In this document: positions 1-46,219 of the stretch, piece by piece
Layout of the letters: each line of letters opens with the position of its first letter
Position numbering within the stretch: the stretch's first letter is position 1
Assembly: GCF_003475325.1 (NCBI RefSeq)
Contig: NZ_QRQC01000019.1
Location: 1-46,219 of the forward strand
DNA: 46,219 nt
From: Collinsella sp. AF33-16
GTDB lineage: Bacteria; Actinomycetota; Coriobacteriia; Coriobacteriales; Coriobacteriaceae
Reading direction: 5' to 3'
Notes under the pieces: generated by a model
Seen by the model: the letters and a program-made list of their open reading frames with translations, nothing else
Databases searched by the model: none
Told to the model about the DNA's origin: nothing
Program-made: the position numbers and the translations under genes

Positions 1-847
1 CCGGGCTCAATATCGCCGGTGTCAAAGAGGGCGATTACTCAGGTTTAGCTATCTTTCCTTCCGGGGGACCGACAGTACGATTGTGGGCTGGAAAGAGGAC
101 TTTAACATGGCGTTCCGGTGTCCTGTGCCGGCCCAGGAATCCGCGGCGCGTTATGTAGACGAGGCGGCGGACGCGATTGACGGGCCGCTTTTGTGCGGAG
201 GTCATTCCAAGGGTGGAAACCTTGCGGTGTACGGTGCGGCGATGTGCTCCGATGTCGCCCGTGAGCGAATCGAACGGGTGTATTCCCATGATGGTCCTGG
301 CTTCGTCGAGGAGTTCCTGAACGGCAACGCCTTTGCCGATCTTTCCGGCCGCATCGATAAGACGCTACCTCGGTCGTCGATCTTTGGCATGATGTTCGAG
401 ACACAGGAGGACTATGCCATCGTTGAGAGCACCGAGTTCAGCCTGCTGCAGCACAATCCCTTTAGCTGGGTGGTTGATGGTCGCGACTTCGTGTACTGTG
501 AGCGCCTGTCCGCCGGTGCTCGATACGTTGATGGCTCCATTCGCGAGATGCTGCTTGCAGTGGGGCCTGCCGAGCGCGAGCGTTTTGTAGATGCATTGTT
601 CTCCGTGTTTGAGGCTACGGGTGCTGAGCGGTTTGCGGATATCGCTGGGAATCTGCGCGAGAGCCTGCCCGTGATGCTCCAGGCTGCGCAAGGTTTCGAC
701 AAGGATACGCGACGCTTTGTCTCGCAGACCATCGTGGCAATCCTTAAATGCGCGCTGCTGCCCAAACGACCCCAGATCGACATGTCCACTGCCGGTAAGA
801 GTCTGGCAGAACAGCTCGAGGCTTGGCAGTCCGAGCTTCTGCGCTAG
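1..847 (+). CDS. DUF2974 (Mbeg1-like) alpha/beta-hydrolase, 5' end outside window, possible frameshift
   Basis: The frame ending at 847 carries a lipase-type nucleophile elbow (GHSKGGN, bases about 199-219) and, before it, the FRGTD and GWKEDFNM motifs typical of DUF2974 lipase-like proteins. The first GTG in frame (83) lies inside the conserved FRGTD-x5-GWKEDF block, so it is not the true start; the gene begins upstream of the window. The nucleophile would be the Ser of GHSKG; the substrate is unknown. Oddity: bases 3-50 read as convincing protein (GLNIAGVKEGDYSGL) in a different frame from FRGTD, which suggests a frameshift near 45-58, either a pseudogene or a sequencing error. Family call is confident; intactness is not. 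Confidence 0.75.
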   Translation, partial: RAQYRRCQRGRLLRFSYLSFRGTDSTIVGWKEDFNMAFRCPVPAQESAARYVDEAADAIDGPLLCGGHSKGGNLAVYGAAMCSDVARERIERVYSHDGPGFVEEFLNGNAFADLSGRIDKTLPRSSIFGMMFETQEDYAIVESTEFSLLQHNPFSWVVDGRDFVYCERLSAGARYVDGSIREMLLAVGPAERERFVDALFSVFEATGAERFADIAGNLRESLPVMLQAAQGFDKDTRRFVSQTIVAILKCALLPKRPQIDMSTAGKSLAEQLEAWQSELLR

Positions 848-957
848 CCATTGGTGCAAAGCAACCTGTCCCCGATGCACCAATCTTCGATGCGCTCGGG
901 AGGGCTCGACCGCTATACTGGTTCGTGCCGAAATCGATCTAGAACGGAATGCCGTAT

Positions 958-1962
958 ATGAAAATCAATCACGCGATTCTGCATATCCTGGACTTTGACT
1001 CTGCCGTCAACGTTATGAGCCAGCGCGAGCTCGATATCGAGAGTCGTACCGTGCGCAACTTCGTGACCACGCATCTGCGCCGCGCACGTACCTCGGCCGA
1101 CAATAAACGCGCCACGTTTGCCGAGAACTCTGCGTTTGGCGGCGAGCTCAAGGGCTATTTCTTTGGCGAGCGCGAGTTCGTGGACCTGTCGCAGCAGATT
1201 GCGGAGTTTATCTCCTCCGAGCTCACCAAAGCCGAGAAAGCCGAGTCCACCGACGTGCTCGTGGCCGATTTTGACGACGATGAGGATGCCCGCTGGTTTG
1301 CCGTGATGCTGCTGGGCTCCAAGCAGGCTTTTATGCACGAAGTGGGCCGCGAGGAGGGAGAGGTGCGCAACGACATCGCGCGCCACTACGCCATTCTGCC
1401 GAACCCCTCGCAAAAGGTGCCGAGCTATGCCATCGTGCGTGCGAGCACCATGGAGATCGGTTACGTGGACAAGAAGCGCAAGATTGCCGGTGAGGACCGT
1501 ATGCTTATCCCCGATGGCCTGCTGCAGTGCGACACGGGCGTATCAGGCAAGGAGGTCATCGACACCGTGACGCGTGTGGTCGAGGAAGTCGCCGAGGAGC
1601 ACGGTGCCAATACGGCCGTGGCGCTCGCCAAGGTTAAGGCTGCCGTCGCCGAGAAAGTCGAGGATGACGAGGAGCTGCCGCCCTGGGATATCGTCGATGA
1701 GGTCTTTGAGGACGAACCGGTTATCAAGGAGAGCGTGCGCGCGGCACTGACTGAGGAGAAGGTGCCTGAGCGTGTGCCCGTGGAGCGCAAGCAGGTCGAA
1801 CGCGCGGCCGTGCGCAACCACAAGATTCGTACCGATACGGGCATCGAGATCAGCTTTCCGGCCGAGATGGGCTCGAACTCCGAGTACATCGAGTTCGTCA
1901 ACGAACCCAACGGCCTCATCTCCATCGAGCTCAAGAATATCGGCAGCATCGAGAATCGATAG
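958..1962 (+). CDS. Nucleoid-associated protein (NdpA/YejK-like, PF04245)
   Basis: A 334-residue acidic protein beginning MKINHAILHILD, the usual start of the 37-kDa nucleoid-associated family. It contains the family's conserved N-terminal half (SQRELDIESRTVRNFVTTHL) and a C-terminal segment with SEYIEFVNEPNG. Members bind the nucleoid in Gram-negatives; in Gram-positive genomes the role is less clear and may be linked to mobile DNA or defence. ATG at 949 (adding MPY) is the alternative start; 958 is preferred because GGA sits about 10 nt upstream and the family starts there. It stands alone, between the hydrolase and the convergent dap operon, and ends at a bidirectional terminator. Confidence 0.8.
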   Translation: MKINHAILHILDFDSAVNVMSQRELDIESRTVRNFVTTHLRRARTSADNKRATFAENSAFGGELKGYFFGEREFVDLSQQIAEFISSELTKAEKAESTDVLVADFDDDEDARWFAVMLLGSKQAFMHEVGREEGEVRNDIARHYAILPNPSQKVPSYAIVRASTMEIGYVDKKRKIAGEDRMLIPDGLLQCDTGVSGKEVIDTVTRVVEEVAEEHGANTAVALAKVKAAVAEKVEDDEELPPWDIVDEVFEDEPVIKESVRAALTEEKVPERVPVERKQVERAAVRNHKIRTDTGIEISFPAEMGSNSEYIEFVNEPNGLISIELKNIGSIENR

Positions 1963-1987
1963 CGGCTCGAGTAGATTGACCGTAACG

Positions 1988-2021
1988 AAAAGGCCAAAGC
2001 CCTTTGGGGCTTCGGCCTTCT
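1988..2021. terminator. Bidirectional intrinsic terminator
   Basis: Stem AAGGCCAAAGCCC (1990-2002) pairs with GGGCTTCGGCCTT (2007-2019) with one bulge, A-rich on the left and T-containing on the right. It separates the nucleoid-associated gene from the convergent dap operon. Confidence 0.75.
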
Positions 2022-2040
2022 TGGTAAAACCGCGTAACTA

Positions 2041-2760
2041 TTAAAGCTGACGTAGTCCCTCTTCGAGGCCGGTCTTGCTGTCGGTTTTCTCATCGCGCAT
2101 CTTGATGACGCGGGCGGGGACACCGGCCACGACGGCGCCGGCGGGGACGTCCTCGACGCATACGGCGCCGGCGGCAACGACAGCACCCTTGCCCACGCGC
2201 ACGCCCTCCAGGACCACGGCGTTGGCGCCAATCATGACATCATCTTCGATGATGACGGGCGTGGCGCTCGCAGGCTCAACGACGCCTGCCAGTACGGTGC
2301 CGGCGCCGATATGGCAGTTCTTGCCCACGGTTGCGCGGCCGCCCAGGACGGCGCCCATATCAATCATAGAGCCCTCGCCGATAACGGAGCCGATGTTGAT
2401 GATGGTGCCCATCATGATGACGGCGCGGTCGCCGATCTCGACGCGGTCGCGGATGATTGCGCCCGGCTCGATGCGGGCATTGATGCCCTTAAGGTCGAGC
2501 ATGGGGACGGCGGAGTTGCGGCAGTCATTCTCGACGTCGTAGTAGTCGATGGAGTCGGCATTGGCATCGAGGATGACCTTGAGCTCATCCCAGTCACCAA
2601 AGACGGTCTTGCCACGACGACCGCCGTAGACGTGCGCATTGCCCCACTGGACCTTCATGCCCGGCTTTTCGCGCACGTACAGTTTGACGGGCGTTTTCTT
2701 GGGCGCGGTGGCGATGTAGTCGATAATCTCCTGTGCATCCATCTCGGCTGCGTTGCTCAT
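2041..2760 (-). CDS. dapH: 2,3,4,5-tetrahydropyridine-2,6-dicarboxylate N-acetyltransferase (DapH)
   Basis: A 239-residue protein with the DapH N-terminal domain ([21 protein letters not shown]) followed by a left-handed beta-helix of hexapeptide repeats (for example [19 protein letters not shown]). It transfers acetyl from acetyl-CoA to tetrahydrodipicolinate, the first step of the acetylated branch of DAP/lysine synthesis. It is the last gene of the minus-strand operon; SD AAAGGAG lies 9 nt before the ATG, 39 nt after dapB. The N-terminal domain distinguishes it from the succinyltransferase DapD. The acetylated route is consistent with the M20D deacetylase gene at 6222. Confidence 0.93.
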
Positions 2761-2799
2761 TTGCTATCTCTCCTTTGGGCGGATTCGGTTGATACCTGG

Positions 2800-3540
2800 T
2801 TAGGCAAACATGACCTGGTCGAACGTATAGAAGCCGGGTTCACGGGCGACGAGCTTCTGCGCGGCTGCCAGGGCGCCGTTGACAAAGATCTGACGGCTCG
2901 TGGCGCGGTGGGTGAGCGTGACTTCCTCGTCCTGGCCAAAGAAACCCACCTCGTGCACACCGGCTACGGTGCCGCCGCGCAGCGAGTGCATGCCGATTTC
3001 CTTGGGGTCGCGCGCTCCGCACATGCCCTCGCGGCCATAGACGGGGTGGTAGCCTGCCTCGGGCTCGGCTTCGACGACGGCGTCGAGCAGCAGCTTTGCG
3101 GTGCCGCTGGGGGCATCGACTTTTTGGTTATGGTGCGTCTCGACGATTTCGCAGTCAAAGCCGGGCAGCTCGCGCGTGGCCTGTGCTACCAGATGACGCA
3201 GGGCTGCGATGCCGATGGAGTAATTGCCCGAGTGCATAACGCGGGCGTTCTGGCCCAGCTCACGCAGGCGGTCCATCTGCTCGGGGGTGTAGCCTGTGGT
3301 GCCCGAGACTAACGCCGCGCCCGTGCGCTCGACATAGGCGACGACGGCATCGAAGGTCACGACGTTCGAGAAGTCGATGATGACGTCGGCTGCCGGGGTG
3401 CTCTCGAGCTCGGACAGGTCAAAACCGATCTGGGCCACGATATCAAAAACGGGCTCTCCAGCGGCGTTGACAATGCCCTCGGCGGTAGTGTGGATGAGCG
3501 AGCCCATGCGGCCCGTTCCCATAATGACGGTCTTAATCAA
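2800..3540 (-). CDS. dapB: 4-hydroxy-tetrahydrodipicolinate reductase
   Basis: A 246-residue NAD(P)H-dependent reductase: N-terminal Rossmann motif (VIMGTGRMG), VSGTTGYT, the catalytic ETHHNQKVDAPSGTA block and a C-terminal SRQIFVNGALAAA helix. It reduces the DapA product to tetrahydrodipicolinate. The start is TTG at 3538-3540, within TTGATTAA that overlaps the dapA stop; GGGAG lies 9 nt upstream. The next Met (codon 7) falls inside the nucleotide-binding motif, so TTG is well supported. The 8-nt overlap implies translational coupling with dapA. Confidence 0.93.
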   Translation of the reverse strand: MIKTVIMGTGRMGSLIHTTAEGIVNAAGEPVFDIVAQIGFDLSELESTPAADVIIDFSNVVTFDAVVAYVERTGAALVSGTTGYTPEQMDRLRELGQNARVMHSGNYSIGIAALRHLVAQATRELPGFDCEIVETHHNQKVDAPSGTAKLLLDAVVEAEPEAGYHPVYGREGMCGARDPKEIGMHSLRGGTVAGVHEVGFFGQDEEVTLTHRATSRQIFVNGALAAAQKLVAREPGFYTFDQVMFA

Positions 3541-4423
3541 GCAGACCAGCTCCCTTCAGAGCATCGGTAAGTGCGGCGCGCGTGTTATCGGCCATGGGGC
3601 ACAGCGGCATGCGGTAGTTGGCTTCGATCATGCCCATCTGGGCGAGTGCCTCCTTGACGGGGATGGGGTTGACCTCGCTAAAGAGGGCATTGATGAGCGG
3701 CTGGCCGGCAATTTGGATATCGCGGGCGCGCTCCACGTCGCCGTCCAGATAGGCGCGGCACATGTCGTGCACGAGCTGCGGCTGAACATCGGCCCACACG
3801 CTGATGGTGCCCGAGGCGCCCAGGCTCATGAGCGGCACGGTGAGCGTGTCTTCGCCCGAGTACATACGGAAGTCGTCGGACAGCAGGTGGGCGATCTTGG
3901 CCGCGTAGGCGACGTTGCCCGAGGCTTCCTTAATACCCATGATGTTGGGGTGCGCGGCCAAGCGCTCTACGTTGCGCTCGCTGATGCCGCAGCCGCAGCG
4001 GCCGGGGATGTTGTACAGGATGCAGGGGATATCTACGGCATCGGCAACGGTCTTAAAGTGCTGGTAGATGCCCTCTTCATTAGACTTGTTGTAGTAGGGG
4101 GTAATGAGCAGCAGGCCGTCGGCGCCCAGGCCCTGATAGGTGAGCGACTTGGTGAGCATGGTTTGCGTGGAGTTGGAGCCCGAGCCGGCGATGACGGGGA
4201 CGCGGCCTGCAACCTGCTTGACCACGGCGGCGACGACGGAGTTGTCCTCGTCATCGGTCATCGTGGCGCTCTCGCCGGTGGTGCCCAGGGTGAGGATGGC
4301 GTCGGTGCCATTTTGCAGGTGGAAATCGATAAGGCGCTCGAGTGCGTCAAAGTCGACGCTGCCGTCCTTTTTAAACGGCGTAACAAGGGCGACGATCGAG
4401 CCCTCGAGGTTGCGGATATCCAT
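3533..4423 (-). CDS. dapA: DapA from internal start (4-hydroxy-tetrahydrodipicolinate synthase)
   Basis: This is the alternative product of the fused frame. ATG at 4421-4423 gives a 296-residue protein of normal DapA length. It condenses pyruvate with aspartate semialdehyde; the Thr pair sits in TLGTTGES, the Tyr in ITPYYNKSNEE and the Schiff-base Lys in GIKEASGN. AAGGAG (4430-4435) is 6 nt upstream. Whether the cell makes free DapA, the fusion, or both cannot be decided from sequence; the SD quality argues that free DapA is at least a major product. Confidence 0.65.
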   Translation of the reverse strand: MDIRNLEGSIVALVTPFKKDGSVDFDALERLIDFHLQNGTDAILTLGTTGESATMTDDEDNSVVAAVVKQVAGRVPVIAGSGSNSTQTMLTKSLTYQGLGADGLLLITPYYNKSNEEGIYQHFKTVADAVDIPCILYNIPGRCGCGISERNVERLAAHPNIMGIKEASGNVAYAAKIAHLLSDDFRMYSGEDTLTVPLMSLGASGTISVWADVQPQLVHDMCRAYLDGDVERARDIQIAGQPLINALFSEVNPIPVKEALAQMGMIEANYRMPLCPMADNTRAALTDALKGAGLLD

Positions 4424-5842
4424 GTTCTTCTCCTTCGCTTCCGCGATCTGGATGCGTTTGTTCCATTGGACGGCGACGGCCAGGCGCTCGTCCTGAGCGC
4501 GACGACGAGCGCTTTCGGCGCGCGACTTGGCCAGCAGCTCTCGGCCGCTCGGCAACACGTCGAGCGTGGCAAAATAATCGCCCGGGCGCTCGGCGCGGCG
4601 GATAAGGTCGGCCGAGCCGTCGGGGCGCAGCAGCACCTCGGCGGAGCGCAGACGGCCGTTGTAGTTGTAGCCCATGGAGTAACCATGCGCGCCGGTATCG
4701 TGGATCACGAGCACATCACCCATGTCGACCCGCGGTAGCTCGCGGTCGATGGCGAACTTGTCGTTGTTCTCGCACAGATTGCCCGTAATGTCGTACGTGT
4801 TTGTGACAGGCGCCGCGGTCTTGTCGGAGCCACCCGGCTGGCCCATCACCGTAATGTGGTGGTAGGCGCCATACATGGCAGGGCGGATCAGATCGACGGC
4901 GCTTGCGTCGACACCGATATAGTCCTTGTAGATTTGCTTCTCGTGGATGGCCTTGGTGACCAGGCAGCCGTAGGGGCCCATCATAAAGCGGCCCATCTCG
5001 GTGCAGATTGCCACATCGCCCATGCCGGCGGGAACCAGAATCTCGTCGTAGGCCGCATGCACTCCTTCGCCGATGGCATGGATATCGTTGGCCTGCTGCT
5101 CGGGCAGGTAGGGGATGCCGACGCCGCCGGACAGATTGATAAAGGCGACGTGTGCGCCGGTCTCGCGCTCCAGGCGCACGGCAAGCTCAAAGAGGATGCG
5201 CGCGAGCTTGGGGTAGTAGTCGTTGGTGACGGTGTTGCTGGCAAGGAATGCGTGGATGCCAAAGTTTTCGGCGCCCTTGGCCTTGAGCGTGCGAAAGGCC
5301 TCGAAGAGCTGCTCGGTGGTCATGCCGTATTTGGAGTCGCCGGGGTTGTCCATGATGCCGTTGGAGAGCTGGAACAGACCGCCCGGATTAAAGCGGCAGC
5401 TGACCGTCTTGGGGATGGGGCCTGCGACGCGCTCAAAGAACTCGATGTGGCTGATGTCGTCAAAGTTGACGATGGCGCCCAGCTTGTCGGCGAGCTCAAA
5501 GTCCGCTGCCGGCGTGTCGTTGGATGAGAACATGATGTCGTGTCCCGTGATACCCAGCGAGCGGGCGATCATGAGCTCGGTATAGCTCGAGCAATCGCAG
5601 CCGCAGCCGTATTCGTTGAGAATGGAGATGAGCGCCGGGTTGGGATTGGCCTTGACGGCAAAGTATTCCTTAAAGCCCGGGTTCCATGCGAAGGCGTCGC
5701 GCACCTCTTGCATGTTGCGTCGGATGCCCGCCTCGTCATATAGATGAAATGGCGTGGGGAACTGCTCGACGATATGCTCGAGCGTCTTCTTGTCCACAAA
5801 CGGCTGCTTGGCCGCATATGCCTCGTTGGGGGTTAATGCCAT
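3533..5842 (-). CDS. lysA-dapA: In-frame LysA-DapA fusion (DAP decarboxylase / 4-hydroxy-tetrahydrodipicolinate synthase)
   Basis: One uninterrupted 769-codon frame. Residues 1 to about 465 are a PLP-dependent DAP decarboxylase: the lysine in FAVKANPNPALI, HAFLASNTVTNDYYP, CTEMGRFMMGPYGC and MYGAYHHI. Residues 474-769 are a complete DapA: LEGSIVALVTPFKKDGSVD, TLGTTGESATM, the YNIPGRCG block and the Schiff-base lysine in IMGIKEASGN. No stop codon separates them; the linker is charged (RRRAQDERLAVAVQWNKRIQIAEAKEKN). A strong internal SD precedes the DapA Met, so free DapA may be made as well as, or instead of, a fusion. The fusion joins the first and last enzymes of the DAP-lysine branch. Expression is probably governed by the upstream lysine riboswitch. 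Confidence 0.85.
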   Translation of the reverse strand: MALTPNEAYAAKQPFVDKKTLEHIVEQFPTPFHLYDEAGIRRNMQEVRDAFAWNPGFKEYFAVKANPNPALISILNEYGCGCDCSSYTELMIARSLGITGHDIMFSSNDTPAADFELADKLGAIVNFDDISHIEFFERVAGPIPKTVSCRFNPGGLFQLSNGIMDNPGDSKYGMTTEQLFEAFRTLKAKGAENFGIHAFLASNTVTNDYYPKLARILFELAVRLERETGAHVAFINLSGGVGIPYLPEQQANDIHAIGEGVHAAYDEILVPAGMGDVAICTEMGRFMMGPYGCLVTKAIHEKQIYKDYIGVDASAVDLIRPAMYGAYHHITVMGQPGGSDKTAAPVTNTYDITGNLCENNDKFAIDRELPRVDMGDVLVIHDTGAHGYSMGYNYNGRLRSAEVLLRPDGSADLIRRAERPGDYFATLDVLPSGRELLAKSRAESARRRAQDERLAVAVQWNKRIQIAEAKEKNMDIRNLEGSIVALVTPFKKDGSVDFDALERLIDFHLQNGTDAILTLGTTGESATMTDDEDNSVVAAVVKQVAGRVPVIAGSGSNSTQTMLTKSLTYQGLGADGLLLITPYYNKSNEEGIYQHFKTVADAVDIPCILYNIPGRCGCGISERNVERLAAHPNIMGIKEASGNVAYAAKIAHLLSDDFRMYSGEDTLTVPLMSLGASGTISVWADVQPQLVHDMCRAYLDGDVERARDIQIAGQPLINALFSEVNPIPVKEALAQMGMIEANYRMPLCPMADNTRAALTDALKGAGLLD
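4430..4435 (-). promoter_or_regulatory. Internal Shine-Dalgarno for dapA inside the lysA frame
   Basis: AAGGAG, 6 nt before ATG 4421-4423. It is read in the fused frame as Lys-Glu, so it does double duty as linker codons. Confidence 0.7.
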
Positions 5843-5852
5843 GTCCCGTAAA

Positions 5853-5920
5853 CCTCGCTATCCAGACGGCGCCATCTGCGCATCGAATCCGCATAGCGTG
5901 GACCCAATGTCCGGATAGCG
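5853..5920 (-). promoter_or_regulatory. Expression platform hairpin between lysine aptamer and lysA
   Basis: CGCTATCCGGAC (5920-5909) pairs with GTCTGGATAGCG (5867-5856), 12 bp with one G-U. The 3' arm runs into GAGG (5856-5853), the only plausible SD for lysA (ATG 5842). There is no T-run, so control is more likely at translation than by termination. Inference from pairing only. Confidence 0.55.
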
Positions 5921-5936
5921 CTCCCGCATTGCTGCA

Positions 5937-6071
5937 GACAGTCCTGCGGGTGTTTCCCGCAGGCCCACCAGGTTGTTCGTGCCCGAAAAGCCCAGTTCGG
6001 CGGGTTTCGCCTCCCCACGGGGTCAAAGCCTGCCGGCTCACCCGCGGTTCTTCGTGCCCGCGCCTCTATCA
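5937..6071 (-). promoter_or_regulatory. Lysine riboswitch (L box) aptamer
   Basis: Read on the minus strand, the leader begins GATAGAGGCGCG and ends GGACTGTC. GATAG and CTGTC form P1. Between them lie conserved L-box blocks: GAGGCGC, a GAAGAAC loop, GCGAAACCCGCCGAACTGGG, and a GCCTGCGGGAAACACCCGCAGG hairpin immediately before ACTGTC. These match the lysine riboswitch consensus in content and order. It lies upstream of lysA-dapA-dapB-dapH, whose end product is lysine. Confidence 0.88.
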
Positions 6072-6081
6072 AGTGGTAACG

Positions 6082-6110
6082 ACCCTACCACGTTGCACTT
6101 TACCAAACAA
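6082..6110 (-). promoter_or_regulatory. Candidate promoter of the lysine operon
   Basis: On the minus strand, TTGTTT and TAGGGT with a 17-nt spacer, about 10 nt upstream of the aptamer. The -10 is a poor match; the call rests on spacing and position. Confidence 0.4.
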
Positions 6111-6221
6111 GAGTATTCGTATATAACGTTTAAAAAATGCAGGGATATGCTGGAAATAAGGGTGTAGCAATCTTGCGGCACAATAGATAGCAGCCGACGC
6201 GCACCTACGAAAGGAACCAAT

Positions 6222-7409
6222 ATGGCCGAGCTCCAAGAACTCCGTCGCTACCGCCGCGACTTGCACAGGATCCCGGAGCTCGACTTCGATCTTCCGCAGA
6301 CGATCGCCTATATCGAGGGCGTGTTGGCACCGCTCACCTGCGAGGTGACCCATCCGTGCCCCGGCTGCGTCTGCGCTTTCTTCGACGCTGGCGTTGGCGC
6401 CGCGCATGCCACGGCGATTCGCGCCGATATGGATGCGCTGCCCATTGCCGAGGCAACGGGGGCAGCGTTCGCTTCGACCCATCCCGGCAAGATGCATGCT
6501 TGCGGGCACGATGGACACATGGCCATGGCGCTTTCGGCGGCAACCTTTGTCGACCGTACGATCCGTGAGCAGCCGGGCGCCATTAAGCGCAATGTGCTCT
6601 TTGTGTTTCAGCCGGCCGAGGAGACGACTGGTGGTGCCAAGACGGTGTGCGAGAGCGGCGTGTTCGAGCGCTACGGGGTGGATCGCATCTTCGGCTTCCA
6701 CGTGTGGCCCGATCTGCCCGCCGGCACGTTGGCGAGCTGCTCCGGTCCGTTGCTGGCGCGTTCGAGTGAGACACACATTCATATCCATGGCACGAGCATC
6801 CATATCGCTAAGACCTATGGCGTTCCGGTCGAGGAGTCGCACGATGCGGCGCTGGCGGCTGCCAAGTTCTTGGTTTCCGAGCGCGAGCTCATGGACGAGT
6901 TGGGTGTCGACGAGCCCTGCATTGGTAAGTTCGGCCTGCTGCAGGCCGGCACCGTCTGCAATGCGGTGGCGGGGGAGGCCCATGTTGCCGGCAGCCTACG
7001 TGTGTTTACGGACGACATGTTCGACCGTGCGCGTGAGGGCGTGCGCCGCGTGTTGGACGAGGCCTGCGCCGCAACAGGCTGTACGTACGACCTCGACTTT
7101 GCCGAGGGCTATCCGCCGGTCGATAACGACCCCGTGCTGTTCGCCCACATTGCGCCTGTCTTGTCCGAGCTGCAACTCGTGGATGAGCCTTTGCTGATTG
7201 CCGAGGACTTCGCTTTCTATCAGCGCCATCTGCCAGGTGTGTTCTTCCTCCTGGGTACGGGCGTGCCGGAGGGACAAGATAATCCGATCGATTCGGATGG
7301 CTGTCCCGCCTATGCCACGAGCGCCCTGCATACCGATACCATGCTCTTTGACGAGGAAATCCTACTCAAGGGCCTCGATGTCTACAAACGATTGCTTGTG
7401 ATGGAGTGA
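6222..7409 (+). CDS. dapL: M20D amidohydrolase, probable N-acetyldiaminopimelate deacetylase
   Basis: A 395-residue M20 metallopeptidase-type amidohydrolase. Metal-site motifs are in place: RADMDALPI, MHACGHDGH (Cys and His ligands of subfamily D), FQPAEE (catalytic Glu pair), FGFHVWP and a late His in ALHTDT. It would remove acetyl from N-acetyl-LL-DAP. The subfamily also includes hippurate and N-acyl-amino-acid hydrolases, so the substrate is inferred from context: it is divergent from the operon that carries dapH, whose acetylated pathway needs such an enzyme. SD AAAGGA is 7 nt upstream of ATG. Confidence 0.72.
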   Translation: MAELQELRRYRRDLHRIPELDFDLPQTIAYIEGVLAPLTCEVTHPCPGCVCAFFDAGVGAAHATAIRADMDALPIAEATGAAFASTHPGKMHACGHDGHMAMALSAATFVDRTIREQPGAIKRNVLFVFQPAEETTGGAKTVCESGVFERYGVDRIFGFHVWPDLPAGTLASCSGPLLARSSETHIHIHGTSIHIAKTYGVPVEESHDAALAAAKFLVSERELMDELGVDEPCIGKFGLLQAGTVCNAVAGEAHVAGSLRVFTDDMFDRAREGVRRVLDEACAATGCTYDLDFAEGYPPVDNDPVLFAHIAPVLSELQLVDEPLLIAEDFAFYQRHLPGVFFLLGTGVPEGQDNPIDSDGCPAYATSALHTDTMLFDEEILLKGLDVYKRLLVME

Positions 7410-7411
7410 CG

Positions 7412-7735
7412 ATGAGGCGACGTCGGCAATCTGCCGTATATAGTCCGGGTGGATGCGGGTGTGGTTTGCTGCTACTTCCGGTCATTGCTGTGAGCATTGG
7501 CGTGATGTTTGTGCTTGCTGGGCTGGCTGCGGCGGCACTCGTACTGTTTATCACTGCCATCGGCGTGACGATTTGGCTCTGCCGCAATCGCGGGCAACGC
7601 CGTGCCGACGGTAAAACCAATGTCGGCTGGGTCGTATTCCTGATCATTGCGTACCCGCTGAGTGTCAGCTACCTGGTGTTCTTTGCCCTGTTGATGATCA
7701 GTGCCTTTACCGGGAAATCCGTCACGGTGGGTTGA
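7412..7735 (+). CDS. Small membrane protein, unknown function
   Basis: A 107-residue protein with an Arg-rich N-terminus (MRRRRQ), a GGCGCG turn, a long hydrophobic stretch (about residues 18-54, one or two helices), a polar Arg/Lys segment and another hydrophobic helix (about 75-98). The ATG follows GGAG by 5 nt and lies 2 nt after the amidohydrolase TGA, so the two are probably co-transcribed. GTG 7406 is an alternative start. I do not recognise a family. Confidence 0.65.
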   Translation: MRRRRQSAVYSPGGCGCGLLLLPVIAVSIGVMFVLAGLAAAALVLFITAIGVTIWLCRNRGQRRADGKTNVGWVVFLIIAYPLSVSYLVFFALLMISAFTGKSVTVG

Positions 7736-7840
7736 TGCGCTGCCAGCAGACGGTCACGCAAAGTGCGTTTGCTCGGCGTCTGGATAGCTGCATTGGCCGT
7801 TTACCGCAACCTTAGCTCTCAGCTAATGAATTCAAATTCA

Positions 7841-7894
7841 ATCCTTCCTACGATGTGCTGTGTGCCGGCACGGTAGCCGGATCGTAGGAAGGAT
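7841..7894 (+). promoter_or_regulatory. 14-bp perfect hairpin enclosing the FxLYD gene's ribosome-binding site
   Basis: ATCCTTCCTACGAT (7841-7854) is the exact reverse complement of ATCGTAGGAAGGAT (7881-7894). An inner CCGGC/GCCGG stem occupies much of the 26-nt loop. The right arm contains the SD (GGAAGGA), 6 nt before ATG 7900, so the folded RNA hides the ribosome site. Confidence 0.65.
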
Positions 7895-7899
7895 GAATA

Positions 7900-8343
7900 A
7901 TGGCAAAAGAGGGAAAGAAGCCGATCGGCAAGATTGTCCTAGGCGTCATCGTGGTGCTGGTTATCGTCGGTGCCGTGGGCTCTATGGGTGGCAATTCAAC
8001 CGATTCGTCTGCGAGCGATTCGGCAAAATCTGCCGAGACGACACAGCAGGCTGAGGAGCAAAAAGAACCGCAAGAACCGTATACCATTGCTGACGAGGCT
8101 GAAGACACCTCCAATCAGTTTGCCTATAAGATCACGGGCACGCTGACCAATAACACGGACAAGGAAAAGAGCTACATTCAGATTGAGTATGTTCTGTATG
8201 ATGCCGATGGCAACCAGGTTGGAACGGCTCTTGCAAACACCAATCTTCTGAAGGCGGGCGGCTCCTGGAAGTTCGAGGCGCTGGGTACGGTGTCTCCCGA
8301 CCAGGTTGCTAGCTGGGAGCGTTCGGACGTAAGCGGTTTCTAG
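7900..8343 (+). CDS. Membrane-anchored FxLYD-domain protein
   Basis: A 147-residue protein: a short Lys-rich start, one transmembrane or signal-anchor helix (about residues 11-30), a Ser/Thr/Glu-rich linker, then an extracytoplasmic domain with the FxLYD pattern (QIEYVLYDADGNQVGTALAN, LKAGGSWKFEA). FxLYD domains are beta-sandwiches of unknown ligand on Gram-positive surface proteins. The ATG is used because the SD GGAAGGA precedes it. The HTH gene follows 32 nt after the stop. Confidence 0.75.
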   Translation: MAKEGKKPIGKIVLGVIVVLVIVGAVGSMGGNSTDSSASDSAKSAETTQQAEEQKEPQEPYTIADEAEDTSNQFAYKITGTLTNNTDKEKSYIQIEYVLYDADGNQVGTALANTNLLKAGGSWKFEALGTVSPDQVASWERSDVSGF

Positions 8344-8375
8344 CATGTTGCATGCACTGGGGGAGGTGAAGTCGT

Positions 8376-8798
8376 ATGCCCGATAAAAAGCTGACCGAGG
8401 AGTTGCTCAATGAGCTTCTCGATGCGCCGAACATCGATGGCTATATCAGGGAGCACGACTTTGCCGCCCCGTCGCTTTCGGACTACCTGAAGCAGCTGCT
8501 GCAGGAAAAGGGCTTGGAGCGTTCGCGCGTGGTGCGTATGGCCGACCTCAACGAGACCTTTGGCTATCAGATCTTTACTGGTTCGCGCAATCCGAGTCGC
8601 AATAAGGTGCTGCAGATTGCCTTTGCGATGGCGCTGACGCTCAAAGAGGCCAACCGTGCACTGACGGCTGCCGGGGTAAGCGTCCTCAACTGCAAGGATC
8701 GCCGTGATGCGATTATCATCTTTTGCATCGATCGCGGGTGCAGCCTCCAAAAGGTCAACGAGGAGCTGTATCGCTTTGGCGAGGAGACGGTGAGTTAG
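8376..8798 (+). CDS. HTH-type regulator, kinase-associated
   Basis: A 140-residue cytoplasmic protein. The middle (about residues 46-92: ERSRVVRMADLNETFGYQIF, SRNKVLQIAFAMALTLKEAN) has the helix spacing of an XRE/Cro-like helix-turn-helix; the C-terminal part (DRRDAIIIFCIDRGCSLQKV) is typical of small HTH proteins encoded beside Ser/Thr kinases in Gram-positive bacteria. GGGAGGTGAAG precedes the ATG. It may be a phosphorylation target or regulator of the next gene; that is inference from proximity. Confidence 0.65.
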   Translation: MPDKKLTEELLNELLDAPNIDGYIREHDFAAPSLSDYLKQLLQEKGLERSRVVRMADLNETFGYQIFTGSRNPSRNKVLQIAFAMALTLKEANRALTAAGVSVLNCKDRRDAIIIFCIDRGCSLQKVNEELYRFGEETVS

Positions 8799-8884
8799 CG
8801 GCTGATATCTGAGCCGGCGGAGCTGCCGAACAACGATGCAAGCGAACGGGGCGCGGATGCCATGGGGTGTCTGCGCCCTGCGCT

Positions 8885-10276
8885 ATGATGGAGGCTATGG
8901 ATACTCAGACCACAACATATTCCGATGACGAGCTGACCGCAGCGCTTGCCGAACATCTGGCGTCGCTCGATCGCGACGACAGCTATCGCGTGGAGCGTGT
9001 ACTTAAGCGCTCGTCCGTTGAAACAACCGAGCTCGTGTACTTTGAAGGAACCGGCGGTGGTTCGCTCGGCCCCTTTGTCCGTAAACGCATCGATGCTTCG
9101 GCTCAAATCGGCGGGGCATACGAGCGTCTGTTTGCCGCCCAGCGGGCAGGCAGGCGTTTTGAGCACCTGCCCAGAATCGTCGATTGTCGTCGTGTGGGCG
9201 ACGAGCTCAACGTGGTTATGGAATACATCGAAGGGGAGACGCTCGGGGTGCTGGTGGACCGTCTGGGAGCCACCCCCGATTATGCGCGTGAATTGTATCC
9301 TGCCCTATGCGATGCCGTGGGCGAGCTCCACGCCGGTTTTGCAATGGCGGGGGAGACGTCGGCGCCGGTGATCCATCGCGACCTCAAACCGTCGAATATC
9401 ATCGTGACGGGTGCGAACTGTACGCTCGATGAGGGCCTGACGTTTTCATCGCTGGTGATTATCGACTTGGGGATCGCGCGCGTATGGCGCGATGGCGCCG
9501 ATGCCGACACCGTCAAGTTTGGCACGCGACCCTATGCGCCGCCCGAGCAGTATGGGTTTGGGCAGACGAGTGTGCGCAGCGACGTCTACGCACTTGGCGC
9601 CCTGTTGTTCTTCTGCTTGACGGGAATCGACCCTAAACCAGGGCTCGACATGCGCGAGCAATGCGAGGCGCGTGGCATTCCCACTCCACTTTCCGATGTC
9701 ATCTGCATGTCGATGGCGCTCGACCCGGCTAAGCGTTTTGCGAGTGCGGAAGCGTTGGGACGGGCTACGCGCGCGGCATACGATCTGAGTCGCCCCGTGC
9801 GGCCTCCTGCGCCTGCGCCTGTCCGTACTCCGGCCTCGGAGACGGTGTTGACGCCCCAAGGGCTCCAGAACCCCGCAGGGCTTCCTAGGCCTGCCGCCTC
9901 CGCTGCATGCGGTCTGCTCTCTCGCGTTCCGGAGTCTCTGGGGCGCATTTGGAATACGCTTGTCTGCTTCTCGCTACTTGTGTTCTTTGCCGGAAGTCAC
10001 TTTGCCGTCTTTCACCCCACGGGAGCAAACCAAGGCTACCCGACGTGGCTTCTCATAATCGAGTATTTTTTCTTTGTTGATGGCCTTATGGTGCTTATGC
10101 ATTTTGCGCTGCTCGATAAGCGCCGTCTTCGTCGGCGATTCGTACTGCTCGACAGCTATCGCGGCAAGAAACTCGCGAAACTCTGGCTCAAGGCATTGGG
10201 TGTGCTGCTCCTATGCATGATCGTCATAGTCGCGGTTGCCAATGCGACCGGCGTCGTCGATACCTCCGCTACCTAA
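8885..10276 (+). CDS. Membrane-associated Ser/Thr protein kinase
   Basis: An N-terminal Hanks-type kinase domain: MEYIEGETL hinge, catalytic loop HRDLKPSNIIV, DLG in place of DFG (VIIDLGIARVW), activation segment FGTRPYAPPEQYG and SDVYALGALLF. Then comes a Pro-rich linker (about residues 300-330) and three hydrophobic helices near the C-terminus (about 360-378, 386-408 and 432-455). It probably phosphorylates Ser/Thr in response to an envelope signal; no PASTA repeats are present. Start choice is uncertain: ATG 8885, 8888 or 8897 are all possible; GGAGG is only 2 nt before 8897. The kinase core is unaffected. Confidence 0.85.
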   Translation: MMEAMDTQTTTYSDDELTAALAEHLASLDRDDSYRVERVLKRSSVETTELVYFEGTGGGSLGPFVRKRIDASAQIGGAYERLFAAQRAGRRFEHLPRIVDCRRVGDELNVVMEYIEGETLGVLVDRLGATPDYARELYPALCDAVGELHAGFAMAGETSAPVIHRDLKPSNIIVTGANCTLDEGLTFSSLVIIDLGIARVWRDGADADTVKFGTRPYAPPEQYGFGQTSVRSDVYALGALLFFCLTGIDPKPGLDMREQCEARGIPTPLSDVICMSMALDPAKRFASAEALGRATRAAYDLSRPVRPPAPAPVRTPASETVLTPQGLQNPAGLPRPAASAACGLLSRVPESLGRIWNTLVCFSLLVFFAGSHFAVFHPTGANQGYPTWLLIIEYFFFVDGLMVLMHFALLDKRRLRRRFVLLDSYRGKKLAKLWLKALGVLLLCMIVIVAVANATGVVDTSAT

Positions 10277-10280
10277 AAGA

Positions 10281-10303
10281 AAAGGGCCCCATTGGGGCCC
10301 TTT
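10281..10303. terminator. Bidirectional intrinsic terminator
   Basis: AAAGGGCCCC-att-GGGGCCCTTT, a perfect 10-bp stem with A- and T-rich ends, between the convergent kinase and peptidoglycan hydrolase genes. Confidence 0.85.
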
Positions 10304-10313
10304 GCAGTTGCAC

Positions 10314-11447
10314 CTAGATGCGGTTCATCTGAGTGGCGACTTTGTTGTACCAGTCCTGCCACGTGGGCGGGCAGTACTTTTTGGCCGCTGCCGGGGTAAG
10401 GGTGGAGCCGTAGTTGGCGCCCAGATAGGCAACGTGAGCGGAGATGCCCTCGCTCCAGCTGCCAAAGCTGCGCCAACCGCCGCCACGGGCACTCCAGCCC
10501 CAGGCGTTGTAAGAATTGGCGCAATAAGCACCCTTGGTGCTCTCGATGCAGGCGATGGCGGGGGACCAACGGGGGTCGACACCGGTATTCCAAGCGGCGA
10601 CGGCAAAGTTATAGCCCTGGCCTGCCATGGGGGAGCCGGCGAGATAATTGTCGATGCGGCTCGTCCACTCATTAATGAACGAATCGTAATCGGAACTACC
10701 GGTATTGGAGTTGTTCACCGTGGTGTCTATGGTGGTGTTGGTGTTGGTGGCCTGGCTGCTGGAATTGCCGCCGCTTACGCCCTCGCCCGAGAGCTTCTCG
10801 GCGGCAGCGGCCTTATCGGCCTCAAGCTTGGCAAGCTCGGCGGCATTTTCCTGCTCGGCTTTTGCCTGTGCCTCGCTGCGGAGCTGCTGGGCCTGCGCCA
10901 GCGCATCCTCGGCGTTTTTCTGCTCTGCCTCAAGCTGTGACTTGGCCTGCTGGAGCTCGGCCTTGTTCTGCTCGAGTTCGGTTTGCATATTATTGAGCTC
11001 TTCGATCTCGTCGACGCTCGAGCTCGTGATCTGGTTGGTGTATTTGCAGGTCGTGATGAACTCACCCAGGCTCTGCGCATTGACCAGGAAGCTCACGATG
11101 GGATTGGTGCCTTTCTGATACTTGTACAGATCGCGCATGGCGGAGCTTGCCTTGGCCTGCTGCTCGGGAAGTTTAGCCTCGATTTCCTCGATGCTTGCCT
11201 CATTGGAGTCAATCTGCTTTTGCAGGTCATCGAGTTTGGTGCGGGCGTCGTTGTAGGCGCTCGTGGCGGCTTCGATCTTCTGCTGGGCTGCGGAAAGCTG
11301 GTCCTGCGTTGCCTGCGAGGCGGCATACGCCGCAACGGGGGAGAGCATCGGCGTGGCCGTCAGCGCAACGGCGAGCGCGGCGCTCGTGATGATACGAGCC
11401 GGCTTCGACGCAATGAGCGCTGCGGTGCGATGATTCGAATGCTGCAT
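10314..11447 (-). CDS. Secreted coiled-coil peptidoglycan hydrolase, lysozyme-like C-terminal domain
   Basis: A 377-residue precursor: signal peptide (about residues 15-43, ending PVAAYAAS), a PcsB-like coiled coil (about 44-200) interrupted by FLVNAQSLGEF as in PcsB/CwlO N-domains, a Gly/Ser/Thr/Asn linker, and a C-terminal lysozyme-like domain (about 255-370) with a likely catalytic Glu in ACIESTKGAY and the NAWGW motif. It probably cleaves glycan strands during cell separation and may be held inactive by its coiled coil. The start is ATG 11445-11447 with AGAGGG upstream; TTG 11462 is less likely. It lies beside the D-Asp ligase genes, another cell-wall function. Confidence 0.8.
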   Translation of the reverse strand: MQHSNHRTAALIASKPARIITSAALAVALTATPMLSPVAAYAASQATQDQLSAAQQKIEAATSAYNDARTKLDDLQKQIDSNEASIEEIEAKLPEQQAKASSAMRDLYKYQKGTNPIVSFLVNAQSLGEFITTCKYTNQITSSSVDEIEELNNMQTELEQNKAELQQAKSQLEAEQKNAEDALAQAQQLRSEAQAKAEQENAAELAKLEADKAAAAEKLSGEGVSGGNSSSQATNTNTTIDTTVNNSNTGSSDYDSFINEWTSRIDNYLAGSPMAGQGYNFAVAAWNTGVDPRWSPAIACIESTKGAYCANSYNAWGWSARGGGWRSFGSWSEGISAHVAYLGANYGSTLTPAAAKKYCPPTWQDWYNKVATQMNRI

Positions 11448-11510
11448 CCAGTCCCTCTGCAATCAATCGTAGGTTATGGTTCGAACGGTATTCTACTACT
11501 GCTTTCGACC

Positions 11511-11548
11511 TCAACTTGAACCTTAAAGGTTCCAAAGGGTCAAGTTGA
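11511..11548. promoter_or_regulatory. Nested inverted repeats in a gene-free stretch
   Basis: The 390-bp gap 11448-11839 carries no credible gene. It holds TCAACTTGA (11511-11519) matched by TCAAGTTGA (11540-11548), enclosing the perfect palindrome GAACCTTAAAGGTTC (11518-11532). This could be an operator for the divergent hydrolase/ligase genes or a folded RNA. Confidence 0.4.
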
Positions 11549-11623
11549 ACTTGAGGCTTTGGCTTTGACCTGCAGTTATGATGAATTGTTGAGAAACCAT
11601 AGAGTTCAACTTTAACGTTACGG

Positions 11624-11646
11624 AACCCTGTCGAGAGGGTTTTTTT
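11624..11646 (+). terminator. Intrinsic terminator not preceded by a gene
   Basis: AACCCT-gtcgag-AGGGTT followed by a run of Ts on the plus strand. The nearest plus-strand gene ends 1.3 kb upstream, so it would end a short non-coding transcript or attenuate the ligase operon. Confidence 0.5.
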
Positions 11647-11752
11647 ATCAAAAGTCGCCTCATGTGGGGTTTTGCAACTACAGGGTCCCATCACGGCGAG
11701 GGCGGATTTCATGCTGGACGATTACGTCGATTGCCATAGATACGGTGGAGCT

Positions 11753-11782
11753 TTGGGCGCCGGCGGCTTGGCACGCTAGAAT
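11753..11782 (+). promoter_or_regulatory. Candidate promoter of the D-Asp ligase gene
   Basis: TTGGGC (11753-11758) and TAGAAT (11777-11782), spacer 18 nt, 57 nt before the start codon. Good -10, moderate -35. Confidence 0.5.
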
Positions 11783-11839
11783 AAATCAGTTGCGCAAAGA
11801 CCGCCCCGTTGTGTGGGCAGTTCATGATAGGAAGTTTCC

Positions 11840-13096
11840 ATGGCATTGCAGTTTACAGAGCGCGAGTTCATTCCCGTGCTGCTCGGTGGCGACATCAACG
11901 CCTATTCGGTGGCGCGCGCCTTCTATGAGGAGTACCAGGTCAAGAGTCTGGTCTTTGGCAAGTATCAGACGGGTCCCGCGTACCGCAGCCAGATTATCGA
12001 CTACACGCCCAACGTGGATATCGATACCATGTCCGTGATGCTCAGGACCGTCAACGGCATTGCCCAAGCGCATGCCGATAAGACGATTGTCCTTGTGGGC
12101 TGTGGCGATAACTATGTTGCCCTCGTGGCTCAGGCCAAGGATGCCCATGAGTTGGCGGATAACATCGTCGCGCCTTACGCTCCCTATAGCATGCTTGAGC
12201 AGTGTCAGAAGAAGGAGATCTTCTACGAGCTGTGCGAGAAGCATGGCGTGCCCTATCCGCATACCTTTACCTTCACCATGGCGATGCTGAACGCCCAAGG
12301 CGAGGCGCCTGCCGAAGTGCTCGACCAGATCGATTTTCCCTACCCGATGATTCTGAAGCCTTCTGACGGCATCATGTGGTGGCAGCACGAGTTCGAGGGC
12401 CAGAAAAAGGCCTATGAGATTGCCGACCGTGCCGAGCTGGAACAGGTCATTCGTGACTCGTATGCCAGCGGCTACACCGACGACCTGATCTTGCAGGATC
12501 GCGTGCCCGGCAATGACGAGTACATGCGCGTGCTCACCAGTTATTCCGACCGCAACGGCAAGGTGCGCATGATGTGCCTGGGTCACGTGCTGCTCGAGGA
12601 GCATCAGCCTCACGGTGTCGGCAACCACGCCTGTATCATCACCGAGCCCAATGACGAGCTCATGGGCGGCGTGCGCAAGTTGCTCGAGGACCTTCACTTT
12701 GTGGGCTATTCCAACTTTGACGTTAAGTACGACGAGCGCGACGGCTCGTTTAAGTTCTTCGATTTCAACACGCGCCAAGGTCGCAGCAACTACTACGTCA
12801 CTAACAGCGGCTTTAACGTTGCCAAGTATGTGGTGGACGAGTATGTGTTCAACCGCCCGTTTGAGCCGGAGTTTGTGACGGCGCAGGACGAGGCGCTGTG
12901 GATGGTCGTTCCCATGGGGGTCGTCGACAAGTACGTCAAGGATCCCGAGCTGCGCGCTAAGGTGCATCGCCTGGACAAGGAAGGCAAGGGCGCCGACCCT
13001 TCGTTTATGAAGGGCGACTTTGTCTTTAACCGCTGGCTGCGCATGTGGCACACCAAGCTGCGCCACTTTAAGCTGTTCAAGACGTATTACAAGTAG
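11840..13096 (+). CDS. ATP-grasp D-aspartate ligase (Aslfm-like), peptidoglycan cross-bridge
   Basis: A 418-residue ATP-grasp protein with the N-terminal signature of D-Asp ligases (FIPVLLGGDINAYSVARAFYE), an ATP-binding lysine in ILKPSDGIMWW and metal-binding residues in FFDFNTRQGRSNYY. In Enterococcus faecium the Aslfm ligase adds D-Asp to the side chain of the stem-peptide diamino acid, and its gene is next to an aspartate racemase, exactly as here (racemase ATG 84 nt downstream). Some Collinsella are described with A4beta-type walls containing D-Asp, which fits. Other ATP-grasp ligases are possible, but the pairing makes this the best call. AGGAAG precedes the ATG. Confidence 0.8.
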   Translation: MALQFTEREFIPVLLGGDINAYSVARAFYEEYQVKSLVFGKYQTGPAYRSQIIDYTPNVDIDTMSVMLRTVNGIAQAHADKTIVLVGCGDNYVALVAQAKDAHELADNIVAPYAPYSMLEQCQKKEIFYELCEKHGVPYPHTFTFTMAMLNAQGEAPAEVLDQIDFPYPMILKPSDGIMWWQHEFEGQKKAYEIADRAELEQVIRDSYASGYTDDLILQDRVPGNDEYMRVLTSYSDRNGKVRMMCLGHVLLEEHQPHGVGNHACIITEPNDELMGGVRKLLEDLHFVGYSNFDVKYDERDGSFKFFDFNTRQGRSNYYVTNSGFNVAKYVVDEYVFNRPFEPEFVTAQDEALWMVVPMGVVDKYVKDPELRAKVHRLDKEGKGADPSFMKGDFVFNRWLRMWHTKLRHFKLFKTYYK

Positions 13097-13180
13097 ATGA
13101 GTGCGGCGCCCGTCCGGTTTACATCGGGCGGGCGCGGGTATGATACGCGCAATTGCGCAAGCGTCACCAAGGAGGCGGCG

Positions 13181-13927
13181 ATGGAAAAGCTGGGAGTTAT
13201 CGGCGGCATGGGCGCCGAGGCCACGTCGTATTACTACGACCAGGTGGTGCGCCATACGGCTGCTGCCTGCGATCAGGAACATATCGACATGGTGGTGCTC
13301 TCCAAGTCGACCATGCCCGACCGCACGCTTGCCATTAAGACCGGCGAGCATGCCAAGCTGCTGGCGACCATGAAAGAGTGTGCCCAGGCACTCGAGTCGC
13401 TGGGCTGTGCGCACATTGCCATTCCCTGCAACACGTCGCACTACTTCTACGACCAGATCCAGTCGTTTACGAAGGTGCCGATTATCCACATGCCGCGTGA
13501 GTCGGTGCGCTATGCCCTTGCGGGTGCGGTGATGGGGGAGTGCGAGTTCGACCCCAACCTGAGTATGCCGGCCGAGCCGGTGCACAAGATTGGCATTATG
13601 GGCACCGACGGAACCGTGGGCGCGGGCGTCTACGGCCGCGAATGCGAGGCTGCGGGTGTTGAGGTCGTCTATCCCAGCGAGAAACGTCAGAACGATGTGA
13701 TGTCGCTTATCTACGATGATGTGAAGGCCGGACGTGAGCCCGATATGGATAAGTTCGACCGCGTGATGTGGGAGTTCGCCCGTAGCGGCTGCGACCGTGT
13801 CATTCTGGCCTGCACCGAGCTATCGGTGCTGCAGAAGTATCGAGAGATGCCCGAGATCACCCTCGATGCCATGGATGTCCTGGTGCGCGAATCCATCATC
13901 CGCAGCGGCGCTCCCTACCGCCTCTAG
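13181..13927 (+). CDS. Aspartate racemase (Asp/Glu racemase family)
   Basis: A 248-residue PLP-independent racemase: N-terminal KLGVIGGMGAEAT, first catalytic Cys in IPCNTSHYFYD, second in ILACTELSVL. It interconverts L- and D-aspartate, supplying D-Asp to the ligase encoded immediately upstream. AAGGAGG is 6 nt before the ATG; in-frame codons further upstream (13097 onward) do not resemble the family. The two cysteines are intact, so activity is expected. Confidence 0.87.
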   Translation: MEKLGVIGGMGAEATSYYYDQVVRHTAAACDQEHIDMVVLSKSTMPDRTLAIKTGEHAKLLATMKECAQALESLGCAHIAIPCNTSHYFYDQIQSFTKVPIIHMPRESVRYALAGAVMGECEFDPNLSMPAEPVHKIGIMGTDGTVGAGVYGRECEAAGVEVVYPSEKRQNDVMSLIYDDVKAGREPDMDKFDRVMWEFARSGCDRVILACTELSVLQKYREMPEITLDAMDVLVRESIIRSGAPYRL

Positions 13928-13990
13928 CTTCCGACCTGCCAAAAAAGGGACAGGTTAATTTTGGTAGATTTTATCTGGTGAAACAGTAAA

Positions 13991-14025
13991 GGCCTCGGCT
14001 CGTTTGGTGCGAGCCGAGGCCTTTT
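13991..14025. terminator. Bidirectional intrinsic terminator
   Basis: GGCCTCGGCTCG pairs perfectly with CGAGCCGAGGCC, followed by TTTT, between the convergent racemase and ecfT. Before it, CCAAAA/TTTTGG (13940-13965) forms a weak second hairpin. Confidence 0.85.
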
Positions 14026-14053
14026 GCGTTGGGTGGTTGCTGTCGGTGGTGAA

Positions 14054-14800
14054 CTAGAACAGGAAGCCGATGGCGATGAGGGCGATGCTGACGATGAGCA
14101 CGGCGATGTCCAGGCCCTTGATGGGGTAGCGCTTGTACGAGCTGGCGCGTGTACGCAGATAGAAGCCGCGCTGTTCTGCCGCCAAGGCTGTGGCATCGGT
14201 CTTGCCCACGCTCGAGATGAGCAGTGGCACGCACAGTGGCAGCATGAGCTTAAGCTTCTTGATGGGGTTCTTGGTGTCGTACTCGACGCCGCGTGCGGTC
14301 TGCGCTTCCATGATGGCGTTCATCTCCTGACCAAACACCGGCACAAAGCGTAGCGCCGTGGTAAAGGTGAAGGCATAGCGATACGGCACGTGCAGCACCT
14401 CGACGCAGGCGTTGGCAAGGTCGTTGAGCTTGGTCACCATGAGCATGAGGATGAGTGGTAACGCCACGCCCAGCAGGCGCAGGCAGGCCTTCGATCCCGT
14501 GATGAGGCCCGTGTCGGTGATAAAGCCCCACACCACGTTGCCATCGCGCATAAAGGCTAGCTGGAGCACCAGCATGATAAGCGCGAGCGGAATCAGCAAC
14601 TTGAGCAACGAGAACAGACGGTCGACGACACCGGCATAGGCGCCCAGTGCGAGGGTGAGTGCCAAAAAGCCCAACAGCGCCACGTAGGTGTCGGACAGGA
14701 AGATGCCGATGATGATGGCGGCGGCAAGGCCCAGTTTGACGACCGGGTTCAAGCGGTGCAGCAGTGTGTCGCCCGGCATGTAGTCGATGACGTTAACCAC
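14054..14800 (-). CDS. ecfT: ECF transporter transmembrane component EcfT
   Basis: A 248-residue membrane protein with about five to six helices and the coupling-helix motif AQTARGVEYDT (Ala-Arg-Gly of EcfT). It couples the ATPases to the S component. Start: GTG at 14798-14800 (MVNVIDYMPGDTLLHRLNP), 10 nt after AAGGAG and overlapping the ecfA stop as GTGGTTAA; ATG 14833 would give a longer, less typical N-terminus. It is the last gene of the S-A-T operon. Confidence 0.88.
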   Translation of the reverse strand: MVNVIDYMPGDTLLHRLNPVVKLGLAAAIIIGIFLSDTYVALLGFLALTLALGAYAGVVDRLFSLLKLLIPLALIMLVLQLAFMRDGNVVWGFITDTGLITGSKACLRLLGVALPLILMLMVTKLNDLANACVEVLHVPYRYAFTFTTALRFVPVFGQEMNAIMEAQTARGVEYDTKNPIKKLKLMLPLCVPLLISSVGKTDATALAAEQRGFYLRTRASSYKRYPIKGLDIAVLIVSIALIAIGFLF

Positions 14801-16544
14801 GGCGGACCATCTCCTTGGTAATGCGAACGACATCGGTGACCTCGCTCACCTGCGCAAAAGCGGGCGAGACGGAAGATGCCAGACGGCGCGAGAGTTCAAT
14901 AACCTGGGGCGGCTCAACATAGGCACGCTGCATGAGATCGATGTTCGAGAATAGCTCGTGCGTGCGGCCGCGGTCGAGGATGCGACCGTCGGCCATTACC
15001 ACAATGCGCTCGGCAAAATCCGAGACGACTTCCATATCGTGGCAGACCATGATAACGGCGCAGCCGCGCTCGGCCATGGTGCGCACCGTTTCCATGACGG
15101 TCATGCACTCGCGGTAATCAAGGCCGCTCGTGGGCTCGTCGAGCACGACGATCTTGGGCTCAACCACTACGACGGAGGCAAGCGCCACCATTTGTCGCTG
15201 GCCGCGCGAAAGCGAGAAAGGTGCCTCATCGGCAGGCAGGCCAAAGCGGTCGATAACGAGTCGAGCGCGACGCAGAGCCTCGGCACGGTCGATGCCGGCA
15301 AGCTCCAGGCCAAAAGCGACCTCGTCGAGTACGGTATCCTTGCAGATCTGGCGGTCGGGGTTTTGGAAGAGGGTTGCGACTTCGCGGGCGATGCGGCTCG
15401 TGGGAACGGCCGCGGTATCCAGTCCCGTGACGCGCACGCTGCCCGAGGCGGGCTTGAGCAGGCCTGTGAGCAGCTTGGTGAGCGTGGTCTTGCCGGCACC
15501 GTTTTGGCCGACGATGCCCACGAGCTCGCCGGGATAGAGCGTCAGGCTAAGGTCGTGTACGGCGGCGCCGCCATTGGGATAGGCAAACTCAACATGGTCG
15601 AAGGTGAGTACGGGTTCGGCGTCCTTGGCATGAGGGCGCAACGACGGTGCGTGCGGTGAGCCGGCGGGCGCCTGGGCTTCGCTGGCCGCGTGTGCGGGGT
15701 CGACGATGCCCGAAATCAGGCGCTCGGCCTCATCGACATCCAAGCAAGGGGTACCGCTTACCAGGCCATCGGCCTCGAGGCTATTGAAGATACGCGTGAC
15801 GCGAGGGCAGTCGACGCCGATGGCACGGAGCTCGTCGGTATGCGCGAAGACCTCGTGTGGTTCGCCCTGCAGCGCGATTTCGCCATGGTTGAGCACGAGC
15901 ACGCGGTTGCAGTACTCCGAGAGCAGGGCGACCTTTTGCTCAACGACGACGATGGTGATTCCAAGTGTGCGGTTTGCCTCACGCAGCGTCTCGAAGACCA
16001 ACGTGGAGCTGGCGGGGTCGAGTGCCGCGGTGGGCTCGTCGAGAACCAAGACGCGCGGACGCATGGCGAGGATGGCGGCGATGGCTACCTTTTGCTTCTG
16101 TCCGCCCGAGAGGGTGGCGATCTCGCGGTCGCGCAGGTCGCTGATGCCGACGGTCTCGAGCGTTTCGCTCACGCGCTGCTCGATCTGGTCGTGGGGAACG
16201 CCAAAGTTCTCGAGGCCAAAGAGCATCTCGTCCTCGACGACCGAGGCGACCATCTGCGTGTCGATATCCTGCAGCACGCTGCCGACGATTTGCGACACGT
16301 CGGTGAGCGAGGCTTCGCAGGTGTCGTGGCCGTTAACCATGACGGACCCAAAGAACGTGCCGGTGTAGTGGTGGGGCACGGCACCCGACAGGCAAGCGGC
16401 AAGCGTGGACTTGCCGGCGCCCGAGGGCCCGATGATGCCGATGAAATCTCCCTTGTTCACGCTGAGCGAGATGTGGCTGAGCGCCTGCTCGGTCTGCGTG
16501 CCATAGGAGAACGAGACATCGTCGACGTTGATGATCGTTTCCAT
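14793..16544 (-). CDS. ecfA: ECF transporter ATPase, two fused ABC domains
   Basis: A 583-residue protein with two complete ABC domains. First: Walker A GPSGAGKST, signature LSGGQKQ, Walker B VLVLDEPTAALD. Second (from about residue 310): GQNGAGKTT, LSRGQRQ, VVLDEPTSGLD. An Ala/Pro-rich linker (residues about 285-305) joins them. Most ECF systems encode EcfA1 and EcfA2 separately; the fused form is typical of dedicated systems in which S, A and T sit together. It powers uptake through EcfT and the S component. Confidence 0.92.
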   Translation of the reverse strand: METIINVDDVSFSYGTQTEQALSHISLSVNKGDFIGIIGPSGAGKSTLAACLSGAVPHHYTGTFFGSVMVNGHDTCEASLTDVSQIVGSVLQDIDTQMVASVVEDEMLFGLENFGVPHDQIEQRVSETLETVGISDLRDREIATLSGGQKQKVAIAAILAMRPRVLVLDEPTAALDPASSTLVFETLREANRTLGITIVVVEQKVALLSEYCNRVLVLNHGEIALQGEPHEVFAHTDELRAIGVDCPRVTRIFNSLEADGLVSGTPCLDVDEAERLISGIVDPAHAASEAQAPAGSPHAPSLRPHAKDAEPVLTFDHVEFAYPNGGAAVHDLSLTLYPGELVGIVGQNGAGKTTLTKLLTGLLKPASGSVRVTGLDTAAVPTSRIAREVATLFQNPDRQICKDTVLDEVAFGLELAGIDRAEALRRARLVIDRFGLPADEAPFSLSRGQRQMVALASVVVVEPKIVVLDEPTSGLDYRECMTVMETVRTMAERGCAVIMVCHDMEVVSDFAERIVVMADGRILDRGRTHELFSNIDLMQRAYVEPPQVIELSRRLASSVSPAFAQVSEVTDVVRITKEMVRRG

Positions 16545-16562
16545 GGATACCTTTCATAGTCA

Positions 16563-16606
16563 TTGGGGACGTTCTTTAATGACTGGTCGTTTAAGAACGT
16601 CCCCAA
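16563..16606. repeat. Long hairpin in the ecfS-ecfA intercistronic gap
   Basis: TTGGGGACGTTCTT (16563-16576) and AAGAACGTCCCCAA (16593-16606) are perfect complements; the interior (AATGAC-tg-GTCGTT with one G-T) continues the stem nearly to the tip. It sits 19 nt upstream of the ecfA start. Possible processing, attenuation or mRNA-stability element. Confidence 0.7.
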
Positions 16607-16649
16607 GAGCTAGTTGTTTGGGACAGTCTTTGTTGGTGGAGTGCGGAGA

Positions 16650-16750
16650 CGGCTTTACGAGGGGCCCCAGGTTGGCGCGAAAGAGGAGCGAAGCGTACTT
16701 GGGTACGCGAGCGACGAATGAACGCCAAGATGGGGTGGCTCGTAAAGCCG
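16650..16750. repeat. Palindromic element A1 (family A)
   Basis: Outer arms CGGCTTTACGAG (16650-16661) and CTCGTAAAGCCG (16739-16750) are perfect; inner GTTGGCG/CGCCAAG extends the pairing. The core (about 16676-16725) shares GGTACGCGAGCGACGA (16702-16717) and flanking bases with the element at 22265-22363, in opposite orientation. It lies immediately downstream of ecfS, within the operon. Confidence 0.75.
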
Positions 16751-16756
16751 AGCGGG

Positions 16757-17329
16757 TTAATTGAGCCTAAGGGCCTTCTGGATGGGCAAGTAGAGGGCAC
16801 CGACCAGAATGGCGTTAAAGACGGCGGTCATGGCGACGACGGGCAGCATAGCGGCGGCGAGCTCGCCCACCACGCCGAGCATGGCCATCTTGATGACCAT
16901 GAAGATGACGCCGGAGACAAAGGTGGTCAGGAAGGTTGCGACAATGGCGATCGCGGGCTTGACCTGACCGTTCTTGCCGGCGGCGTTGACGATGCCGGCC
17001 ATGAGCATGGCGGCGATGCCCTCGGCGGCAAAATCGACGAACGGCGAAGTGGTGGTGATCTGGATCACGGCAGCCGAGATGAGGCCAATGACGAGCGCCT
17101 GGCCGATGTTGGGGCGAATGACCAGGATGGTGAGGCAGAAGGCCGAGATGATAAACTCGGGGCTGATCATGCCGCCCGAGATGCCCGAGATGGCCTTGCC
17201 GACGGTGAAGTTGAGGATGAAGCCGGCGGCGAGCAGGATGGCGAGCAGGACGAGGGCGCGGACATCGAGTTTGCCGCGGTCGGCGGTCTGGACGGTGCGG
17301 GGTTGGGCGGCGGTGGTGTTCTGAGACAT
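16757..17329 (-). CDS. ECF transporter S component, probable tryptophan-specific
   Basis: A 190-residue membrane protein with about five or six hydrophobic helices (for example LVLLAILLAAGFILNF, FIISAFCLTILVI, AIAIVATFLTTFVSGVIF). The genes for the fused ATPase and EcfT follow, so it is the substrate-binding S subunit. Substrate is inferred from its leader: a short peptide with three consecutive Trp codons and a terminator, which indicates control by tryptophan supply; TrpP-like S components are known. Start ATG 17327-17329, with AAAGGA 8 nt upstream. I see no residue that by itself proves the substrate. Confidence 0.72.
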   Translation of the reverse strand: MSQNTTAAQPRTVQTADRGKLDVRALVLLAILLAAGFILNFTVGKAISGISGGMISPEFIISAFCLTILVIRPNIGQALVIGLISAAVIQITTTSPFVDFAAEGIAAMLMAGIVNAAGKNGQVKPAIAIVATFLTTFVSGVIFMVIKMAMLGVVGELAAAMLPVVAMTAVFNAILVGALYLPIQKALRLN

Positions 17330-17373
17330 GGTGAAAATCCTTTCGGAATGGGAGTGCAAGAGAAAAGCGGAGG

Positions 17374-17505
17374 CGCGTGATGCGAATGCGATCGGGCTCG
17401 AGATAGAAAAAGGCCCCCGGTCGAAACCGGAGGCCTTCCAATCACCTAGAGCGCAAAAACAGGCGTGAGGGACTCACTGTCGACCGATCGTATTCGCATC
17501 ACGCC
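17374..17505. repeat. Inverted repeat bridging the attenuator terminator
   Basis: The plus-strand segment 17374-17395 (GCGTGATGCGAATGCGATCG core) is complementary to 17484-17505, inside the leader-peptide gene, with one mismatch over 21 nt. The terminator at 17405-17435 lies between the arms, so read-through RNA could fold into a long helix. Confidence 0.7.
17405..17435 (-). terminator. Attenuator terminator of the ECF operon
   Basis: On the minus strand, GGCCTCCGGT-ttcg-ACCGGGGGCC followed by TTTTT, between the leader peptide and ecfS. A competing pairing is visible: TCACGCCT with AGGTGA just upstream of the terminator, and GGCGTGA (in the leader codons) with TCACGCC. Confidence 0.8.
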
Positions 17506-17542
17506 ACCACCAGTTGTTGAGAGACTTCATCGTGTTCTTCAT
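17474..17542 (-). CDS. Tryptophan-rich leader peptide of the ECF operon (22 aa)
   Basis: ATG 17540-17542 to TGA 17474-17476 encodes 22 residues beginning MKNTMKSLNN, with Trp-Trp-Trp at codons 11-13 and ending DANTIGRQ. SD AAGGAG is 9 nt before the ATG. It is followed by an intrinsic terminator and then the S-component gene, the standard layout of ribosome-mediated transcription attenuation. Low charged tRNA-Trp would stall the ribosome on the three TGG codons and favour read-through. No trp biosynthetic gene is near; the controlled function is transport. Confidence 0.85.
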   Translation of the reverse strand: MKNTMKSLNNWWWRDANTIGRQ

Positions 17543-17600
17543 GTTGGTGGCTCCTTTCGTGATGCCGTGGCGCGGTCGCACCTAGTTGCTGTTGCGCTGC

Positions 17601-17606
17601 ACTATA
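17601..17606 (-). promoter_or_regulatory. Candidate -10 box of the ECF operon
   Basis: TATAGT on the minus strand, 59 nt upstream of the leader-peptide ATG; the -35 is weak (TTCCCC at 18 nt). The rest of 17543-17681 contains an A/T-rich palindrome (about 17631-17649) and GGCGGG/CCCGCC (17652-17666), and no gene. Confidence 0.4.
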
Positions 17607-17681
17607 GCACAGCGAAGTGTGTGCGGGGAAATCTTTTTTAAAAAGATTTCAGGCGGGTTTCCCGCCGGTCAAAAGAGCGGG

Positions 17682-17721
17682 CTGAGCGGGCGAGGCTGCC
17701 ATTGCTGCCTTGCCCGCTCAG
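17682..17721 (-). terminator. Terminator of the C69 dipeptidase gene
   Basis: CTGAGCGGGC pairs perfectly with GCCCGCTCAG; on the minus strand the stem is followed by a TCTTTT run just after the stop codon. Confidence 0.75.
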
Positions 17722-17729
17722 CTAAGACG

Positions 17730-19658
17730 TTACTCCTTATTGCGACGGTAGAGGAAGTAACCGCCCGCGGAGATGACGGCAACGCCAGTGATGGCGAATG
17801 CAGCCACCACGCGGCCATCAAAACGATCACCGGTGGTGGGCAGGCCGCCCTTGGTGTTCGTCTTGTTGGTGGTTACCGTGGTCGTGGTGTCCGACTTGCC
17901 AGGCTTCTCGGGCTTGGTGGTGGGCTGCTCGGGCTTAGCGGGCTGCTCGGGGGTACCGGGCTGCTCGGGAGTGCCGGGCTGATCCGGGGTGACCGGGTCG
18001 GTGGCAAGGGCGTCCTTGGCGTAGGTGATGGACTCCTTGAGGCCGTTGGTCTCGGTATTCAGGTCGCTCGGGGTGAAGGGCTGGTCAAAGTTTCCTGCCT
18101 TCTGATAGGCGCGCATCTCCTGGAGCAGAGCCTTGCACTTCTTGTAGGTGTTCTCGGTAGCAGCATTGCCGGCCTTGTTGGCCAGGGCGGTGCGGCCCTC
18201 GGTGGTCGTTTCGGCCAGCATGGCGGCGTCAACTTCCTTGTTCTGCTCGATGAGCTCATTCTGGAGCGCGTCGAGGTAGGCGCGGACACCGACGCCAAGG
18301 GTGTCAGGGTTTTCAAAGCAGAGAGTGCTGATGTCCATGAGGACGTAGTTGATGGAGTTCTCCGGCTCCTCGTTGTTTACGATGTCTGCCTCATCGCAGT
18401 GATCGAAGGAGACGGTCTGATCGCTGAAGTACGGGCTGACCTCAGTCATCAGAGCGGAGTAGAAGGGGATGGCGACGGAGTACGCGGCGCGGGAGAGCAT
18501 CTCCCACTGGATGGTAGCGACTTCGGGATCAAGGCCGCGACGAATCTGGAAGAGGTTGATCTCGGTGTTGGTTTCGGTGCCGATGGCGTAGGCGCCGTCG
18601 GTGTTTGCGTTGAGGCCGGGAACCTTCTCGCCACGGTTGCCAAACGCGCGAATCATCTCAAAGGTGTTCCAGTTGGACTTACCGGGTTGGAAGAATAGCG
18701 GCTGCATTTCATTTACCATAGCGCCAACTTTAGCGCGCGGTTTTTTACTGGTGTCCTTTTTGATTTCATAGTCGGTGCCCTCGGCAAGCGGTGCGTCGAA
18801 GTAGGCACGGCCCTGGACATAGCGTGTCCAAGAATGCATGGCCTTTTCGCTAATTTCTTCACCATAGGTCTGGGCAACGTCGAACTGGCCATCGTCAAAG
18901 TACTTAGCAAAGCCCTTTTCCACGGGCATGGACTCGATGCCCTCGGAGTGGAGGCAGTTTGCACCGTCGTTGAGATTGACCTTGTAGTTGAGGTTGCCGA
19001 TGTTGGGGTTGAGCGACGCGACGTCATCGGTGAGCTTCATGGCTATCCACTGGTGGCCGGAAAGCGCGGCGAACAGCCAGGTCTCGTTGTTATCGGCGAT
19101 GATGAGCTGATCGTTGCCGCAGGCGCCCTGCTCGTCGATGATTTTGCCGAGGAGCTCGACACCCTCACGTGCCGTAGCGCTTTCGCCCAAGATGACGCTG
19201 CCGTAGCTATACTCGCCAATGCCAGTGTCGGTAAGGGGATCAGCCGCCTTAGCGTCTGCATTCATGTATGTGGTCAGCGTGGCGGAGCAGGATACACCTT
19301 TCTCATTGATGCCCGCTTCGGAGTAGGCATCCCAGCGTCCGTGCCACTGCGAAGGATGGTCGCGCACGTAACTATAGCGATACGTGGTATTGGGCGAGGT
19401 GTATGCGAATTCGGACTCGTCTGAGCCGTAGATATGGCCGGGACCATGTGAGGGTTCGATGCCGAAGTGCTTGAGATAGCGCTTGCCAAAGTCCTCGGCG
19501 CGGCCGTAGTACGTGTTGCCGTCGGCTGTTAGGTCTTTGCCCATGTACATCTGCGTGCAGGCGAGCGCAGAGGTCGGCATGGACATGATGGTTGCAGCTC
19601 CAAAGGCGAGGCCTATGCCTAGCTTCTTGAGCGCGTTGACGGGGTGAGTTTTCCTCAT
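17730..19658 (-). CDS. LPxTG-anchored C69-family dipeptidase
   Basis: A 642-residue surface protein. The signal peptide ends ...TSALA and is followed directly by CTQMYMGKDLTADGNTYYGR: in C69 (PepD) peptidases the N-terminal Cys freed by processing is the nucleophile, with Gly/Arg in the following motif, so secretion would both export and activate it. The catalytic domain spans about 34-440, then a helical region (about 450-560), Pro/Glu repeats (TPEQPG), and a sortase signal: LPTTGD, a hydrophobic helix and a RRNKE tail. It would hydrolyse dipeptides at the cell surface. SD GGGAGG precedes the ATG. No sortase gene is in the window. Confidence 0.9.
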   Translation of the reverse strand: MRKTHPVNALKKLGIGLAFGAATIMSMPTSALACTQMYMGKDLTADGNTYYGRAEDFGKRYLKHFGIEPSHGPGHIYGSDESEFAYTSPNTTYRYSYVRDHPSQWHGRWDAYSEAGINEKGVSCSATLTTYMNADAKAADPLTDTGIGEYSYGSVILGESATAREGVELLGKIIDEQGACGNDQLIIADNNETWLFAALSGHQWIAMKLTDDVASLNPNIGNLNYKVNLNDGANCLHSEGIESMPVEKGFAKYFDDGQFDVAQTYGEEISEKAMHSWTRYVQGRAYFDAPLAEGTDYEIKKDTSKKPRAKVGAMVNEMQPLFFQPGKSNWNTFEMIRAFGNRGEKVPGLNANTDGAYAIGTETNTEINLFQIRRGLDPEVATIQWEMLSRAAYSVAIPFYSALMTEVSPYFSDQTVSFDHCDEADIVNNEEPENSINYVLMDISTLCFENPDTLGVGVRAYLDALQNELIEQNKEVDAAMLAETTTEGRTALANKAGNAATENTYKKCKALLQEMRAYQKAGNFDQPFTPSDLNTETNGLKESITYAKDALATDPVTPDQPGTPEQPGTPEQPAKPEQPTTKPEKPGKSDTTTTVTTNKTNTKGGLPTTGDRFDGRVVAAFAITGVAVISAGGYFLYRRNKE

Positions 19659-19676
19659 TTTCCCTCCCAGCGTGCG

Positions 19677-19702
19677 AAAGCCCTCTGTCGCCAGAGGGCT
19701 TC
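19677..19702 (-). promoter_or_regulatory. Leader hairpin upstream of the C69 dipeptidase
   Basis: AAGCCCTCTG pairs with CAGAGGGCTT around a tight loop, then TTTC, about 18 nt before the start codon on the minus strand. It resembles a short terminator or a 5' stabilising hairpin. Confidence 0.5.
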
Positions 19703-19886
19703 AGCCAATAAAGACACCCCATTAGCGTAACGAATTGGAAACAATATTCATCTATGAAAGAAACCTACTCGATAAGCGTGATGAAATATGCGATGAGCGG
19801 TTAATTGTACTCAGTTTGTAGCTTTACTTTAATAAAGACGCCCTGCAATTACTGTAGACGAATAAAGTAGCTGGGAATGCCCGAAA

Positions 19887-19926
19887 TGAAAATCCCCCGC
19901 TGTTTGGCAAATGCATAAACAGCGGG
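19887..19926 (-). terminator. Terminator of the lipid-kinase operon
   Basis: CCCGCTGTTT and AAACAGCGGG form a perfect 10-bp stem; on the minus strand it is followed by ATTTT. The remaining gap 19703-19886 is A/T-rich and shows no gene. Confidence 0.8.
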
Positions 19927-19964
19927 AGAGTCGATAACTGGATGAATATCATACCAATGTGGAT

Positions 19965-20057
19965 TTACTTCTTTCGGCGGTGAATCACGTTGATGGCGTA
20001 ACCGACGAGCATGGCCAAGACGATGACAATAAAGCCGATCAGGGGATTGTCGTTCAT
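19965..20057 (-). CDS. Small single-pass membrane protein (30 aa)
   Basis: ATG 20055-20057 preceded by a perfect AGGAGG (5 nt spacing), ending TAA 19965-19967. It encodes 30 residues: a short polar start (MNDNPL), one hydrophobic helix (IGFIVIVLAMLVGYAINVI) and a basic tail (HRRKK), so the C-terminus should face the cytoplasm. It begins 9 nt after the lipid-kinase stop and ends just before that operon's terminator, so it is co-transcribed. Function unknown; it may anchor or modulate the lipid kinase. Confidence 0.7.
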   Translation of the reverse strand: MNDNPLIGFIVIVLAMLVGYAINVIHRRKK

Positions 20058-20066
20058 AGGGTCCTC

Positions 20067-20984
20067 CTATTTTCCGAGCGGGGAGAATTCGTCGACGATG
20101 AGGTCGAGGCATTGCGGAAGCGCGCGGGCTCCAAAGACGCCCGAATTGCTGGAGATAATCTCGCCATCGAACTGCATGCCCAGTGACGGGGTGCAGGTGA
20201 TCTTGGCTTCCTTGGTCTGGATGATCTTGAACTGTGGGCGCCCGAGTACCTTACCGGCGGGGTCAAGCGCAGCGGTGATCACAGTAGGCAGCAGCTGAAC
20301 GGTGCGCACGGGTTCGATGACCGCGATGTCGACCATGCCGTCGTTCATGCGGCAATCGGGGAACAGGTTGATGTCGTTTTGGATGACCGAGGTGTTGCCG
20401 GCCATGCAGCAGATGCCATCGAGCTCCTCGACAATGCCGTCATGCTCGATGGTAAAGTGCGCCACCGTGGGGTTGGGCGTGGCGAGCGCGGAGAGGAAGT
20501 AGGCGATCTCGCCGATGTCGTTTTTGGTGGGGGCGGCCTTCATCATGATCTCGGCGTCGAAGCCCGAGCCGGCGATGATGATAAAGCCGTGGCGCTTCTC
20601 GTTGCCGTTCTCGTCGAGCCAAAAGAGCTCGCCCATGTCCACTTTGACCGTGCGACCGGCGCGGCAGGCCTTGGCAAGTGCCGCTGCCTCGGGGGCATTA
20701 CCGATGTTGTTAAAGAACAGGCAGGCTGTGCCGGAGGGGAAGACGAGCGTGGGGACGCCGCATCCGCGCATTTGGTCGAGTACGTTGGAGACGGTGCCGT
20801 CGCCGCCCGAAATCACCACGCGATCAAACTCGCGCACGTCTGCCACGGCGTCTTCGGGTTCCATGCCATCGCCGATAAAACGCATCACGACCTCGTCGCC
20901 GCCCTGCGCGAGGGCGTGCGTGAATGCGTAGATTTCATCTGAGCTGGGGCCCGATGCCGGGTTGTGGATGATAAGGCAGCGCAT
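20067..20984 (-). CDS. Diacylglycerol/lipid kinase family protein (DagK/YegS-like)
   Basis: A 305-residue protein starting CLIIHNPASGPSS, with the catalytic GGDGT motif (VVISGGDGTVSNVL) and FPSGTACLFFNNIGN, the nucleotide-binding features of the diacylglycerol kinase catalytic domain. The C-terminal half has the family's beta-rich fold (NINLFPDCRMNDGMVDIAVI). It probably phosphorylates diacylglycerol or a related lipid for phospholipid recycling. It is the first gene of a two-gene operon with the 30-residue membrane protein. Confidence 0.87.
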   Translation of the reverse strand: MRCLIIHNPASGPSSDEIYAFTHALAQGGDEVVMRFIGDGMEPEDAVADVREFDRVVISGGDGTVSNVLDQMRGCGVPTLVFPSGTACLFFNNIGNAPEAAALAKACRAGRTVKVDMGELFWLDENGNEKRHGFIIIAGSGFDAEIMMKAAPTKNDIGEIAYFLSALATPNPTVAHFTIEHDGIVEELDGICCMAGNTSVIQNDINLFPDCRMNDGMVDIAVIEPVRTVQLLPTVITAALDPAGKVLGRPQFKIIQTKEAKITCTPSLGMQFDGEIISSNSGVFGARALPQCLDLIVDEFSPLGK

Positions 20985-21082
20985 ACTTACGTTCCCGTTC
21001 TGTGACTAACCGAGTATAGTTGTAAGGCAATGCCGATATCCTACCCGTGTTTTTCGGGCCTAACCTTATTCGATGGGTTGAT

Positions 21083-22216
21083 ATGTACATTTCCACACAT
21101 CAGGCTCTACTCGACTTTTGTCAGCGCGCCCGTGAGTTTGACACGATTGCCGTCGATACCGAGTTTTTGCGCGAGCGCACGTTCCATCCGCGCCTGTGCC
21201 TGGTCCAGATTGCCACTCCTGCCGAGAGCGTCGCGGTTGATCCGCTGGTGATCGACGACCTGTCTCCCTTGGCCGAACTCATGGCCGACGAGAGCGTGAC
21301 CAAGGTGTTCCATGCTTGCTCGCAGGACATGGAAGTTATGCTTCATACCGTAGGCGTGTTGCCGCGTCCGATTTTTGACACGCAGGTGGCCGCCGCCTTT
21401 TTAGGCGAGCGCCAGCAGATTTCCTACGGCGCGCTCGTGCAGACGTTTTGCGGCGTCTCGCTGCCCAAGACTGAGTCGCTGACCGACTGGTCGCGTCGCC
21501 CGCTGACCGATAAGCAGATTGAGTACGCGATCGATGACGTCAAGTACCTGATCGTCGCCTATACCGAGATGATGAGCCGTCTGCGCGAGCTGGGCCGCGT
21601 GGACTGGGTACTCGACGAGTTGCGCCCGCTGGCTGACGAGTCGCACTATCGCGCCGATCGCCACGAGGCGTTCCGCAAGGTCAAGCGCATCAATTCGTGC
21701 AGCCGTCACCAGCTGGGTATCGCGCGCGAGCTCGCCGCCTGGCGCGAGGACCGCGCCGAGCGCCGTAACATCCCGCGCAAGTGGGTCATGTCCGACGACA
21801 CGCTGCTTGCGCTCGTTAAGCGCAATCCCGTCCGCGTTGAGGAGTTCCGTAGCATTCGCGGTACCGACCAGCTGGGGGAGCGCGACGTGGACGGTGCGCT
21901 CATGGCCATCAAGCGCGGCGCGAGCTGCCCGCACGATCGCCTGCCGCTCATGGTGCGCGGACACCGTCAGATCTCGCCGGAGCTGGAGAGCGTGACGGAC
22001 CTGATGTATGCGCTCATCCGCCTGGTTGCCGAGCGCTCGGGGGTGGCGACCTCGGTCATTGCCTCGCGCGATGACCTGGCCGATTACATCGAGCATCCTG
22101 AGCAAAGCCCCCTGCGCGAAGGCTGGCGTTTTGAGCTTGTGGGTTCGCGCCTGGACGATCTGCTTTCCGGCAATATGGGGCTCACCGTGAAGGACGGAAA
22201 GATTGAGTTGTTATAG
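21083..22216 (+). CDS. rnd: Ribonuclease D
   Basis: A 377-residue DEDDy 3'-5' exonuclease: Exo I DTEFLRE, Exo II with HACSQDMEVM, Exo III YAIDDVKYL. The C-terminal half carries one or two HRDC-like helical domains (RELAAWREDRAERRNIPRKWVM). It trims tRNA 3' ends. ATG 21083 (MYISTHQAL) is chosen because it fits the family N-terminus; upstream in-frame codons from 21047 lack homology. It is divergent from the lipid kinase; a TATAGT -10-like box lies at about 21014. Confidence 0.9.
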   Translation: MYISTHQALLDFCQRAREFDTIAVDTEFLRERTFHPRLCLVQIATPAESVAVDPLVIDDLSPLAELMADESVTKVFHACSQDMEVMLHTVGVLPRPIFDTQVAAAFLGERQQISYGALVQTFCGVSLPKTESLTDWSRRPLTDKQIEYAIDDVKYLIVAYTEMMSRLRELGRVDWVLDELRPLADESHYRADRHEAFRKVKRINSCSRHQLGIARELAAWREDRAERRNIPRKWVMSDDTLLALVKRNPVRVEEFRSIRGTDQLGERDVDGALMAIKRGASCPHDRLPLMVRGHRQISPELESVTDLMYALIRLVAERSGVATSVIASRDDLADYIEHPEQSPLREGWRFELVGSRLDDLLSGNMGLTVKDGKIELL

Positions 22217-22223
22217 GTATATA

Positions 22224-22251
22224 GTTACGCGGTTTTACCAAACCGCGTAAC
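22224..22251 (+). terminator. Hairpin after rnd
   Basis: GTTACGCGGTTT and AAACCGCGTAAC, 12 bp with a 4-nt loop, 8 nt after the stop codon. Its left half, read in reverse, recurs as a 21-nt match at 2021-2041. Confidence 0.6.
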
Positions 22252-22264
22252 AGCTCGACGCTGC

Positions 22265-22363
22265 AAACGGCCGAGAGCGAGCAATCTGACGTTCAATCGT
22301 CGCTCGCGTACCAAAGTACGCGTCGCTTCTCTTTCACGTCACCTTGCTCGCTCTCGGCCGTTT
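22265..22363. repeat. Palindromic element A2 (family A)
   Basis: Perfect 20-bp arms AAACGGCCGAGAGCGAGCAA (22265-22284) and their complement (22344-22363). The core shares TCGTCGCTCGCGTACC (22297-22312) with the reverse complement of 16702-16717, plus most flanking bases. The arms are unrelated to those of the other copy. It lies between rnd and the metallopeptidase gene. Confidence 0.78.
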
Positions 22364-22455
22364 TCGCTGACAATGCCTAAACATCGATGCTGACTTGCCT
22401 GCTGGGCGAGTGGGTAGAATGCCTCCAACGTGTAACTCGATTTGGAGGAATTCGC

Positions 22456-23160
22456 ATGCCCTATTACTATGGATATGGCTTTGGCATCGACCCGCTGTAC
22501 CTGCTGGTTGTTCTTGTCTGCACGGTGCTTGGCCTTGCTGCGCAGAGCTATATCAATTCGACGTACAAGACGTGGTCCAAGGTTCGCTCGGACGGCGACA
22601 CGGGTGCCACGGTCGCTCGCCGCATGCTCGACGCCAACGGCTGCAATGCCGTGGGTATCAAGGGCGTCGCTGGTGAGCTTACCGACCATTACAACCCGCA
22701 GGACAATAACCTGTATCTGTCGGATTCCAACCGTTCGGGCGGCTCGGTCGCAAGCGTTGCTGTCGCTTGTCACGAGGCAGGCCATGCCGCGCAGCGTCAA
22801 AGCGGCTATGCCATGATGAAGGTACGTACCGCCCTCGTGCCGGTCGTCAACTTTACCCAGAACACCTGGACCATCGTGCTGCTCATGGGCCTGTTTATGA
22901 ACATCGCGGGACTCACGACCATCGCGCTGATCTTCTTCTCGTTTAGCGTGCTGTTCCAGCTCGTTACGCTGCCGGTCGAGATTGATGCCAGCCGCCGCGC
23001 CGTGGCGTACATCGAGCAGTCGGGCATGAGCTCCAAGCAGGTCAACGGTGCCAAGAAGGTGCTGACGGCCGCCGCGCTTACCTATGTGGCTGCGGCGCTC
23101 ACCTCGATTATTCAGCTGCTCTATCTTATGGCTCGCTACAACAGAAACTCCAACCGATAA
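22456..23160 (+). CDS. Zinc metallopeptidase, YugP family
   Basis: A 234-residue membrane protein: a Tyr/Gly-rich start (PYYYGYGFGID), an N-terminal helix (about residues 12-32), the zinc motif CHEAGHAAQ (residues about 99-107), and three further helices in the C-terminal half. The PF04298 family has this HExGH arrangement; its substrate is unknown, possibly membrane protein quality control. GGAGG is 7 nt before the ATG. Confidence 0.85.
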   Translation: MPYYYGYGFGIDPLYLLVVLVCTVLGLAAQSYINSTYKTWSKVRSDGDTGATVARRMLDANGCNAVGIKGVAGELTDHYNPQDNNLYLSDSNRSGGSVASVAVACHEAGHAAQRQSGYAMMKVRTALVPVVNFTQNTWTIVLLMGLFMNIAGLTTIALIFFSFSVLFQLVTLPVEIDASRRAVAYIEQSGMSSKQVNGAKKVLTAAALTYVAAALTSIIQLLYLMARYNRNSNR

Positions 23161-23176
23161 CAAATTGGGTCGCTGG

Positions 23177-23206
23177 GCGCCGCGGGAATTTGTGTCCCCG
23201 CGGCGC
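23177..23206. terminator. GC-rich hairpin before xseA
   Basis: GCGCCGCGGG pairs perfectly with CCCGCGGCGC after the metallopeptidase stop. There is no T-run, so termination would be weak or factor-dependent. Confidence 0.5.
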
Positions 23207-23275
23207 TGTACTATGTGTTGGACTTGAATTTGCGCAGGGCCAGAGCCTTTGTGCACGATGACGAAAGGAGGCTGC

Positions 23276-24727
23276 GTGGCAGGCTGGAATCTAACCGGCA
23301 ATAGCGTTTCCGCCGAGTTCGACGGTTCGGACGAGCAAGAGCGTAAAGAGCTCAGCGTGAGCCAGGCGGTAGAGATCGCCGCCGGTGCGCTCGATGCCAT
23401 TCCGCAGCTGAGTGTCCTGGGCGAGGTCACGGGTTTCCGTGGTCCCAATGCCCGAAGCGGCCACTGCTACTTCCAGATTAAAGACGACTCGGCCGCCGTC
23501 GACTGCATCATCTGGAAGGGCGCCTATCTCAAGCGTACCTTCGATCTGCGTGACGGCATGCAGGTGAGCTTTAAGGGCAGCTTCAATCTCTATAAGGCCA
23601 CGGGCCGCATGAGCTTTGTCGCTCGCTCGTTTTCGCTGGCGGGGGAGGGTCTGCTGCGTCAACAGGTGGCGCAGTTGGCCGAAAAGCTACGCCGCGAGGG
23701 ACTGATGGACGAGTCCCGCAAACGCCGCATCCCGGTGTTTTGCTCACGCGTGGCGGTCGTCACCTCGCTTTCCGGTGCGGTAATCGACGACGTCAAGCGT
23801 ACGCTGCGCCGTCGCAACCCGCTCGTCGAGCTTGTCTGCGTGGGCGCCAAGGTTCAAGGCGAGGGTGCGCCGGCCGAGCTCATTGATGGCTTGCGCCGCG
23901 CCGCTTCCATTACGCCGGCGCCCGACTGTATTTTGCTGGTGCGCGGCGGCGGCTCCTTTGAGGACCTCATGACCTTTAATGACGAGGAGCTTGCCCGCGC
24001 GGTGGCGGCTTGTCCTGTGCCCGTGGTGACCGGCATTGGCCATGAGCCCGATACCTCGATTTGCGACATGGTGAGCGACCGACGCGCCTCCACGCCCACG
24101 GCGGCGGCAGAATCGGTGGCGCCGGCTATGACGGAGTTGGCCGATGTGCTCGAGGCGCGCCATCAGCGTCTGGGTGCCGCGATGGCATCGATGATTGGGT
24201 CGGCCCAGGTCGACCTGGAGATGCTCGATCAGCGCGGTCGCCGTGCCTGGGATACCTATACGGCTCGCTTGGGTGATGCGCTCGATGCCGCTGCGTGTCG
24301 CCCGTGCCTCAACGACCCCACATTTATGGTCGAGCGTCGCGAATCGGAGCTTGCACTGACTGCCGATCGCCTGTCGGGCGCCATAGTACGCTCGGTCGGG
24401 ACATTCCGCTCCAACTTTGAGCGCTTGCCCGAGCGTCTGATTACAAGCACCTCGGGGCTCGATGGTAAGCGCCATGCGCTCACGCTTGCGAGTTCCCGCC
24501 TAGAGCATCAAGGGCGCACGATGCTCAGCAAGCCAGCGTCCGACCTGAGCCGTGCGGCAGCGTCGCTCGATGCCCTGTCGCCGCTCAAAGTGCTTGCTCG
24601 CGGCTATTCCATCGCGTACAGCGATGATGGTGTGGCTACGAGTGCCAAGACCTTTAAGCCTGGCGACGCCATTCGCGTGCGCATGGCAGACGGCAACGTG
24701 GCAGCAACGGTCGATACGGTCGAGTAG
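23276..24727 (+). CDS. xseA: Exodeoxyribonuclease VII large subunit
   Basis: A 483-residue protein: an N-terminal OB-fold (LSVLGEVTGFRGPNARSGHCYF, LKDDSA-like IKDDSAAVDCIIWKG), then the catalytic domain with RIPVFCSRVAVVTSLSGAVIDD, RGGGSFEDL and GIGHEPDTSICD. With XseB it degrades single-stranded DNA from both ends. The start is GTG 23276, 5 nt after AAGGAGG; 23249 is in frame but lacks an SD. xseB follows after 42 nt. Confidence 0.93.
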   Translation: MAGWNLTGNSVSAEFDGSDEQERKELSVSQAVEIAAGALDAIPQLSVLGEVTGFRGPNARSGHCYFQIKDDSAAVDCIIWKGAYLKRTFDLRDGMQVSFKGSFNLYKATGRMSFVARSFSLAGEGLLRQQVAQLAEKLRREGLMDESRKRRIPVFCSRVAVVTSLSGAVIDDVKRTLRRRNPLVELVCVGAKVQGEGAPAELIDGLRRAASITPAPDCILLVRGGGSFEDLMTFNDEELARAVAACPVPVVTGIGHEPDTSICDMVSDRRASTPTAAAESVAPAMTELADVLEARHQRLGAAMASMIGSAQVDLEMLDQRGRRAWDTYTARLGDALDAAACRPCLNDPTFMVERRESELALTADRLSGAIVRSVGTFRSNFERLPERLITSTSGLDGKRHALTLASSRLEHQGRTMLSKPASDLSRAAASLDALSPLKVLARGYSIAYSDDGVATSAKTFKPGDAIRVRMADGNVAATVDTVE

Positions 24728-24769
24728 ACCGCGTTTCGCAGTGATAGACCCTTAGGAAAGGAAACAGAT

Positions 24770-25036
24770 ATGGCAGAGAAGACCCCGGTCGAGCAGCTTA
24801 CGTACAAGCAGGCCTCGCAGGAGCTGGAGCTCATCATCCGCAGCCTGGAGTCGGGCGATATGGAGCTTGAGGAGTCGCTCGAGAGCTACACCCGCGGCGT
24901 CGAGCTCCTCAAAAGCCTGCGCACCCGCCTGTCCGATGCCGAGCAGAAGGTCTCGGTGCTCCTTAAGGACGTCGACGGCAACGATGTGCTCGCCGACGGC
25001 GAGGCCGCCAACACCGATGATAACCTTTCGTTCTAA
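24770..25036 (+). CDS. xseB: Exodeoxyribonuclease VII small subunit
   Basis: An 88-residue helical protein with the family pattern: LTYKQASQELELIIRSLESG, then LEESLESYTRGVELLKSLRTRL. It wraps the long XseA helices. An AGGAAAGGA SD precedes it; it forms an operon with xseA. Confidence 0.93.
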   Translation: MAEKTPVEQLTYKQASQELELIIRSLESGDMELEESLESYTRGVELLKSLRTRLSDAEQKVSVLLKDVDGNDVLADGEAANTDDNLSF

Positions 25037-25050
25037 GCATCTCGACCAAA

Positions 25051-25056
25051 TATAAT
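25051..25056 (+). promoter_or_regulatory. Candidate -10 box of the HIT gene
   Basis: TATAAT, 30 nt upstream of the HIT start. The -35 region is a poor match (TTTCGT at 19 nt). Confidence 0.35.
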
Positions 25057-25085
25057 TACCTTGGTCTGTAAGAAAGGAACCAGCT

Positions 25086-25421
25086 ATGTGCGATTGCATC
25101 TTCTGTAAAATTGCCAACCACGAGATCCCCTCGACCGTTGTCTATGAGGACGACCAGGTCATCGCCTTCGACGACCTCAACCCGCAGGCGCCGGTCCACA
25201 CGCTCGTGATCCCTAAGAAGCACTACAGCGACATCGCCGACAACGTACCCGCCGAGACCATGGGCGCCATAGCTCACGCCATCCAGGAGGTCGCCAAGGC
25301 CAAGGGTCTGGAGGACGGTTTCCGCGTCATCTCCAACAAGGGCGTCAACGCCGGCCAGACCGTCATGCACTTCCACATGCACGTCCTCGGCGGCAAAAAC
25401 CTGGGCGAGAACCTCATCTGA
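25086..25421 (+). CDS. HIT family protein (HinT-like nucleotide hydrolase)
   Basis: A 111-residue protein with CIFCKIANHEIPS at the N-terminus and the histidine triad HFHMHVLGG at the C-terminus, the HinT layout. It hydrolyses AMP-linked compounds such as adenosine phosphoramidates. AAAGGA precedes the ATG. It probably follows xseB with its own promoter. Confidence 0.93.
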   Translation: MCDCIFCKIANHEIPSTVVYEDDQVIAFDDLNPQAPVHTLVIPKKHYSDIADNVPAETMGAIAHAIQEVAKAKGLEDGFRVISNKGVNAGQTVMHFHMHVLGGKNLGENLI

Positions 25422-25462
25422 GGACGCGTAGCCCGTCGACTTGGCTGCCTTTGGAGTAATCT

Positions 25463-26353
25463 ATGCAGCTTTCTCAACTCGAATACCTTCAAGCGGTAGC
25501 GAACTATGGCGGCGTGCGCAAAGCAGCTCGCGCCGTTCATGTGAGTCCGCAGGCCGTTTCGTCGGCAATCAAAAAGTTGGAATCTGAGTATCAGATTGTT
25601 TTGCTCGACCGATCGGCGGGGGAGGCTGTTTTGTCTCCGGCGGGCAGAGAGCTCGCACGTCGCGCACGTATGATCCTGGCACAAGTCGACGATCTCAAAA
25701 AGTACGTTCAATCGAGGGGCGGCGGCGTTTCGCCCGATGGCCACTTTCGTCTTTACGCCCCCTGCCTTCATGGGCGGGGGCGCCTTTTTGCCGAAAGCTG
25801 GTATGACTCGTTTGAACGCTCGCACCCTCAGATTCACCTTGATGTGTGGCATCAGCCAACGGCTACATGCTTTGAATCACTTGTGCTTGGCATTTCGGAT
25901 GCGGCTATCTCATTCGAGGAACCACGGGACAGCGTCCTTTCTTCAAAATATTTGGGTGAAAAGGAGCTCAAGGTTCTTTCATGCCCAGCGGGTCATCAAT
26001 CTGTGGGCGCCATGACCATTCGCGAGTTACTGGGCGGCAGGCTCGCTGTTCCCATTAATTTGTCACCCTGTCTCAATGCAATCAATCAATGTCCCGAAGC
26101 CCAGCTCGTCAATTTTCGCTTCCGTGATGTTGAATACGGAAACAGGGCGCAGACTGAGTTTCTTCAAGCCGGGGGATTGATATTGAGTTTTTCTGGCTCT
26201 TCTCTCGCATCAGATGTATTGGAAGTGAGCGAGTGCTCCATTGAAGGTTCGCGTGATGTAACCTTGCCTATCTACTTTTGCTATCGGCAAAATTCCTGGA
26301 CTGATCGACACCAGACGGTTTTTCTGCACCTATTGCGTCATCTTGCTTCGTGA
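25463..26353 (+). CDS. LysR-type transcriptional regulator
   Basis: A 296-residue protein. The N-terminal winged HTH is clear (LEYLQAVANYGGVRKAARAV, VSPQAVSSAIKKLESEYQIVLLDRS); the rest is a shortened effector domain with the substrate-binding-protein look. A LysR protein usually controls a neighbour: the MFS permease at 26473 is the obvious candidate, although here both genes point the same way. Codon use is less GC-biased than in the xse and ackA genes, suggesting later acquisition. Confidence 0.85.
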   Translation: MQLSQLEYLQAVANYGGVRKAARAVHVSPQAVSSAIKKLESEYQIVLLDRSAGEAVLSPAGRELARRARMILAQVDDLKKYVQSRGGGVSPDGHFRLYAPCLHGRGRLFAESWYDSFERSHPQIHLDVWHQPTATCFESLVLGISDAAISFEEPRDSVLSSKYLGEKELKVLSCPAGHQSVGAMTIRELLGGRLAVPINLSPCLNAINQCPEAQLVNFRFRDVEYGNRAQTEFLQAGGLILSFSGSSLASDVLEVSECSIEGSRDVTLPIYFCYRQNSWTDRHQTVFLHLLRHLAS

Positions 26354-26472
26354 GATTAATTGGCTTCGAGGCATCAAGTGATTATTGACGCCTTGTAACA
26401 CATAGCTGACAGCTTTGCCCTCATGCTTTTCCAAGATTCCGATTTAGATTGCTGACTCTTGGAGGGCGGAGC

Positions 26473-27633
26473 ATGAAAAACCGTACGGTTTTGCTTTATA
26501 TGACGTTCGTTTTTCTGTCGAACTTTAGCACCATTTTGTATTTTCTGACGGTTTACCTTGAATTCGTCGGATTCTCGATGGTGGCGATTTCTAGCATGAT
26601 GATTGCATATCAAGTGAGCAAGTTCATCCTTGAAGTTCCCACTGGCTATATTGCTGATAGGTTTGGACGAAAGACAAGCGGTCTCGTTGGCGTCGTGGGA
26701 ATGCTTGGATACTACGCCGCCCTGCTTCTCGTCCGTTCTCCCCTGCTTTTAATCGGTGCGTTCGCTCTCAAGGGTTTTGCCGTTGCGTGTGTGAGCGGAT
26801 CCATCGAAGCGATTTACATTGACAGCGTCTCTCAGGACCAGCTCGTAAGACTTAATGTCGTTGAGCGATTTGTTTTCTATGCCTCTTATGCCATCTCCGC
26901 TTGCGTGGGCGGTTTCATTTCGTCCGTCGGTGCATATCTCATTGGTCTTTCGGCAGATATCATCGCAATGGTGTTGACGTTGGTTGTCGTTGTCTGCATT
27001 CCTGAAATGCGAAGAGGAGGCACTGCGACGACACCTGAACATGGGATTAGCCCGAAGATGATCGGTACCGCTATTGCGGGTAATGGCATTCTTCGTTCAG
27101 CGTTCATCATGGACTGTTCTCAGGCATTTGCTTTTGTCGCCCTGGAAGACTTTTTCTCACTGCTGCTTGCGGGTCGCGGAATGAATGCCGTCGCTTCGGG
27201 TGTGACCATTGCGGTCCAGCTCCTTGCCTCGGCCTCCATGGGACTTATTGTGCCCTGTGCGATTGCTCATGTCGACAAGGGCCGCTTTGCGCGTATTTGC
27301 GGCATCGTTCGCTTAGTATTGACAGCTTTGTTTTTGATCCCCCTTACTCCGGCTAATTTGCTGCCCGTGTTCTATGTGCTGCAGACGGTTGCGTACTCGT
27401 TATTTGCTCCAATTAAATACTCAATTTTTCAAAAGGCAGCCGATTCTTCGATGCGCTGTTCACTGATTTCGGTTCAAAGCCAGATGGTGGCGGTGGGTGC
27501 CGTTCTTTTCTATCTGCTCAACGCTGTGTTGAGTAGCGTTGCGGGCATTCGAGTCGTATTGCTTGTCGCGCTCGGGATTTCTTCCCTTGTGTATATCCCC
27601 GCGCTATTTCGTCTTACAAGCCAAAGGTCATGA
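26473..27633 (+). CDS. Major facilitator superfamily transporter
   Basis: A 386-residue protein with about twelve hydrophobic helices. The loop between helices 2 and 3 has the MFS signature (GYIADRFGRKTSGLVG). Substrate unknown; the layout resembles drug or metabolite exporters. The ATG is 3-4 nt after GGGCGGAG with GGAGG further upstream. Like the LysR gene before it, it has lower GC than its surroundings, so the pair may be a transferred unit. Confidence 0.82.
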   Translation: MKNRTVLLYMTFVFLSNFSTILYFLTVYLEFVGFSMVAISSMMIAYQVSKFILEVPTGYIADRFGRKTSGLVGVVGMLGYYAALLLVRSPLLLIGAFALKGFAVACVSGSIEAIYIDSVSQDQLVRLNVVERFVFYASYAISACVGGFISSVGAYLIGLSADIIAMVLTLVVVVCIPEMRRGGTATTPEHGISPKMIGTAIAGNGILRSAFIMDCSQAFAFVALEDFFSLLLAGRGMNAVASGVTIAVQLLASASMGLIVPCAIAHVDKGRFARICGIVRLVLTALFLIPLTPANLLPVFYVLQTVAYSLFAPIKYSIFQKAADSSMRCSLISVQSQMVAVGAVLFYLLNAVLSSVAGIRVVLLVALGISSLVYIPALFRLTSQRS

Positions 27634-27666
27634 GTATTTGGGCACCGATAACTTATATATCAACGC

Positions 27667-27703
27667 AATAAACCCGAGCGCGAGGGCGTTTGGGTTTATT
27701 ATT
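27667..27703 (+). terminator. Terminator between the MFS gene and ackA1
   Basis: AATAAACCC pairs with GGGTTTATT, followed by ATTATTG, 34 nt after the MFS stop. Confidence 0.65.
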
Positions 27704-27753
27704 GAAGCGTATGTAACCTGGCGGCGCCACACCGCCTGTTAGTAGGGAGACAC

Positions 27754-28932
27754 ATGAACGTTCTGGTCGTCAACGCAGGATCTTCGACCCTTAAGTATCA
27801 GGTCATCGATACCAAGTCCCACAAGGTGTCCGCAAAGGGCTCCTGCGAGCGCGTCTGTTTTACCGGCGGTACCTTCACCCACGCTGCCAACGGCTCCAAG
27901 AAGGTGACCGAGAACATCGAGTTCCCCGACCACAAGGTCGCCATCGAGGTCGTCCTGAAGGACCTCGAGGCCAACGGCGTCAAGATCGAGGGTATCGGCC
28001 ACCGTATCGTTCAGGGCGGTTGGTACTTCGGTGATTCCTCCCTCGTCGACGAGGACGTCCTCGCCAAGATCCGCGAGGTTGCTCCGCTCGCCCCGCTGCA
28101 CAATAACCCCGAGGCCAACGTTATCGAGTACTGCCTGGAGCAGTATCCCGACCTGCCCAACGTCACGGTCTATGACACCGCTTTCCACTTCAACATGCCC
28201 GAGGTCGCCAAGACTTACGCTCTGCCCAAGGATGTTTGCGACAAGCTGCACATTCGTAAGTACGGCGCCCACGGCACCAGCTACCGCTACATCTCCAAGA
28301 AGGTCGCCGAGATGACCAACGGCGGGGCCCGCAAGGTCGTCGTGTGCCACATCGGTTCCGGTGCCTCCCTGTGCGCCATCGAGGACGGCAAGTGCATGGA
28401 CACCACCATGGGTCTCACCCCGCTTGACGGCGTCATGATGGGCACCCGCTGTGGCTCCATCGACCCGGCTACCGTGTGCTACCTGCAGCGCGAGGGCGGC
28501 TACACCTTCGACGAGGTTGACGAGATGATGAACAAGAAGTCCGGCCTTTTGGCTGTGACCGGTGGCAAGACCAACGATTGCCGCAATGTCGAGGAGCTCG
28601 CTGCCGCTGGCGACCCCGAGGCTCAGCTCGCCTTCGATATGTTCGTCTACAAGATTGCCGCCAAGGCTGCCGAGATGGCCACTTCTATGTGCGGTATGGA
28701 CACCCTGGTCTTTACCGCCGGCATCGGCGAGCACGCTCCGGCCGTCCGCGCCGGCGTTGCCGACCGCCTGGCCTTTATGGGCGTCAAGATGGATCATGCC
28801 CGCAACGCCCTGCGTGGTGACGGCGCTTGGTGCCTGTCTGCCAAGGATTCCAAGGTCAAGATTTTCGTCATCCCCACGGACGAGGAGTTCATGATCGCTT
28901 CCGACGTCGAGCGCATCGTCAACGGCAAGTAA
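27754..28932 (+). CDS. ackA: Acetate kinase, first of two tandem copies
   Basis: A 392-residue ASKHA kinase: VNAGSSTLKYQ, GHRIVQGG (substrate Arg), the catalytic Asp in YDTAFHF, YGAHGTSYRY, MGTRCGSIDP and FTAGIGEHAP. It interconverts acetyl phosphate and ADP with acetate and ATP. The adenosine motif reads HIGSGAS rather than the canonical HLGNGAS: Ser replaces the Asn that corresponds to N211 of the Methanosarcina enzyme. GGGAG precedes the ATG. About 160 nt separate it from the second copy. Confidence 0.93.
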   Translation: MNVLVVNAGSSTLKYQVIDTKSHKVSAKGSCERVCFTGGTFTHAANGSKKVTENIEFPDHKVAIEVVLKDLEANGVKIEGIGHRIVQGGWYFGDSSLVDEDVLAKIREVAPLAPLHNNPEANVIEYCLEQYPDLPNVTVYDTAFHFNMPEVAKTYALPKDVCDKLHIRKYGAHGTSYRYISKKVAEMTNGGARKVVVCHIGSGASLCAIEDGKCMDTTMGLTPLDGVMMGTRCGSIDPATVCYLQREGGYTFDEVDEMMNKKSGLLAVTGGKTNDCRNVEELAAAGDPEAQLAFDMFVYKIAAKAAEMATSMCGMDTLVFTAGIGEHAPAVRAGVADRLAFMGVKMDHARNALRGDGAWCLSAKDSKVKIFVIPTDEEFMIASDVERIVNGK

Positions 28933-28943
28933 TTGCAAGAGGG

Positions 28944-28983
28944 GAGGGGCTGGACGACCGAGCGCCGTTCAGCCCCTCTTTCG
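28944..28983 (+). terminator. Terminator of ackA1
   Basis: GAGGGGCTG (28944-28952) pairs with CAGCCCCTC (28970-28978), followed by TTTC. The second ackA therefore probably has its own promoter in 28984-29080. Confidence 0.7.
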
Positions 28984-29095
28984 TCTCGTTGAGCGATATG
29001 CCTGATAGCTATTTATCAAGTTGTGATAACTTCTTATTAACATGCGGCCGCCTTAAGGGGTCTGCGCCGACCGTATCGCACTGCAAAGGAGTCTC

Positions 29096-30274
29096 ATGAA
29101 CGTACTTGTTGTCAACGCCGGCAGCTCGAGCCTTAAATATCAGCTTTTGGATACCGATACCCGCGAGGTTTTCGCCAAGGGCAACTGCGAGCGTATCGGC
29201 TCGGACATGGGCATCTTTGGCCACTCCGAGAACGGTGGTGCCAAGCAGACCGAGGAGATTCCTTTTCCCGATCATCGCTGCGCCATTGCGCGCGTGCTCG
29301 AGGAGCTCGAGAAGACCGACTTTACGATCGATGGCATCGGCCACCGTATCGTTCAGGGTGGCTGGCACTTCGATGATTCCGCGGTCGTCGACGATGAGGT
29401 CATGGCTAAGATCCTCGAGGTTGCTCCGCTCGCCCCGCTGCACAATTACGGCGAGGCCGCGGCAATCGAATATTGCCGCGAGAAGTATCCGGAGCTGCCC
29501 AACGTGGCCGTCTTCGACACCTCGTTCCACATGACCATGCCCGAGGTCGCCTACACCTACGCGCTGCCCAAGGACGTGTGCGACAAGTACCACGTGCGCA
29601 AGTACGGTGCCCACGGCACGAGTCACCGCTATGAGTGGATGATGGCCAAGGAGATCCTGGGCTCGCGCTGCCACCGCCTGCTCTCGTGCCATTTGGGCAA
29701 CGGCGCCTCGCTTGCCGCCATCGAGGACGGTGTATGCCGCGATACCACGATGGGCCTCACGCCGCTCGACGGCCTGATGATGGGCACCCGTTGTGGTTCC
29801 ATTGACCCGGCTACCGTGTGCTACCTGCAGCGCGAGGGCGGCTACAGCTACCAGGAAGTCGATGACATGATGAACAAGCAGTCTGGTCTGCTTGCCATCT
29901 CGGGCATCTCCAACGACGCCCGTGACATCCGTACGCGCGCCTCCGAGGGCGACGAGCGCTGCCTGCTCGCCTTCGATATGTTCGCCTACAAGGCCATGCA
30001 GCAGGCCGGCTCCATGATCGCTTCCATGGCGGGCGTCGACACCATTACCTTTACCGCCGGCATCGGCGAGAATGACTGGTCGATCCGCAAGGCCTTCTGC
30101 GACTGCTTCGAGTGGCTGGGCGTGCGCATCGACAACAACAAGAACCGCGAGGCCGTGGGCAACGGTCCGCAGGTCATCAGCGCCGCCGGTTCCGCCGTCA
30201 CGGTCATGGTCATCCCCACCGACGAGGAATACATGATCGCCCACGACGTCGAGCGTCTGACCGCGAATAACTAG
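29096..30274 (+). CDS. ackA: Acetate kinase, second tandem copy
   Basis: A 392-residue paralogue of the preceding protein with canonical motifs throughout: VNAGSSSLKYQ, FDTSFHM, YGAHGTSHRY, HLGNGAS, MGTRCGSIDP and TAGIGEND. The sequence differs along its whole length from copy 1, so this is an old duplication, not an assembly artefact. AAAGGAG precedes the ATG. It is convergent with pta, its partner enzyme. Confidence 0.93.
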   Translation: MNVLVVNAGSSSLKYQLLDTDTREVFAKGNCERIGSDMGIFGHSENGGAKQTEEIPFPDHRCAIARVLEELEKTDFTIDGIGHRIVQGGWHFDDSAVVDDEVMAKILEVAPLAPLHNYGEAAAIEYCREKYPELPNVAVFDTSFHMTMPEVAYTYALPKDVCDKYHVRKYGAHGTSHRYEWMMAKEILGSRCHRLLSCHLGNGASLAAIEDGVCRDTTMGLTPLDGLMMGTRCGSIDPATVCYLQREGGYSYQEVDDMMNKQSGLLAISGISNDARDIRTRASEGDERCLLAFDMFAYKAMQQAGSMIASMAGVDTITFTAGIGENDWSIRKAFCDCFEWLGVRIDNNKNREAVGNGPQVISAAGSAVTVMVIPTDEEYMIAHDVERLTANN

Positions 30275-30296
30275 TGCGTTCGCTTGCGATTGAACG

Positions 30297-30333
30297 AAAG
30301 GCCTCCTGAGCAGCAGCTCAGGAGGCCTTTTTG
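30297..30333. terminator. Strong terminator after ackA2
   Basis: AAAGGCCTCCTGAGC and GCTCAGGAGGCCTTTTT, 14-15 bp with a 4-nt loop. Confidence 0.88.
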
Positions 30334-30480
30334 CTAGCAGGCGGAAATTCCAGTCCCAAAGTGATCATCACCAGTAACGCCTGCGCTCCCAGCAACGACA
30401 CCCATCCATTCAGATCCTCAGCCCCAGCTCGTAGCCAAGCCGCCGTCCACTCCAGATGCTCTGAATGCTTCGTAGCAGTA

Positions 30481-30611
30481 GAAGGCCGTACGGGCTAACC
30501 CCTGAAAACATTCCGCAGACCAGAAACGCCCCCGTTCGTAGCTCCGAAGGAGCAGAACGGGGGCGTTTCATTGGTCGAGGACGTTTTCAGGGGTTAGCCC
30601 GTACGGCCTTC
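30481..30611. repeat. Palindromic element C with 29-bp perfect arms
   Basis: The arms 30481-30509 and 30583-30611 are exact complements (start GAAGGCCGTACGGGCTAACC). The 73-nt core contains a second hairpin, AAACGCCCCCGTTC/GAACGGGGGCGTTT, itself holding GCTCC-gaa-GGAGC. It lies between the convergent ackA2 and pta genes; the T-rich tail of a terminator is missing. The stretch 30334-30480 before it shows no gene. Confidence 0.8.
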
Positions 30612-30626
30612 GGGCGAGTGCGTCCG

Positions 30627-31607
30627 CTACTCAGCCATCTGAGCCTGGACGGCGGTGATGGCTACGACACCCACGATGTCGTCGGCAGAGCAGCCGCGCG
30701 AAAGGTCGTTAACCGGCTTGGCGATGCCCTGCAGGATGGGGCCGTAAGCGTCGGCGCCGGCGAAGCGCTGGACCAGCTTGTAGCCGATGTTGCCGGCCTC
30801 GAGATCGGGGAACACAAGCACGTTGGCCTTGCCGGCAACGGAGGAGCCGGGGGCCTTGAGCTGGGCGACGGTGGGAACGATGGCGGCGTCGAGCTGCAGG
30901 TCGCCATCGATGGCGAGCTCGGGAGCCCTCTCCTTGCAGAACTTAACGGCCTCCTGGACCTTCTTGGCGACCTCGCCGCCGGCGGAGCCCATGGTGGAGT
31001 AGGAGAGCATGGCCACGTGCGGCTCGACGCTGCCCATAAAGGTGGACCAGGAGTGAGCGGAGGCGATGGCGATCTCGGATAGCTCGTCGGAGGACGGGTT
31101 GATGTTGAGGCCGCAGTCGGCGAAGATCAGCGTACCGTCGGTGCCGAACTGCGGGGTGTCGGTGCACATCACGAAGAAGGCCGAGACCAGCTTGGTACCC
31201 GGGGCGGTCTTAAGGATCTGCAGCGCGGGGCGCAGGGTGTCGGCGGTGGAGTGGCAGGCGCCGGAGACCAGGCCGTCGGCGTCACCCATCTTGACCATCA
31301 TGGTGCCAAAGTAGGTGGCGTCCATCACCTGGGCGCGAGCCTGCTCGATGGTGACGCCCTTCTTGGCGCGGAGCTCGGCAAACTTCTGCGCGTACTCCTC
31401 GTGCTTCTCGGCATTGCGCGGATCGATGACGGTGGCGCCGGGAACGTTGATCTCGTCGGGGTTGCCCAGGATGACGATTTTTGCCAGGCCCTCCTCGATG
31501 ATCTTGGTGGCCGCGACGATGGTGCGCGGATCCTCGCCCTCGGGCAGGACGATCGTCTTAAGGTCGGCCTTGGCGGCAGACTTCATACGGTTAAGGAAAT
31601 CGCTCAT
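30627..31607 (-). CDS. pta: Phosphate acetyltransferase
   Basis: A 326-residue protein of the short Pta type: TIVLPEGEDPRT, GDADGLVSGACHSTADTLRPALQ, FADCGLNINPSS, MLSYSTMGSAGG and FPDLEAGNIGYKLVQR. It converts acetyl-CoA and phosphate to acetyl phosphate, which acetate kinase then uses to make ATP; acetate is thus a likely fermentation end product. AAGGAG precedes the ATG. It is convergent with the ackA pair. Confidence 0.95.
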   Translation of the reverse strand: MSDFLNRMKSAAKADLKTIVLPEGEDPRTIVAATKIIEEGLAKIVILGNPDEINVPGATVIDPRNAEKHEEYAQKFAELRAKKGVTIEQARAQVMDATYFGTMMVKMGDADGLVSGACHSTADTLRPALQILKTAPGTKLVSAFFVMCTDTPQFGTDGTLIFADCGLNINPSSDELSEIAIASAHSWSTFMGSVEPHVAMLSYSTMGSAGGEVAKKVQEAVKFCKERAPELAIDGDLQLDAAIVPTVAQLKAPGSSVAGKANVLVFPDLEAGNIGYKLVQRFAGADAYGPILQGIAKPVNDLSRGCSADDIVGVVAITAVQAQMAE

Positions 31608-31660
31608 GTTACTCCTTACAAGCGTTTCACTAAGCTCCAGGCGCCCGGCTGTTCACGAAT

Positions 31661-31681
31661 AAACCCGCTGCTAGCGGGTTT
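31661..31681. terminator. Short palindromic hairpin between pta and glf
   Basis: AAACCCGCT-gct-AGCGGGTTT, within the divergent pta/glf gap. It would lie in the pta 5' leader (53 nt before its ATG), where it could act as an attenuator. Confidence 0.5.
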
Positions 31682-31754
31682 ACCTTTCAAATTTGTACGC
31701 CGCGGTGCTTGAGCTTTCCTTGTGTGGCAAGCTCATTATAGGACGCATTAGCGC

Positions 31755-31760
31755 TATAAT
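31755..31760 (+). promoter_or_regulatory. Candidate -10 box of the glf operon
   Basis: TATAAT, 79 nt before the glf start; no convincing -35 box. Confidence 0.35.
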
Positions 31761-31838
31761 CGCTCTGATAAATATGTCTCGAAGAATGTTCGAGAAAAGC
31801 CCAGCTAACGAGCCCGTGGCTTTTGACAAGGAGTATCG

Positions 31839-33041
31839 ATGCAGATTACCTCAGGCCTGCCTGAAGGCTTTAACGCCGGCGCGTACGACATGATTGTCGT
31901 CGGTGCTGGATATGCCGGTGCCGTTTGCGCCCGCCGTCTTGCCGAGACCATCGGCTATCGTGTTGCCGTTTTGGAGCGCCGTAGCCACATTGCGGGCAAT
32001 GCCTATGACTGCACTGACGAGGCCGGAATCCTGATCCACGAGTACGGTCCGCATATCTATCACACCTTTAACGAGCGCGTGCACAATTTCCTGTCGCGCT
32101 TTACCAAGTGGACGGATTATCAGCACAAGGTGCTCGCCAACATCAACGGCACCCTTATGCCCGTGCCCTTCAACCACGCGAGTCTCAAGCTCGCCTTTGG
32201 TGACGAGCGCGGCGAGGAGCTGTATCAGAAGCTCGTGGAGACCTTTGGCAAGGATGTCAAGGTGCCCATTATGGAGCTGCGTAAGAAGAACGACCCCGAC
32301 TTGGCCGAGGTCGCTGATTACGTCTACGAGAACGTCTTTTTGCATTACACCATGAAGCAGTGGGGCCAGACGCCCGACCAGATCGATCCCTCGATCACCG
32401 GTCGCGTTCCCGTCTTTGTGGGCGACGATGACCGCTATTTCCCGCAGGCTCCCTTCCAGGGTATGCCGCAGGACGGCTACACGGCGCTGTTCGAGCATAT
32501 GCTCGACCACGACCTGATCGACGTGTTCTGCGACGTGGACGCCCGCGATCTCTTTGAGATCGACGAGACCACCGTCAAGATCGGCGGCAAGGTCTACGGC
32601 GGCGAGATCGTCTATACCGGTCCGCTCGATGAGCTGTTCGACCTTGACCTGGGCGCTCTTCCGTACCGCACGCTCGATATGAAGTTCGAGACGCTTGATA
32701 TGGACCAGTTCCAGCCCGTGGGCACCGTCAACTACACCACGAGCGAGGACTACACGCGTATCACCGAGTTCAAGAACATGACCGGTCAGGTTTTGCCCGG
32801 CAAGACCACCATCATGAAGGAGTACTCCAAGGCCTATACGCCCGGCTCGGGCGAGACGCCGTATTACGCCATTCTTGAGCCCGAGAACCGTGAGCTCTAT
32901 GAGCGCTATCTTGAGCGCGTCCAGAACCTGACAAACTTCCACCCGGTGGGTCGTCTGGCCGAGTATCGTTACTACGATATGGATGCCGTGACCAATTCCG
33001 CCCTCGATCTTTCGGATGAGATTATCGCCTGCCATGCATAA
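31839..33041 (+). CDS. glf: UDP-galactopyranose mutase
   Basis: A 400-residue flavoprotein: FAD-binding MIVVGAGYAGAVCARRL, ERRSHIAGNAYD, EYGPHIYHT, then WGQTPDQIDPSITGRVPV and YFPQAPFQGMPQDGY. It converts UDP-Galp to UDP-Galf for surface glycans. AAGGAG precedes the ATG. Its stop overlaps the start of the next glycosyltransferase gene (ATGCATAA), so both are probably used for the same polymer. Confidence 0.95.
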   Translation: MQITSGLPEGFNAGAYDMIVVGAGYAGAVCARRLAETIGYRVAVLERRSHIAGNAYDCTDEAGILIHEYGPHIYHTFNERVHNFLSRFTKWTDYQHKVLANINGTLMPVPFNHASLKLAFGDERGEELYQKLVETFGKDVKVPIMELRKKNDPDLAEVADYVYENVFLHYTMKQWGQTPDQIDPSITGRVPVFVGDDDRYFPQAPFQGMPQDGYTALFEHMLDHDLIDVFCDVDARDLFEIDETTVKIGGKVYGGEIVYTGPLDELFDLDLGALPYRTLDMKFETLDMDQFQPVGTVNYTTSEDYTRITEFKNMTGQVLPGKTTIMKEYSKAYTPGSGETPYYAILEPENRELYERYLERVQNLTNFHPVGRLAEYRYYDMDAVTNSALDLSDEIIACHA

Positions 33042-34065
33042 AGTCATAACATTCGGTATTCCCTCGTATAACGCCGCTAAGGACATGGACCATTGCATTA
33101 CCTCCATCTTGGAGGGGAGCAATTATGCCACCGATATCGAGATTATCGTGGTGGACGACGGCTCCAAGGATGAGACGGCCGCCAAGGCCGACGAGTGGGA
33201 GGCCCGTTATCCTGGAATCATCCGCGCGGTGCACCAGGAGAATGGCGGCCACGGTATTGCCGTCCTTTCGGGTCTGCGCGAGGCGCAGGGCACCTACTAC
33301 AAGGTTGTCGACTCGGACGACTGGCTTGACGGCGCTGCCCTTTCGACCATGCTGTCGATTCTGCGCGGCTTTGAAGAGCGCGACCAGCGCGTTGACCTGT
33401 TTATCTCGAACTACGTGTACGAGAAGGTTTACGAGGGTACGCATACGGCTATTGGTTACAAGTTTGCCCTGCCTCGAAAAAAGATCTTTACCTGGGACCA
33501 GATCGGCCATTTCCGCCTGGACCAGAATCTGCTCATGCACAGCCTGTGCTATCGCACGGATGCGCTGCGCGAGTCCAACCTTCCCATGCCGCCGCACACG
33601 TTCTATGTGGACAACATCTACGCCTACGTGCCGCTGCCGCGTTGCAAGACCATGTACTACGCCGACATCGACCTCTATCGCTACTTTATCGGTCGCGAGG
33701 GCCAGAGTGTCAACGAGGCCACGATGGTCAAGCGTCTGGACCAGCAGTTCCGTGTTACGCGTATCATGATGGAGTCGTACCACCTGTACAGCGATGTCGA
33801 GTCGTCGCGTCTGCGTTCGTACATGATGGGCTACTTCACCATGATGATGGCGATCTGCTCGGTGCTTACCAAGCTATCCGATGAGGATTTCGCCGATGAG
33901 CGCCTGAAGACGCTATGGAGCGATTTAAAGGCCTACGACGAGCGCATGTATCGTCGTGCTCGCTACGGCGTGGTCGGCTTCTTTACCAATCTGCGTGGCC
34001 GCGCTGGCGACAAAACCACACTCGGCCTATACCGTCTTGCCTCAAAGATCTTCAAATTCAACTAG
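33034..34065 (+). CDS. Family 2 glycosyltransferase
   Basis: A 343-residue GT-A glycosyltransferase: ITFGIPSYNAAKDMDHCI, VVDDGSKDET, the metal-binding VDSDDWLDG and a C-terminal helical part (YMMGYFTMMMAICSV). ATG 33034 overlaps the glf stop by 8 nt. With a UDP-Galf-forming enzyme upstream it may add galactofuranose or build the same cell-surface polysaccharide; the acceptor is unknown. Confidence 0.87.
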   Translation: MHKVITFGIPSYNAAKDMDHCITSILEGSNYATDIEIIVVDDGSKDETAAKADEWEARYPGIIRAVHQENGGHGIAVLSGLREAQGTYYKVVDSDDWLDGAALSTMLSILRGFEERDQRVDLFISNYVYEKVYEGTHTAIGYKFALPRKKIFTWDQIGHFRLDQNLLMHSLCYRTDALRESNLPMPPHTFYVDNIYAYVPLPRCKTMYYADIDLYRYFIGREGQSVNEATMVKRLDQQFRVTRIMMESYHLYSDVESSRLRSYMMGYFTMMMAICSVLTKLSDEDFADERLKTLWSDLKAYDERMYRRARYGVVGFFTNLRGRAGDKTTLGLYRLASKIFKFN

Positions 34066-34097
34066 CTGCTGAGTAATCGCTGCTGATAGGTTGACTG

Positions 34098-34207
34098 GGC
34101 CCCTTGGCCTTTAGTTTGCTACTGCGAACAGTCCTGCTCGCACGGAAAGCACATTAAGTGCTTTCCGGCTCGTGCGGAACTTGTATCAAACTAAAGGCCA
34201 AGGGGCC
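34098..34207. repeat. Palindromic element B1 (family B)
   Basis: Perfect 21-bp arms (34098-34118 with 34187-34207; GGCCCCTTGGCCTTTAGTTTG and its complement). The core holds ACAGTCCTG, GGAAAGCAC/GTGCTTTCC and GGCTCGTGCGGAACT (34167-34181). The core recurs in reverse in element B2, 0.1 kb away, but the arms do not. Confidence 0.82.
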
Positions 34208-34300
34208 TCTGCTATAAGAATCGATTGTCAGGTTATTTGAATTTGAAGATCTTCGACGCGCGGTACATAGGGGCCTGGGTTGAAAAGAATCTGGTTGGTA

Positions 34301-34425
34301 GGTTGCCCGGTGGGGCTTGGTTATGTTTGTCGCGAGTTCCGCACGAGCCGAAGAGCACTTAATGTGCTCTTCGTGCGAGCCAGGACTGTAGAGCAGCAAA
34401 CATAACCAAGCCCCACCGGGCAACC
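34301..34425. repeat. Palindromic element B2 (family B), 29-bp perfect arms
   Basis: The arms 34301-34329 and 34397-34425 are exact complements (start GGTTGCCCGGTGGGGCTTGG). The core shares AGTTCCGCACGAGCC (34335-34349), AGCACTTAATGTGC (34354-34367) and CAGGACTGT (34381-34389) with the reverse complement of B1. It lies 13 nt before the stop of the convergent peptidase gene. The stretch 34208-34300 between B1 and B2 holds no gene. Confidence 0.83.
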
Positions 34426-34437
34426 GGTCAGGTTAGG

Positions 34438-35439
34438 CTACTTCGCGGCGCCGGGGATGCCGTGGGAGGTTTTGGCGGTTTTGGCTCCGTTTACGATGGC
34501 GGTTTGCAAAGCCCTTACGGCGAGCATGCCCAGCAGGTCTAGGGGAACGACGGCGCTTGCCTGGGCGCCCAGTTTGCCGCTGGCGAGGGTGTAGATGGTG
34601 TCGCCATCGTTGGTAGTGTGCGTGGGACGGATGGCGTGTGCGTAGGCGTCTGCGGCCATCTGAGAGACCTTGGTGGCTTGTGCCTTAGTGAGTTCCACGT
34701 TGGTGACGATGCAGCTGATGGTGGTGTTGGTGCGGTCGAGCGGCATCTGCATGGATCCGGCGGCGGCAAAGGCTGCGAGTTCCATGTCGACGATCTGGTC
34801 GCTATCGGCTGCGGCACGCATACCGGCGACCCACTCGCCGGTGAAGGGGTCGACAACGTTGCCGCAGGCGTTGACCGAGACCACGGCGCCCACCTTGATG
34901 GGGCCGAGCGCCACGGCGGCAGCGCCAAGGCCGGCCTTCATGCAGGTGGCGGGGCCCATGAGCTTACCCACGGTAGCGCCCGTGCCGACGCCTACGTTGC
35001 CCTGTTCGAGCTTGGTGGGGGTGTGGTCGAGCGCCTCGCGCACGGCGGCGATGCCGGCCTCAATGTCGGGGCGAACGGTGGGGTCGCCAAAGGCAAGGTC
35101 GAAGATACAGCTGGAGCACACGATGGGCACCTGCGTGGGGCCGACGGGCAGACCAATGCCGCGGCTCTCGAGTTCGCGGGCCACGCCGCTTGCAGCCTCG
35201 AGGCCAAAGGCCGATCCGCCCGAAAGGCAGACGGCGTGGACCTTATCGACGGTGTTTTCGGGACGCAGCAGGTCGGTCTCACGCGAAGCGGGGGCGCCAC
35301 CACGTACGTCAACGCCACCGGTGGCACCCTCGGGCGCCACGATTACGGTGCAGCCGGTGCCAGCCTCCTCGTCCGTATAGTTGCCAAAGCAAAAGCCATC
35401 GACATTGCAAACATCGATGGCTTCGAGCAGTGTGTCCAT
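34438..35439 (-). CDS. P1 family peptidase (DmpA/L-aminopeptidase-like)
   Basis: A 333-residue Ntn-type hydrolase. It has the family blocks VCLSGGSAFGLEAASGV, GTGATVGKLMG, VNACGNVVDPFTG and, at the autoprocessing/nucleophile site, DRTNTTISCIVTN. Start ATG 35437-35439 with AGGAG upstream gives the normal N-terminus (ending FGNYTDEEAGTGCTV); the frame stays open further upstream but without similarity to the family. Such enzymes release N-terminal residues from small peptides or amides. The substrate is unknown. Confidence 0.85.
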   Translation of the reverse strand: MDTLLEAIDVCNVDGFCFGNYTDEEAGTGCTVIVAPEGATGGVDVRGGAPASRETDLLRPENTVDKVHAVCLSGGSAFGLEAASGVARELESRGIGLPVGPTQVPIVCSSCIFDLAFGDPTVRPDIEAGIAAVREALDHTPTKLEQGNVGVGTGATVGKLMGPATCMKAGLGAAAVALGPIKVGAVVSVNACGNVVDPFTGEWVAGMRAAADSDQIVDMELAAFAAAGSMQMPLDRTNTTISCIVTNVELTKAQATKVSQMAADAYAHAIRPTHTTNDGDTIYTLASGKLGAQASAVVPLDLLGMLAVRALQTAIVNGAKTAKTSHGIPGAAK

Positions 35440-35539
35440 GTGTTCTCCTATCGGTTTTCCGCCGGGCCTTATGCCCGGTCGGGATCCGTACGGTACGGCA
35501 AAATTGTAGGCGCTGGGGGATACCCAGCGCCAGATGCAA

Positions 35540-36121
35540 TTACGAGAGTTTTTGAATCGCGCGTGCGACGCGAGCGATGGGCAAGCCCACCACGTTATAG
35601 AAGTCGCCCGATATATCATGCACGAGCATGCGTCCTCCTGTGCCCTGAATGCCGTAGGCGCCGGCCTTGTCCATGGGCTCACCCGAGGCAACATAGCGCT
35701 CGATCTGCTCTTCGGTAAGCTCATAGAACGTCACGTCGGTCACATCGACAAACGACAGGCTCTCGGCGGCATGCGGAGCTGTAGCGTCGCCGGCTTTAAC
35801 GATGCAGACGCCGGTTGCGACCTGGTGCGTGCGGCCCGAAAGCTCGCGGAGCATGGTGCGCGCCTCGTCCCCGTCTGCCGGCTTGCCCAAAATTTGGCCG
35901 TCAAAGGTGACAATAGTATCGGCCGCGACGGTCAGTTCGTTGGGCTCGGCATGCTCGGCGGCAACGGCGGCGGCTTTGGCACGCGCCAAGCGCTCGACGA
36001 GTGTAAGCGGAGCTTCGCCATCAAAAGGCGTTTCGTCGATATCTGCGGGAATCACGCGAATGTCATAGCCCGCCTCGCGCATCAACTCGATGCGGCGCGG
36101 TGATTGCGAAGCCAAAATCAT
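35540..36121 (-). CDS. maf: Maf family nucleotide pyrophosphatase
   Basis: A 193-residue protein with the Maf signature ILASQSPRRIELMREAG, VAADTIVTFDGQILGKPAD, and the C-terminal GKAGAYGIQG-like KAGAYGIQGTGG. It hydrolyses non-canonical or canonical NTPs to NMP and pyrophosphate, acting in septum or nucleotide-pool control. The start overlaps the DJ-1 gene's stop as ATGA, so the two are translationally coupled. Confidence 0.92.
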   Translation of the reverse strand: MILASQSPRRIELMREAGYDIRVIPADIDETPFDGEAPLTLVERLARAKAAAVAAEHAEPNELTVAADTIVTFDGQILGKPADGDEARTMLRELSGRTHQVATGVCIVKAGDATAPHAAESLSFVDVTDVTFYELTEEQIERYVASGEPMDKAGAYGIQGTGGRMLVHDISGDFYNVVGLPIARVARAIQKLS

Positions 36122-36660
36122 AGCTGAATGCCCTCGGCGACCTTCTCGACGGCCTTGTCGCCGGCGAGCGTGCGCAGCAGCTCAAGCGCAAAGGGGAGCG
36201 ACTGGGCCATGCCGCTGGCGGTGATGATGTTGCCGTCTTGCGTAACCTTCTCGCCGGTATAGGCGCCTTCGGGGAAGCTTTTTTCAAAGCCAGGGAAGCA
36301 CGTGGCGTGGCGCCCCTCGAGTAGGTCGAGCTCGCCCAGGATAAACGGGGCGGCGCAGATGGCGGCAACGTGCTTGGTCGCGGCGAACTCGCAGACCACG
36401 TCGCAGACGCGCTGATCGGCACGCAGGTTGGTGGCACCGGGCAAGCCGCCGGGCAGCACGACGCAGTCGTACTCGTCAAAGTTGATCTCATCAAAGAGCG
36501 CATCGCAGGTCACGGGGATCTGCAGCGAGCTTACGACCTCACGTGTGGGCATAATCGAGACGAGCGTGGCACGCACACCGCCGCGACGCATGACATCGAC
36601 CATGGTCAAGCATTCAATAGTTTCAAAGCCATCGGCGGCGAGAACGGCAACGCTGGGCAT
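36118..36660 (-). CDS. DJ-1/PfpI family protein
   Basis: A 180-residue class-I glutamine-amidotransferase-like protein: VAVLAADGFETIECLTMVDV (with the Glu near the active site), the nucleophile elbow AAICAAPFIL (Cys) and VVLPGGLPGATNL. DJ-1 members act as deglycases or chaperone-like stress proteins; the actual activity is not deducible. Start ATG 36658-36660 with AAAGGA upstream; the upstream in-frame Met at 36684 is less likely. Confidence 0.88.
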   Translation of the reverse strand: MPSVAVLAADGFETIECLTMVDVMRRGGVRATLVSIMPTREVVSSLQIPVTCDALFDEINFDEYDCVVLPGGLPGATNLRADQRVCDVVCEFAATKHVAAICAAPFILGELDLLEGRHATCFPGFEKSFPEGAYTGEKVTQDGNIITASGMAQSLPFALELLRTLAGDKAVEKVAEGIQL

Positions 36661-36794
36661 GAGGGTTCCTTTCATAGGCGGCATACAATTAGCCGTCTTA
36701 TACCCCGAAGACCTCCGCTTGCCACGCTCGATTTCCCAATGTTTAAAATAGCCCCGTCCGAATTAGCTACCCCCACCCATCCTCAACAATCTCA

Positions 36795-36839
36795 ATCTGT
36801 AACATCCATCGACCAAAACTAGCCCCAACTGTTACAGAT
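36795..36839. promoter_or_regulatory. Inverted repeat in the 36661-37158 gap
   Basis: ATCTGTAACA (36795-36804) and TGTTACAGAT (36830-36839) are perfect complements 25 nt apart, inside a 0.5-kb region without genes. It could be a hairpin or a pair of operator half-sites upstream of the EamA/GH1/PTS genes. Confidence 0.45.
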
Positions 36840-37005
36840 CGAGACAGTCCCCAACAGCACCGCCTCGTTCGGAGAACGACCGCCACAGGACGGCGGGCAG
36901 AGGCTCACTTTTTTCCTCGGTTTTTCTTGACGGAATCTCACCTGTTGTAGTACTTTGTCCCAGTCTAAAAACGCGTGGACTTTTCTGGGCGCTAGCCACC
37001 TTTTT

Positions 37006-37041
37006 GCCACGCAACCGAGCAGTCGGTTGCGTGGCTTTTTT
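37006..37041 (+). terminator. Strong terminator upstream of the EamA-GH1-PTS operon
   Basis: GCCACGCAACCGA-gcag-TCGGTTGCGTGGC followed by six Ts. No plus-strand gene precedes it, so it either ends a short leader RNA or is an attenuator in front of the sugar operon. A second hairpin, CAGACGCAC/GTGCGTCTG, occupies 37110-37132. I could not recognise a BglG/LicT antiterminator target with confidence. Confidence 0.7.
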
Positions 37042-37158
37042 CGTCTTGGCAGCAGGTGCCACATGCACCGCCAGAAGACCGCACGAGCCCACCTTCCGAC
37101 TGCAGGGAACAGACGCACGAGACGTGCGTCTGCAAGACAGCAGACGGAAGGGAGCCTA

Positions 37159-39691
<2,533 letters not shown>

Positions 39692-39722
39692 CCACCCGGG
39701 CAATATCACTAAGGAGAAAATA

Positions 39723-41171
39723 ATGGCAGAAAAATACGACGACCTGGCCAGATCCATACTCGAGAACGTAGGCGGCGCCGAGAACGTCGCCAGCGTCGCG
39801 CACTGCATCACGCGCGTGCGCTTCAAACTCAAGGACGAGTCCCGCGCCAACACGGCCAAGATCGAGGCCCTCAAGGGCGTCATCCAGGTCATCCAGGCCA
39901 ACGGCCAGTACCAGGTGGTCGTGGGCAACATCGTCGAGGACGTCTACGACGCGGTCCTGGAGGCCGGCAACTTCTCGGGCGGCGCAAGCGCCGACGACGA
40001 GCCCCAAGGCGATAAGACCGTTGCCTCCGTCATCATCGACCTCATCTCTGGCATCTTCCAGCCCATCCTGGGACCGCTTGCCGCCGCAGGCATCATGAAG
40101 GGACTGCTTGCCCTCATCACCTACTTCGTCCCGGCCTTTGCAAACGACGGCCTCTACACGCTGCTCTACACCGTTGCTGACGGCTTCTTCTACTTCCTTC
40201 CCGTCGCCCTGGCGTTCAGTGCCGCGCGCAAGTTCCGCATGAACGAGTTCACCGGCGTGGCAATCGGCGTGGCGCTCCTCTACCCGACGATGGTCGCCCT
40301 GACCTCGGGCGAGGCGCTCGGCAGCATCGACCTCGGCGTGGCCGGCACGTTCTCGTGGTACGCCACCGCCCTCGGGCTCCCCATCATCATGCCCGTGTCC
40401 GGCTACGTGAGCTCGGTGATCCCCGTCCTTCTCATGGTGTGGTTCGGCTCTATCCTTGAGTGCTGGCTCAAGAGCTGGATGCCGGCTGCGCTCAAGATGT
40501 TCCTTGTCCCGCTCGCCACGATGACGGTCTCCATCGTCTTGGGCTACCTCATCATCGGCCCGGTGGCCACCCTCATCACCAACCTGCTGAGCGCGGCGTT
40601 CTCGTTCATCTTCCAGCTCCCCGTGGTTGGTTCCGTCCTGGGCAGCGCCCTAGTCGGCGGACTGTGGATGTGCCTCGTCATCTTCGGCTTCCACTGGAGC
40701 CTCATCCCCATCTCCATCATGAACCTGAACACCCTCGGCCACGATAGCGTGCTCGCCGCCACCATCGGCCACGGGTTCGCACTCGGAGCGGTCATCTTTG
40801 CCATGTACCTCAGAAACAAGGACGAGCGCTTCCGCGGCATCGCCCTTCCCGCGATGATTTCCGCCTTCTTCTTCGGCGTCACCGAGCCGGGCATCTACGG
40901 CATCGCCCTCCCCAACAAGCGCGCGTTCGTCGTGGCATGCTTGAGCTCCGCCGTGGGAGGCGCCATCGTGGGAATGACGGGCGCCCTCATGTACATCTCG
41001 GGCGGCCTCGGCGTCTTCAACCTGCTCAACTTCATCGACGGGACCCCTGGTGGCGCCGGGATCTCCCACATGATCTACGCGATCATCGCCGCACTCGTCT
41101 CTGCCGTTCTGGCCTTTGTTATCGAGTTCATCACCTACCGACCCAACGACGACGAGGAAGGCGCCCGCTAG
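39723..41171 (+). CDS. Beta-glucoside-type PTS transporter, EIIBC
   Basis: A 482-residue protein: EIIB domain (about residues 1-90) with the phosphocysteine in SVAHCITRVRFKLKD, an Asp/Gly-rich linker, then the EIIC domain (about 105-470) with ten or so helices and the GITEPGIYGI-like FFGVTEPGIYGIALP motif. There is no EIIA domain at the C-terminus, so a separate EIIA is needed. It imports and phosphorylates beta-glucosides (or a related sugar); the GH1 enzyme upstream hydrolyses the product. SD AAGGAG. Confidence 0.9.
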   Translation: MAEKYDDLARSILENVGGAENVASVAHCITRVRFKLKDESRANTAKIEALKGVIQVIQANGQYQVVVGNIVEDVYDAVLEAGNFSGGASADDEPQGDKTVASVIIDLISGIFQPILGPLAAAGIMKGLLALITYFVPAFANDGLYTLLYTVADGFFYFLPVALAFSAARKFRMNEFTGVAIGVALLYPTMVALTSGEALGSIDLGVAGTFSWYATALGLPIIMPVSGYVSSVIPVLLMVWFGSILECWLKSWMPAALKMFLVPLATMTVSIVLGYLIIGPVATLITNLLSAAFSFIFQLPVVGSVLGSALVGGLWMCLVIFGFHWSLIPISIMNLNTLGHDSVLAATIGHGFALGAVIFAMYLRNKDERFRGIALPAMISAFFFGVTEPGIYGIALPNKRAFVVACLSSAVGGAIVGMTGALMYISGGLGVFNLLNFIDGTPGGAGISHMIYAIIAALVSAVLAFVIEFITYRPNDDEEGAR

Positions 41172-41179
41172 CTTGCGCC

Positions 41180-41259
41180 CTCCTCAATCAGCTCTATGTA
41201 ATTGAGGAGCAGTTGAGGTGGGTGAAGGCCGAGGGCGATCAAGGTGGCCGCCCTCGGCC
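41180..41259 (+). terminator. Double hairpin after the PTS gene
   Basis: CTCCTCAAT/ATTGAGGAG (41180-41209) and GGCCGAGGGCG/CGCCCTCGGCC (41227-41259) follow the stop codon. No T-run is present. Confidence 0.55.
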
Positions 41260-41307
41260 CGGGACAACCTGCCAGAAGGCGTTTAGCTTTCTCGGGCGGC
41301 GCTGAAA

Positions 41308-41712
41308 TGAACTGCGCCCCGAAACTTAGACGGGTCAATTAGCGGCCTATGCCGCACATGGGGACTGATTCCGGAACTCCTCCGGGGTCAGTCCCTTTTG
41401 CTTAACCTGCCTCCTCTTGTTCCAGTGAACGGTGTAGGCGTGGAGGTCCCGCTTGAACTCCTCGAAGCTCCGCCACGACCGGTTCCTGTAGAACTCGTCC
41501 TTCAGGCGCCCGGGCAGCAGCTCCGTCGCAAGAGCTCGCCCTCGCGCGCCGCCGGCCCCGGCCGGGTCCGGGCGCCCTTCGGCCTTCGGTGCGCCCGTAT
41601 CCCCTGTCGCAAAACTCTGCTGCAAGAGTCCTCAGCGTGGCGTCGTGTCCGACTTTCCCGTCCATAAAGAAGCCCCCCATTTCTAATGTCCAAGAAATGA
41701 GGGGGCGGTTCA
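41308..41712. mobile_element. Internally deleted IS3-family element, 405 bp
   Basis: The left end TGAACTGCGCCCCGAAACTT (from 41308) and the right end, read inward as TGAACCGCCCCCTCATTTC (from 41712), are imperfect terminal inverted repeats sharing TGAAC, GC, CCC and TT.GAC. Between them are only the ends of the transposase reading frames. No clear target duplication is visible (AAA against ATT). It cannot transpose on its own. Confidence 0.65.
41347..41700 (-). pseudogene. IS3-family transposase remnant
   Basis: On the minus strand, the frame ending at 41347 has the C-terminus of an IS3 OrfB (RLKDEFYRNRSWRSFEEFKR, HAYTVHWNKRR, KGLTPEEFRNQSPCAA). An upstream frame (about 41600-41680) reads DGKVGHDATLRTLAAEFCDR, which looks like the start of a transposase OrfA. 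The DDE catalytic core between them is missing and the frames differ, so this is a deletion derivative. Confidence 0.8.
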
Positions 41713-41713
41713 A

Positions 41714-41773
41714 TTTCGGGACGGGGATTAAATAATCATTCAGAACAAATTATTTTATTCCCGTCCCAGAAAA
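41714..41773. repeat. Long imperfect hairpin next to the IS remnant
   Basis: TTTCGGGACGGGGATTAAAT... (41714-41736) pairs with ...ATTATTTTATTCCCGTCCCA (41749-41773). It lies directly beside the IS end and 30 nt after the methyltransferase stop (minus strand), so it may serve as that gene's terminator. Confidence 0.6.
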
Positions 41774-41802
41774 ATCATCGGGCGTGGTCTTGGGCAAACG
41801 GT

Positions 41803-43116
41803 CTAGTTACGCTTGAGGTGGACGACGGTTTCGCAGTGGAAGGTTTGCGGGAACAGGTCGACCGGTGTGATCTTGACGGGGGAGAAGGTGCCTTCCTCGA
41901 CAAAGCGCTTAAGGTCGCGCGCCAGGGTGGCAGGGTCGCAGCTCACATAGGCCACGTCGCGTGCGCTCGTGCTGGCGATGAGGTCGATGGCCTCGGGTGC
42001 CAAGCCTGCGCGCGGCGGGTCGACCACCAGGACATCGGCGTCCTGGTCGGGGAACTCGCGTACGGCATCGCCGCCGATGACGTCGACGTTATCGAGTTTG
42101 TTGATCTCTAGGTTACGGCGCAGGTCGCGTACGGCCGGTCCGTAGGCCTCGACAGCGGCAACAAAGTCGCAGCGGCGGGCGAGCGGCAGGGTAAAGGTTC
42201 CGGCGCCGCAATACAGGTCTACGGCAAGTTCGTCTTCCTGCGGGTCGAGCGCCTTCATGACAAGCTCGATCAAAATCTCGGCACCCTTGGTGTTGACCTG
42301 GAAAAACGACGGGGCCGAAAGGCGCATCTGGCCGTCGGCGATGTTCTCGGTCCAGGAGCCCTCGCCGGCGAGCATCTCAACCTTGGAGACGCGGCGGGCC
42401 TTCTTCTCACCCTTGCTCATAACGCGCACTATGCTCGTGGGGTGTGCGGCGTCTGCCAGCACGCGCGAGACCTGCGAGCGCGGAAACGAGCCCGTGGGCG
42501 TCCAGAGCGCGACTTCGAGCGCCTTGGTGCGACGCGAGGCGCGAATGCCCACGCGCTCCAGGCCTAGGTCGTGGCTGCCGCTCAGATAGTTGAGCGCGCC
42601 GACGACCGACTTGAGCGCCTTGGGAAAACGTTTATCGAACAGCGGACACGAATCGACGGTCACGATCTTGCTTGGATCGACGCCGTGCATGCCAAGACGA
42701 ACGCGGCCGTTGACGACGGTCGGTTCGAGCTCGATTTTATTGCGGTAGCCCCAGTCGTCCTTGGTGTGGCGGATGGGCTGCGCCAGCTCGTCGACTTGCT
42801 CAGGGGTGAACTTGCCGATGCGCTCGAGCGTGGAGCGCAGGTTTTGCTCCTTGGCGGCAAGCTGAGCGGTGCGAGAGAGATTGCCCCACGAGCAGCCGCC
42901 GCAAATGCCAACGAAGGGGCAGGGAGGCTGGATGCGATCGGGGCTCGGCTCCAGAATCTCGGTGGCGCGGGCGCGCATATACGATTTGCCGTCCTGCACG
43001 ATCTCGGCCTCGACGGTGTCGCCCGCCACGGCGCCCTGCACAAATACGGCCTTGCCGTTGTCGGCATGCGCCAGACCATCGGCGCCATACGTCATCGATT
43101 CTATGGTGAGCTTCAT
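41803..43116 (-). CDS. rlmD: TrmA/RumA-type 23S rRNA (uracil-5-)-methyltransferase
   Basis: A 437-residue SAM methyltransferase. N-terminal TRAM-like domain (KLTIESMTYGADGLA), a 4Fe-4S cysteine set (CPFVGICGGC plus DSCPLF), SAM motif VDLYCGAGTFTLP, DPPRAGL and the catalytic Cys in YVSCDPATLARDL. It makes 5-methyluridine in rRNA or tRNA; RlmD, RlmC-like and TrmA-like cannot be separated by eye, so the symbol is provisional. Start ATG 43114-43116 with AGGAA upstream gives the standard N-terminus; the frame is open further upstream. Confidence 0.87.
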   Translation of the reverse strand: MKLTIESMTYGADGLAHADNGKAVFVQGAVAGDTVEAEIVQDGKSYMRARATEILEPSPDRIQPPCPFVGICGGCSWGNLSRTAQLAAKEQNLRSTLERIGKFTPEQVDELAQPIRHTKDDWGYRNKIELEPTVVNGRVRLGMHGVDPSKIVTVDSCPLFDKRFPKALKSVVGALNYLSGSHDLGLERVGIRASRRTKALEVALWTPTGSFPRSQVSRVLADAAHPTSIVRVMSKGEKKARRVSKVEMLAGEGSWTENIADGQMRLSAPSFFQVNTKGAEILIELVMKALDPQEDELAVDLYCGAGTFTLPLARRCDFVAAVEAYGPAVRDLRRNLEINKLDNVDVIGGDAVREFPDQDADVLVVDPPRAGLAPEAIDLIASTSARDVAYVSCDPATLARDLKRFVEEGTFSPVKITPVDLFPQTFHCETVVHLKRN

Positions 43117-43165
43117 ATTCCTGCCCGTCATTCTCGTTGTTGTCCGCAACCATGGTAGCAGGGAA

Positions 43166-43207
43166 AAGCGCCCCGCATCTGAGGCATTCCTCAAATACGG
43201 GGCGCTT
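43166..43207. terminator. Terminator after ppk
   Basis: AAGCGCCCCG and CGGGGCGCTT flank an inner TGAGG/CCTCA stem; on the minus strand it is followed by TTTTCCC, just after the ppk stop. Confidence 0.8.
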
Positions 43208-43217
43208 CTACAAACGT

Positions 43218-45653
43218 CTATTTCGTCTTGCCGGTAATGAGCGTCTTAAGGCCTAAGCCGATTAGGCCCAGGCCCATGCGCACGCGGCTGGGGCGATGGC
43301 GCTCGATGGCCTTGGTCTTGCCGGCGGGTTTCTCGCGGCGGGCGCTTGCCTGGGGTGTGGGCTTGGCGGTCTGCGGCTGAGGCTCGGGCTCGGGCTCCAG
43401 GTCAGGCTCGATGACGGTCGCCTGGACCTTCTGTACCTTAGGGGCTGCCGGCTGTGGCTCGGGCTTGGGGTCCAGAGCAGGTGCGGATTCCGGTTTTGCC
43501 TTGGCGGTGGGTTCCGGGGTTGCGGCTGCGGCCTCGGCGTTGCGATAAGCGCGCTCCAACAGGAACTCCTGCGAGTTAAAGGGCTTCTCACCCTCTGTTC
43601 GCTCTACGGGAATCCAGGTGCCGTCGCTCGTCAGGCTACGTGCCTTCACGTTGTCGCGCAGCTGCACGCCCATGTACTCGTGCACCAGCGCGCGGCAGGT
43701 GGGGTCGAGCACGGGGAAGGCGATCTCTACGCGATGCTCGGTGTTGCGTGTCATCATGTCGGCAGAACTCAGGTAGATCATGTCCGAGTCCACGCCGAAG
43801 GCATAGACACGCGCGTGCTCCAAGAAACGTCCGACGATAGAACGTACGTGCACGTTTTCGGTCTTGCCCGCAATGTTGGGCTTCAGGCATGAGATGCCGC
43901 GGATGATCATGTCCACGCGCACGCCGGCACACGATGCCTCGGAGATCTTGTCGATGACCTCGCGGTCGGTCAGCGAGTTGAGCTTAAAGAACACGCGGGC
44001 GGGCTCGCCGGCGAGCGCACGTTGTATCTCGCGGTCCAGACCGCGCATGATGAGCGGCTTAAGGCCGACGGGCGCCACGCCCAAAAAGCGGTAGTCGCCG
44101 CGCAGGTTGCCCAGCGACAGGTTGCGGAAGAACAGGTTGGCGTCTTCGCCGATGCCGGGATGGGCGGTCATGAGCATAAAGTCGCTGTAGAGCTTGGCCG
44201 TCTTCTCGTTAAAGTTACCGGTGCCCAAAAGCGTGAGTCGAGTGAGCGCCATGCCCTCGCGATAGGTGAGCTGGCAGATCTTTGAGTGGCATTTAAAGCC
44301 CTCGGAGCCATAGATGACGGTGCAGCCCGCTTCTTCCAGACGCTCTGCCCACTCGATGTTGTTTTGCTCGTCAAAGCGCGCACGGAGCTCCATGAGCACC
44401 GTGACCTCTTTGCCGTTCTCGGCGGCGTCGATGAGCGACTCGCACAGGCGGCTCTGCTTGGCCACGCGGTAGAGCGTGATGCGCAGCGAGATGCACTCGG
44501 GGTCGTATGCGGCCTCGTGTACCAGGTCCAGGAACGGATTCATGGCCTCGTAGGGGTAAAAGAGCAGCTTATCGCCCTGCAGCACCTGCTCGCGAATGGA
44601 GCGGGACATGTCGATGGTGGGGTTGGGCTGCGGCTTAAACGGCGTAAAGAGGAGCTCGTTGCGCAGGTGTTCGGGAATTTTGCCCTCGATGCCAAAGACG
44701 TAGCCCAGGTTGAGCGGGATATCGCAGGTAAAAACCGAGCGGCGCGAAAGCTCGAGCGCTTTGCGGATGGTCTTGAGCGTCGCCTTCTCGAGCGAACCGG
44801 AGACGGCAAGCACCACCGGCTGCAGGCGCAAGCGCTTTTTGAGGATGCGCTTCATGTGCTGGCGGTAATCCTCTTCCTCCTCGACGCCCTCGCCGTCCGG
44901 GTCGATATCGGCATTGCGGGTGACGCGGATCAGAGCGCGGTCGAGCGGCTTATAGGAGCCAAAGCAGCTGTCCAGGCAGGCAAGGATGACGTCCTCGAGC
45001 AAGATGTAGGAGTAGGTGCCGGTGGGCGAGGGAATCTCGACCACGCGGTTCATCGAGGCGGGAATCTCGATAAGGCCCAGCAGGCTCTCCTCGTCCGTAA
45101 CGCCGTCCAGACCGCAGGCCAGATAGAGCGCGCCGTTGCGCAGGTTGGGGAAGGGGTGGCGCGGGTCAATGACCAGCGGCGAGATGACCGGCGACACGTA
45201 GGCCTGGAAGTAGCGGGTGACAAAGGTGCGCTCCTCGGGCGTAAGCGAATCGATACGAGCGCGGTGAACGCCCAGGGCGTCGAGTTTGCCCTCGATGCTC
45301 TTGAAGATGGTCTCCCAGCGGGTAAGGAGCCCGGGCATTTCGGCCATGACGGCATCGACCTGTTCGGAGGCGGTCATATTGCTCTTGTTGTCGACAGGCT
45401 GTTTTTTGAGCTCTGCCAGGTCGGACAGGCCGCCCACGCGCACCATGAGAAACTCGTCGAGGTTGGACTCGAAGATCGACACGAACTTTAGGCGCTCAAA
45501 CAGCGGAACGGTCTCGTCGAATGCCTCGTCAAGTACGCGGTTGTCAAAGCGCAGCCAGCTAAGCTCTCGGTTTTGCGTATACGAAAAATCACGCGGCGGC
45601 TTGCGCAACTTGGCGGCCTTTTGCTTCTTTTCGATTTTGCTCGGCATATGCAT
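43218..45653 (-). CDS. ppk1: Polyphosphate kinase 1 with Pro-rich C-terminal extension
   Basis: A protein of about 811 residues. The PPK1 core covers about 20-690: NRELSWLRFDNRVLDEA, VRVGG, YPYEAMNPFL, the first catalytic-site His in KCHSKICQL, and a second in NTEHRVEIAFP; YLSSADMMTRN is the phospholipase-D-like block. It makes polyphosphate from ATP. After about residue 700 it adds an unusual Pro/Glu/Lys-rich tail ending in a glycine-rich amphipathic stretch (MGLGLIGLGLKTLITGKTK). ATG 45651-45653 or 45645-45647 is the start; the frame is open to 45689. Confidence 0.92.
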   Translation of the reverse strand: MHMPSKIEKKQKAAKLRKPPRDFSYTQNRELSWLRFDNRVLDEAFDETVPLFERLKFVSIFESNLDEFLMVRVGGLSDLAELKKQPVDNKSNMTASEQVDAVMAEMPGLLTRWETIFKSIEGKLDALGVHRARIDSLTPEERTFVTRYFQAYVSPVISPLVIDPRHPFPNLRNGALYLACGLDGVTDEESLLGLIEIPASMNRVVEIPSPTGTYSYILLEDVILACLDSCFGSYKPLDRALIRVTRNADIDPDGEGVEEEEDYRQHMKRILKKRLRLQPVVLAVSGSLEKATLKTIRKALELSRRSVFTCDIPLNLGYVFGIEGKIPEHLRNELLFTPFKPQPNPTIDMSRSIREQVLQGDKLLFYPYEAMNPFLDLVHEAAYDPECISLRITLYRVAKQSRLCESLIDAAENGKEVTVLMELRARFDEQNNIEWAERLEEAGCTVIYGSEGFKCHSKICQLTYREGMALTRLTLLGTGNFNEKTAKLYSDFMLMTAHPGIGEDANLFFRNLSLGNLRGDYRFLGVAPVGLKPLIMRGLDREIQRALAGEPARVFFKLNSLTDREVIDKISEASCAGVRVDMIIRGISCLKPNIAGKTENVHVRSIVGRFLEHARVYAFGVDSDMIYLSSADMMTRNTEHRVEIAFPVLDPTCRALVHEYMGVQLRDNVKARSLTSDGTWIPVERTEGEKPFNSQEFLLERAYRNAEAAAATPEPTAKAKPESAPALDPKPEPQPAAPKVQKVQATVIEPDLEPEPEPQPQTAKPTPQASARREKPAGKTKAIERHRPSRVRMGLGLIGLGLKTLITGKTK

Positions 45654-45689
45654 CTGTCCGTTCAGTCCCCGCAGGGGACGATAGCCCAA

Positions 45690-46202
45690 CTCTATTTACT
45701 ATTGTCTCAATTTAGTCGCCCGCTGGCACGGACGTATCGCGCGAACGGTATCTTTACCTACTTCTTACGATGCCCGGCCATAGAACTAACGCTCGCGACA
45801 CTAATGCTAGCGTTCAATATTCTCACTCAACTGATAAGGATGCGTGAATAAGAATGATGGCAAGCTGAATATCATCGAATTCGGTCCAAAACGTGGGCTA
45901 GCTTCATTTATATACATAAAATCGTTTTACCTATGCAATTCTGAATCATGGATTTATAGATGCGATGGGGGATAATTTATAGGAAAAAGAGCGTTTACCT
46001 TTGAAAAGGTACTTTAGAGCGCCGAAGTGCATCATGGGGGAATCACATGCGATATACCGTTCATCGCACTTTGTTGACCGTTCGGGGGCGAGGTGGAATG
46101 CGGGTGGAATTTGGATATAACTAGAGCTGTCAGCAAGCAGCGCCCGTTACGGAAGGGCGCTGATAGATTCGGCCGAAAGGCCCGAAAGAAAGGTAGGAGG
46201 CC
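45690..46202. other. Gene-free 0.5-kb region upstream of the next gene
   Basis: It is A/T-richer than the coding DNA. It holds TTACCTTT/AAAGGTAC (about 45996-46013), a TATAAC -10-like box (46116-46121) and CAGCGCCC/GGGCGCTG (46138-46162), and a weak 25-residue frame from 46047. This looks like the promoter and structured 5' leader of the gene that begins at 46203. Confidence 0.5.
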
Positions 46203-46219
46203 ATGACGAAAGGTCTGCA
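46203..46219 (+). CDS. Start of an unidentified gene, cut by window end
   Basis: ATG after a perfect AGGAGG (2-3 nt spacing). Only five residues (MTKGL) are visible, so it cannot be identified. Confidence 0.4.

Follow-up and report, generated by a model that had tools for sequence, protein, structure and literature searches.

What switches on the ECF importer genes of this locus, and what does the importer carry? The locus lies in the window, the whole 46,219-nucleotide stretch of Collinsella sp. AF33-16 DNA that was analysed. A preliminary description, which gave no strand, had proposed a 22-residue leader with a good Shine-Dalgarno (SD) sequence, three consecutive Trp codons (codons 11-13) and a terminator in front of a complete S-A-T ECF operon. 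All of these parts are found, and all lie on the minus strand, with the importer genes 3' of the terminator:

17601-17606, minus strand: likely -10 box TATAGT (extended TGTGCTATAGT), read from the sequence.
17556-17551, minus strand: Shine-Dalgarno sequence AAGGAG of the leader, read off the window; a purine-rich SD precedes the listed leaders too.
ATG 17542 to stop 17474, minus strand: leader peptide gene of 22 codons, MKNTMKSLNNWWWRDANTIGRQ and stop, in the window sequence.
17512-17504, minus strand: three tandem Trp codons, the control codons 11-13.
17492-17504, minus strand: clamp strand A, GCGTGATGCGAAT, spanning the final base of Trp codon 13 and codons 14-17.
17470-17486, minus strand: antiterminator 5' strand CGGTCGA-CAGT-GAGTCC, from the window fold and the alignment.
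17418-17435, minus strand: antiterminator 3' strand GGCCTC + TCGACCG, lying within the terminator 5' arm, the loop and the start of the 3' arm.
17435-17407, minus strand: intrinsic terminator GGCCTCCGGT-TTCG-ACCGGGGGCC-TTTTT.
17369-17387, minus strand: clamp strand B, ATTCGCATCACGCGCCTCC, 3' of the terminator; within the window's family it is conserved and covaries with strand A.
16757-17329, minus strand: ecfS, tryptophan-type ECF S component, 190 aa (Pfam TrpP, fold match).
14793-16544, minus strand: ecfA, fused double ECF ATPase, 583 aa (TIGR04520, 460.3 bits).
14054-14833, minus strand: ecfT, ECF transmembrane component, 259 aa (Pfam CbiQ, 91.8 bits).

The regulatory element is conserved. 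A covariance model built from 21 sequences gives exactly one match in each of the 43/43 genomes of the window's genus, and matches in 68/197 genomes and 16/93 genera of the class; the genus, class and phylum searches used stricter filters, with weak matches lost. Tandem Trp codons lie exactly 18 nt before a GGTY motif in 83/83 loci (83 genomes), an outcome favoured for the class loci, which came from a model containing this stretch; for 36 of the 83, ecfS alone led to the locus. Among 80 named loci retrieved independently with the S protein, 60 keep this register. The Trp codons are followed by six codons and then the Gly codon GGT, again in 83/83 loci. They read WWW in 81/83, WW in one (L023) and WAW in one (L102). 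The motif is GGTT, not GGTC, in G102 and G112; GGTC is present twice in 19 loci, and in L104, L106 and L107 the leader stops earlier with the position of GGTC unchanged. Because the element occurs once in each of the genus genomes and keeps its register in all 83 loci, it is not a chance arrangement. Left out before counting were L026 (contig edge), L040, L041 and L043 (duplicates), G086 (27% identity, one stop) and L036, which has neither a leader nor an Rfam match at the gathering cut-off.

A leader ORF with SD is present in 39/40 newly fetched loci; L102, with its WAW leader, falls outside the WW filter. Apart from the Trp codons and a Gly-Arg/Gln end, the peptide is highly variable. The importer accompanies the element closely. 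In the first search ecfS is present in 40/58 genomes, 36 with the attenuator and two with a T-box (G044, G052); of the remainder, G017 is cut at a contig edge, with the attenuator on another contig, and G041 has neither attenuator nor T-box. Among the newly fetched loci, tblastn places ecfS downstream in 38/40, 37 of these with ecfA as well (L089 without). In L089, ecfS is followed by a T-like ORF and ecfA is absent from the fetched piece. L104 and L106 have no ecfS, and their attenuator precedes a sodium-dependent transporter; L107 has two attenuators, the first before a sodium-dependent transporter and the second before ecfS. The transporter family (NF037979, NCBIfam) was tested for L104 and L107, and L106 was assigned by likeness to L104 only. 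A spread of the element beyond the class was considered and rejected: 13/296 phylum genomes match the model, 12 of them in the class, and the other, G423, has a partial match (model positions 30-107) from which the leader part is absent.

The preliminary description had also invoked a competing stem pair, which it left undefined. Such a structure can be specified: the leader's last codons CGGTCGA (17486-17480) pair with TCGACCG (17424-17418) in the terminator loop and 3' arm, an antiterminator that is conserved and folds in silico. Its 5' strand consists of the last base of codon 19, codons 20-22, the stop codon and 4 nt further. The alignment shows that GAG/CUC and CC/GG pairs are possible in addition and conserved; in the minimum-energy fold of the window only the outer seven antiterminator pairs form, and a local hairpin replaces the others. 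We folded with RNAfold the RNA lying 3' of a ribosome on the Trp codons and ending short of the complete terminator, for 12 representatives, of which 11 were computed (L017 was left out, its terminator being missed by the pattern). The leader end pairs with the terminator region in 11/11, as CGGUCGA/UCGACCG or similar, with GAG/CUC and CC/GG following inside in most. Once the terminator is complete and no part of the RNA is covered, the terminator is the favoured fold in 9/11, the exceptions being L023 and L034, so the choice between the two structures must be kinetic.

In the antiterminator alignment (21 sequences), 96.8% of cells are standard pairs, against 17.9-60.9% when the strands are slid by 1-3 columns; the terminator is 96.4% paired. 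Covariation in the antiterminator is weak, with 46/500 shuffles reaching the paired percentage and 29/500 the covariation score, because the columns are nearly invariant. When a ribosome is placed in silico on the final Trp codon, 58/66 distinct cores give P>0.5 for pairing of GGTC to the terminator region (P 0.99 in the window), and in 8/66 the antiterminator is not preferred in the model. With the ribosome at the stop, the terminator forms in 66/66 cores, a figure that follows in part from the selection, since only loci with a hairpin were included (L109, where the script found no terminator, was not). The whole region has a folding z-score of -5.3, and 0/200 shuffles are equally stable. In the window's clade, the codons that follow WWW could pair with a region 5' of the leader (GGCATCACG); this was seen by eye only and was set aside.

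The same importer gene is associated with a second tryptophan sensor. In genomes of the Eggerthellaceae type and of Clostridia, the orthologous ecfS genes have T-box leaders (RF00230) that likewise sense tRNA-Trp; they are a different RNA from the window leader, and the window has no T-box at Rfam's cut-off. Of the families named here, we take f5 to be Atopobiaceae and f2 to be Eggerthellaceae; the named relatives of its ecfS put the window's organism in the Collinsella aerofaciens group. ecfS matches occur in 93 class genomes, 66 with a model match and 27 without, or 26 once one weak match is dropped; a T-box lies directly upstream of ecfS in 22 of these 26 genomes, which have a clear ecfS and no model match. 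Its specifier is Trp (UGG) in 23/23 inspected cases (the 22 class genomes and L037), with a UGGC bulge in all but L037 (UGGU). Clostridia orthologues have a T-box with a UGG specifier in 6/6. The scores of these T-boxes, those of Clostridia included, are 43.7-85 bits and lie under Rfam's 93, with E at most 5.1e-7. Near the Trp T-box of ecfS, L037 carries a further, divergent T-box (2934-3181, plus strand; 109.3 bits) with a CUC-like specifier.

No T-box is found in the other four of the 26 genomes. L127 ends at a contig edge and is counted as unresolved. L116 and L117 have the terminator only, of the attenuator type and before ecfS, with the Trp leader absent; both genomes have trpA. L123 has a WWW leader and a terminator before ecfS, with the GGTC register absent. 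In Gardnerella-type orthologues a leader with WWW and one more Trp codon is followed by a strong terminator in 7/7 loci (L203, L205, L206, L209, L211, L214 and L215).

On comparative and computational grounds, conservation in all 83 loci, folding at the two ribosome positions and the exchange for a Trp T-box on orthologous genes support the proposed Trp-codon attenuation of the ECF importer. The window holds a short leader with start codon, SD and tandem control codons, followed by an antiterminator and an intrinsic terminator that are mutually exclusive in the models. We consider the element to be, very probably, a ribosome-mediated, trp-type transcription attenuator through which a shortage of charged tRNA-Trp would turn on a dedicated tryptophan ECF importer. 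Under ample tryptophan the ribosome would reach the leader stop and cover CGGUCGA...GAGUCC, the terminator would fold and the operon would be off. Under scarcity it would stall on WWW, 18 nt before the CGGUCGA stretch; the antiterminator would then form first and RNA polymerase would read into ecfS-ecfA-ecfT. We infer both the stalling and the read-through. E. coli trpL works on the same principle, in that stalling on Trp codons or arrival at the leader stop decides between antiterminator and terminator; trpL, however, controls biosynthesis, whereas the window element would control uptake.

The importer has the composition of an ECF transporter, with a six-helix S component, a T component and ATPases. 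The AlphaFold model of the S protein (mean pLDDT 80.9) has six helices, and its five best Foldseek matches are S components (ThiT, RibU) at probability 1.00 and a best E of 0.011; none of its matches passes E 0.001. The window protein matches Pfam TrpP (PF17099) with E 3e-5 and 24.3 bits, below the gathering score of 27.2. This weak match, the S-component fold, the Trp T-boxes and the distribution of trpA support tryptophan as the predicted substrate, as the preliminary description had suggested. trpA was not found in 40/43 genomes of the genus (the source assembly is not among them), where the controls were found 14/14, nor in 37/40 genus genomes that are at least 90% complete and clean, nor in 61/68 class genomes with the attenuator. 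Several loci carry, close behind the first, another S-like gene that shares about 41-50% identity with the window ecfS (L078, L080, L082, L084, L085, L086, L088, L095, L103 and L109; also G014, G017, G018, G022, G023, G025, G030, G032, G059 and G062).

Regulation reveals what is sensed and not what is moved, and the attenuator could sense tryptophan while the importer moves a relative: indole, a tryptophan precursor, a Trp-containing peptide or another aromatic compound. The weakness of the window's TrpP match and the lack of any relative found by sequence among solved structures leave room for this, as a small probability. Against it, two unrelated Trp-tRNA sensors, leader and T-box, stand on orthologous genes; 12/20 orthologues match TrpP at E 0.01 or better (best 2.1e-11); and in L104, L106 and L107 an attenuator of this kind stands before a sodium-dependent transporter. 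With trpA not found in most of the genus genomes, these bacteria could make little use of indole-glycerol-phosphate or of any earlier precursor. Tryptophan itself stays the probable cargo. In E. coli, tnaC precedes tnaAB. A tnaC-like leader would likewise be a short Trp-containing leader before a transporter gene; its growing peptide would detect free tryptophan and stall at the stop, with an effect exerted via Rho. This reading is highly improbable here given the constant distance of the tandem Trp codons from the antiterminator strand in 83/83 loci, the intrinsic terminator with its matching antiterminator, and the wide variation of all other parts of the peptide than its Trp codons and Gly-Arg/Gln end.

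Control of B. subtilis trpP is by TRAP, whereas the window has a leader peptide, with S, A and T in one operon with a fused ATPase. The relevant part of PMC11487621 names tryptophan among ECF substrates and TrpP (PF17099) as a B. subtilis ECF S protein, which the window protein resembles in being an ECF S component. The preliminary description had called the S component otherwise anonymous, and this does not wholly hold: Pfam already gives the TrpP hint, and tryptophan ECF import is, from that same account of B. subtilis TrpP, of a known kind (PMC11487621). The C. glutamicum protein called TrpP is another matter; according to the pertinent section of PMC11995493 it is SdpI-like with three helices and was judged by its authors to be no tryptophan transporter. 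Its likeness to the window protein is in name only, and a relation is ruled out by that paper's own account.

Actinobacterial trp attenuators are described for Corynebacterium and Streptomyces, where, in the passages of PMC1262725 that treat them, they precede trp biosynthesis operons and trpS. They share with the window element a tandem UGG leader, a GC-rich terminator with poly-U and an antiterminator, as well as their actinobacterial host, and differ in standing before trp operons or trpS instead of an ECF importer (PMC1262725). We found no paper in open-licence PubMed Central that joins trp attenuation with tryptophan ECF import, and the attenuator is not described in the relevant parts of PMC9413887 and PMC2965389. 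On these sources, actinobacterial trp attenuators and tryptophan ECF import are each known separately, and the element described here would combine them. It would assign a likely substrate to widespread importers of the Coriobacteriia from regulation alone, via two unrelated Trp-tRNA sensors, and would show leader-peptide attenuation acting on import in bacteria most of which have no tryptophan synthase alpha. Attenuated tryptophan uptake may also bear on competition for tryptophan in the gut.

A further element lies beyond the terminator. The RNA there, CGCATCACGCGCCTCC, complements the leader bases that start at the end of Trp codon 13 (GCGUGAUGCG); it also complements the Trp codons themselves, if a bulge and a mismatch are allowed. 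This clamp and a ribosome that has stalled at those codons are mutually exclusive. The clamp would form only after read-through and therefore cannot steer termination on its own transcript. For E. coli trpL we know of no conserved pairing of the Trp codons with RNA beyond the terminator. Nor is pairing beyond the terminator mentioned for the actinobacterial trp attenuators in the relevant passages of PMC1262725.

A coincidence without function could also explain the complementarity, the spacer being rich in C and the Trp codons rich in G. We consider this unlikely. The clamp occupies one fixed register in 42/47 computed loci of the window's family (L076 doubtful). With strand B placed by consensus alone in 48 family loci including L077, which give 27 distinct strand pairs, only 6/2000 shuffles reach the observed pairing of the ten-pair core, and compensated changes occur at four pairs. 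Chance is favoured, on the other hand, by the part over the Trp codons, which shows no covariation (702/2000 shuffles), and by the absence of the clamp from L023, L029, L031, L032 and L102, counted as misses among the 47, and from the 15 computed Atopobiaceae loci (ten more gave no result by script). The duplex energy test cuts both ways: p 0.05 is reached in just 21/33 family loci, L029 without the register among them, against 2/15 Atopobiaceae loci. L077, L082, L084, L088, L089, L100, L101 and L108-L111, where the terminator or the codons were missed, were left out of the clamp survey. The clamp would be a covarying element new to the attenuator, seen in the window's family, with a putative function that is directly testable.

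Our best guess is that the clamp shuts off the used sensor: after read-through it would mask the Trp codons and stop more leader translation. In folds of RNA long enough to run through B as far as ecfS, the accessibility of the leader SD drops by more than 0.2 in 8/22 loci (from 0.76 to 0.22 in the window); L074 shows a gain of about 0.2, and the remaining loci show smaller changes. More specifically, and quite tentatively, strand B may act as a fifth segment, foreign to the textbook attenuator, with which the mRNA closes over its sensor after switch-on. Leader translation would then cease and each round would save three tryptophans, or the mRNA would be processed at that point; terminated leader RNA could also meet B in trans. 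RNA processing or protection are alternative roles.

The clamp might instead govern translation of ecfS and not reuse of the leader. Strand B does lie in the ecfS 5' region, and the actinobacterial LEU element 5' of leuA offers a precedent, its Leu control codons pairing with downstream 5'-region RNA as those of the window would; there, however, the partner is the leuA Shine-Dalgarno sequence, according to the relevant part of PMC1262725, whereas the clamp's partner is the spacer between terminator and ecfS. In 18/23 loci, masking the Trp codons leaves the accessibility of the ecfS SD less than 0.15 from its former value, and the five exceptions (L018, L030, L034, L077 and L113) shift in both directions; L033, L081 and L087, whose SD the script missed, were left out of the 23. 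This makes control of ecfS translation improbable, and with so inconsistent an effect an ecfS ribosome-site switch was rejected as the role of the clamp, for which shut-off of the used sensor is preferred.

At the 5' end of the locus, a scan of the window finds no consensus sigma-70 promoter; CTATAGT occurs within 170 nt 5' of the Trp codons in 47/81 readable loci, just one of them in the Atopobiaceae (G159). An inverted repeat, AAATCTTTTT/AAAAAGATTT (window 17629-17649), adjoins the likely promoter on its upstream side. Rfam 15 has no family at the gathering cut-off within 17374-17606, and elsewhere in the window it matches only a lysine riboswitch (5908-6076, minus strand; 74.4 bits). Directly upstream of the attenuator, at 17730-19658 on the minus strand, lies a gene for a C69-family dipeptidase that weakly matches the tail of a sortase-dependent surface protein.
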